From an uncultured PS1 clade bacterium (GTDB lineage Bacteria > Pseudomonadota > Alphaproteobacteria > MED-G09), in contig CACLQD010000007.1 of the NCBI GenBank assembly GCA_902609025.1, forward strand, positions 1 to 41,160: 41,160 bases of DNA. The letters run 5' to 3'. Positions 1 through 41,160 of this stretch are shown piece after piece. The notes beneath the pieces were generated by a model. That model did not search any database, was not told the DNA's origin, and saw only the letters and a list, made by a program, of their open reading frames with translations. The translations under genes and the position numbers were made by a program. Every line of letters begins with the position of its first letter. Within the stretch, counting starts at the first letter, position 1.

Positions 1-49
1 CAAAAACAAAAATATAAATTAATTTAGTAAGTTTTTTAAAATACAACAT
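1..49 (-). CDS. Possible 5' end of a gene leaving the left edge
   Basis: An ATG at 47-49 on the minus strand opens a frame of 16 codons (MLYFKKLTKLIYIFVF) that reaches the window edge without a stop. It is hydrophobic after two lysines, as in a signal peptide or membrane anchor. A G-run (GGGGGT) lies about 4 bases upstream and may serve as a ribosome binding site. It would be divergent from mazG. The length is too short to identify a product, and an open frame this long can arise by chance. Confidence 0.25.
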   Translation of the reverse strand, partial: MLYFKKLTKLIYIFVF

Positions 50-156
50 ATGACCCCCATCATTTTTTTATTTTAAATCAAATAGATAATAGCATTTATA
101 AATATTTTATGTCAATTTTGTGAAAAAAATAAACAAAAAATAAAATAAAATTAAGG

Positions 157-162
157 TATAAT
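157..162 (+). promoter_or_regulatory. Possible -10 element for mazG
   Basis: TATAAT lies about 30 bases upstream of the mazG start. No convincing -35 hexamer is seen at the right distance in this almost purely A/T stretch. The rest of 50-186 shows no other structure I can name. Confidence 0.3.
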
Positions 163-192
163 TAACCAAATATTCGATTAATAAGGATGATA

Positions 193-1008
193 ATGGTTAA
201 AATAGAAAAAAATACAGGCAAGTCTTTTGTAAAAATTCTTGAAATTATGTCTGCTCTAAGAGATCCAAAAAATGGATGTGAATGGGATAAAAACCAAGAT
301 TCTAACAGTTTAAAAAAATACTGCATTGAAGAGGCCTACGAGGTTGTTGAGGCAATAGAAAATAACGACAGTGATGCGTTATGTGAGGAATTAGGAGATT
401 TATTATTTCAAGTTATTTTTCACACTGAAATTAGTTCTGAAAAAGGTTATTTTAGTATCAAAGATGTAATTAATAATTTGTCTGAAAAATTAATAAGAAG
501 ACATCCTCATGTATTTGAAAAAGATTCTAATACTCACTCAATGAAGCAAATCGAAAAAAATTGGACAAAAATCAAGCAACAAGAAAGAGTAAATAAAGGC
601 AATACTGGTATACTTGATGATATACCAAAAAGCTTTCCCGCAATGATTAGATCATTGAAGTTACAAAAAAGAGCTTCTGAAAATGGTTTTGATTGGAAAA
701 ACTCAAATGACACCTTTAAAAAAATAGAAGAAGAAAAACAAGAGCTCAAAATTGCATTAATTCAGCAGGAAAAAGAGGAAATAGAAGAAGAAATTGGTGA
801 TTTAATTTTCTCAGTCATAAATTTATCACGTAAATTAAAAATTGACCCTGAAAATGCATTGAGAAAAACAAACAAGAAATTTTCGGCAAGAATAAATTAT
901 ATTGAAAAGAAACTTAAAAAAGAAAATAAAAAATTTAATGAATGTAATTTAATTGAATTAGAGATGTTATGGAATGAGGCAAAGACAGATACTAAACAGG
1001 CAAAATAG
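193..1008 (+). CDS. mazG: Nucleoside triphosphate pyrophosphohydrolase MazG
   Basis: House-cleaning enzyme that hydrolyses (d)NTPs to NMP and pyrophosphate, in the cytoplasm. It has the two tandem all-alpha MazG domains of the long bacterial form. The first carries the metal-binding pattern EEAYE...EELGD (about residues 45-70) and the second EEKQE...EEIGD (about 180-205), so both magnesium sites look intact. The length of about 270 residues is normal. The ORF opens at 187, but AAGG at 183-186 is 6 bases from the ATG at 193 and abuts the ATG at 187, so 193 is preferred. The 3' end overlaps the 3' end of hfq on the other strand by 17 bases. Confidence 0.95.
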
Positions 1009-1216
1009 TAGAAATTGCATGTTTATAGACTAATTGAATATTATTTGAACCTTTTAGTGTTAAAGTATTATTATCAAATGAAGTGATTGTTCCTTCAAGT
1101 TTTATACCGCTAATTAGAAAAATTGTAACCAATTTACTATTATCAACTAAATCTTTGATAAAACATTCTTCACCTAATTCTGAAATACTTTCTTTAATAT
1201 TATCAAGCATTATCAA
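992..1216 (-). CDS. hfq: RNA chaperone Hfq, divergent form
   Basis: Sm-like RNA chaperone expected to form a hexameric ring that joins small RNAs to mRNAs. The Sm1 segment ([12 protein letters not shown]...SFDN) and the diagnostic Sm2 motif [10 protein letters not shown] are clear. The C-terminal tail is almost absent. Aligned by eye to E. coli Hfq, Q8 is Glu, rim residues R16/R17/R19 are Val/Asp/Ser and F42 is Asn, while K31, K56 and H57 are kept. Two starts are possible: TTG at 1216 has AGGG 6 bases upstream; ATG at 1210 is 12 bases from it. It is the last gene of the trkA-side run, 67 bases after trkA, and overlaps mazG tail to tail. The usual neighbour hflX is missing. Confidence 0.92.
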
Positions 1217-1283
1217 TGTATACCCTGGGGCTTTATTTTTATAAAATTAATAATATAAATTAAAATTATTGATTTTTTAAATA

Positions 1284-2660
1284 TTAATAATAACTGGCGC
1301 TTACTCTAAATAATTGTTCAACTTCATGAATTTTCTCAGGAATAGAGAAGATTGTGACATAGTCACCCTCTTTTATTTTGGTGTCACCCCTTGGCATAAT
1401 TATGGTTTTATCTCTTAAAATTCCTCCAATCCTTAAGCCATTTGCTAAATGAAGCTCTTCTATTGTAGGGCCAACTAATTCAGACGACGATGAAACTTCC
1501 CCTTCAATTACCTCTGCGGATCCATCTGATAAAGTATATATATTTCTGATATGGCCCCTTCTAACATGCCTTAAAATAGATGATACAGTTATAGCTTTAG
1601 GATCTAAAAAATCACCGATATCTACTGATCTTATAAGACCTTGAAAATCCTTATTATTTAGAAGCGCTATAACTCTGTCACAACCATCACTTTTTGCAAA
1701 TGCAGCAGAAATAAAATTAGTTTCATCACTGTTTGTTAAACTTATTAGAATATCTGCATTCGATATTTCAGCTTCATTTAAAATATCTTTATCCATCCCC
1801 GATCCAAGTATAACAAAACTCTTATCAAATTTATCTGATAGGTCCTCTGCAATGTTTTCATTTTTTTCAATTATACGGAGAGAGATATTATCTATTTTAC
1901 TTTCTATTAACTTTCCAACTTCTTTACCAATTGAACCACCGCCAACTAAAACTATCCTTCTTGCTTGTTCATTTTGATAACCAAAAATTGATAGAGTCCT
2001 AGCAGCAAAATCACTTGGACAAATTAGATACGCTAGATCATCCTCTAATAATTTATCATTAGATTTTGGAGTAATAATATTATTATTTCTTCTTAAACCA
2101 ACTATGACTGTGTTTAAATCAGGAAATAATTCAGTTAATGAACCTATTTCAGCATTCTTTATTGGACAATCCTCATTTATCTTTATACCCAAAAATCTTA
2201 AATTATTATCGCCAAAAGGAACATTTTCAAAAGCGCCTGGTAACTCAAACCTCCTAAAAACAGATTTAGCAACCTCTTTTTCTGGAGATATTATTATATT
2301 CACTGGTAAATTAGAACTTGTAAATAAATCTTGATAAGAAGGATTCAAGTAAGATTTATCCCTTACTCTCGCTATTCTTTTAGGAACCTCAAATAAAGAA
2401 TGCGCAACTTGACAAGCCATCATATTAATCTCATCAGAAGGAGTTACTGAAATCAACATTTCAGCTTCTGCAGCTCCAGCTTCACCTAAAATATCTGGGT
2501 GAGCTCCATGACCAACAATTCCTCTAATATCTAGTTTATTACCAAGTTTTTCAATTAATCTTTTAGAGGAATCAATAATAGTTACTTCGTTGCCAATTTG
2601 AGATAATTTTTCAGCAATAGCCCTTCCACTTAACCCAGCACCACAAATAATGATCTTCAT
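1284..2660 (-). CDS. trkA: Trk system potassium uptake regulator TrkA
   Basis: Peripheral, nucleotide-binding subunit that gates Trk/Ktr potassium channels at the inner membrane. Two tandem RCK units are visible: a Rossmann fold from residue 1 (GAGLSGRAIAEKL) with a TrkA_C domain at about 140-225, and a second Rossmann fold at about 232 (VGGGSIGKEVGKL) with a C-terminal TrkA_C domain ending in the residues EGDYVTIF. At 458 residues it is the usual double-unit size. Weak binding site GGAA about 6 bases before the ATG. It follows the orphan NtrX-type HTH gene by 22 bases, the normal ntrX-trkA adjacency of alphaproteobacteria. No TrkH/TrkG partner is in the window. Confidence 0.95.
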   Translation of the reverse strand: MKIIICGAGLSGRAIAEKLSQIGNEVTIIDSSKRLIEKLGNKLDIRGIVGHGAHPDILGEAGAAEAEMLISVTPSDEINMMACQVAHSLFEVPKRIARVRDKSYLNPSYQDLFTSSNLPVNIIISPEKEVAKSVFRRFELPGAFENVPFGDNNLRFLGIKINEDCPIKNAEIGSLTELFPDLNTVIVGLRRNNNIITPKSNDKLLEDDLAYLICPSDFAARTLSIFGYQNEQARRIVLVGGGSIGKEVGKLIESKIDNISLRIIEKNENIAEDLSDKFDKSFVILGSGMDKDILNEAEISNADILISLTNSDETNFISAAFAKSDGCDRVIALLNNKDFQGLIRSVDIGDFLDPKAITVSSILRHVRRGHIRNIYTLSDGSAEVIEGEVSSSSELVGPTIEELHLANGLRIGGILRDKTIIMPRGDTKIKEGDYVTIFSIPEKIHEVEQLFRVSASYY

Positions 2661-2682
2661 TTATTTTCCAATTATATTCTTA

Positions 2683-2928
2683 TTATTTACTAATTAAACT
2701 TTGTAATTTTATCTTAGGCCCAATATTTAGATCATTTAACTTTCTATGCAAAGCTGATCTATCCATACCTATAAATTTAGCTGTTTTACTTATGTTTCCA
2801 TTAAAATTATTAATTTGAGCTATTAAATATTTTTTTTCAAAATCAGCTCTTGCGGAACGTAAATCCATTTCTAAATCTATAACAAGGAATTTATCCAAAA
2901 TACATCTCCTTAGAATATGTTGCTTCAT
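2683..2928 (-). CDS. Orphan Fis-type HTH protein derived from the NtrX C-terminus
   Basis: Up to 81 residues carrying only a Fis-family DNA-binding domain. The segment [14 protein letters not shown], then [22 protein letters not shown], matches what I know of the end of alphaproteobacterial NtrX (helix, then HTH). The receiver and AAA+ domains of NtrX are wholly absent: the metG stop lies only 34 bases upstream, so no remnant can hide there. The frame is intact. The ATG at 2928 has no binding site, whereas AGGAG sits 7 bases before an in-frame TTG at 2896-2898, giving a 71-residue protein starting [12 protein letters not shown]. Position just before trkA is the canonical ntrX place. It may act as a small Fis-like DNA-binding protein, or be a decaying gene. 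Confidence 0.85.
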
Positions 2929-2962
2929 TACAACAAAAATTTATAGTTGTCACTATTTTCGC

Positions 2963-4495
2963 TTATAAATCAATTTTAGGAAAAATAACTTTTGGCTCCT
3001 TAATCTTCAAGCCTGATTTAACGGCAAAACTTGGGTTTAAGTTAATAAAAGATCTTTCTTTTGCACTAATATTAAGAAAATCTAGAAGTTTATTAGAGCC
3101 ATCAACAATAACAGGCTGTAATAATATTGAGCTAATACGAAGAATCTCACAAGTAACCCATAGAATAGTATGCATTCTATCGGGGTCATCTCTATCAAGT
3201 TCCCAGGGCTTTTGATCACTAAAATATTTATTAGCCAAGGAAATAATATCAAAAATAGAATTTAAATAAGTATGGATCCGATATTCATCCATACATTCAA
3301 CAGACAGCTGGTATAGGTCGTATGCATTATTCAATAGAGATAAATCGATGTCATTAAGATCACCTTTAGTAGGTGTTTTTCCATCACATTTTGAAAATAC
3401 CATCTTAAGGCATCTTTGAGATAGATTGCCTAAATCATTTGATAATAAAGCATTTGAGTGATTAACAATAAGTTCATGGCTATAATTACCATCATTACCA
3501 AATGGTGTCGATGAAAGTAAGTAAAACCTTAATTGATCAACTCCATAAAGATTTAATAAATCAATAGGATCAACAGTATTTCCAACGCTTTTTGATATTT
3601 TTTCACCCTTATTAAGAAGAAAGCCATGAGAAAAAATCATTTTAGGAACATCTAATCCAGCTGAAAAAAGAAATGCAGGCCAATAAACTGCATGGAATCT
3701 AGTAATATCTTTTCCAATAAGGTGGATATCAGCCGGCCAAAATCTATCGAAAGATTTACTTCCCTCACACCAATCAAGCGCAGAAATATAATTAGTTAAC
3801 GCATCAAGCCATACATAAATGGAGTGCTCATTATTCTCTTCAACTGGAATGCCCCAAGAAATATTTTTTCTTGAAATAGAAATATCCTTAAGACCGGATT
3901 GAACAAAATTTTTTATTTCATTCATTCTCGAATTTGGAAGTATAAAGCTCTTATTGCTTTCATAGAGATCTAATAATTGTTTTTCATATTTGGATAATTT
4001 AAAGAAATAACTTTCTTCATCAATCCACTCAACGGAATTGCCATTAGGTGACAAATATGAATCGTTATCAGACTTTATCAATTCTTCTTCGTTATAAAAT
4101 GCCTCATCCCTTATTGAATACCATCCAGAATATTGATCGAGATAAATATCACCTTTATCAGAGATATTCTTCCAAATTGAATGGACATTTTTTTTATGTC
4201 TATTATCGGTTGTTCTTATAAAATCATTATTTGAACAATTTAAAGATTTAGCTAATTCAATAAATTCTTTTGATACTTTATCAACATAATCTTTGGGATT
4301 AATACCTAATTCTTTTGCCTTTTGTTGAACCTTTAAACCATGTTCATCGGTTCCAGTTAAAAAGAAGACGTCATAACCATCCAATTTTTTAAACCTCGCA
4401 ATTACATCAGCGGCAATTACCTCATAAGCATGCCCTATATGAGGAGAGCCATTGGTATAAGATATTGCAGTGCTAATATAGAATGAATCAGTCAT
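2963..4495 (-). CDS. metG: Methionine--tRNA ligase
   Basis: Class I aminoacyl-tRNA synthetase charging tRNA-Met in the cytoplasm. The HIGH signature is SPHIGHAYE (residues 17-25) and the KMSKS loop is GEKISKSVGN near residue 300. The anticodon-binding helical domain follows (KPWELDRDD near 440). At 510 residues it is the compact form without the C-terminal tRNA-binding dimerisation domain. The start lies 9 bases beyond the holB stop, in the usual tmk-holB-metG order. The TatD-type nuclease gene that often follows metG is not present; the orphan HTH gene follows instead. Confidence 0.97.
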   Translation of the reverse strand: MTDSFYISTAISYTNGSPHIGHAYEVIAADVIARFKKLDGYDVFFLTGTDEHGLKVQQKAKELGINPKDYVDKVSKEFIELAKSLNCSNNDFIRTTDNRHKKNVHSIWKNISDKGDIYLDQYSGWYSIRDEAFYNEEELIKSDNDSYLSPNGNSVEWIDEESYFFKLSKYEKQLLDLYESNKSFILPNSRMNEIKNFVQSGLKDISISRKNISWGIPVEENNEHSIYVWLDALTNYISALDWCEGSKSFDRFWPADIHLIGKDITRFHAVYWPAFLFSAGLDVPKMIFSHGFLLNKGEKISKSVGNTVDPIDLLNLYGVDQLRFYLLSSTPFGNDGNYSHELIVNHSNALLSNDLGNLSQRCLKMVFSKCDGKTPTKGDLNDIDLSLLNNAYDLYQLSVECMDEYRIHTYLNSIFDIISLANKYFSDQKPWELDRDDPDRMHTILWVTCEILRISSILLQPVIVDGSNKLLDFLNISAKERSFINLNPSFAVKSGLKIKEPKVIFPKIDL

Positions 4496-4504
4496 CAGTC
4501 TTTC

Positions 4505-5476
4505 TCAAATATATAGTGATTTCTTAATTAATAAAATTAAGTCTAAAATAATATGATTATTTAAATTATTATATTTTTTACCCTCATAATAAATTTTTTG
4601 AATCTTTTCTCTAATATGAAAAAATTTATCTATTTTTTTATTTTCGTATTTATGTTCTTTGAGAGCAAATTCTTTAATTAATTTATCAATCTTTATAATT
4701 GATAACTCAAAAAACAAATCTAATTTATTTGACCTTCTAAGGAAACTTTCCAATTCATATAAATCTTCATCAGAGTGCTCAGTAAATAGTTTTCTTATCT
4801 TTAAATTTATTTCTTGTGAATCTTCCTTTATTAACTCTAAAGCTTTTCCAAAACTGCCATTAGATAAATCTATTATTTCTTTTAGATCGTATACCTCATC
4901 AATTGAAGTTTTTGTTTTAAGAAAACTTTCGATTACATCATTAGAAAATTTTCTAAATTGAAGATTTAGACACCTTGATTTTATTGTTGGAATTATTGAA
5001 TCTTTATTATGAGAAATAATAAAAAAAAGACTATTTTTTGGTGGTTCCTCAATTATTTTTAAAAGTGCGTTTGTTGAATTTATGTTCATTTCATCAAGAG
5101 AGTCTAAAATGCAAATCTTATAACCACCAAAGATTGGGGTGTGATTAAAAAAATTGATACAATCTCTTACTTGATCGATCTCTATTAATGATTTTTCATT
5201 TTCGATATCTTTTTTAAGAACTATAAAATCTGGATGGCTGTCACTTTCAATTAATTTAGAAACTTTTTCAGAATTATCTACATTCATATTTTTCTTTAAA
5301 GTATCTGAAAGAATGTATTTTGCGCACCTATAAGCAAAAGTTGCTTTACCTAGACCTTTTATTCCGCTTAGAAGATAAGCATGATGCAATTTATTGGCAT
5401 TTATTGAATTAAGCATAAATTCTTCAATATTATTATTTCCAATAAAATTAGATGTTTCTTTTACGGGGTTATCCAA
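4505..5476 (-). CDS. holB: DNA polymerase III delta' subunit
   Basis: Clamp-loader subunit of the replicative polymerase. The AAA+ fold starts with a Walker A-like GIKGLGKATFA near residue 40, then ILDSLDEMN and the family-typical NALLKIIEEPP near 140, and the sensor region TIKSRCLNLQF. The C-terminal half is very rich in Lys/Ile/Asn and poorly conserved, as in AT-rich genomes. The start codon is TTG at 5474-5476, supported by GAGGA 9 bases upstream. It sits 14 bases after tmk in the conserved tmk-holB-metG cluster. The first residues diverge from the family, so the exact N-terminus is the least certain part. Confidence 0.92.
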   Translation of the reverse strand: MDNPVKETSNFIGNNNIEEFMLNSINANKLHHAYLLSGIKGLGKATFAYRCAKYILSDTLKKNMNVDNSEKVSKLIESDSHPDFIVLKKDIENEKSLIEIDQVRDCINFFNHTPIFGGYKICILDSLDEMNINSTNALLKIIEEPPKNSLFFIISHNKDSIIPTIKSRCLNLQFRKFSNDVIESFLKTKTSIDEVYDLKEIIDLSNGSFGKALELIKEDSQEINLKIRKLFTEHSDEDLYELESFLRRSNKLDLFFELSIIKIDKLIKEFALKEHKYENKKIDKFFHIREKIQKIYYEGKKYNNLNNHIILDLILLIKKSLYI

Positions 5477-5490
5477 TTTAGTTATTCCTC

Positions 5491-6120
5491 TTATTTATCA
5501 GCTATAAGATTATCAATTACAGTTATAATTAAATTATTAATTTCCTGTTCATTAAGTGAAGCATCGATAACAACACAACGATTTTTATTTTTTTTGGCTA
5601 TTTCTAAAAATGCAATCCTAATTTTACTATGAAAATCAATATTATAACTTTCAAATCTATTTTCTTGATTAGATCTATCAAGAGATCTTTTAAGTCCTAC
5701 TTTAGGATCAATATCTAGGACAAAAGTTACATCAGGTTCAATGTCTCCAATTATTATTTTTTTTAATTTCTCCATCTTATCAATGCCTAAATTATGAGCT
5801 ACTCCTTGATAAGCGTAAGTTGAATCATAAAATCTATCACAAATTACATTCTTTCCCGAATTAAGAGCAGGTTCAATGACTTGAATTAAATGCTCATATC
5901 TTGAGGCCCACATTAATAGAGCTTCAGACATAGGAGTCCATTTTTCTACCTTGCCGGTAGTAAGTAAATCTCTTAGAATTTCAGCAGAAGGGGTTCCTCC
6001 GGGTTCTCTCGTTTTAATTGTTTCAAAATTTAAATTATCTAAATAGTCTTTTAATAAATTAACTTGAGTTGATTTACCTGAGCCATCCCCTCCCTCAAAA
6101 GTTATAAATAAATTATTCAT
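5491..6120 (-). CDS. tmk: Thymidylate kinase
   Basis: Phosphorylates dTMP to dTDP for DNA synthesis. The P-loop FEGGDGSGKSTQ lies at residues 7-18, followed by the nucleotide-binding REPGGTPSAE and the CDRFYDSTYAYQG motif with the LID region after it. The ORF extends to 6141, but the start MNNLFITFEGG at 6120 fits the family; its ATG lies inside the end of dacC (KDE-stop), an 8-base overlap that suggests translational coupling. Length is 209 residues, normal for the family. Confidence 0.95.
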   Translation of the reverse strand: MNNLFITFEGGDGSGKSTQVNLLKDYLDNLNFETIKTREPGGTPSAEILRDLLTTGKVEKWTPMSEALLMWASRYEHLIQVIEPALNSGKNVICDRFYDSTYAYQGVAHNLGIDKMEKLKKIIIGDIEPDVTFVLDIDPKVGLKRSLDRSNQENRFESYNIDFHSKIRIAFLEIAKKNKNRCVVIDASLNEQEINNLIITVIDNLIADK

Positions 6121-7243
6121 CTTTATATAAAAAATAATCAAAAGATTTTATAAAACCAGAAAAAAAATTAACTTTATTAATATTTTCTCCAGCAAGTAAA
6201 TTGATTTCAATATTCTTTCTTCCCGGGATAACAATCTCCATAGAGCCAACAATATCACCTTTGGTTATAGGTGCATACAAGGGTTCAGAATATTTATATT
6301 CAGCTCTAATACCCCTTCTTCCAGGTATATCAAGCAATAAATCTAAGTCATTAGCTACAATTAATGGTAAATTATCTGTTTTTCCCTTCCAAACTGATAC
6401 ATAGTCAATTATTTGGTTATTTTTAAAGATAGAATAACTTTTAAATCCTCGATATCCGTAATTAATTAATCTGGTTATTTCAGTAGTTCTCTCATCAACA
6501 TTATCTAAACCTGTAACTACGCCAATTAACCTTATATCATTTTTTTTTGAAGATACAATGATGCCAAAACCTGATTTACTTGTATAACCAGTTTTTAGTC
6601 CATCGACTCCAAGATCAGATTTTAATATATTATTTCTGTTATATTGAGTGATATTATTCCATGTAAAAGATCTATCAGCGAAAAAACTATAATATTCTGG
6701 AAAATCAGTAATAATAAATTTAGCAAGCCTTACCAGATCTTCTGCTGTAGTGTAATGATCAATATCATGAAGACCGGATGAATTTTTAAAATTAGAATCA
6801 TTCAAACCCATTTCCAAGGCATAATAATTCATCTGCTGAGCAAAGCTTTCTTCCGAACCAGAAAGCGCCTCTGCAACTATAACGCAAGCATCATTACCTG
6901 ATGATACAACAATTCCTCTTATTAAATTCTCAACAGATATTTCTGTTTCTAGCTCAGCATAAATTGTAGAGCCTTCTTTTTGATATGCATTTCTGGACAC
7001 AGAGAATTTATCTTCCAATGAGACTATTCCTTTATCCAATGAATCAAATAAAATGTATAATGTCATTAATTTTGACATTGATGCAGGGTAAATTTTTTTA
7101 TCTGCATCTTTTGAAAATAGAATTTGATTTGTATCAAAATCTATTAAAAGTACATTTTTTGCTGAAGTATCAAACGAGAGCAAGGTCTGACAATTAAAAG
7201 CAAACCATAAAAATATTAAAGATAGATTTAGTTTAGTTTTCAT
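6113..7243 (-). CDS. dacC: D-alanyl-D-alanine carboxypeptidase (PBP5/DacC family)
   Basis: Periplasmic serine peptidase (family S11) that trims the terminal D-Ala of peptidoglycan pentapeptides. An N-terminal signal segment (LNLSLIFLWFAFNC) precedes the mature domain. The three active-site motifs are present: SMSK near residue 56, SGN near 115 and KTG near 218. A C-terminal PBP5 domain follows, and the end FFSGFIKSFDYFLYK is compatible with a membrane-anchoring amphipathic helix. Length of 376 is typical. The start overlaps the rlpA end by 11 bases, so the two cell-wall genes are coupled. Confidence 0.93.
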   Translation of the reverse strand: MKTKLNLSLIFLWFAFNCQTLLSFDTSAKNVLLIDFDTNQILFSKDADKKIYPASMSKLMTLYILFDSLDKGIVSLEDKFSVSRNAYQKEGSTIYAELETEISVENLIRGIVVSSGNDACVIVAEALSGSEESFAQQMNYYALEMGLNDSNFKNSSGLHDIDHYTTAEDLVRLAKFIITDFPEYYSFFADRSFTWNNITQYNRNNILKSDLGVDGLKTGYTSKSGFGIIVSSKKNDIRLIGVVTGLDNVDERTTEITRLINYGYRGFKSYSIFKNNQIIDYVSVWKGKTDNLPLIVANDLDLLLDIPGRRGIRAEYKYSEPLYAPITKGDIVGSMEIVIPGRKNIEINLLAGENINKVNFFSGFIKSFDYFLYKDE

Positions 7244-8021
7244 TTTTTACTATTTTAGTATCCTGAATTCCAATAAAATTAATGGTTTCTTGAAGTTTAA
7301 TAACATATTCTTTTCGATAATAAGGTCCAATAGACAATTTATAAAAGCTATTATTATTTATTTCTTTTTTTTCAATATTTAGTCTAGTAAAACTTTTTAA
7401 ACTTTGTTTAAGTTTATTCACATTTTCAATATCGGTAAAGCTTCCAATAACTAATGAATATGTTTCTTTGTTATTTGAATATTTGATTGCATTAGATTGA
7501 TTAATATATTTCTTTTTCGAAACTACATTTCCATATTGATCATAAATATTAGCCATAGCAAAATATTGCACTCTTACTCTCTGTGTGCCTTTTTCTTTAA
7601 AGCCTAATAACTCGGCAGCTTTCATTGATAAATCAATAATCCTTTCTTTAGCAAATGGACCACGATCATTAACCCTCAATATCAATGATTTATTATTATC
7701 CAGGTTTGTAACTTTTACTTGAGATGGTAAAGGCAGAGTTTTATGCGCAGCACTAACTTTATACATATTAAATGTCTCTCCATTAGCTGTGGGTTTTCCA
7801 TGGAATTTTTTTCCATACCAAGATGCTATCCCTATTTCATCGTATGCCTTTTCTTCTTTCGGATAATAGACCTTATTATCAATCAAGTAAGGATCGCCAA
7901 TTTTATAAATCCCCCCATAAAATGGATTATTATTGCTTTTATATTTTTGATTAGAATTATTTGATGTACAACTAACTAATATAAAAATTAAAGCAAATGT
8001 TATGAATCTGAAAAAAAACAT
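7233..8021 (-). CDS. rlpA: RlpA family septal ring lipoprotein with SPOR domain
   Basis: Lytic transglycosylase-type lipoprotein acting on denuded septal glycan. A short signal peptide ends in the lipobox LVSC, giving a lipid-modified Cys near residue 18. The double-psi beta-barrel includes GIASWYGKKFHGKPTANGE (about 65-83) and LRVNDRGPF, the latter holding the catalytic Asp region. The C-terminal 75 residues (YSLVIGSFTDIENVNKLKQ) look like a SPOR domain for septal peptidoglycan. First gene of the run rlpA-dacC-tmk-holB-metG, divergent from the epoxide-hydrolase gene. Confidence 0.92.
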   Translation of the reverse strand: MFFFRFITFALIFILVSCTSNNSNQKYKSNNNPFYGGIYKIGDPYLIDNKVYYPKEEKAYDEIGIASWYGKKFHGKPTANGETFNMYKVSAAHKTLPLPSQVKVTNLDNNKSLILRVNDRGPFAKERIIDLSMKAAELLGFKEKGTQRVRVQYFAMANIYDQYGNVVSKKKYINQSNAIKYSNNKETYSLVIGSFTDIENVNKLKQSLKSFTRLNIEKKEINNNSFYKLSIGPYYRKEYVIKLQETINFIGIQDTKIVKNEN

Positions 8022-8077
8022 ATATTTAGAATTATTATCAGGATTCGTTATTTAAAATATTGAGATATTTGAAAGTT

Positions 8078-9088
8078 ATGCAATTCAAACAAATAAAAAT
8101 TCCTACAAACAATATAAATATTAATACTGTGATTGAAGGTTCTGGTACGCCTTTATTTTTTATTCACGGCTGGCCTGAAAGTTTTTATAGCTGGAGACAT
8201 CAAATAAAATTTTTTTCTAAGCTTGGATACAAAGTTATTGTTCCTGATGTACGTGGGTATGGTAGCTCTGATAAGCCAGAAAATATATCTGATTATTCTA
8301 TGAAGAAAATAACAGCTGATTTAATTGGAATACTCGACTATCTGGGTGAAAATAAAGCACATATAGTTGGACATGATTGGGGGGCACCAATCTCATGGTA
8401 TACAAGCTTGTTATATCCAGAAAGAATTTTATCAGTTTCTGGACTTTCAGTTCCACACTCATTCCTTGGTAGTGATATTAAACCAACAGAAATGCTTAAA
8501 AAACTTTATAAAAAGAATTTCTTTTACATATTGTATTTTCAAGAAGAAGGTGTTGCTGAAAAGGAGTTTGAAAAGAATATGAAAAACTCTCTAAGACTAA
8601 TTTTTTCAAACTCAGATTATCAGGGAATGCTAAAAAATATCGAAACAATGATTAATCAAAAAAAATTTAAAGGAGAAGGCTTTTTAGATGGAATGAAAGA
8701 TTTTGAAACTTTACCAAAGTGGTTGAAGGAAAATGATTTAATATTTTATACCGATCAATTTTTAAGTAGCGGTATGAGAGGTCCATTAAATAGATATAGA
8801 TGTATAGATTTAGATTGGGAGGAATTAAATTACCTTTCAAATGAAAAAATTTCTAGACCTTCTTGTTTTATTGCTGGCGATCTAGATCCAGTAAACTTTA
8901 TGGTATTAAACGGTTTAAAATCCTCAGGACAGGATAAGTCCGATGATGAGTTATTTAAAGATCATATCAATAAAAATTATTCTGATTTAAGAGAATTGCA
9001 AATAATTAAAGAATGTGGTCATTGGACCCAACAAGAAAAACCTGATGAGGTAAACAAGATTTTGATGGACTTTTTAGCTAAAATATAA
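8078..9088 (+). CDS. Alpha/beta hydrolase, epoxide hydrolase-like
   Basis: Predicted soluble alpha/beta-hydrolase of the epoxide hydrolase group. The oxyanion motif HGWPESFYSWRHQ, the strand DVRGYGSSDKP, the nucleophile elbow GHDWGAP (Asp nucleophile, as in epoxide hydrolases and haloalkane dehalogenases) and the C-terminal catalytic His in ECGHWTQQEKP are all visible. HGWPE is typical of epoxide hydrolases. The ORF opens at 8060, but MQFKQIKIP at 8078 matches the family start. The substrate cannot be told from sequence. It is followed 17 bases later by tRNA-Ser and is divergent from rlpA across about 55 bases. Confidence 0.85.
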   Translation: MQFKQIKIPTNNININTVIEGSGTPLFFIHGWPESFYSWRHQIKFFSKLGYKVIVPDVRGYGSSDKPENISDYSMKKITADLIGILDYLGENKAHIVGHDWGAPISWYTSLLYPERILSVSGLSVPHSFLGSDIKPTEMLKKLYKKNFFYILYFQEEGVAEKEFEKNMKNSLRLIFSNSDYQGMLKNIETMINQKKFKGEGFLDGMKDFETLPKWLKENDLIFYTDQFLSSGMRGPLNRYRCIDLDWEELNYLSNEKISRPSCFIAGDLDPVNFMVLNGLKSSGQDKSDDELFKDHINKNYSDLRELQIIKECGHWTQQEKPDEVNKILMDFLAKI

Positions 9089-9107
9089 TCATTAATTAAG
9101 TACCTGC

Positions 9108-9197
9108 GGAGGGGTGGCCGAGTGGTTGAAGGCACTGGTCTTGAAAACCAGCAGGCGGGCAACCGTCTCGGGGGTTCGAATCCCTCCCCCTCCGCCA
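9108..9197 (+). tRNA. tRNA-Ser(UGA)
   Basis: The cloverleaf folds by eye. Acceptor GGAGGGG (9108-9114) pairs with CCCCTCC (9187-9193), then discriminator G and encoded CCA (9195-9197). The anticodon stem CTGGT/ACCAG encloses the loop CTTGAAA with anticodon TGA at 9142-9144. A long variable arm (GGCGGGCAACCGTCT region) is as expected for a class II serine tRNA, and the T arm is GGGGG-TTCGAAT-CCCTC. It reads UCA and related serine codons. The stem GC content stands out sharply from the AT-rich surroundings. Confidence 0.97.
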
Positions 9198-9204
9198 AAA
9201 AAAA

Positions 9205-10893
9205 ATGAAAAAAGAAATAGAAGAAATAGTAAAAGAACTTTGTTCACCTAATGGTGAATTTCCAACAAAAATTATCGAATTAAATGGATATGAGTATTTA
9301 GCATTTGATTGGGGCCCAAAAACTCTTTTTGAATATTTTAATCTTTATAAAGAACATAAAAATAAAGAAATGATTGTTTATGAAGATGAAAGATGGACAT
9401 ATAAGGAGGCTTATAAATTTTCATCAGCTTTCGCTAATTCTTTAATTAATGACTTCGGGGTAAAAAAAGGAGATAGAATTGCAATAGCATCAAGAAATTA
9501 CCCAGAATGGATTTTTAGTTTCATAGCAATAACTAGTATTGGAGCTATTGCTGTTCCAATGAATAGTTGGTGGACATCTAAAGAACTTGAATATGGTATT
9601 GAAGATAGCGACGCTAAAATACTGATAGTTGATGAAGAAAGATTAAACAGAATTAGTAATCTCTATAAAAAAAATAATTTTAAGATTATTGTTATTAGAC
9701 CTGATAATAAAAATCATAAAAATAATTGGATATCATATTCGAGAAAATATCTTTCTGAAGAAATGCCAATATTTGATATTAATCCTTTTGATGACGCGAC
9801 AATCTTATATACCTCTGGATCAACAGGACACCCAAAGGGAGTATGCTCATCAAATAAATCTATTATTTCTACTTTACTTCAGTGGATGGTTGTTGCTACA
9901 GCAAGAAATATTAAGGATGGTATAATAGCTAATGAAGAGATTCAGCCTTCATGTCTTTTAACTGTACCCTTATTTCATGTCACTGGAAGCCATGCACAGT
10001 TTATGCTTTCATTTCTATCAGGGAGAAAAATGGTTATAATGCATAAATGGGACTCAGAAAAAGCATTATCTCTAATAGAAAAAGAGAAAATAACGACACT
10101 TAATGGTGTTCCAACTATGACATTAGAAGTTATGCGTGATGAAAATAGAAAAAAATATGATTTATCATCATTAAAGGAGCTTTCTGGGGGAGGAGCAGCA
10201 AGGCCATCTTCTCATGTAAAAGAATTAAAGAATGAATTTCCAAATGCCTCTCCTGGTTTAGGCTATGGATTGACAGAAACCAATGCAGCCGGCGCTGTAA
10301 TATCTGGTGATGATTATATTAATAGACCAGGCTCTACTGGAAAGCCTACTCCTCCACTAACTAAAATTAAGATTTTTGATAGCAATCACAAAGAATGTAA
10401 TGAAAATGAAGTCGGCGAAGTATGGATAAAATCAATTACTAATTTTAGTAAATATTGGAATAATGAAGAAGCAACAAATGAAGCATTTTTTAATGATTGG
10501 TTTAGATCAGGCGACTTAGGTTACCTAGATGAGGACAATTTTTTATATATTGTTGATAGAGCTAAAGATATAGTTATTAGGGGTGGAGAAAATATTTCGT
10601 GCCTTGAAGTAGAAGATGTAATTAATAAACACCCTAATGTAATTGAAGCAAGTGTCTATGGCGTTCCTGATGAAAGATTAGGAGAAAAACTCTGCTGTTC
10701 AATTTTTTTAAAAGAATTAAATGATTTTGATGAAACTGCATTCAATATATATCTTAAAGATTACATCGCTAATTTTAAAATACCTGAATATTATGATTTA
10801 AATAAAAACAAACTTCCAAGAACAGCTTCGGGTAAAATTTATAAATTAAGATTGAGAGATAAGACCAAAGCAAAATTAAATATTACTGACTAA
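9205..10893 (+). CDS. Acyl-CoA synthetase / AMP-dependent ligase
   Basis: Class I adenylate-forming enzyme that activates a carboxylic acid to its CoA thioester through an acyl-adenylate. Motifs in order: ILYTSGSTGHPKG (P-loop A3, about 200-212), GYGLTETNAAG (A5), SGDLGYLDEDNFLYIVDR (A7/A8), and catalytic Lys in LPRTASGKI near the C-terminus. The substrate is unknown; medium or long-chain fatty, or another organic acid, is possible. The ATG comes only 7 bases after the tRNA-Ser CCA end with no Shine-Dalgarno, yet the N-terminal residues (ELCSPNGEFPTKIIELNG) look like real family sequence, so a much later start is unlikely. The end overlaps the thioesterase gene tail to tail by 11 bases. Confidence 0.92.
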   Translation: MKKEIEEIVKELCSPNGEFPTKIIELNGYEYLAFDWGPKTLFEYFNLYKEHKNKEMIVYEDERWTYKEAYKFSSAFANSLINDFGVKKGDRIAIASRNYPEWIFSFIAITSIGAIAVPMNSWWTSKELEYGIEDSDAKILIVDEERLNRISNLYKKNNFKIIVIRPDNKNHKNNWISYSRKYLSEEMPIFDINPFDDATILYTSGSTGHPKGVCSSNKSIISTLLQWMVVATARNIKDGIIANEEIQPSCLLTVPLFHVTGSHAQFMLSFLSGRKMVIMHKWDSEKALSLIEKEKITTLNGVPTMTLEVMRDENRKKYDLSSLKELSGGGAARPSSHVKELKNEFPNASPGLGYGLTETNAAGAVISGDDYINRPGSTGKPTPPLTKIKIFDSNHKECNENEVGEVWIKSITNFSKYWNNEEATNEAFFNDWFRSGDLGYLDEDNFLYIVDRAKDIVIRGGENISCLEVEDVINKHPNVIEASVYGVPDERLGEKLCCSIFLKELNDFDETAFNIYLKDYIANFKIPEYYDLNKNKLPRTASGKIYKLRLRDKTKAKLNITD

Positions 10894-11263
10894 ATATACG
10901 AAAAGTTGCAGATGCTGCAGCTACTTCTTCTTCATTTTCATTTCGTAAAATTGACTCTGCAAATCCAATCGATTTACCAATTTTTACAACATTACCCTCT
11001 CCATAAAAAAACCCAGGATATGCAGAAGCTAAAAAAATAGTTTTAAGTTCAATTGTTGCGTGTTTATTATCATGCATTGTATGAAGCGCATGACCACATA
11101 ACATATCTAATGCAGTGGATAAAATACCACCAGTTATAACATTATTTCTATTGGCAAAACGATTATCTAATTTATATTTGTGAATTACATGGCCTTTTTC
11201 TATTTTTACATGCTCTCTATCCAATAATTCTCCAATGGGTGGTATTATAGTTAAGTCTTTCAT
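10883..11263 (-). CDS. PaaI-like hotdog-fold thioesterase
   Basis: Small single-domain hotdog protein of 126 residues, predicted to hydrolyse acyl-CoA thioesters. The 4HBT/PaaI pattern is visible: NVITGGILSTALDMLCGHAL (central helix after the GG turn, about 40-60) followed by strands ATIELKTIFLASAYPG and GKSIGFAES. AAAGGA lies 7 bases before the ATG. It is convergent with the acyl-CoA synthetase and divergent from the malyl-CoA lyase gene; a role with these CoA enzymes is an inference from location only. Confidence 0.85.
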   Translation of the reverse strand: MKDLTIIPPIGELLDREHVKIEKGHVIHKYKLDNRFANRNNVITGGILSTALDMLCGHALHTMHDNKHATIELKTIFLASAYPGFFYGEGNVVKIGKSIGFAESILRNENEEEVAAASATFRIFSQ

Positions 11264-11321
11264 ATGAAAATCCTTTTTTTGATATTAATAAGATAATTTG
11301 TTTTTTTAAAAAAGAAGATAT

Positions 11322-11350
11322 TTGCTCCTTTTAGTAAGTTGATGTATGTC
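11322..11350 (+). promoter_or_regulatory. Possible sigma70-type promoter for the malyl-CoA lyase gene
   Basis: TTGCTC and TATGTC are separated by 17 bases, with the start codon about 25 bases beyond. It lies in the 111-base divergent gap between the thioesterase and lyase genes. Confidence 0.35.
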
Positions 11351-11374
11351 TAAGAAATTAAACTGAGAAATAAA

Positions 11375-12427
11375 ATGACTTTTGGAAGAAAATTTTATGA
11401 ACCATTGGCTGATGGAGCTCCGAAACCTAAATCAGAAATAAATAATGATTTAGAAAGAGTAATTCATTTCTTTCCTCCGCATTTAAAAAAAGTTACAGAC
11501 AAGTTAGATAAAATTTCAAAAAAAACAGATGTAATACTTGGTAATCTAGAAGATGGAATTTCTCCTAAAGATAAAATTAAAGCAAGAGAAGAGTTTGTTA
11601 AAAAATCAAAAAAAATAAATCTCAAAAATACAGGCTTATGGACTAGAGTAAATGCTATATCTAGCGAGTGGTTTTTAGACGATATATCTATTCTTATAAA
11701 AGAATTGGGCAATACTCTAGATGTTATTATGCTACCAATGATAAATACTCCTGAAGAGATTCTATTTGCTGATCGAATTATTGCTCTTAATGAAGCTCAA
11801 AATAAGTTAAAAAAACAAATTAAAATTCATATAATTCTTGAGACAGCGGAAGGTGTTATGAATGTAGAATCTTTAGCTGCTTGTAGTCCTAGACTTCATG
11901 GATTTAGTTTAGGTCCGGCGGATCTTGCTGCATCAAGAGGTATGAAAACAGTTAGAGTTGGAGGAAGTCATCCTGATTATGGTATTTTATCTGACCCAAA
12001 AGATAAAATAACTAAAAGAAAATTTATTCAACAAGATCTTTGGCACTATTCCCTCTCTAAAATGATAGATGCCTGTGCTTCGAATAATATAAAAGCTTTT
12101 TTTGGTCCTTATGGAGATTTTGACGATGCTGAAGGATGTGAAATACAATTTAGAAATGCTTTTATTCTTGGATGTCATGGAGCATGGTCTCTTCATCCAT
12201 CACAAATCGATATTGCAAAAAAAGTTTTTTGTCCTAGTGAAGATGAGGTTGAAAAAGCAGCAAAAATTATTAAAGCAATGGGTGACGGTACTGGAGCAGT
12301 AAAAGTTGATGGCAAAATGCAAGATGAAGCTACTGTTAAACAAGCTAATGTAATTATTGAATTAGCCAAAAAAATTAGAAAAAAGGACCCTAAGCTATCG
12401 AAAAGTTTTTCTAAATATTTAACTTGA
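11375..12427 (+). CDS. mcl: L-malyl-CoA/beta-methylmalyl-CoA lyase, Chloroflexus type
   Basis: Predicted Mg-dependent lyase of the HpcH/HpaI/CitE superfamily that reversibly joins or splits acetyl-CoA or propionyl-CoA and glyoxylate (and, in the Chloroflexus enzyme, (S)-citramalyl-CoA to acetyl-CoA and pyruvate). From memory it resembles the about 348-residue Chloroflexus enzyme more than the about 320-residue Rhodobacter form: RVIHFFPPH and NLEDGI early, the metal ligand regions ILETAEG and LGPADLAASRGMKT mid-protein, then QQDLWHYS, FFGPYGD, GAWSLHPSQI and VDGKMQDEA near the end, the last holding the catalytic Asp region. Length of 350 fits. It starts the + strand run with hspQ 91 bases after it. 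Exact substrate range is inferred. Confidence 0.88.
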   Translation: MTFGRKFYEPLADGAPKPKSEINNDLERVIHFFPPHLKKVTDKLDKISKKTDVILGNLEDGISPKDKIKAREEFVKKSKKINLKNTGLWTRVNAISSEWFLDDISILIKELGNTLDVIMLPMINTPEEILFADRIIALNEAQNKLKKQIKIHIILETAEGVMNVESLAACSPRLHGFSLGPADLAASRGMKTVRVGGSHPDYGILSDPKDKITKRKFIQQDLWHYSLSKMIDACASNNIKAFFGPYGDFDDAEGCEIQFRNAFILGCHGAWSLHPSQIDIAKKVFCPSEDEVEKAAKIIKAMGDGTGAVKVDGKMQDEATVKQANVIIELAKKIRKKDPKLSKSFSKYLT

Positions 12428-12518
12428 TAGGTTAGTTAATTTAGGAATAATAATACTTACAAATTATAAGAAAAAGATTAAGGTAGAACATATCTAATTA
12501 GATCTTCTGGAGAATATT

Positions 12519-12845
12519 ATGGAAAGAGATGCTAAGTTCAAAATAGGTGAAATCGTTAAACATAGATTTTTATCATTTAGAGGTGTAATTTTCGATGTTG
12601 ATCCAACATTTAATAATACAGAAGAATGGTGGTTATCTATTCCTGAGGATATCAGACCAAAAAAAGATCAGCCTTTTTATCATCTATTAGCAGAGAATGA
12701 AGTGACAGAATATGTTGCATATGTATCTGAACAAAATTTACTTTTTGATGAAACCGGTGAACCAGTGAGACACCCTCAAGTCAACGAAATTTTTGGTACT
12801 TTTAAAAATGGTTGTTACGAAATTCAATCCAGCAAAATGCATTAA
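12519..12845 (+). CDS. hspQ: Heat shock protein HspQ
   Basis: Small protein of the HspQ/YccV family, known in enterobacteria as a hemimethylated-DNA-binding protein and Lon protease specificity factor. The family pattern is clear: KFKIGEIVKHRFLSFRGVIFDVDP at the start, then EEWWLSIP, DQPFYHLLAEN and a C-terminal YVSEQNLL...HPQV. Length of 108 is usual. GGAG lies 6 bases before the ATG. It is followed closely by the hexapeptide acyltransferase gene. Confidence 0.92.
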   Translation: MERDAKFKIGEIVKHRFLSFRGVIFDVDPTFNNTEEWWLSIPEDIRPKKDQPFYHLLAENEVTEYVAYVSEQNLLFDETGEPVRHPQVNEIFGTFKNGCYEIQSSKMH

Positions 12846-12859
12846 AAGGTTTTTTAATT

Positions 12860-13579
12860 TTGATAAAAGATAGAAGACCTTATTTCATAAGAAATTTAAT
12901 AGAAAATTATTATAAATTTTGGACTTATTATTTTATTAAACCGCAATTTAGATCTGTAGGTAAAAATCTCGATATCAACAAACCTTGGAATTTAGATATA
13001 TATGGAGATGATATTTTTGTAGGAAATAATGTTCACTTTAGAACTTCAAAAAATCTTATAACACAAATTTGTTCATGGAATAGAAATGATACTAATGCAA
13101 GAATACTAATTGGTGATAATGTTTTAATATCTCCTGGAGTAAGAATATTGTCAGCAGAAGAAATTTCAATCGGTAACAATGTTATGCTAGCAAGCAATGT
13201 TTATATAAGCGACTCAGATTGGCATAATGTTTATGATAGAATTAAAACCCCAGGTAAAAGTAAAAAAATAATAATAAAAGAAAATGCTTGGATAGGTGAA
13301 GGATCCAAAATTTCCAAAGGAGTAGTAATTGGAGAGAATTCAATTATCGGTTTAGGATCAATAGTGACATCAGATGTTCCAGATAATAAAATATACGCTG
13401 GTAATCCTGCAAAAGAAATTAAATCAATTGATATTGATAAAAAGATAAGAAAAAGAGAGGATCTCTTTATTTCTGATGACTATGATAAATTAATGAAATA
13501 CTTACTAAAAGAAGATCTAAAAAATAATTCTTTTTTAGGTTGGATTAGAACTCTAGTATTTCCAAAAAGAGGTGATTAA
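12860..13579 (+). CDS. Hexapeptide-repeat (left-handed beta-helix) acyltransferase
   Basis: Predicted O-acetyl- or acyltransferase with a left-handed beta-helix. Repeats of the [LIV]-G-x4 type run through the middle (IYGDDIFVGNNV, ILIGDNVLISPGV, ISIGNNVMLASNV, then IIIKENAWIGEGSKISKGVVIGENSIIG) and end with IYAGNPAKEIK, typical of the WbbJ/xenobiotic acetyltransferase group. DSDWHN probably holds the catalytic His. The ORF opens at a TTG (12812) inside hspQ; a TTG at 12860 with AAAGG about 10 bases upstream and start MIKDRRPYF is more likely. Possible role in surface glycan modification. Its stop overlaps the racemase stop by 4 bases. Confidence 0.82.
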   Translation: MIKDRRPYFIRNLIENYYKFWTYYFIKPQFRSVGKNLDINKPWNLDIYGDDIFVGNNVHFRTSKNLITQICSWNRNDTNARILIGDNVLISPGVRILSAEEISIGNNVMLASNVYISDSDWHNVYDRIKTPGKSKKIIIKENAWIGEGSKISKGVVIGENSIIGLGSIVTSDVPDNKIYAGNPAKEIKSIDIDKKIRKREDLFISDDYDKLMKYLLKEDLKNNSFLGWIRTLVFPKRGD

Positions 13580-14685
13580 AAAATAGATTTAACCTTTTCC
13601 TCACTTATTCCCCATTCCATTAAAGCAGTTTCATTGTGCTCACCATTTATAGCTGAAGGACCATTAATTTTTGACTCTGTTCTTGAAAATCTTGGCGCAA
13701 CATTTGGTTGAACAACTCCATCAATTTCTACGAATGTTTCCCTATCAATATTATGTTGGTGTTTTGGTGCCTCATTTATTGAAAGAACAGGACTAAAACA
13801 TACATCTGTTCCTTCCATTAAATTACACCATTCATCTCTTGTTTTTGTTTGAAAAATATCTTCAATTTTATCTTTTAAAAGAGGCCATTTTTCACGGTTC
13901 ATTTGATCATCAAAGTCAGGATCTTGAATATTGGCTTTTTCTAATAATAATGCATAAAATTGTGGCTCAATTGATCCAATGGAAACATATTTTTTATCCT
14001 TAGTTTCATATACATCATAAAAATGAGCGCCTGTATCTAATAAATTAGAACCACGTGTGTTTTGCCAAATTTTTGAACTTGTAAAACCATAAAACATAGA
14101 CATTAATGAAGCCGCACCATCAGTCATAGCACAATCGACAACTTGACCTTCACCAGAACTATTAGCCTCATGTAGGGCTGCTAACATTCCCATAGCAAGA
14201 TAAAGGGCTCCTCCGCCAAAATCACCAATAAGATTTAAAGGTGGTACGGGTTTTTCTCCTTTTCTTCCAATAGCATCCAATGCCCCAGTAAGGGAAATAT
14301 AATTGATATCATGACCTGCAGCTTGAGATAAGCTTCCATGCTGACCCCATCCGGTCATCCTCCCGTAGACTAATTTCTTGTTAACTTTAAAACAATCTTC
14401 AGGCCCAAGACCCAAACTTTCCATTTTTCCTGGTCGCATTCCCTCTTGAAGTATGTCAGCCTTGGAGACAAGATCAAGACAAATATCTAGATGGTGAGGG
14501 TCTCTCAGGTTAAGTACAACGGATTTTTTTCCGCGTCCTTCTATTATATGTTTTGATCCCCCTTTTGGAGATCTATCTATTCTTAATACCTCAGCACCCA
14601 TATCAGCCAAAAGCATGCCACAAAATGGGCCTGGCCCTATTCCAGCAAATTCAATTACTTTTACATTATTTAATGGTCCACTCAT
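13576..14685 (-). CDS. Alpha-methylacyl-CoA racemase-like class III CoA-transferase family protein
   Basis: Member of the CaiB/BaiF fold, closest by eye to alpha-methylacyl-CoA racemase (the Mycobacterium MCR type), which epimerises (2R)/(2S)-methylacyl-CoA. Visible: ELAGIGPGP-like start (EFAGIGPGPFCGML), GRMTGWGQ, the catalytic His segment AGHDINYISL, Asp in IGDFGGG and Glu in SIEPQFY, matching the MCR catalytic set. Length of 369 is right. GGGAG is 5 bases before the ATG. It begins 10 bases after ntrC and so is probably the third gene of the ntrB-ntrC transcript. A CoA-transferase role is possible but the racemase residues argue against it. Confidence 0.88.
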   Translation of the reverse strand: MSGPLNNVKVIEFAGIGPGPFCGMLLADMGAEVLRIDRSPKGGSKHIIEGRGKKSVVLNLRDPHHLDICLDLVSKADILQEGMRPGKMESLGLGPEDCFKVNKKLVYGRMTGWGQHGSLSQAAGHDINYISLTGALDAIGRKGEKPVPPLNLIGDFGGGALYLAMGMLAALHEANSSGEGQVVDCAMTDGAASLMSMFYGFTSSKIWQNTRGSNLLDTGAHFYDVYETKDKKYVSIGSIEPQFYALLLEKANIQDPDFDDQMNREKWPLLKDKIEDIFQTKTRDEWCNLMEGTDVCFSPVLSINEAPKHQHNIDRETFVEIDGVVQPNVAPRFSRTESKINGPSAINGEHNETALMEWGISEEKVKSIF

Positions 14686-14695
14686 ATTTTCTCCC

Positions 14696-16132
14696 TTAGT
14701 TGCTTTCCTGATCTATACTAATATTAAGTTCAGTAATTTTTTTTCTCAATGTATTTCTATTTAAACCTAATAACTCAGCAGCTTTCAATTGATTGCCATT
14801 CTTATTTTTTAAAACCTCCAAAAGTAAAACCTTTTCAAGTTCAGTTACAAAATAATTGTATACATCTCCTTGATATTCTTTGTTAATTTTATTTATATTT
14901 CTTGAAAGATAATTTTCTAAAATTTTTGAAAATTGATTGTCAGTATCTAACATTTGCTGGTCAAGCTTTTGGAGATTCAATATTTCTTCAGTGAGATCTT
15001 CATTCATTACATTTTCATCTGTATAAAGAGCACATAATTTCAGAATAAAATTTTCAAGCTCTCTTACATTACCCGGCCATTGATATTTCTCTAAAATTTG
15101 AAAAGATTCAGTAGTAAATTTTTTTGGATCAAGTTTTAGATCTTTTGCTTTGTCTAAAAAATGATTAACTAATTCTGGAATATCTTCTTTTCTTTCTCTA
15201 AGCGGGGGTATGCTAATTGGGACTACATTGAGTCTATAAAACAAATCTTCTCTAAATTCGCCTTTCTCAATAAGATTAGAGAGATTCTTATGTGTTGCAG
15301 CTATTATTCTTGTATCTGCTTGAATTTTTTCTTTCCCTCCAATTGGTGTAAACTCTCCCTCCTGTAAAACCCTTAACAACCTCGTTTGAGCATCTATAGG
15401 CATATCACCAATTTCATCTAAAAATAGTGTTCCTTTTTCGGCTAATTTAAATTTACCATCACTCTTTTGATGAGCGCCTGTAAAAGATCCTTTTTCATGT
15501 CCAAAAAGTTCACTTTCAATCAGATCATTAGGAATGGCAGCCATATTGAGGGCTATGAAAGGCTTTTCTGACCTTGTGCTATATTTATGTAAGGCTTTAG
15601 CTACCAATTCCTTTCCTGTACCGCTCTCGCCATAAATCATAACAGTAAGATCATTTTGCGATAACCTTGCTATAGATTTGTATAAATCTTGCATAGCAGG
15701 TGATCTACCAACAATAAGCTGTTTTTCAGATTCGTTTCTTATTTTAGTTTTGTTTTTAAGATTTTGCTTACTTTCTAATGCTTTCTTGATCAGCTTTTGA
15801 AGCTCATCTAAATCAAATGGCTTGGGCAAGTACTCATAGGCTCCTTGCTTTGTTGCAGAAATTGCTGTTTGTAAATTATTTTTCGCACTAACTACAATTA
15901 CAGGTAGGTTCTCTCTGTATTCAACTATTTGAGGTAAAATATCAAAAAGCTCTCCATCAGGAAGCATCACATCAGTAATCAATAAATCCCCCTTATTGCT
16001 TTCTATTAATTTCCATAGCTCTTTAAGGTTAGTTGCCATAAAAATTTCATAACCCAAGTCTTGAAGATATCTAGAAGTGACTAATCTAATAGACTCGTCA
16101 TCCTCAGCTATTATTAAAGTTTTGTTACTCAT
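14696..16132 (-). CDS. ntrC: Nitrogen regulation response regulator NtrC
   Basis: Sigma54-dependent activator of nitrogen genes, phosphorylated by NtrB. Receiver domain at about 1-120 with the acceptor Asp in LLITDVMLPDG; AAA+ domain at about 145-375 with Walker A GESGTGKELVAKAL, Walker B LFLDEIGD and sigma54-contact loop written GSFTGA rather than the common GAFTGA; Fis-type HTH at the end (NGNQLKAAELLGLNRNTLRKKI). Length of 478 is normal. CGGAG lies 7 bases before the ATG, and the ntrB stop is 1 base away, so the pair is tightly coupled. Regulation by the palindromes upstream of ntrB is inferred. Confidence 0.95.
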   Translation of the reverse strand: MSNKTLIIAEDDESIRLVTSRYLQDLGYEIFMATNLKELWKLIESNKGDLLITDVMLPDGELFDILPQIVEYRENLPVIVVSAKNNLQTAISATKQGAYEYLPKPFDLDELQKLIKKALESKQNLKNKTKIRNESEKQLIVGRSPAMQDLYKSIARLSQNDLTVMIYGESGTGKELVAKALHKYSTRSEKPFIALNMAAIPNDLIESELFGHEKGSFTGAHQKSDGKFKLAEKGTLFLDEIGDMPIDAQTRLLRVLQEGEFTPIGGKEKIQADTRIIAATHKNLSNLIEKGEFREDLFYRLNVVPISIPPLRERKEDIPELVNHFLDKAKDLKLDPKKFTTESFQILEKYQWPGNVRELENFILKLCALYTDENVMNEDLTEEILNLQKLDQQMLDTDNQFSKILENYLSRNINKINKEYQGDVYNYFVTELEKVLLLEVLKNKNGNQLKAAELLGLNRNTLRKKITELNISIDQESN

Positions 16133-16133
16133 A

Positions 16134-17219
16134 TTATGACTCCGACATTAATCTAATAATAAATTTTGTTCCTTGATCAGTTAAATCAAGCTCAATAGTT
16201 CCATTATGATCACTAACTATTTTGGAAACTATTGATAACCCAAGCCCGCCTTGGCCAATTTTCTTAGTACTTACAAATGGTTGAAAGATTTCTTGTGATA
16301 TTGAGGCTGGAATACCTGGGCCATTATCAATCACAGAAATTTTAATTGGTAATTTTATTCTTTCCTCACTTAATTTTTCTTTAATAATGAATCCATGCTC
16401 ATAATTAGTTGATAAAATAATTTCATTATCAGAGTCTGACTCATTATTGAATGCCTCTATTGAGTTTTTAATAAGATTAATAAATACTTGAATCAATTGA
16501 TCTTCATTACCAATAACATCTGGAATTGAAGGATCAAATACTTCTGTTATTTTTATTTTCTTTTCACTTGAATTAATCATAACATCTCTAACATGTCGTA
16601 AAATTGAATGAATATTAATTGGCTTTAAATCAATAGGAGTTGATGCATCAAAAACTTGAAGGTTATCTACCAGTCTTTTAATTCTATCTACTTCATTTAT
16701 TATAAGATCTGTCATGACAATGTCATTGCTTTCAATATTCTTCTCTAAAATCTGTGCAGCTCCTCTAATACCAGCCAAAGGATTTTTAACTTCATGCGCA
16801 AGAATTTGAGACATATTTGACATTGCTATTTTATTTTTCTGATTTTCATTCTGGAGTATTAATTTTTTTTCATTAAAGCCCTCTATCAAAATAATTTGAT
16901 AGTAATTGTCTGACCCTATCACTGGAGTTACCTCAACATCTACATCTTTATGTGAACCAGAAATTGGGGTTGATAGATCAACCCTATATTCTTTAAAAGT
17001 TGTTTCTGTATTAAGAGAATTATCTATTAAAGATAAAATTGGAGATGAAAAAGGAAGAATGCTTTCGATTGATTTTTCTAACAACACTTTAGAGCTTAAT
17101 TTAAAAAAATCCTCAGCAGCTGAATTCACCATATTTATAAGCTTATGCTCATCAATTATTATAATTGGAAAGGTAATTGAATTTATGACTTGCTTATGTA
17201 TATTAGTATCATTAATCAT
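16134..17219 (-). CDS. ntrB: Nitrogen regulation sensor histidine kinase NtrB
   Basis: Cytoplasmic PII-controlled kinase/phosphatase for NtrC. A PAS domain occupies about residues 10-110 (FPIIIIDEHKLINMVNSAAEDFF), followed by the phosphoacceptor helix ILAHEVKNPLAGIRGAAQ near 140 and the ATPase domain with N box NLIKNSIEAF, DNGPGIP and GGLGLSIV. No membrane segments, as expected for NtrB rather than NtrY. The ATG has only AGG about 8 bases upstream, and that AGG is part of the first of two palindromes. The dusB gene that usually precedes ntrB in alphaproteobacteria is absent. Confidence 0.94.
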   Translation of the reverse strand: MINDTNIHKQVINSITFPIIIIDEHKLINMVNSAAEDFFKLSSKVLLEKSIESILPFSSPILSLIDNSLNTETTFKEYRVDLSTPISGSHKDVDVEVTPVIGSDNYYQIILIEGFNEKKLILQNENQKNKIAMSNMSQILAHEVKNPLAGIRGAAQILEKNIESNDIVMTDLIINEVDRIKRLVDNLQVFDASTPIDLKPINIHSILRHVRDVMINSSEKKIKITEVFDPSIPDVIGNEDQLIQVFINLIKNSIEAFNNESDSDNEIILSTNYEHGFIIKEKLSEERIKLPIKISVIDNGPGIPASISQEIFQPFVSTKKIGQGGLGLSIVSKIVSDHNGTIELDLTDQGTKFIIRLMSES

Positions 17220-17225
17220 TTTAAT

Positions 17226-17242
17226 TGCCTAATTTTTAAGCA
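17226..17242. promoter_or_regulatory. Operator-like palindrome, site 1
   Basis: TGCCTAA-TTT-TTAAGCA is a 17-base imperfect palindrome (6 of 7 arm positions pair). It ends 7 bases before the ntrB start, so it would overlap the ntrB ribosome binding region. It shares the TGCCTAA half-site with site 2. The TGC...GCA ends and 17-base length resemble the enterobacterial NtrC site. Confidence 0.5.
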
Positions 17243-17253
17243 TTTATATATTA

Positions 17254-17270
17254 TGCCTAATAATTAGGCA
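17254..17270. promoter_or_regulatory. Operator-like palindrome, site 2
   Basis: TGCCTAATAATTAGGCA is a perfect 17-base palindrome in the ntrB/ispDF divergent gap, 28 bases from site 1 start to start. Likely bound by a dimeric regulator; NtrC is the natural candidate because ntrBC is autoregulated in many bacteria and the site has NtrC-like geometry. Confidence 0.55.
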
Positions 17271-17274
17271 AATT

Positions 17275-18456
17275 ATGTTTATAAAAAAATACATGATACA
17301 CTTTATTATATTAGCTGCAGGAAAAAGCGAACGTTTCAAAAAGAAAAAGAGTAAATTATCTAAACAATTTTTCAAAGTTAATGGAGTTTCACCTTTAGAA
17401 CATTTGATGACATCAGTCTCAAATAATCTACTAATAAATTCTATTACTTTAGTCATCAATAAGGATGATAGGAGAGAAATAGAGGGCTTTAAAAAAAAAT
17501 ACCATAAGTTGAATAGCGTCATTAACGGCGGTATTACCCGTCAACAATCAACCTTCATCGCTCTTAAAAGCATTCGTAAAAAACGGGTAAAAACTAAAAA
17601 TGATATAGTTTTAATTCATGATGCGGCTAGGCCTTTTTTAGAAAATCGAATTATAAAAAATTGTATTTCTCAATTAAAAAAATATGAAGGAGTTTTTCCT
17701 GCTTTGGATATGGATGATACCATTAGAAACAAAAAAAACTTAAATCCTTATGATAGAAACATCATTATTGGCTCACAAACACCTCAAGCATTCAAATTTG
17801 ATAAAATTTATATGGCTTATCAACAAATTAAAGGAAGTTATTCTGATGACATTGCCATTGCAGATAAGTTTGGATTAAGAATTAAAAAAATCGAGGGTTC
17901 AAAGTTAAATTTTAAAATAACAAATCCTTCTGATATTAAAATATATGGAAAACTATTAGAGCAATATTATAGAAATAGAATCGGAAATGGATTTGATTTT
18001 CATAAATTTAAAAAAGGAAATTCAATCAAAATTGGTGGTTTAAAAATTAAAAGTAATTTTTCGTTAGAAGCTAATTCTGACGGTGACCCTGTATTGCACT
18101 CGATTACCGATGCTATATTAGGGGCATTAAATGAAAAAGATATTGGTTTTCATTTTGAACCAAATAATAAGAAATATAAAAATGCAAATTCAATTACTTT
18201 TATTAATAAGGCTCTTCGACTACTTATGGACAAAAAAGGTGAAATTATTAATTTGGATTTAAATATTATATGTGATTATCCAAAAATTAACCCAATTAGA
18301 GATAAGATTAAAAAAAATCTTTCAAAAATTCTGAAAATTAATGAAGATGTTATTAATATTAAGGCCACATCAACCGAGGATGAAGGGTTTGTTAATACAA
18401 AAAATGGTATAGCTTGCCAAACCGTGATTTCTCTTAGGGTATTTAATTATGATTAA
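17275..18456 (+). CDS. ispDF: Bifunctional IspD/IspF isoprenoid enzyme
   Basis: Fusion of two MEP-pathway enzymes. The N-terminal half (to about 225) is 4-diphosphocytidyl-methylerythritol synthase: IILAAGKSERF nucleotide-binding loop, LIHDAARPFL, and SQTPQAF. The C-terminal half (from about 235) is methylerythritol cyclodiphosphate synthase: GFDFHKF with metal ligands, DGDPVLHSITDAILGAL, and ATSTEDEGF. The fusion is a common alphaproteobacterial arrangement. The ATG at 17275 has AGG 6 bases upstream (within palindrome site 2); an alternative is MIHFIILAAG at 17293. The stop overlaps pgpA by 8 bases. Confidence 0.96.
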   Translation: MFIKKYMIHFIILAAGKSERFKKKKSKLSKQFFKVNGVSPLEHLMTSVSNNLLINSITLVINKDDRREIEGFKKKYHKLNSVINGGITRQQSTFIALKSIRKKRVKTKNDIVLIHDAARPFLENRIIKNCISQLKKYEGVFPALDMDDTIRNKKNLNPYDRNIIIGSQTPQAFKFDKIYMAYQQIKGSYSDDIAIADKFGLRIKKIEGSKLNFKITNPSDIKIYGKLLEQYYRNRIGNGFDFHKFKKGNSIKIGGLKIKSNFSLEANSDGDPVLHSITDAILGALNEKDIGFHFEPNNKKYKNANSITFINKALRLLMDKKGEIINLDLNIICDYPKINPIRDKIKKNLSKILKINEDVINIKATSTEDEGFVNTKNGIACQTVISLRVFNYD

Positions 18457-18910
18457 TAAATTAATAGTTAATTTTTGTACTCTCTTCAATTTAGGTTTTA
18501 TAAAATTTATGCCTGGAACTATTGGTTCATTAGTTTCACTTCCTATAGGGTATATAACTTTAAAATTTTTTGGTTTTTGGACATTTATTCTCATAATCAT
18601 CCTTTTAATTTTAGTTAGCTATTTTGCTGTATCAAAATATTTATTATCAAACAAATCAAAAGATCCAAAAGAAGTTATTATTGATGAGTTTATTGGCCAG
18701 TTTACTGCTTTGATTTTTATTCCAAATAGTGTTTTAGGGTTACTGTTAAGTTTTTTATTGTTTAGGTTTTTTGATATTACCAAGCTTTTTCCAATTAATA
18801 AGGCAGAAAAAATACCAGGAGCAATTGGAGTTTTAGCGGATGATGTTGTGGCAGGATTAATGACTGCTGGTATAATGCTATTTTTAATTATCTTTGGTAT
18901 TGATTTATGA
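18449..18910 (+). CDS. pgpA: Phosphatidylglycerophosphatase A
   Basis: Inner-membrane phosphatase converting phosphatidylglycerophosphate to phosphatidylglycerol. PgpA family features: FMPGTIGSLVSLPIGY near the start, several hydrophobic membrane spans, the acidic EVIIDEFIGQ motif, RFFDITKLFPI and GAIGVLADDVVAGL near the end. Length of 153 is typical. Overlaps ispDF by 8 bases and pncC by 4, so ispDF-pgpA-pncC form one transcript. Confidence 0.94.
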   Translation: MINKLIVNFCTLFNLGFIKFMPGTIGSLVSLPIGYITLKFFGFWTFILIIILLILVSYFAVSKYLLSNKSKDPKEVIIDEFIGQFTALIFIPNSVLGLLLSFLLFRFFDITKLFPINKAEKIPGAIGVLADDVVAGLMTAGIMLFLIIFGIDL

Positions 18911-19398
18911 ATAAAGTCAAAATTGATAAACTGACTAAAAAAGTTGTCAAAGAATGCGAAAAGCAAAAAAGAATATTGGCTGTAGCTGAAAGCTGTACCG
19001 GCGGAATGCTAAGCAGTCATATAACATCAATTTCAGGCTCATCAAAGATTTTTGACAGAGGATTTATTACTTACTCCAATTATGCAAAAATTGATTTAAT
19101 AAATGTAAAAAAGAAAACACTAGAAAAATTTGGCGCAGTTTCTAAGGAAACAGCGATAGAAATGGTCGAAGGAGCTATAAAAAATTCCCTCGCCTCATTG
19201 GCAATCTCAATAACTGGAGTAGCTGGACCAGAGGGAGGAACATCAGTTAATCCAGTTGGAACTGTATATATTGCTGTAATGATCGATGATAAAAGCGATA
19301 TAAAAAAATTTAATTTTCCTGATAAAGGTAGAGAATTTATAAGGAAGGCAACTGTTTATGAAGCATTACTATTGTTATTTAACGAGCTCAAGAAGTAG
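18907..19398 (+). CDS. pncC: Nicotinamide-nucleotide amidohydrolase PncC (CinA C-terminal domain)
   Basis: Stand-alone CinA C-terminal domain that deamidates NMN to nicotinate mononucleotide in pyridine-nucleotide recycling. The signature AVAESCTGGMLSSHIT (about 19-34), FITYSNYAK, and GVAGPEGGTSVNPVGTVYIA are all present. No CinA N-terminal domain is attached. 163 residues is normal. It begins in the ATGA overlap with pgpA and ends with an 11-base tail-to-tail overlap with the RatA-like gene. Confidence 0.93.
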   Translation: MNKVKIDKLTKKVVKECEKQKRILAVAESCTGGMLSSHITSISGSSKIFDRGFITYSNYAKIDLINVKKKTLEKFGAVSKETAIEMVEGAIKNSLASLAISITGVAGPEGGTSVNPVGTVYIAVMIDDKSDIKKFNFPDKGREFIRKATVYEALLLLFNELKK

Positions 19399-19816
19399 AT
19401 AACAATCTTTTCTCGAAAGATGATATTGTTTCTTTTATTAGAATACCTGATGCACTATCAATAGCTTTTTCTAATATAATATTATTCAAATCTAATTCTA
19501 AATTAACTGAAACTAGAGTTCCATTGTCATATTCATCAAAAACCCAATTTGCTTCTAAATAACTAAAAGAACCCTTTACCCCTAATGCATTAATTCTTTT
19601 TTCATAATCATAAAGCGTGACTTTACTAACAAATGAACCTGAAAAAAAAAGATATTTCATATTTAGTTTAGCAAAAAAATAATCATGGACTCTTCTTTCA
19701 ATAATTGATTTTTCGCACCAAGGTATAAATTCGGAGTATGATTCAACATCCGAAACTAAACCATAGAGGTTTTCAGCTGATGAATTTGAATGAACCTTTT
19801 TTTCAATTTTTAACAA
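19388..19816 (-). CDS. RatA/COQ10-like START-domain protein
   Basis: Small polyketide cyclase/START-fold protein of the COQ10/RatA family. COQ10 relatives bind ubiquinone and support respiration; E. coli RatA was described as a ribosome-association toxin. The family pattern LYGLVSDVESYSEFIPWCEKSII (about 18-40) and the C-terminal helix are visible. Start is a TTG directly abutting the lipA stop with no clear binding site, so translation is probably coupled to lipA. In alphaproteobacteria this gene usually follows lipA, as here; ubiquinone binding is the more likely role. Confidence 0.87.
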   Translation of the reverse strand: MLKIEKKVHSNSSAENLYGLVSDVESYSEFIPWCEKSIIERRVHDYFFAKLNMKYLFFSGSFVSKVTLYDYEKRINALGVKGSFSYLEANWVFDEYDNGTLVSVNLELDLNNIILEKAIDSASGILIKETISSFEKRLLSTS

Positions 19817-20743
19817 TTAAATTATTTTTTTAATTCTATTTTGTTTGAGAACTTTAAAATCTTCTTCTGCATGATGAGAGGAACGTGTTAAGGGGCTTGA
19901 TGAAACCATTAGGAATCCCTTTGATTCAGCTATTATTTTATAAGTATTAAATTCATCTGGAGTGACATATTTAGCAACTGGAGCGTGCTTTTTTGTTGGT
20001 TGTAAATATTGACCCAAAGTTAAAAAATCTACCTTTGCAGCCCTTAAATCGTCCATAACCTGCATAATTTCATTTTTTTCCTCTCCAAGCCCTAACATTA
20101 AACCTGATTTAGTAAATATATTAGGATTTTTATCCTTAACATCATTTAATAATCTTAGAGAGTTAAAATATCTTGCTCCAGGCCTAATGGATAAATACAA
20201 ACGCGGAACAGTTTCAAGATTATGATTAAATACATCGGGATAATCTTTCAATATTTTCTCTAGTGCATCTTCTTTTTTCAAAAAATCGGGAGTTAATATC
20301 TCTATAGTAGTTTTAGGAGATGTTTTTCTAATAGCGTTTATAGTTTTAGCAAAATGCTCTGCTCCGCCATCATCAAGATCATCTCTATCAACTGAGGTAA
20401 TTACTACATGACTTAAGTTCATTTTTTTTACAGCCTGTGAAATCTTATATGGCTCAAATACATCCAGTTTATCAGGTAACCCTGTTTTAACATTACAAAA
20501 TGCACAAGCTCTAGTACATGTATCTCCCATAATCATAAAAGTAGCGTGATTTTTTTGCCAACATTCTGAAATATTTGGACAATTAGCCTCTTCACAAACA
20601 GTTACAATCTTAGACTCAGACAGTATTTTCTTTGTTTCAAGAAATTTCTTTGATCCAGAAACTCTTACTCTTAACCAATCTGGTTTTTTAATTTGAGAAG
20701 TCTCTTTATTATTTCTTTTCTCAGGGTGACGAATGGAAGACAC
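19817..20743 (-). CDS. lipA: Lipoyl synthase
   Basis: Radical SAM enzyme inserting two sulfurs into protein-bound octanoyl groups. It has the auxiliary cluster motif [12 protein letters not shown] (about 51-62) and the radical SAM motif CTRACAFC (about 77-84), plus the C-terminal [14 protein letters not shown] whose RSS serine is a cluster ligand. Start is GTG with AAGGA 9 bases upstream. Length of 308 is normal. In many relatives lipA closes the pdhA-pdhB-pdhC-lpd cluster after ftsB; those genes are not here. Confidence 0.97.
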
Positions 20744-20769
20744 TTTTATTAATCCTTAAAATTAATGAT

Positions 20770-20798
20770 AATTTATCAAAAAAAGTAAATATAAGCAA
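20770..20798 (-). promoter_or_regulatory. Possible promoter for lipA
   Basis: On the minus strand TTGCTT and TAAATT are separated by 17 bases, about 26 bases before the lipA GTG. It lies in the 67-base gap after ftsB, suggesting lipA has its own promoter. Confidence 0.35.
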
Positions 20799-20810
20799 TT
20801 TAGTGTTTAG

Positions 20811-21149
20811 TTAGTTTAATTTAATAATATAATCATCTTCATGTGCATAACCTAAATATTCCCTTATAGTCTGATCCACAAGGTCAGAATCTTTAAATTC
20901 CACTATATTCCTTATTTTAATTTCCATTGTAGCATTGTTATTTTTAATTTTTTGTAATTCTTTAATATTTAAGGTTATTTCATCATTAAGATTATTCAAT
21001 GAAAGCAAACCTCTTGAGGAATAAATTAAATTAGTTAATGCAAAAAAATTTATAAATAAAAAGAAAATTATTAGAGAAGAGCTAATTAAAAGGTCTTTGT
21101 AATTAGCTTCAAATAGTAAGCTTCGAAAATATTCAAAAAAACGAATCAT
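20811..21149 (-). CDS. ftsB: Septum formation initiator, FtsB/DivIC family
   Basis: Small bitopic division protein expected to join FtsL and FtsQ at the septum. One membrane span is visible (DLLISSSLIIFFLFINFFAL, near residues 20-40 of the shorter form), followed by a coiled-coil-prone segment (LNNLNDEITLNIKELQKIKNNN) and a short tail ending in IREYLGYAHEDD, the usual end of the family (REELGYVxPDE-like). The ORF begins at 21164; MIRFFEYF at 21149 is the more typical start. It follows eno, the standard alphaproteobacterial position. Confidence 0.85.
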   Translation of the reverse strand: MIRFFEYFRSLLFEANYKDLLISSSLIIFFLFINFFALTNLIYSSRGLLSLNNLNDEITLNIKELQKIKNNNATMEIKIRNIVEFKDSDLVDQTIREYLGYAHEDDYIIKLN

Positions 21150-21193
21150 TATCCAAAGAATCATAAAAGACTATAATTGGTCAATAGTTAAAA

Positions 21194-22468
21194 TTAATTC
21201 TTCTTTAAAATTGATTTACCTGCATATCTGGAATTATTCTTAAGATCACTCTCAATTCTAATTAATTGATTATATTTTGCAACTCTATCAGACCTAGTCA
21301 TTGAACCTGTTTTGATTTGACCAGAATTTGTTGAAACAGATAAATCCGCTATAAATGTGTCTTCTGTTTCTCCAGAACGATGAGAAATAACACATGAATA
21401 TTTATTATTTTTAGCAATATTAATTGTTTCTAATGTTTCAGTGATAGTACCTATTTGGTTAACTTTAATAAGTATTGAATTGGCTGCATTCTTTTCTATA
21501 CCCATTTTTAACCTTTCTGGATTAGTTACAAAAAGATCGTCACCTACTATCTGTGTTTTTTTTCCAATTCGTTCATTTAGATTTACCCACCCATCCCAAT
21601 CATCTTCGTGTAAAGGGTCTTCAATTGAAAAAATTGGGTATTTTTTTGTTAGTTCTTCCCACATATCAATTAAATCATCACTGCTAGATGCATTATCATT
21701 AGATAAAAAATATTGGCCATCATTATATAACTCTGATGCAGCAATATCTAAAGCAAAGACTATATCCTCTTCAAGCCTATAACCAGCTTTTTCAATGGCT
21801 CTACACAAATAAGATAATGCATCTTCACTTGTTTTTAAATCTGGTGCTACACCACCTTCATCTCCAACATTAGTGCTAAATCCATCATTTTCTAATAAAC
21901 TTTTAAGTGAATGAAAAATTTCAGAACCAGTTATAATTGCATGATTAAATGTTTCTGCAGATACTGGCATAATCATAAATTCTTGAATAAATAATGAATT
22001 ATTAGAATGCGCCCCACCATTAATCAAATTCATCATAGGGACAGGTAAAATATATGAATCTGATGAGTTTAAATATTCGAATAAATGCTTACCTTCTGAA
22101 TTAGCTTGAGCTCTTGATGATGCCAGTGAAACACCCAATATTGCATTTGCTCCTAATCGAGATTTATTATTTGTTGAGTCTAGCTCAATCATTTTATTGT
22201 CGATTTCTTCTTGCGCAGATGCTTCCATTCCGTAAAGCACATTACTTATCTCAGTATTGATACCCTCAACGGCTTTTAATACAGTTTTTCCAGATAAAGT
22301 TGGTTCTCCATCTCTAAGCTCATAAGCTTCATATGCTCCTGTAGAAGCTCCTGAAGGAACTGATGCCCTGCCGAAACTACCATCTTCAAGTGTAATATCA
22401 ACTTCAATAGTGGGATTACCTCTACTATCGAAAATCTGCCTTCCTTTAATTTTTTTAATTTTTGACAT
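21194..22468 (-). CDS. eno: Enolase
   Basis: Interconverts 2-phosphoglycerate and phosphoenolpyruvate in glycolysis and gluconeogenesis. The start KIKKIKGRQIFDSRGNPTIE, the GASTGAYEA loop, catalytic Glu region NVGDEGGVAP, metal ligands in ALDIAASELY, SIEDPLHEDDWDGW and GDDLFVTN, and the end SHRSGETEDTFIADL are complete. Length of 424 is standard. No Shine-Dalgarno is seen before the ATG. It is divergent from queF, which replaces the usual direct kdsA-eno neighbourhood. Confidence 0.98.
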   Translation of the reverse strand: MSKIKKIKGRQIFDSRGNPTIEVDITLEDGSFGRASVPSGASTGAYEAYELRDGEPTLSGKTVLKAVEGINTEISNVLYGMEASAQEEIDNKMIELDSTNNKSRLGANAILGVSLASSRAQANSEGKHLFEYLNSSDSYILPVPMMNLINGGAHSNNSLFIQEFMIMPVSAETFNHAIITGSEIFHSLKSLLENDGFSTNVGDEGGVAPDLKTSEDALSYLCRAIEKAGYRLEEDIVFALDIAASELYNDGQYFLSNDNASSSDDLIDMWEELTKKYPIFSIEDPLHEDDWDGWVNLNERIGKKTQIVGDDLFVTNPERLKMGIEKNAANSILIKVNQIGTITETLETINIAKNNKYSCVISHRSGETEDTFIADLSVSTNSGQIKTGSMTRSDRVAKYNQLIRIESDLKNNSRYAGKSILKKN

Positions 22469-22516
22469 TGAAAAATTTATTACTACATCTTATTCATTAT
22501 TACTATTAAATAACAA

Positions 22517-22544
22517 TTTACTGCCACATAGGCTACTATATAAA
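22517..22544 (+). promoter_or_regulatory. Possible promoter for queF
   Basis: TTTACT and TATAAA are separated by 16 bases, about 22 bases before the queF ATG, in the 98-base divergent gap between eno and queF. No preQ1 riboswitch is apparent there. Confidence 0.33.
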
Positions 22545-22566
22545 TATTTAGATTTAGATAATAATT

Positions 22567-23004
22567 ATGAAACACCTAGGAAAAGAAAATAAAAAATTTA
22601 CAGAACCATCAGTTAAAATACTAGATAAAATAGAAAATAAACAAAAAGAAAACTTTCTTGTGAGGTTTTCTCAACCAGAATTTACTAGTATTTGCCCTGT
22701 TACTTCGCAACCAGATTTTGCTCATATAGTTATTGATTATGTCCCAAGTAAATGGATTGTTGAGTCAAAATCTTTAAAATTGTATTTTCAAAGTTATAGG
22801 AACCATCAATCTTTCCATGAAGATGTAACAATGCTTATTGCAAAAGATATAACTAAATTATTAAAACCTAAATGGTTTCGGATAGGATCTTATTGGTACC
22901 CAAGGGGTGGTATGCCTATTGATATATTTTGGCAATCATCGGAACCTCCAAAAAATTTGTGGATACCTGATCAAGGTGTAGAAAATTATAGAGGAAGAGG
23001 ATAA
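22567..23004 (+). CDS. queF: 7-cyano-7-deazaguanine reductase QueF
   Basis: NADPH-dependent reduction of preQ0 to preQ1 for the queuosine tRNA modification. It is the short unimodular form (145 residues). The catalytic Cys is in [13 protein letters not shown], the family motif [15 protein letters not shown] and the FHED Glu/Asp pair are present, and the end is [15 protein letters not shown]. No Shine-Dalgarno is seen. Other queuosine genes are not in the window. The stop is 3 bases from the kdsA stop on the other strand. Confidence 0.96.
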
Positions 23005-23007
23005 ATA

Positions 23008-23835
23008 TTAAAATTCTTCTGATTTAACAAGATCGTCTATTTTTTTTATTTTTGTTATCATATCTTCAAAATCCTCAAGTTTTGTGGCTGAAGGTCCATC
23101 ACATAGCGCTTTATCTGGGTTTGGGTGAACCTCAATAAATAGTCCTGAAATTTTTAAGGCTATTGCTGCTCTAGCTAGATCTTCCGCTTGATGTGATCTT
23201 CCTCCAGCAGAATTGCCTTGTCCTCCTGGAAGCTGAAGAGAATGAGTAACATCAAGAATTATTGGATAATTAAAGGTTTTTTGTTCTGATATCCCAAGAA
23301 AGTCCACAATAAGATTGTCATAACCAAAAGATGATCCTCTCTCACAGAGAATAATATTATCATTTCCAAATGAATTACATTTTTCAATTATATTTTTCAT
23401 TTGATAGGGAGATAAAAATTGTCCTTTTTTGATATTGAGAGGAAGTTGAGTTTTGCATGCCGCACTAATTAGATCAGTTTGTCTACAGAGGAAAGCCGGT
23501 ATTTGTAGTATATCAACCACTTGGGAGATTTCCTTAATTTGACCCTCTTCATGAATATCGGTTATTATTGGTACATTAATATTTTTTTTAATAGATTCAA
23601 AAATTTTTTTACCAACTTCAATTCCAGGACCTCTGTAAGAGTCGATAGATGATCGATTAGCTTTATCAAAGGAAGCTTTGAATACAAAAGGAATATTATG
23701 CTTAGTTGTAATTTCTTTTAGTTTTTCAGCAACATCAAGAGCCGTATCCTCATCCTCTAATACATTTAATCCTGCAATAATTGTCATGGGTGAGTTATTC
23801 GATAAGTTTATTTCTTTTATTTTAATTTCTTTCAT
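23008..23835 (-). CDS. kdsA: 3-deoxy-8-phosphooctulonate synthase
   Basis: Condenses arabinose 5-phosphate and phosphoenolpyruvate to Kdo-8-phosphate for lipopolysaccharide. Visible: [68 protein letters not shown] and [14 protein letters not shown]. Asn in AGLN, where metal-dependent members have Cys, suggests the metal-independent class. 275 residues is normal. Overlaps pyrG by 4 bases (ATGA), as in tpiA-secG-pyrG-kdsA of alphaproteobacteria. Confidence 0.97.
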
Positions 23836-25475
23836 TTTTTGACTTTACCAGAAATTTTAGACTTTTTAACAGAAGCTTTTATAAAAGATGAAAATAAGGG
23901 ATGAGGATTAAATGGTCTTGATTTTAATTCAGGATGGAATTGAACGCCTATAAACCAAGGATGATTTTTTAACTCAACTATTTCAGGCAATAATCCGTCT
24001 GGGGACATACCAACAAATCTTAGCCCTACCCTTTCAAGGTCGTCAATAAACGACATGTTAACCTCATATCTATGTCTATGTCTTTCATTAACTTTTTTAG
24101 AACCATAAATATTCCTTACTTTAGAACCTTTTTTTAATATTGCAGGATATGAACCCAATCTCATTGTCCCACCATATTCGCTTTGAAGGTCTCTTTTTTG
24201 AATTTCTTCATCTTTTATCCATTCAGTAAGCAATCCGATTACTGGTGTATCTGTTTTACCAAATTCACTTGAGCTAGCAGATTTATATTCTAATAAATTT
24301 CTTGCAATATCAACAACTGCCATTTGCATACCAAAACAAATCCCAAAAAAAGGTATCTTATTTTCTCTTGCATATTTTGATGCAAAAATTTTTCCCTCTG
24401 ATCCCCTTTTACCAAATCCACCAGGAACCAGTATGCCGCTTAAGCCATTAAATACAGTTTTATTTTTATTCTTTTCTAATTTATCTGTATCAATATTTTT
24501 AATTTTAACTTTAACATTATTTGATATACCTCCATGTGTAAGGGCCTCAAATAAGGATTTATATGCATCATTCAAATCTAAATATTTTCCAATAACACCA
24601 ATTGTTACTTCTCCAATTGGTTTACGAATTCTTTCAACTACTTTATTCCATTTTCTCAAGTTTGATTTTGGAAAAGTATTTTTTCCTAACGCATTTAAAA
24701 CAGCTACATCCAAACCATTAGTCTTTAAATCCTTAGGAACTGCATAAATAGTATCTACATCAATTGCTTGAATTACTGAATCTTCATCCACATTACAGAA
24801 AACTGAAATTTTTCTTATATCAGATTTTGAAATTTCTCTATCACACCTACAAACGAGTATATCAGGTTGAATACCAATTGATCTTAATTCTTTAACAGAA
24901 TGTTGAGTAGGTTTCGTTTTAACTTCGCCAGCGGCACTAATATATGGGACAAGAGTTAAATGAAGGAAACATGTCATATTTTTTTTTAACTCATTACTTA
25001 ACTGTCTTATCGCTTCAAAAAAAGGTAACCCCTCAATATCACCAACTGTTCCGCCAATTTCACATAAACAAAAATCTATATTATCATTATTGGAAAGTAT
25101 AAATTCTTTTATTTCATCAGTAACATGAGGAATAATTTGAACTGTTCTTCCTAGATAATCGCCTTTTCTTTCCTTGCTAATAATTCTCTTGTAAATTTGA
25201 CCAGTTGTAATGTTATCGTTAATTGATGAGGGAACATTAGTAAATCTCTCATAATGCCCTAAATCAAGATCAGTTTCTGCACCATCATCAGTAACAAAAA
25301 CTTCACCGTGCTGGAATGGATTCATTGTACCTGGATCAACATTAAGATATGGATCAAGTTTTTTAATTTTTACATTAAAACCTCTTGATTGCAAAAGAGC
25401 ACCTAATGCAGCTGATGTGAGTCCTTTTCCTAAAGAAGATGCCACGCCACCAGTTATAAAAATATACTGTGTCAT
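23832..25475 (-). CDS. pyrG: CTP synthase
   Basis: Makes CTP from UTP with glutamine nitrogen. N-terminal amidoligase domain with [20 protein letters not shown] and [21 protein letters not shown]-type motifs, then [11 protein letters not shown]-terminal class I glutaminase domain from about 290, with the catalytic Cys in [11 protein letters not shown], and His/Glu in [13 protein letters not shown]. Length of 547 is standard. A TTGTAA-16-TATAAT promoter candidate lies just before the start, and TATAAT is only about 8 bases from the ATG, so the leader would be very short. Confidence 0.98.
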
Positions 25476-25483
25476 GGAAGTTA

Positions 25484-25511
25484 ATTATAACAAATAGAAA
25501 AGAAATTACAA
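25484..25511 (-). promoter_or_regulatory. Possible promoter for pyrG-kdsA
   Basis: On the minus strand TTGTAA and TATAAT are 16 bases apart in the 49-base gap between secG and pyrG. The -10 ends 8 bases before the pyrG ATG, implying a nearly leaderless transcript if used. Confidence 0.4.
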
Positions 25512-25524
25512 AGATAAAGATAGA

Positions 25525-25842
25525 TTAATTTAGATCAGGTAATTCATTGGTATCTTCATCTAAATCTAGATCAATTTGAGGAAGATTATCGGAGGCGATA
25601 TTATCAACAATTGATGAGTTTTGATTTGAACTTGATAATAAGGCTAGGGACAGACTAGTGATAAAGAAAATAGTAGCAAATATGGCAGTTAATCTTGATA
25701 AGACATTTCCAGCAGCTCTACCAGACATAAAGTCTCCTGAGCCCCCTATTCCAAGACCTCCGCCCTCGGATCTCTGTAAAAGCACTAGAACTATCAAAAC
25801 AATAGCAATAATAAGATGGATAACTAAAATAAAACTCAACAT
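25525..25842 (-). CDS. secG: Preprotein translocase subunit SecG
   Basis: Small accessory subunit of the SecYEG channel in the inner membrane. Two hydrophobic spans (FILVIHLIIAIVLIVLVLLQ and LTAIFATIFFITSLSLALL) flank the family loop QRSEGGGLGIGGSGDFMSGRAAGNVLSR. The acidic Asn/Asp/Leu-rich C-terminal tail is variable. 105 residues is normal. It lies 43 bases after tpiA. Confidence 0.95.
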   Translation of the reverse strand: MLSFILVIHLIIAIVLIVLVLLQRSEGGGLGIGGSGDFMSGRAAGNVLSRLTAIFATIFFITSLSLALLSSSNQNSSIVDNIASDNLPQIDLDLDEDTNELPDLN

Positions 25843-25885
25843 AATATGTATGCTTTTAAACGATGATTAAAAATATTTCAAATCA

Positions 25886-26638
25886 TTAAATAAATTGCTT
25901 AAGAATTGATTTCATATCTTTTATTTTCAAGCTAGCTCCACCAATCAATGCTCCGTTAACGTTATTTATAGATAATATTGAAAAAACATTTTTTGCGTTA
26001 ACTGAACCTCCATAGAGAATTCGAATTTTTTTTGATCTTTTTCCATAGAAGTCTTCAAGTTTCTTAGAAATATAATCATGCACTTCTTCAATATCAGAGT
26101 GTTCTGGCACTAAACCAGTTCCAATCGCCCAAATTGGTTCATAAGCAATTTCTAATAGATTTGGATTAATGTTATTTTTTAAAGCTCCTTTTAATTGATT
26201 TCCTAAAACTCTTAATGTTTTTGATTGTTTTCTATCTGATAAGCTTTCGCCAATACATAAAATTGCCTTCATTTTATTTTTTTGAATATTTAATATTTTT
26301 TTGTTTAAAAGATTATTGCTCTCATTATGATATAATCTTCTTTCTGAATGGCCAACAATACAATAAGAGGTTTTTAAATCATTTAACATTTTTGCAGAAA
26401 TTTCGCCGGTATAAGCACCAGTTTCGTTTTGACTACAATCTTGCCCACCAATTTCAATATTAGATCTTTGAGTAAGTTGGCAAAATTTATCAATCAATGT
26501 AAATGGTGGACAAATAAGGATATCAACTTTCTTAGTTAATTTTTTTGAATGAAATTTCAATAAATTTTTAATGAAAGAAATATCTTTTTTTTCACCATTT
26601 AGTTTCCAATTTCCTGCAATTAGTAATTTTTTTGACAT
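25886..26638 (-). CDS. tpiA: Triose-phosphate isomerase
   Basis: Glycolytic isomerase of dihydroxyacetone phosphate and glyceraldehyde 3-phosphate. Active-site residues are seen as Lys in GNWKLNG (about 11-14), His in CIVGHSERR and Glu in AYEPIWAIGTG; the phosphate-binding YGGSVNAKN and GGASL motifs are near the end. Length of 250 is standard. TAGGA is about 9 bases before the ATG. It is divergent from ppiD. Confidence 0.98.
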   Translation of the reverse strand: MSKKLLIAGNWKLNGEKKDISFIKNLLKFHSKKLTKKVDILICPPFTLIDKFCQLTQRSNIEIGGQDCSQNETGAYTGEISAKMLNDLKTSYCIVGHSERRLYHNESNNLLNKKILNIQKNKMKAILCIGESLSDRKQSKTLRVLGNQLKGALKNNINPNLLEIAYEPIWAIGTGLVPEHSDIEEVHDYISKKLEDFYGKRSKKIRILYGGSVNAKNVFSILSINNVNGALIGGASLKIKDMKSILKQFI

Positions 26639-26681
26639 TATTATTTATCCTACATTATTTAATTATAATATAAGCTATTTC

Positions 26682-26709
26682 TTGCGTTTTTGTTAACAGA
26701 AGATACATT
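26682..26709 (+). promoter_or_regulatory. Possible promoter for the ppiD-trp-moa operon
   Basis: TTGCGT and TACATT are separated by 16 bases, about 41 bases upstream of the ppiD ATG. This is the only sizeable gap before seven tightly packed genes, so a promoter is expected here. Confidence 0.4.
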
Positions 26710-26750
26710 AAGCAAAAATTAGTTTTACAAATAACTGAAGGTAAAGATTT

Positions 26751-28655
26751 ATGTTAGATTTATTAAGAAGAAATGCTTCTGGGCCATTTGGACTTACACT
26801 AATAATTTTGCTTGTTCTTGCATTTTCAGTCTGGGGTATAGGAGATATTTTCAGAAATTACGATGTAGGAACTCTAGCCCGGATAGGAGATAGAGAGGTA
26901 GACTCACAAGAATTTTTATTTCGTTACAATAGAGAAATCAATAGAATATCTAATGAATTAGAGAGATTTGTCTCTAATGAAGAGGCAAAGGATTCTGGAA
27001 TAGATATTCAAATTTTAACAAATCTTTTAGTTGAAAAAACTCTTAATTCTTCCGCAGATAAAATGAAGTTAAGGCCTTCAGATAAGTCTCTTACAGAGAG
27101 ATTAAAGAATACCAATTCTTTTAGAAATGCTTTTAACCAGTTTGATAAAAATGTATTTAATCAAGTTTTAAGACAAAATGGAATTACTGAAGATCTTTTT
27201 TTCACTATGGAGAGGGACTCCATTGCTCAGGCTCAAATATATAGAGCATTATTTGAAAATATAAATATATCTAAAGAATTTAATAACTTAATTCATAGAT
27301 TTCAAAATGAAGATAGAAATGTTGAGTATATAGTGCTCAATACAAATACCGAAAATGTAGACTCATACGAAATTAATAATCAAGAATTACTTAATTATTA
27401 CAATAATAATAAAGATAATTACAAATCAGAGTCTAAAAGAGATTTTACCTTATTAACACTTTTAAAATCAGAAATAAGTTCACTTATTGAAGTTCAGGAA
27501 GATATTATAAAAGAAATATATAAAAATAATGTAAGCGATTATGAAACCCCAGAAAAAAGAACATACTATGTTATCCCCTTTAATTCTTCTGAAGAAGTTA
27601 ATTTGGCTTTAAGTAATTTCAAAGAAAATACTGATATAAATAATATCATAGTTTCAAGAGGACTTTCGTTAGAAGATGTACTTCAATCATCACTTTCATT
27701 AGAAGAAGGTCTAAACGACGCTATTTCTAATAAAGCTTTTGAGGTAGATAAAAATATATTAGCTGGTCCAGTCCAAGGTCCTTTTGGTCCCACTTTAATT
27801 TATGTTACAAAGATAGAGTCATCCCTCAAAAAAACTTTTTTAGAGGTAAAAGAAAAAATAGAACAAGATTATAAATCTGAAGAAACTCAAGATAAGATCT
27901 ATGAAATTTATAATATTATAGAGGATCAAAGAGCTGCAGGCTTAACATTTGAGGAAATAGCTTTAGAAAATAATTTAAAACTCTCTCAATATTCATCTGT
28001 TAATAATAATGGAAGCAATTTTAGCAATTCAAATATAGACTTAACTTTAAGAAATTCAATTATTGAAACCATATTTGACTCAGATATAGGACTTGAGATG
28101 GACCCTCTTGAGGACCAAAATGGTAATGTTGTTTTCATAAGAGTAGATAATATTGATGAAGAAAGACTTCTTAATTTTGATAATGTGCAAAAGGAAGTAA
28201 GATCAGATATTATAAATCAACGTCAAAAGAAAGAGTTAGAAGATATATCATTTCAATATTTAGATGATATAAATAACAACATTAATAATTTAGAACAGAT
28301 TTCAGATAATCTTAATGTTGCAATACTAAAAAGAGATAACCTAAGTAGATATTCTTTTGATGAAGTATTTTCTAGATCTGCAGTAGAAGAAATATTTAAA
28401 ACCAATGAAAATAAGGCATTTAAAGGAAATGTTGGTATTGGAGATAGTATAATTATTGGTTTGGTAACAAAAATTTCAATAGAGGAGCAAAAAGAATCTG
28501 ATATTGAAGCTCTAAATCAAAGAAATGAAGATAATCTAAAAAACGAACTTTTAATTATTTTGACTGAGGAATTACAAAAAGAGTTATCGAGTGAAGTTTA
28601 TCCTGAAAGATTAGATTTTTTATTTGAAACCATAAATACTCAAGGATCATTTTAA
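26751..28655 (+). CDS. ppiD: Membrane-anchored SurA/PpiD-like peptidyl-prolyl isomerase
   Basis: Periplasmic folding chaperone tethered by one N-terminal membrane span (about 12-32, FGLTLIILLVLAFSVWGIGD). A SurA_N-type chaperone region follows (IGDREVDSQEFLFRYNREIN), then a divergent parvulin-like segment in the middle (AFEVDKNILAGPVQGPFGPTLIYV) and a long Glu/Asn-rich tail. Length of 634 fits PpiD. The position before trpE is the usual alphaproteobacterial one. AAGG is 9 bases before the ATG. The parvulin domain is poorly conserved, so isomerase activity is uncertain. Confidence 0.9.
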   Translation: MLDLLRRNASGPFGLTLIILLVLAFSVWGIGDIFRNYDVGTLARIGDREVDSQEFLFRYNREINRISNELERFVSNEEAKDSGIDIQILTNLLVEKTLNSSADKMKLRPSDKSLTERLKNTNSFRNAFNQFDKNVFNQVLRQNGITEDLFFTMERDSIAQAQIYRALFENINISKEFNNLIHRFQNEDRNVEYIVLNTNTENVDSYEINNQELLNYYNNNKDNYKSESKRDFTLLTLLKSEISSLIEVQEDIIKEIYKNNVSDYETPEKRTYYVIPFNSSEEVNLALSNFKENTDINNIIVSRGLSLEDVLQSSLSLEEGLNDAISNKAFEVDKNILAGPVQGPFGPTLIYVTKIESSLKKTFLEVKEKIEQDYKSEETQDKIYEIYNIIEDQRAAGLTFEEIALENNLKLSQYSSVNNNGSNFSNSNIDLTLRNSIIETIFDSDIGLEMDPLEDQNGNVVFIRVDNIDEERLLNFDNVQKEVRSDIINQRQKKELEDISFQYLDDINNNINNLEQISDNLNVAILKRDNLSRYSFDEVFSRSAVEEIFKTNENKAFKGNVGIGDSIIIGLVTKISIEEQKESDIEALNQRNEDNLKNELLIILTEELQKELSSEVYPERLDFLFETINTQGSF

Positions 28656-28658
28656 AAA

Positions 28659-30149
28659 ATGGAAAACAATATTTCCATTGATCATAAAGATTTTAAAAAA
28701 AATTATTATTTGAAAGAACATCAATTAATTATTCTAAAATTTAATTCAGATTTTGTGGACCCAGTTAATAGCTTTATGAAGATATCTGATGATATGGAAA
28801 ATAGTTTTCTTTTTGAATCTTTAAAAGATGGTGATTTAAGCGGAAGATATTCTGTTATTGGAATAAAACCAGACAAAATTTTAAAAATCACAAATAAAAC
28901 ATCCAAAATATATATAGATAATAATAATATTGAAGAAGTTATTAATGATAACCCAATCGAAGCAATTAGGTATTTTATTAATATTAGTTTAATAAAAAAA
29001 AATGACGATATTCCATCGATAGCATCAGGAATATTTGGTTATATTGGTTATGATTTTGTAGCAAATATTGAAGAACTTCCTAAAGAAAAATTTGACGAGT
29101 TTGATATTCCTGATAGCATTTTATTACGTCCTTCGATAACAGTTGTTTTTGATAAAGAGCTAAAAGAAATCCTTATATGTAAGGCAGTTTGGTATGATGA
29201 TAGTGTTGATGCAGATAATGCATATAATTTTGCTATTGATGAAATAAATCAAATTAAAGATAAAATTGAATCTGATAAAATTATCAAATTAGAAAAAGAA
29301 CAAAAAAATTTAGGAGATTCCAAATCTAATTTTACTAAAGAGCAATATTTTGAAAATGTTAGAAAAGCTCGCGAATATATCAAAGCTGGCGATATATTTC
29401 AGGTTGTGCCTAGTCAAAGGCTGTCTGTTGAATTTAAAGCACATCCATTTTTACTATATGAGTCATTAAGAAGAATTAATCCGTCTCCTTATATGTATTA
29501 TATAAAGTTTAGAGACTTTTATATTGTAGGATCTAGCCCTGAAACCTTAGTGAAAGTTGAAAAAAATAAAGTTATAATTAAACCGATTGCAGGAACAAGA
29601 CTTAAAGAAAAAGGAAAAGAAAATGAAATAAAGGAATCTTTATTGTCTGATCCTAAAGAATTGGCAGAACATCTGATGCTCCTCGATCTAGGAAGGAATG
29701 ATGTCGGCAGAGTTTCAAAAATTGGCTCAATAAATGTAAAAGAGTCATTTCAAATCCAAGAAACATCACATTTATATCATATATACTCTACTGTTGAAGG
29801 CGAATTAAACCCTAAAGAAGACAGAGTAACAGCTTTATGCGCAGGTTTCCCAGCTGGAACAGTTACAGGAGCTCCTAAAATTAGGGCCATGGAAATAATT
29901 AATGAAATTGAAGATAGAAAAAGAGGCATATATTCTGGAGCAGTAGGTTATTTTTCATCCTTTGGTGATATGGACACAGCTATCGCCCTAAGAACGGCAA
30001 TTATAAAAAATAATAAAATGTATGTTCAAGTAGGGGGAGGAGTTGTTTATGACTCTGATGAAGAATATGAATTCAATGAAACATTGAATAAATCTCAAGC
30101 ATTATTCTCAGCTGCAAGGAATGTTTTTAGTGAAAAGAGTAAGAAATGA
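28659..30149 (+). CDS. trpE: Anthranilate synthase component I
   Basis: Converts chorismate to anthranilate using ammonia from TrpG. The N-terminal tryptophan-binding motif reads FLFESLKDG (LLES in most homologues), followed by GRYSVIG; the chorismate-binding domain shows AGDIFQVVPSQRL, IAGTRLKEKG, LLDLGRNDVGRV, FPAGTVTGAPKIRAM and the closing VQVGGGVVYDSD. 496 residues is normal. It begins 3 bases after ppiD and overlaps trpG by 4; there is no space for an attenuator leader. Confidence 0.97.
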   Translation: MENNISIDHKDFKKNYYLKEHQLIILKFNSDFVDPVNSFMKISDDMENSFLFESLKDGDLSGRYSVIGIKPDKILKITNKTSKIYIDNNNIEEVINDNPIEAIRYFINISLIKKNDDIPSIASGIFGYIGYDFVANIEELPKEKFDEFDIPDSILLRPSITVVFDKELKEILICKAVWYDDSVDADNAYNFAIDEINQIKDKIESDKIIKLEKEQKNLGDSKSNFTKEQYFENVRKAREYIKAGDIFQVVPSQRLSVEFKAHPFLLYESLRRINPSPYMYYIKFRDFYIVGSSPETLVKVEKNKVIIKPIAGTRLKEKGKENEIKESLLSDPKELAEHLMLLDLGRNDVGRVSKIGSINVKESFQIQETSHLYHIYSTVEGELNPKEDRVTALCAGFPAGTVTGAPKIRAMEIINEIEDRKRGIYSGAVGYFSSFGDMDTAIALRTAIIKNNKMYVQVGGGVVYDSDEEYEFNETLNKSQALFSAARNVFSEKSKK

Positions 30150-30718
30150 TTATTCTAATTGATAATTATGATAGCTTTACATGGAATTTATATCATTTTC
30201 TTGGTGATTTAGGACAAGATGTTAAAGTTATTAGAAATGATAAAGCGGATATTAATGAACTAATAGATCTAGATCCAAAAGGATTTGTAATCTCTCCAGG
30301 GCCAGGAGATCCCAACAGTGCTGGAATAAGCGTTGAATTAGTTAATGAGTGTATTAAATCTAGTATTCCTTTACTCGGAGTTTGCCTTGGTCATCAAGCA
30401 ATTGCATACGCACTTAAGGGAAGCATTATTAGAGCAAAAAATATATTTCACGGTAAAATTTGTGAAATCATTACAGATGAAAAGGGTATATTTACTAATT
30501 TACCTAAAAACTTTAACGCAACAAGGTATCATTCTTTAGTTGTTGAAGAAGACTCCCTTCCTAAAGACCTTAGTGTGTCAGCCAGAACTAAACAAGGAAC
30601 AATAATGGGAATCCGCCACAAAAATAATATTATTGAAGGAATTCAATTTCATCCTGAAAGTATTGCTACAGAATTTGGTCATAAGATACTTGATAATTTC
30701 TTAGGTCTAATCAAATGA
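30146..30718 (+). CDS. trpG: Anthranilate synthase component II (glutamine amidotransferase)
   Basis: Class I glutaminase supplying ammonia to TrpE. The start is IILIDNYDSFTWNLYHFL, the oxyanion strand SPGPGDP, the catalytic Cys in LLGVCLGHQAIA (about 79-90) and the His/Glu pair in GIQFHPESIAT. Single-domain, 190 residues, not fused to trpD. ATGA overlaps join it to trpE and trpD. Confidence 0.97.
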   Translation: MIILIDNYDSFTWNLYHFLGDLGQDVKVIRNDKADINELIDLDPKGFVISPGPGDPNSAGISVELVNECIKSSIPLLGVCLGHQAIAYALKGSIIRAKNIFHGKICEIITDEKGIFTNLPKNFNATRYHSLVVEEDSLPKDLSVSARTKQGTIMGIRHKNNIIEGIQFHPESIATEFGHKILDNFLGLIK

Positions 30719-31731
30719 AAGAATTCTCAGATATTTTAATTAAAATTCAAAAATCTGAATATTTAAGCAGGCAAGATATAAAATTTGCTTATAGTTTTAT
30801 TTTAGATGGAAAAGCTAATGATATTGAAATAGAAGATTTTTTAATTGGATTGAATAACAAAGGTATAACCATAGATGATATTATTTGTGGTGTTGAAGTT
30901 CTAAGAGAAAAATCTTTTAAAGTAAAAGTGCCAATTGATGCAATAGATACATGCGGAACTGGGGGAGATAACTCTGGAACATTTAATATCTCTACAGCCG
31001 TAACTTTTGTTGCTGCTGGTGCAGGTGCTATTGTTGCAAAACATGGGAATAGAGCCCTATCATCAAAATCAGGGTCTTCTCAAGTTTTAGAAGAATTAGG
31101 CATCAATATAAATATTAAACCAAATAAAATATCTGATTGTATAAATAAATCAAATGTTGGATTTATGTTTGCTCCAAACCATCATTCTGCAATGAAATAT
31201 GTTGGCCCTATAAGACAAAAATTGAAAGTTAGAACAATATTTAATCTTTTAGGGCCGTTAATTAATCCGGGAAGTGTAAAAAAACAATTATTAGGAGTAT
31301 ATAATAAAAAATGGTTAAACCCTCTAATAGAAGCATTACAAGAATTAGGTTCAACTGATGTTATGTTGGTTTGTGGCGCGGATGGTTTAGATGAAATTAC
31401 CACTACTTCAGAGACTTACATTGCTGAATTAAAGAATAACGAAATTACTAATTATACAATCAAACCTGAAGATTTTGGTATTAATAGGGCTAATCCCGAT
31501 GAATTAATTGGCGATACACCCAAAGTAAATGCACAAAAAATTTTAAATCTTTTAGATGGAGAAAAAGGCGCCTTTAGAGATATCGTTGTTATGAACTCGG
31601 CAGCAGCAATTTATATTTCTGGTATTGCAGAAAGCATTGAACATGGATTAAAGTTTGCAAATAATTCAATTGATAACGGTAATGCTAAAACATCACTTGA
31701 AAAACTTGTTAAGGCCTCAAATGAAAACTAA
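30715..31731 (+). CDS. trpD: Anthranilate phosphoribosyltransferase
   Basis: Transfers the phosphoribosyl group of PRPP to anthranilate. The PRPP-binding loop CGTGGDNSGTFNISTA (about 80-95), KHGNRALSSKSGSSQVLE, and FAPNHHSAMK...R...RTIFNLLGPLINP are present. 338 residues is standard. The end overlaps trpC by 11 bases, with AAGG 6 bases before the trpC ATG. Confidence 0.97.
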   Translation: MKEFSDILIKIQKSEYLSRQDIKFAYSFILDGKANDIEIEDFLIGLNNKGITIDDIICGVEVLREKSFKVKVPIDAIDTCGTGGDNSGTFNISTAVTFVAAGAGAIVAKHGNRALSSKSGSSQVLEELGININIKPNKISDCINKSNVGFMFAPNHHSAMKYVGPIRQKLKVRTIFNLLGPLINPGSVKKQLLGVYNKKWLNPLIEALQELGSTDVMLVCGADGLDEITTTSETYIAELKNNEITNYTIKPEDFGINRANPDELIGDTPKVNAQKILNLLDGEKGAFRDIVVMNSAAAIYISGIAESIEHGLKFANNSIDNGNAKTSLEKLVKASNEN

Positions 31732-32521
31732 TATTCTTGATAAGATCCGAGATTACAAAATTAATGAAGTTAAAGAGAGAAAAATAAATTTTCCTCAAAA
31801 TGATATAATTGATTTAATTAAAGATGATAAAAAAACACTCGGGTTTCAAGATAAGCTTATCGAGAAAAACGGCAAAGGTTTCCCCGGAATTATTGCGGAA
31901 GTAAAAAAGGCGAGTCCTTCAAAAGGGATTATTAAACAAAATTTCAATCATATTGATATTGCTAGAGATTATGAAACTGGAAATGCAGCATGTATATCTG
32001 TATTAACTGACTTTCCATCTTTTCAAGGAAAATTAGAATTTTTAAAAGATATAAGAGATAATGTTAATCTACCTTTACTTAGAAAAGATTTTATGATTGA
32101 TCCTTATCAAGTTTATGAAGCAAAACTTTACGGTGCTGATTGCATATTAATAATTATGAAAATGGTTGAACAGGATAAAGCCAATGAAATTTATAAAACA
32201 GCAAAAAAAATCAATATGGATGTAATTTTTGAGATAAATAATGAAAGCGAATTAAATAACGCTCTTGATTTAGAGCCCAAAATTATAGGAATTAATAATA
32301 GAGATCTAAGAACTTTTAAAACAGATATTAATAATAGTGTTATTCTATCCAAAAAAATTGATAAAGAAATTACATTAATAAGTGAGTCCGGAATATCTAA
32401 AAGAGAAGACATTGAATTACTTGTTGAAAATAATATAAAAAATTTTCTCATTGGAGAAAGCATTATGAAATCATCTAATATAATTAATGAATTAGAATTA
32501 TTAACTGGGAAATTTTCATGA
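31721..32521 (+). CDS. trpC: Indole-3-glycerol phosphate synthase
   Basis: Closes the indole ring from CdRP. Beta-barrel motifs are IIAEVKKASPSKG (about 57-69), SVLTDFPSFQG, LLRKDFMIDPYQVYEAKL, IGINNRDLRTF and LISESGISKRED. Not fused to trpF, and trpF, trpA and trpB are not in the window. The ORF begins at 31655, but ATG at 31721 with AAGG 6 bases upstream gives the family-typical start NILDKIRDYKINEV. Length 266. Confidence 0.96.
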   Translation: MKTNILDKIRDYKINEVKERKINFPQNDIIDLIKDDKKTLGFQDKLIEKNGKGFPGIIAEVKKASPSKGIIKQNFNHIDIARDYETGNAACISVLTDFPSFQGKLEFLKDIRDNVNLPLLRKDFMIDPYQVYEAKLYGADCILIIMKMVEQDKANEIYKTAKKINMDVIFEINNESELNNALDLEPKIIGINNRDLRTFKTDINNSVILSKKIDKEITLISESGISKREDIELLVENNIKNFLIGESIMKSSNIINELELLTGKFS

Positions 32522-32988
32522 AAAGGTTAAGCCATATAAATGATAAAGGCGAAGCAAATATGGTTGATATCAATAATAAAAAAGAATCTAAAAGAAAGGC
32601 AACCGCAACAGGAACTATAATCCTGAGTAAAAAAGCAATAAATGAAATTAAAAAAGAAAAAATCTCTAAAGGAAATGTTTTAAATACCGCAAGAATAGCT
32701 GGTATTCTGGCTGCTAAAAAAACATCAGATTTAATTCCTCTTTGCCACCCTATTCCTGTTGAAGCTATAAAAATTGATTTTGATATTGAAGATAATAATA
32801 TCAATGTATTAGCAATAGTTTCTACAACAAATAAAACTGGAGTAGAAATGGAAGCCTTAATGGCGGTAAACATAGCTTGCTTAACCATATACGACATGAT
32901 TAAAAGTATAGATAAACATGCGAAAATTAATTCTGTTAAGCTTATAAGTAAAAGCGGAGGTAAATCAGGAGATTGGAAAAGAAACTAA
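32518..32988 (+). CDS. moaC: Cyclic pyranopterin monophosphate synthase MoaC
   Basis: Second step of molybdenum cofactor synthesis, forming cPMP. The start LSHINDKGEANMVDINNK, the segment NTARIAGILAAKKTSDLIPLCHPIP (about 61-85), KTGVEMEALMAVNIACLTIYDMIKS and the closing KSGGKSGDW are complete. 156 residues is normal. It overlaps trpC by 4 and moeA by 16 bases. moaA is not in the window. Confidence 0.97.
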   Translation: MKRLSHINDKGEANMVDINNKKESKRKATATGTIILSKKAINEIKKEKISKGNVLNTARIAGILAAKKTSDLIPLCHPIPVEAIKIDFDIEDNNINVLAIVSTTNKTGVEMEALMAVNIACLTIYDMIKSIDKHAKINSVKLISKSGGKSGDWKRN

Positions 32989-34187
32989 AACTTTTAGATG
33001 TTGAAAAAGCTGAAAAAGTAATTCTTAGAAAAGTTAAACCATTAAAAGGTAAAGAAAAAATTGATATTAAAGACTCTTTTGGAAGAGTTTTAATATCTAA
33101 TTTAAACTCAAAAAGAAATCAACCTGAGTTAGATTTATCAGCTATGGATGGCTATGCAGTCAGAAAAAGGGACTTATCAAGTTTACCAAAAAAATTTGAA
33201 TTAGTTGGAGAAATAAAAGCTGGTGATAAGATTAGCAAAGCCGTTAAAAAAAACCAGGCTTTCAGAATATTTACCGGAGCACCTATACCTAATGGCGCTA
33301 ATAAAGTTGTAATACAAGAAAATTGTCTAGAAGTTGGAAAAGAGGTATTAATTAAAAGCGAAAATGAAGAAAATTATATTAGAAAGAAATCTCATGACAT
33401 TAGTAAAAAATTCACTCTAAAAGCACCTAGGCTTATTAGCACAAGAGATATTGCCTTGTTAGGCGCTATGAATCATAAAAAAATAAATGTTTATAAAAAA
33501 CCTAAAGTAGGAATATTAGCAACTGGTGATGAAATTATAGAAGTAGGAGATAAGACCAATATCTTCAATCAGCCTGCATCATCTAAACCTTCCATTATCT
33601 CTCTTGTAAAAAACTGGGGCGGAGAACCAATTGATATGGGAATAGCTAGAGATAATTCTAAAGACTTAATTAAAAATATAAAAAAAGGAAGAAAATTTAA
33701 TCTTTTTGTTACGATTGGAGGCGCCTCCGTTGGAAAGTATGACTTAATTCAGAAAATCTTATCAAAACAAGGCTTTACAATGAATTTTTGGAAATTAGCT
33801 ATGCAACCTGGTAAGCCTCTAATGTTTGGGACAAATAAGAATACATCAATAATCGGACTACCGGGAAACCCTGTTTCAGCATTAGTTTGCAGTGAAATCT
33901 TTTTGAAGAAAGCTGTATATGCCCTCCAAGGAATAAAGTATAAAGACACAATTTTGATAGCAACTCTTGATAATGACTTAAATAAGAATGGTTTAAGGAG
34001 ACATTACTTAAGAGGAAAATTATATTTCGATCATAAGAAAAATGAAATGATAGTAAAATCTTTAAATAATCAAGATAGCGCTTCACTTCTTCCTTATTCA
34101 GAAGCAAATTCTCTAATAATATTAGAGCCAAATGAAAAAAAACTAAGAAAAGGCTCTAAAGTTAAGGTTTTTTTACTAAATAATTAA
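32973..34187 (+). CDS. moeA: Molybdopterin molybdenumtransferase MoeA
   Basis: Inserts molybdate into adenylated molybdopterin. Motifs: LDLSAMDGYAV, RIFTGAPIPNGAN, KVGILATGDEI, TIGGASVGKYD and IIGLPGNPVSALV, then the C-terminal domain IV. 404 residues is normal. Start is a TTG inside moaC; GGAGG lies 12 bases upstream and a second AGGAG almost touches the codon, and no later in-frame start fits better. Confidence 0.96.
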   Translation: MEKKLKLLDVEKAEKVILRKVKPLKGKEKIDIKDSFGRVLISNLNSKRNQPELDLSAMDGYAVRKRDLSSLPKKFELVGEIKAGDKISKAVKKNQAFRIFTGAPIPNGANKVVIQENCLEVGKEVLIKSENEENYIRKKSHDISKKFTLKAPRLISTRDIALLGAMNHKKINVYKKPKVGILATGDEIIEVGDKTNIFNQPASSKPSIISLVKNWGGEPIDMGIARDNSKDLIKNIKKGRKFNLFVTIGGASVGKYDLIQKILSKQGFTMNFWKLAMQPGKPLMFGTNKNTSIIGLPGNPVSALVCSEIFLKKAVYALQGIKYKDTILIATLDNDLNKNGLRRHYLRGKLYFDHKKNEMIVKSLNNQDSASLLPYSEANSLIILEPNEKKLRKGSKVKVFLLNN

Positions 34188-34191
34188 ATTA

Positions 34192-34220
34192 TTGACCTTT
34201 AAAAAGAACAAAAGTAAAAC
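34192..34220 (+). promoter_or_regulatory. Promoter of lexA
   Basis: TTGACC and TAAAAC are separated by 17 bases just after the moeA stop. The -35 matches five of six consensus positions. The SOS box begins 3 bases after the -10, covering the likely transcription start, which fits repression by LexA. Confidence 0.55.
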
Positions 34221-34223
34221 AAT

Positions 34224-34238
34224 GTTCTACTTAAGTTC
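34224..34238 (+). promoter_or_regulatory. LexA operator (SOS box) of the alphaproteobacterial type
   Basis: GTTCTACTTAAGTTC is an exact GTTC-N7-GTTC direct repeat, the LexA box known from alphaproteobacteria such as Rhodobacter. It is 24 bases before the lexA ATG and directly after a promoter, pointing to autorepression. Confidence 0.8.
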
Positions 34239-34262
34239 TATTTTTACTTTGGGAGTTATGTA

Positions 34263-34943
34263 ATGCTAACAAAAAAACAAAATGAATTATTAATATATAT
34301 ACATCAAAATTTAAGAGAAACTGGTGTTGCCCCTTCTTATGAAGAAATGAAGGATGCCTTAGATTTAAGATCTAAATCTGGAATACACAGATTAATAAAT
34401 GCTCTTGAAGAAAGAGGGTTTATAAGAAGATTAGCTCATAGAGCTAGAGCTATTGAAATTATCAAATTACCTACTTCAAGCACTATAAACCCAAAAGGTA
34501 ATTTTCAACCTGAAGTAATTGAAGGTAATAAAGAAAAAGATCTTTTTAGCCTGAATGAAGAGTCAATAGAGGTTAGAATGATGGGCAAAATAGCAGCAGG
34601 AACTCCAATTGCAGCAATTGAGTATGAAAAAAACAAAATATCTGTTCCGGGAAGTATGATTGGTACTGGAGATCATTATGCATTAGAAATTGAAGGTGAC
34701 TCAATGATTGGAGCAGGTATTCTTGATAAGGATAAGGCCATTATAAAAAAGGTTGATGATGCTTTATCAGGTCAAATAGTTGTAGCACTTATTGATGGTG
34801 AGGAGGCTACATTAAAAAGACTGAGAAAAAAAGGAAACACTATTGCTCTTGAGCCTGCCAATTCAGCCTATGAAACAAAAATTTATGGACCTGAAAGAAT
34901 TCAAATTCAAGGTATTCTGGTTGGCATATTAAGATCTTATTAG
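34263..34943 (+). CDS. lexA: SOS repressor LexA
   Basis: Represses DNA-damage genes and cleaves itself when RecA is activated. A winged-helix DNA-binding domain covers about 1-65 ([38 protein letters not shown]). The cleavage site Ala-Gly is in [10 protein letters not shown] near 120, the catalytic Ser in EGDSMIGAG and Lys in [11 protein letters not shown]. Length of 226 is normal for alphaproteobacteria. GGGAG is 7 bases before the ATG. It is autoregulated through the upstream box. The comEC gene that often follows lexA is missing. Confidence 0.97.
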
Positions 34944-35017
34944 TAATTGCGAATTGTAGTGATTTTCTTTAAAAATTAATATATCAATTCACAAATGAAT
35001 AAATTTGCTCTTAAAAA

Positions 35018-36319
35018 ATGATTATTACAAGATTTGCACCATCTCCCACTGGTTTTTTACATATTGGCGGAGTTAGAACCGCATTATTTAATTGGCTTTA
35101 TGCAAAAAATAATTCAGGAAAGTTTTTATTAAGAATTGAGGATACTGACAGAGAAAGGTCTAGTAATGAAGCAATTGATAGAATTATCGATGGATTAAAA
35201 TGGCTTGGTTTAGAAAATGATGGTGAAATAGTTTACCAGCACAAAAATGAGAAGCGACATATTGAAGTTGCACATATGTTGTTAGAATCTGGTTTTGCAT
35301 ATAGAGATTGGGAGCTAGAAGATGATTTTGGTAATCTAGAAAAAAATCATGCCATTAGATTCAAAATACCTGATGATGGAGAAACTATTATAAATGATAA
35401 AGTTCAAGGAGATGTTACATTTCAAAATAAAGAGATTGAAGATTTTGTTTTATTGAGATCAGATGGAACACCAACATACATGCTTTCAGTAGTAGTTGAT
35501 GATTATGATATGAATATCAGTGACATCATAAGGGGTGATGACCATCTTATTAACGCAGCAAAACAAAAATTATTATATGATTCGCTTAAATGGGATTGTC
35601 CAACTTTCTGCCATATACCTTTAATTCATGGACAAGATGGATCAAAATTATCTAAGAGACATGGCTCTTTAGGTATTGAACATTATATAGAAGAAGGATA
35701 TCTACCTGAGGCAATAATTAACTATCTTCTTAGGTTAGGTTGGAGTCATGGAGATCAAGAAATTTTCAGTTTAGAGGAAATGATAAATTATTTTTCAATT
35801 GAAAAAATAAGAAAATCACCATCTAAATTTGATATTGAAAAACTAAATGATATTAATTCAATATATTTAAAAAACTTATCACTTGAAACTTTGATAACAA
35901 GAATTGATAGCTCATATATCAATCTTGATAAAGATAAAGTTAAATCCATTAGTATTATTATGCCTGAAATTTTAAAGCGTTGTAAAAATATAAAAGATAT
36001 TAAAAAAAATATTAGCTTTATAACAAATGAAAGACCCATCGAAATTGATGAAGATGTAAAAAATTTAATAAATAATGAATCTAAAAGTTATTTAGAAAAA
36101 CTATCAAAAATATTGAAAAAACTTGATAAATGGGATGCTAATGAGATAGAAAAGACTATTAAAAAATTTTTGAAAGATGAAGAACTTAACTTTAAAGATA
36201 TTGGTTTACCTTTAAGAGTAGTTTTGTTGGGTTATTTATCTCCAATCGGTATAAACACAATTATCGAATCTCTTGGGAAGGATGAAGTGTTGGGAAGAAT
36301 AGAGGATATAATTAAATAA
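35018..36319 (+). CDS. gltX: Glutamate--tRNA ligase
   Basis: Class I synthetase charging tRNA-Glu, and possibly tRNA-Gln for later amidation. HIGH region is [14 protein letters not shown] (residues 5-18) and the KMSKS loop is [13 protein letters not shown] near residue 210. The C-terminal anticodon-binding helices are Lys/Ile/Asn rich. 433 residues is slightly short for the family. No Shine-Dalgarno is seen. Many alphaproteobacteria have two GltX paralogues; whether this one discriminates Glu from Gln tRNAs cannot be told here. Confidence 0.96.
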
Positions 36320-36324
36320 TAAAA

Positions 36325-37623
36325 ATGAATGATAAAATTAAAGAAAAAGCTGATTTAAAGTTAAATGGTGACCTTTATAACTTTGATGTTCATGAAGGTA
36401 CAATTGGTCCAGATGTCCTAGATATTTCAAAATTATATGCTCAATCAGGAAAATTTACATATGATCCAGGTTTTACTTCTACTGCAAACTGTAAATCAAC
36501 TATAACTTATATTGATGGTGAAGAAGGAACCCTTCTTTATAGAGGGTATCCCATTGACCAACTTGCTGAAGAAGGTAATTATCTTGAAACATGTTTTCTT
36601 TTGCTAAATGGCGAGCTTCCCAGCCAAGATGAATTTAATAAATTTGAAAAATCAATAACTGAGCACACTCTTGTAAATGAACAATTAAATCGATTTTTTA
36701 CAGGTTTTAGGCCTGATGCACACCCTATGGCAATAATGTGTGGGGTTGTTGGAGCTCTTTCAGCTTTTTATCATGACTCTCTTGATATAAACGACCCTGA
36801 ACAAAGAAGAATTGCGTGTCACAGATTAATTGCAAAAATGCCAACTTTGGCAGCTATGGCTTATAAACATTCTCTAGGACAACCTTTTATGTATCCAAAA
36901 AATGATCTTGATTATGCTTCAAATTTTTTGAATATGTGTTTTGGATTACCAACAGAAAATAAAATTGTTGACGCTACATTAGCTAAGGCAATGGATAAAA
37001 TTTTAATTTTGCATGCTGATCATGAACAAAATGCATCTACATCAACTGTAAGACTAGCTGGATCATCTGGAGCAAACCCTTTTGCATGTATAGCGTCAGG
37101 GATAGCTTGTTTATGGGGTCCTGCCCATGGAGGCGCAAATGAAGCATGCATAAGAATGCTGGAAGAAATTAATAGCGTTAATAATATTCCTGAATATGTA
37201 AAAAAAGCTAAAGATAAAAATGATCCTTTTAGATTGATGGGTTTTGGTCATAGAGTTTATAAAAATTTTGACCCAAGAGCGAAGGTGATGCAAAAAATAT
37301 GTCATGAAGTTTTAGATCACTTAGGAATAAAGGATGATCCTTTACTGGCTATAGCAGTAGAACTTGAAAAAATTGCGCTTGAAGATGAGTATTTTGTAGA
37401 AAAAAAGCTTTATCCAAATATAGACTTTTACTCGGGCATCGTCATGAAATCTCTAGGTTATCCAATGGATATGTTTACAGTGCTGTTTGCTGTTGGAAGA
37501 ACTGTTGGGTGGGTTTCTCAGTGGAATGAAATGATAGAAGATACTAGTCAAAGAATTGGTCGACCTCGTCAATTATATGTTGGAAGTGATCATAGACAGT
37601 ATGTTGGAATAAATAAAAGATAA
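36325..37623 (+). CDS. gltA: Citrate synthase (type II)
   Basis: First step of the TCA cycle, condensing acetyl-CoA and oxaloacetate. Typical features: [28 protein letters not shown] near the start, catalytic His in [26 protein letters not shown], His and Arg in [13 protein letters not shown], and catalytic Asp in NIDFYSGIV. 432 residues matches the hexameric Gram-negative form. It starts 5 bases after gltX and its stop directly abuts the lpxB stop. Confidence 0.98.
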
Positions 37624-38769
37624 TTAATTTTTTAATAATCTTTTTATTATTTTACTGGCATTTTCACTTGGATTATCAATATTCTTATTCATAATTGCAT
37701 TAAATTCTTTTAAGTCATTAATCTGTTTCTTTTGACTATCTTCATCTGATAATAATTTGCTTAACTCATCAATTAGATTTTCTTTATTAAAATTATCTTG
37801 CAATAGTTCTTTTGAGGACTCTCTACCTAAAATAAGATTTACAAGTGAAACAAATTTAACTTTGACCATTTTTGAAATAAAAAACCAAGTCAATTTATCC
37901 ATTTTATAAATAACTATTGTAGGGGTTTCAGTTAAACCTAGCTCCAAAGTAACTGTTCCTGATGCTGCACATGCAAAATCTGCTTTTTTGAATAAAGAAT
38001 ATTTTTCATAGTCATCTGTAATTATCTGAATATCTTTAAAATAATCTCTAATTTGATTTAACTGTTTTTGTCCAGTTGCGATTAAAATATTTAAATTTAA
38101 ATTTTGATCCTTAAGATACTCTATAGCTTGAACCATTACAGGGGAGTGTCTTTCAATTTCAATTTTACGACTTCCTGGTAAAAAAATAATAGTTTTACTT
38201 TTATCTAAATCGTATTTTTCAGAAAAAGTTATATCATTAATTTTTTTAACTCTTTCGATGAAAGGATGCCCAACATATGAAGTCTTTAATCCATATTTTT
38301 CAAAGAAATTAACTTCGAATGGAATAACAGATAAAAGATAATCAAAATATTCTGACATTTTCTTTGCTCTACCTTGTCTCCAAGCCCAAACAGTTGGCGC
38401 AACATAACAGACTATAGGAACATCAGGTAAATATTTTTTTACCTTTTTTGCAACCCTATGATTAAAATCAGGGCTATCAATAAGAATTATAATATCCGGT
38501 TTTTTTTGAGATATATCTTTCACAACATCATTGATTTTATTCATCAAAAAAAATAATTTTCTTAAAACTGGGAAAATACCAAAAATTGAAATATCACTCA
38601 TATCAAATAACGATATAAAATTATTTGACTGCATCCTTTCACCTCCGACACCATTAAAAATTGGCGAGTTAAACTTAGACTCTAGTGATTTTATTAATTG
38701 ATCACCCAATATATCTCCAGAAGGTTCACCAGCAACTATATAAATATTAGGACTATTATAATTTTTCAT
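37624..38769 (-). CDS. lpxB: Lipid-A-disaccharide synthase
   Basis: Glycosyltransferase (GT19) joining 2,3-diacylglucosamine-1-P and its UDP form. The start is IYIVAGEPSGDILGDQLI, then FNGVGGERM, DSPDFNHRVAK, CYVAPTVWAWRQGRA, FLPGSRKIEIERH, and ACAASGTVTLELGL for the nucleotide site. 381 residues is normal. It overlaps lpxI by 14 bases and is the last gene of lpxD-fabZ-lpxA-lpxI-lpxB. Confidence 0.97.
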   Translation of the reverse strand: MKNYNSPNIYIVAGEPSGDILGDQLIKSLESKFNSPIFNGVGGERMQSNNFISLFDMSDISIFGIFPVLRKLFFLMNKINDVVKDISQKKPDIIILIDSPDFNHRVAKKVKKYLPDVPIVCYVAPTVWAWRQGRAKKMSEYFDYLLSVIPFEVNFFEKYGLKTSYVGHPFIERVKKINDITFSEKYDLDKSKTIIFLPGSRKIEIERHSPVMVQAIEYLKDQNLNLNILIATGQKQLNQIRDYFKDIQIITDDYEKYSLFKKADFACAASGTVTLELGLTETPTIVIYKMDKLTWFFISKMVKVKFVSLVNLILGRESSKELLQDNFNKENLIDELSKLLSDEDSQKKQINDLKEFNAIMNKNIDNPSENASKIIKRLLKN

Positions 38770-39580
38770 TACTTAACCCAAAGATAAAAATGTTATTCTT
38801 ATTAGCAAATTTTATTACCCTCTCTTTGTTAGATATAAAAGATGATTTTTCTTCTATCGCTATACCACAAAGACCTATTTCCTTAGCAAGTTTGATAGTT
38901 TGCATTCCAATAGCTGGAAGATCAACTCTTCTATCCTGAATGGGTTTAGCCAATTTTACAAGAACGCCCTCATTATTAAACTTTATTTCTTTTGAAATTA
39001 TGCATCTCAACATTTTATCTGTTCCTAAAGAATCCTCAGAGGCTATAATTTGTCCATTAACAACAACACAAGCCTGACCAATATCCTTTGATCCAATGTT
39101 CTTACAATTTTCTACAGCAATATCTATATCAATAATTGCTTGTTCATTTATTTTCTCACCAGCTATCAATCCTTTAGACATAAGCAAATAAGATATATAT
39201 TTTTCAGCTCCAACAACTTTAAAGTTATTATCTTTTTCAAGAAAATTAAGAAGAGCTTTTAATATTGAAGCATCCCCTTTAATAGGAAGAATAATTAATT
39301 TAAAAAACAATTTCAAAGCACCAAAATCTGGCCTTAACAACCAGACATTAGGCTTTTTCACTCCTCCTATAAGTATTAATTCTTTACAATTATTTTCTTT
39401 TAAAGCTCTAATTGCTTTACCTATTTGACCTATTCTTATCCACAAATGTGGGTAGCGTTCAATATCCTTTGAAGCAGAACCTTTTATTGCAATGATAAAA
39501 ATTTCTTTATTTTTTTGAGAAATGGATTTTGCTACTTCAATAGGAAAGCTTCCATCTCCAGCTATCAAACCAACTTTCAT
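38756..39580 (-). CDS. lpxI: UDP-2,3-diacylglucosamine pyrophosphatase LpxI
   Basis: Cleaves UDP-2,3-diacylglucosamine to lipid X; the alphaproteobacterial replacement for LpxH. Family features: GLIAGDGSFPIEVAKSI start, ILIGGVKKPNVW, LLRPDFGALKLF, and the C-terminal domain with GQACVVVNGQIIASEDSLGTD and DRRVDLPAIGMQTI. Length of 274 is right. Gap of 9 bases after lpxA and overlap with lpxB. Confidence 0.96.
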   Translation of the reverse strand: MKVGLIAGDGSFPIEVAKSISQKNKEIFIIAIKGSASKDIERYPHLWIRIGQIGKAIRALKENNCKELILIGGVKKPNVWLLRPDFGALKLFFKLIILPIKGDASILKALLNFLEKDNNFKVVGAEKYISYLLMSKGLIAGEKINEQAIIDIDIAVENCKNIGSKDIGQACVVVNGQIIASEDSLGTDKMLRCIISKEIKFNNEGVLVKLAKPIQDRRVDLPAIGMQTIKLAKEIGLCGIAIEEKSSFISNKERVIKFANKNNIFIFGLSNEKL

Positions 39581-39589
39581 GTTAATCTT

Positions 39590-40384
39590 TTATATTTCAG
39601 ATGGTGAAACATAAGCTCTATTAGTTTCTACTGATACAAAATTAGTAATAATTTTGGCGGAATTAAGTTTGAATTTTTCATCTTTCAATTTTTTTATTCT
39701 ATTTTTGAACTCAAGATCATTTTTATCAAATAGAATTGAATAAGCTTTTTTAACTTCGTCTATTTCACTTTTCGAAAAATTTCTTCTTCGCATACCTACA
39801 AGATTTATACCCTCAAGATTTGCTCTATTGCCTACAGCCATACCAAATGGCAATAAATCACGAGTTACTGCAGCTAATCCTCCTATAAATGAATGGCAGC
39901 CTATTCGACTCCATTGATGAACTGCTGCTAAACCACCCAAGATAGCCCAATCACCAACCTCAACATGTCCAGCTAATGTAGCATTATTAGCAAAAACACA
40001 ATTATTTCCAACCTTACAATCGTGAGCAATATGAGCGCCCACCATGAATAAATTATTTTCACCTATTTTAGTAAGCATTCCTCCTTCTTTTGTTCCGGAA
40101 TGCATTGTTACATGTTCACGAATTTTATTATTAGCTCCTATAATAAGCTTACCTTCTTCACTATCGTGTTTTAAATCTTGAGGCTCAGAACCTATAACAG
40201 AAAAAGGCCATATCTTTGTATTTTCACCTATAGTGGTGGATCCAGAAATACTTATATGAGATACAAGAGTAACATTGTCTCTAATGGTTACATCGCCATC
40301 TATATTGCAATAAGGCCCTATTGAGACATTATCTCCAATTTTAGCCTTAGGGTTGATAATTGCTGTATTATGAATATCTGTCAT
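39590..40384 (-). CDS. lpxA: UDP-N-acetylglucosamine acyltransferase LpxA
   Basis: Adds a 3-hydroxyacyl chain to UDP-GlcNAc in the first lipid A step. A left-handed beta-helix runs through residues 1-190 in hexapeptide repeats, with the catalytic His in MVGAHIAHDCKVG and VHQWSRIGCHSFIGGLAAV after it. The Gly matching E. coli G173, the acyl-chain ruler, is kept in FIGG, so a long (about C14) hydroxyacyl donor is likely. The C-terminal helices follow NLEGINLVGMRRR. Overlaps fabZ by 4 bases. Confidence 0.97.
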   Translation of the reverse strand: MTDIHNTAIINPKAKIGDNVSIGPYCNIDGDVTIRDNVTLVSHISISGSTTIGENTKIWPFSVIGSEPQDLKHDSEEGKLIIGANNKIREHVTMHSGTKEGGMLTKIGENNLFMVGAHIAHDCKVGNNCVFANNATLAGHVEVGDWAILGGLAAVHQWSRIGCHSFIGGLAAVTRDLLPFGMAVGNRANLEGINLVGMRRRNFSKSEIDEVKKAYSILFDKNDLEFKNRIKKLKDEKFKLNSAKIITNFVSVETNRAYVSPSEI

Positions 40385-40848
40385 TTTTTATTATCATCCA
40401 ATCTTACAACCATAGCTGAAAAACTTGATTCACAAGCTAACTGATCTTCAACAAAAGATTTTCCGTAAAATTGCCATACATCTCCTCTACTTTTTTCTTT
40501 TTTTACTTCAATTCTAATTTGATCACCTGGAGTTATGGGCTTTCTAAATCGTGCCTTATCAATTTTCATAAGAAAAACTGATAAATTAGATGAATCTTTA
40601 TTCTCATTTTCCAAAACAACAAGACAACTTGCAGCTTGTGCCATAGCTTCGACAATTAATACCCCAGGCATTATTGGTCTATCCGGAAAATGGCCTTGAA
40701 AAAAAGGCTCATTAATTGAAACGCTCTTTATTGCAACTAAGTTCTCTGAATCATAACTCAAAATCCTATCTACAAGTAAAAATGGATATCTATGAGGAAT
40801 TAATTTCATTACCTCTTGCGCTTTTTTTATTGGATCATCAGTATTCAT
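40381..40848 (-). CDS. fabZ: 3-hydroxyacyl-ACP dehydratase FabZ
   Basis: Hotdog-fold dehydratase of fatty acid elongation. The catalytic His is in LIPHRYPFLLVDRI (about 17-30) and the catalytic Glu in GHFPDRPIMPGVLIVEAMAQAA. 155 residues is normal. It draws on the same 3-hydroxyacyl-ACP pool as LpxA and LpxD, which flank it as in most Gram-negative bacteria. Confidence 0.97.
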   Translation of the reverse strand: MNTDDPIKKAQEVMKLIPHRYPFLLVDRILSYDSENLVAIKSVSINEPFFQGHFPDRPIMPGVLIVEAMAQAASCLVVLENENKDSSNLSVFLMKIDKARFRKPITPGDQIRIEVKKEKSRGDVWQFYGKSFVEDQLACESSFSAMVVRLDDNKK

Positions 40849-40857
40849 CTTATTAAC

Positions 40858-41160
40858 CTATTTTTTAATAATTTTTTTTAAAGCAATTAACTCTTTTTTC
40901 CATAAATCCATTCTTTTAACTGGCCATCCAGCCCATTTCTGTCCAGGAGGTAAGTCTTTAGTAACACCAGTTTTAGCAGCAATTTGCGAGCCCTTTCCAA
41001 TAGTTAAATGACCAACCGCACCAGACTTAGCTCCCATGACTACAAAATCCTCTAAAACCGTTGAACCAGCCAAACCAACCATGCCTGTAAGTATACAGTT
41101 TTTTCCAATTATGCAGTTATGTGCTATATGAACTAAATTATCTAATTTTGTTCCTTCTCC
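40858..41160 (-). CDS. lpxD: UDP-3-O-acylglucosamine N-acyltransferase LpxD, 3' part
   Basis: Third lipid A enzyme, adding the N-linked hydroxyacyl chain. The frame is open to the right edge, so the gene continues outside; the ORF track begins only at an internal Met. Translation of the edge bases gives [20 protein letters not shown], which includes the catalytic His region, followed by [13 protein letters not shown], hexapeptide repeats and [19 protein letters not shown]. About the last 100 residues are present. The stop is 9 bases before the fabZ start. Confidence 0.95.

Follow-up and report, generated by a model that had tools for sequence, protein, structure and literature searches.

Can the DNA-binding tail of a response regulator outlive the rest of its two-component system and become a regulator in its own right? 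The question is raised by a short gene of an uncultured PS1 clade bacterium, found in a contiguous stretch of 41,160 nucleotides (the whole of the DNA analysed, referred to below as the window); in this gene a first-pass annotation recognised only the C-terminal Fis-type domain of NtrX. Here we call its product, a 71-residue solo Fis-type HTH protein, FisX. The gene lies beside trkA, which is the gene after ntrX in other Alphaproteobacteria. The source genome is a 911-kb assembly of 38 contigs (approximately 68% complete), and the family to which it belongs, the PS1 clade/OCS116 cluster, consists of marine Alphaproteobacteria with small genomes. Our family sample comprised 18 genomes, with 14 species loci in a GTDB-based collection, and spanned three genera (g1, g2 and g3).

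The open reading frame listed for the window occupies positions 2683-2928 of the reverse strand (81 codons) between metG and trkA, and 34 bases separate the end of metG from the ATG at 2928, as originally described. We rejected this ATG as the start of fisX, since it falls inside the promoter palindrome and the -10 box (Table 1); the frame between it and the next candidate start shows no protein-level conservation beyond genus g1, and overlaps both elements. The TTG start proposed in the first-pass annotation, for which an AGGAG at 2910-2906 is spaced 7 bases from the in-frame codon at 2898, was borne out by the family alignment, which opens at MDKFLVIDL with ATG at this position in g2 and TTG in g1 and g3. 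The trkA gene is probably co-transcribed with fisX.

Table 1. Features of the fisX locus and retained ntr genes, in window coordinates
Feature	Position	Strand	Basis or remark
hfq	992..1216	-	gene after trkA, same run
trkA	1284..2660	-	starts 22 bases downstream of fisX
fisX (71-residue free-standing HTH_8 protein, TTG start)	2683..2898	-	profile, conservation, dN/dS
In-frame extension up to ATG 2928; probably 5' untranslated, non-coding	2899..2928	-	
Palindrome GTTGTAATGAAGCAAC, the putative operator; overlaps the -10 box	2919..2934	-	GTTGTAWTNAAGCAAC in 14/14 loci
-10 box TAATGA, inside the palindrome; putative promoter element	2925..2930	-	sequence; 17-bp spacer in all loci
-35 box GTGACA; predicted	2948..2953	-	TGACA invariant in 14/14
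metG	2963..4495	-	upstream neighbour of fisX
ntrC, full-length (receiver, AAA and HTH_8), retained	14696..16132	-	
ntrB, retained	16134..17219	-	

Both profile and structural comparisons place FisX with NtrX. It scores 44.1 bits against Pfam HTH_8 (cut-off 22), and its best match among curated families is to the last 48 positions of the NCBIfam NtrX model (NF051870, 452 positions; 69.8 bits, E 2e-19), versus 15.3 bits for the NtrC model TIGR01818 and scores far below the cut-offs for the Fis models NF001659 (15.7 against 99 bits) and NF002517 (17.6 against 122 bits); the original assignment of the domain to the C-terminus of NtrX therefore stands. The protein carries the NtrX-type C-terminal HTH_8 signature GM[ED]RxALHRK, and the recognition helices of the two types differ (NRNTLRKK in NtrC, DRSALHRK in NtrX). 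An AlphaFold monomer model (pLDDT 80.6) contains helices at residues 13-31, 36-43 and 47-56, and its C-terminal tail is disordered. Its best fold match is the DNA-binding domain of Brucella NtrX (0.4 Å over 48 residues), followed by an NtrC4 domain solved on DNA and then by Fis; the 48 aligned HTH_8 residues of Brucella abortus NtrX (PDB 5m7n) are about 70% identical to FisX. Structures are available for solo NtrC4 DNA-binding domains of some 60-69 residues, both free and DNA-bound (4fth, 3e7l), so a protein of 71 residues suffices.

The remainder of the NtrYX system was sought and is missing. Receiver and sigma54-ATPase (AAA) domains, earlier described as gone, are found neither in the fisX frame nor upstream of it, and the reported lack of ntrY extends beyond the window, as the NtrY_N profile has no match in the source genome or in 17 of the 18 family genomes. 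A full ntrYX turned up in the remaining genome alone (G015, contig 34, locus L057), as ntrY-ntrX-trkA; the TrkA encoded there shares 61-65% identity with SAR11 proteins and 39-41% with those of the PS1/OCS116 family. Because this TrkA is SAR11-like and G015 holds its own fisX-trkA elsewhere, the contig is contamination, and we reject it as a family ntrYX. In the near-complete sister genome G006, of whose assembly 98% was covered, NtrX and NtrY queries recovered, besides ntrC, ntrB and fisX, only receivers and kinases that are unrelated. The sole strong sigma54-AAA match (PF00158) per family genome is ntrC, which is kept with its own HTH_8 in 15/18 genomes, and rpoN was likewise found in 15/18.

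Gene order suggests how the separation came about. In other Alphaproteobacteria, ntrB-ntrC-ntrY-ntrX-trkA form one block adjoining ispDF (L054), and the ntrX-trkA pair also occurs in L060 and L062. The window still has ispDF-ntrB-ntrC and fisX-trkA-hfq-mazG in the same order, with the full-length ntrB and ntrC, absent from the first-pass annotation, about 12 kb from fisX; the expected place of ntrY and the front of ntrX is taken by other genes, rlpA-dacC-tmk-holB-metG among them, over roughly 12 kb. We read this arrangement as fission of ntrX by a rearrangement in the family ancestor, which thereby brought metG beside the ntrX remnant.

Many of the family genomes are single-cell or metagenome assemblies, and a decaying or misassembled ntrX might be mistaken for a gene. 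This explanation is scarcely credible here, as the same short frame separates metG from trkA in each of the 14 species loci, recovered in 14 independent assemblies with contigs of up to 792 kb. Across the three genera 40 of the 71 alignment columns are invariant, so the conservation is not due to chance. Within genera, pN/pS of fisX is 0.072 (g1) and 0.049 (g2), compared with 0.145 and 0.225 for metG, 0.216 and 0.414 for holB, and 0.073 and 0.125 for trkA; the frame is stop-free in every relative, and a dN/dS of approximately 0.05-0.07, at or below that of its neighbours and not near 1, supports the proposed selection for a small DNA-binding protein. The N-terminal MDKFLVIDL is invariant, and positions 1-11 are unvarying save position 10, whereas the residues of full-length NtrX that align with them form a variable linker; the N-terminus was therefore selected after FisX became free-standing. 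This new N-terminus and the conserved fisX promoter also speak against a remnant, and the 14 loci and their dN/dS refute a misassembly or pseudogene. Among the best 80 relatives in the GTDB collection, the others are full length or are short only through a contig end. We consider both the descent of FisX from NtrX and selection on it well supported.

The control region of fisX is conserved as well. In 14/14 family loci TGACA is followed 13 bases on by GTTGTAWTNAAGCAAC at constant spacing, and this promoter and operator have been kept although between-genus synonymous sites are near saturation (pS 0.55-0.78). Taken as a putative sigma70 promoter, the element has the form TGACA-N17-TAWTNA with its -10 box inside the palindrome, a layout that would be that of a self-repressed gene. 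The conserved putative operator overlaps the promoter of fisX itself, as in autoregulated factors, and trkA and hfq may be under the same control. Near-matches to the operator (1-2 mismatches) inside coding sequence were judged to be chance or orthologous coding sequence.

The palindrome also occurs elsewhere in these genomes. Perfect copies of GTTGYA-N4-TRCAAC number 21 in the 18 family genomes versus 6 for the reversed control; no enrichment is seen across 285 other Alphaproteobacteria (about 148 versus 188 for the control, summed by hand). Each of the 17 family sites examined precedes a gene, either gltB, the large subunit of glutamate synthase, or a TonB-dependent receptor belonging to one of several paralogous groups; at gltB the palindrome has nearly the same place in 9/9 genomes having the gene. 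As for gltB itself, it is accessory, present in 9 of the 18 family genomes, and some genomes of 96-97% completeness lack it. When a weight matrix was built from sites in other genomes, orthologs of G006 sites among them, it ranked five intergenic sites at the top of the 1.42 Mb of G006: two TonB receptors, fisX, gltB and the spacer between the tRNA/glnK side and a TonB receptor, all within the 9.3% of the genome outside ORFs of at least 130 residues. Permuted half-sites gave a mean of 0.22 intergenic matches and a maximum of 3, versus 5 for the motif (6 with the fisX site), and both permutations reaching 3 were near-variants of the motif. Only 2 of the 13 TonB-type receptors in G006 carry a site, and gltB is present in half of the genomes; we count both against the regulon reading.

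Individual sites differ in their surroundings. One palindrome (L194:3474-3489; C2:218473 in G006), of a type identical to the fisX operator, is located in the long spacer between a tRNA and a TonB receptor, with a PII/glnK gene beyond the tRNA, and is conserved in G001, G003 and G006. In the g2 gltB promoters (L201, L204-L206) a Fur-box-like TTGAGAATGATTATCAA stands directly before the palindrome, a juxtaposition that suggests possible joint control of g2 gltB by iron and FisX. A sigma70 arrangement common to all targets was looked for and not found: the palindrome lies over the -10 box at fisX and g2 gltB, and other sites vary in their position relative to promoters and could serve either activation or repression. 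No palindrome was found upstream of ntrY in the 27 loci of other Alphaproteobacteria, mostly SAR11, with a findable ntrY.

As to which protein occupies these sites, we think it probable that FisX does. The GTTG arms of the palindrome, 4.5-7.5 bp either side of its centre, are spaced as in HTH_8 dimer sites, for example G-N13-C for Fis (PMC7166090) or GCAN9TGC for Rhodobacter NtrX (cited in PMC9223101). In Brucella and Sinorhizobium, footprinting yielded the NtrX motif CAAN2-5TTG (PMC9223101), which has the CAA/TTG arms in common with the PS1 palindrome, in a different arrangement. Two observations count against binding by FisX: the published NtrX motifs differ from the palindrome, and one half of the fisX operator is an imperfect match (AAGCAAC). 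The palindrome could instead belong to another regulator, of iron, nitrogen or something else, with FisX merely one of its targets and having its own sites elsewhere. TonB receptors are the usual targets of metal regulators, the Fur-box-like sequence adjoins the palindrome in g2 gltB promoters, and TTG-N8-CAA matches the spacing of CRP/FNR sites too; however, proteins of that type (HTH_Crp_2) were found in 0/18 family genomes, and NtrC-type sites, considered as an explanation and rejected, neither match the palindrome nor coincide with it. Moreover, fisX is the sole regulator gene among the candidate targets, the arm spacing suits HTH_8 dimers, and enrichment is confined to the family having FisX, all of which leaves another regulator an unlikely owner of the sites. 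In Paracoccus, loss of NtrYX alters TonB-receptor levels and NtrYX affects iron (PMC9409073), and Caulobacter NtrX occupies its own promoter (PMC11005374); the candidate targets of FisX are therefore of the NtrX kind.

In light of these observations, the reading we favour, with somewhat better than even confidence, is that fission of NtrX gave rise to FisX as a specific transcription regulator, one that is independent of a kinase, represses itself and retains NtrX-like targets. The ntrB-ntrC-ntrY-ntrX-trkA block would have split in the PS1/OCS116 ancestor, with loss of ntrY and of the receiver-AAA part of ntrX. The DNA-binding tail would have remained in position ahead of trkA, acquiring a start codon and a sigma70-type promoter of its own as well as a conserved N-terminal peptide. 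FisX would bind GTTGYA-N4-TRCAAC as a presumed dimer. As the palindrome covers its own -10 box, FisX should repress itself, probably together with the co-directional trkA-hfq, and it would also control gltB and a few TonB-dependent receptors. As it has neither receiver nor AAA domain, no kinase can phosphorylate it and it cannot activate sigma54; its activity might instead depend on how much of it is made, on another ligand or partner, or on competition for its sites. The broader proposition, that a response regulator turned into a constitutive one-domain regulator while keeping its ancestral place and part of its regulon (itself, iron and nutrient receptors, nitrogen assimilation), seems to us evenly balanced.

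Could FisX instead resemble enteric Fis, as an abundant nucleoid-associated protein with broad binding to AT-rich DNA, and leave the palindrome to another factor? Its fold and size class are common to Fis and lambda NinH (68 residues; PMC7166090), Fis structures are among its next best fold matches, the genome is AT-rich and fisX sits within a housekeeping gene run. Yet its recognition helix is of the NtrX type, Fis profiles give just 15.7-17.6 bits, and a specific palindrome that is rare genome-wide is strongly conserved on its promoter, so that we hold such a role to be improbable. The retention of NtrC and rpoN in most family genomes would allow FisX to act on NtrC, either as a dominant partner in heterodimers or by competing for shared sites, and not independently; this is very unlikely given the differing recognition helices and the failure of NtrC-like sites to coincide with the palindromes. 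The evidence points to FisX as a local regulator with few sites.

Set against known systems, FisX is neither a member of NtrX, whose other domains and partner it lacks, nor Fis proper, whose profile and gene context it does not share. Its likeness to NtrX lies in its place before trkA and in its likely target classes (its own promoter and TonB receptors); it differs in lacking the receiver with its phospho-acceptor Asp, the AAA domain and NtrY, in length (71 versus approximately 455 residues), and in having its own start and promoter and a new invariant N-terminus. Like Fis, it is a small free-standing HTH_8 protein (up to about 100 residues) from the tail of an NtrC-family activator, but the parent is NtrX, the neighbours are metG and trkA with no dusB, and it has 71 residues versus 98, without the N-terminal arm region. 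NinH of phage lambda, a 68-residue solo Fis-like dimer on a palindrome, is a precedent for so short a protein, though it is a phage protein that binds G-N13-C in an unrelated gene context (PMC7166090). The first-pass suggestion of an independent birth of a Fis-like factor is upheld for the architecture, with NtrX as parent here and NtrC as that of classical Fis (Morett and Bork 1998, as cited in PMC7166090 and PMC7482072).

Solo HTH_8 proteins of other kinds occur in related lineages. Several small-genome Alphaproteobacteria encode NtrC-type proteins of 94-109 residues beside dusB (L049:7502-7816, L050:6776-7069, L051:7348-7644, L060:4964-5293 and L048:4797-5081) that score higher against Fis (51-73 bits) than NtrC (46-53 bits). 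They resemble FisX as solo HTH_8 domains left in an ntr cluster after loss of the N-terminal domains, and differ in being NtrC-derived, Fis-scoring and beside dusB, most of them with a full ntrY-ntrX; a dusB-fis arrangement inside the ntr cluster would be as the Fis-from-NtrC hypothesis predicts. A 98-residue Fis-scoring solo protein (L059:6237-6533 in G049; 71 bits to NF002517) is encoded close to where a 6.6-kb contig stops, which truncates its downstream context. Genome G048 has a second and unrelated solo NtrX C-terminus of 95 residues (L053:6347-6634; 68.5 bits to NtrX), found in this one incomplete genome only, not beside trkA and with no other ntrX sequence within the surrounding 12 kb.

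In its action FisX may be close to a specific Fis-type regulator. One-domain HTH_8 regulators such as Fis are an already known kind; what is new is the birth from NtrX, the likely operator and the few likely targets. Fis is thought to derive from the tail of NtrC, with the intermediate lost in deep time, whereas the NtrX-derived birth is confined to one family and the parent is intact in other lineages. The fisX gene therefore lets one ask what an independent regulator needs: a new start, an N-terminus, its own promoter and a self-operator. If our reading is true, nature would here have repeated the proposed origin of Fis in a form that can be dated and in which parent, daughter, operator and targets can all be seen, and streamlined ocean bacteria can shed a sensor system yet retain its DNA-binding output.
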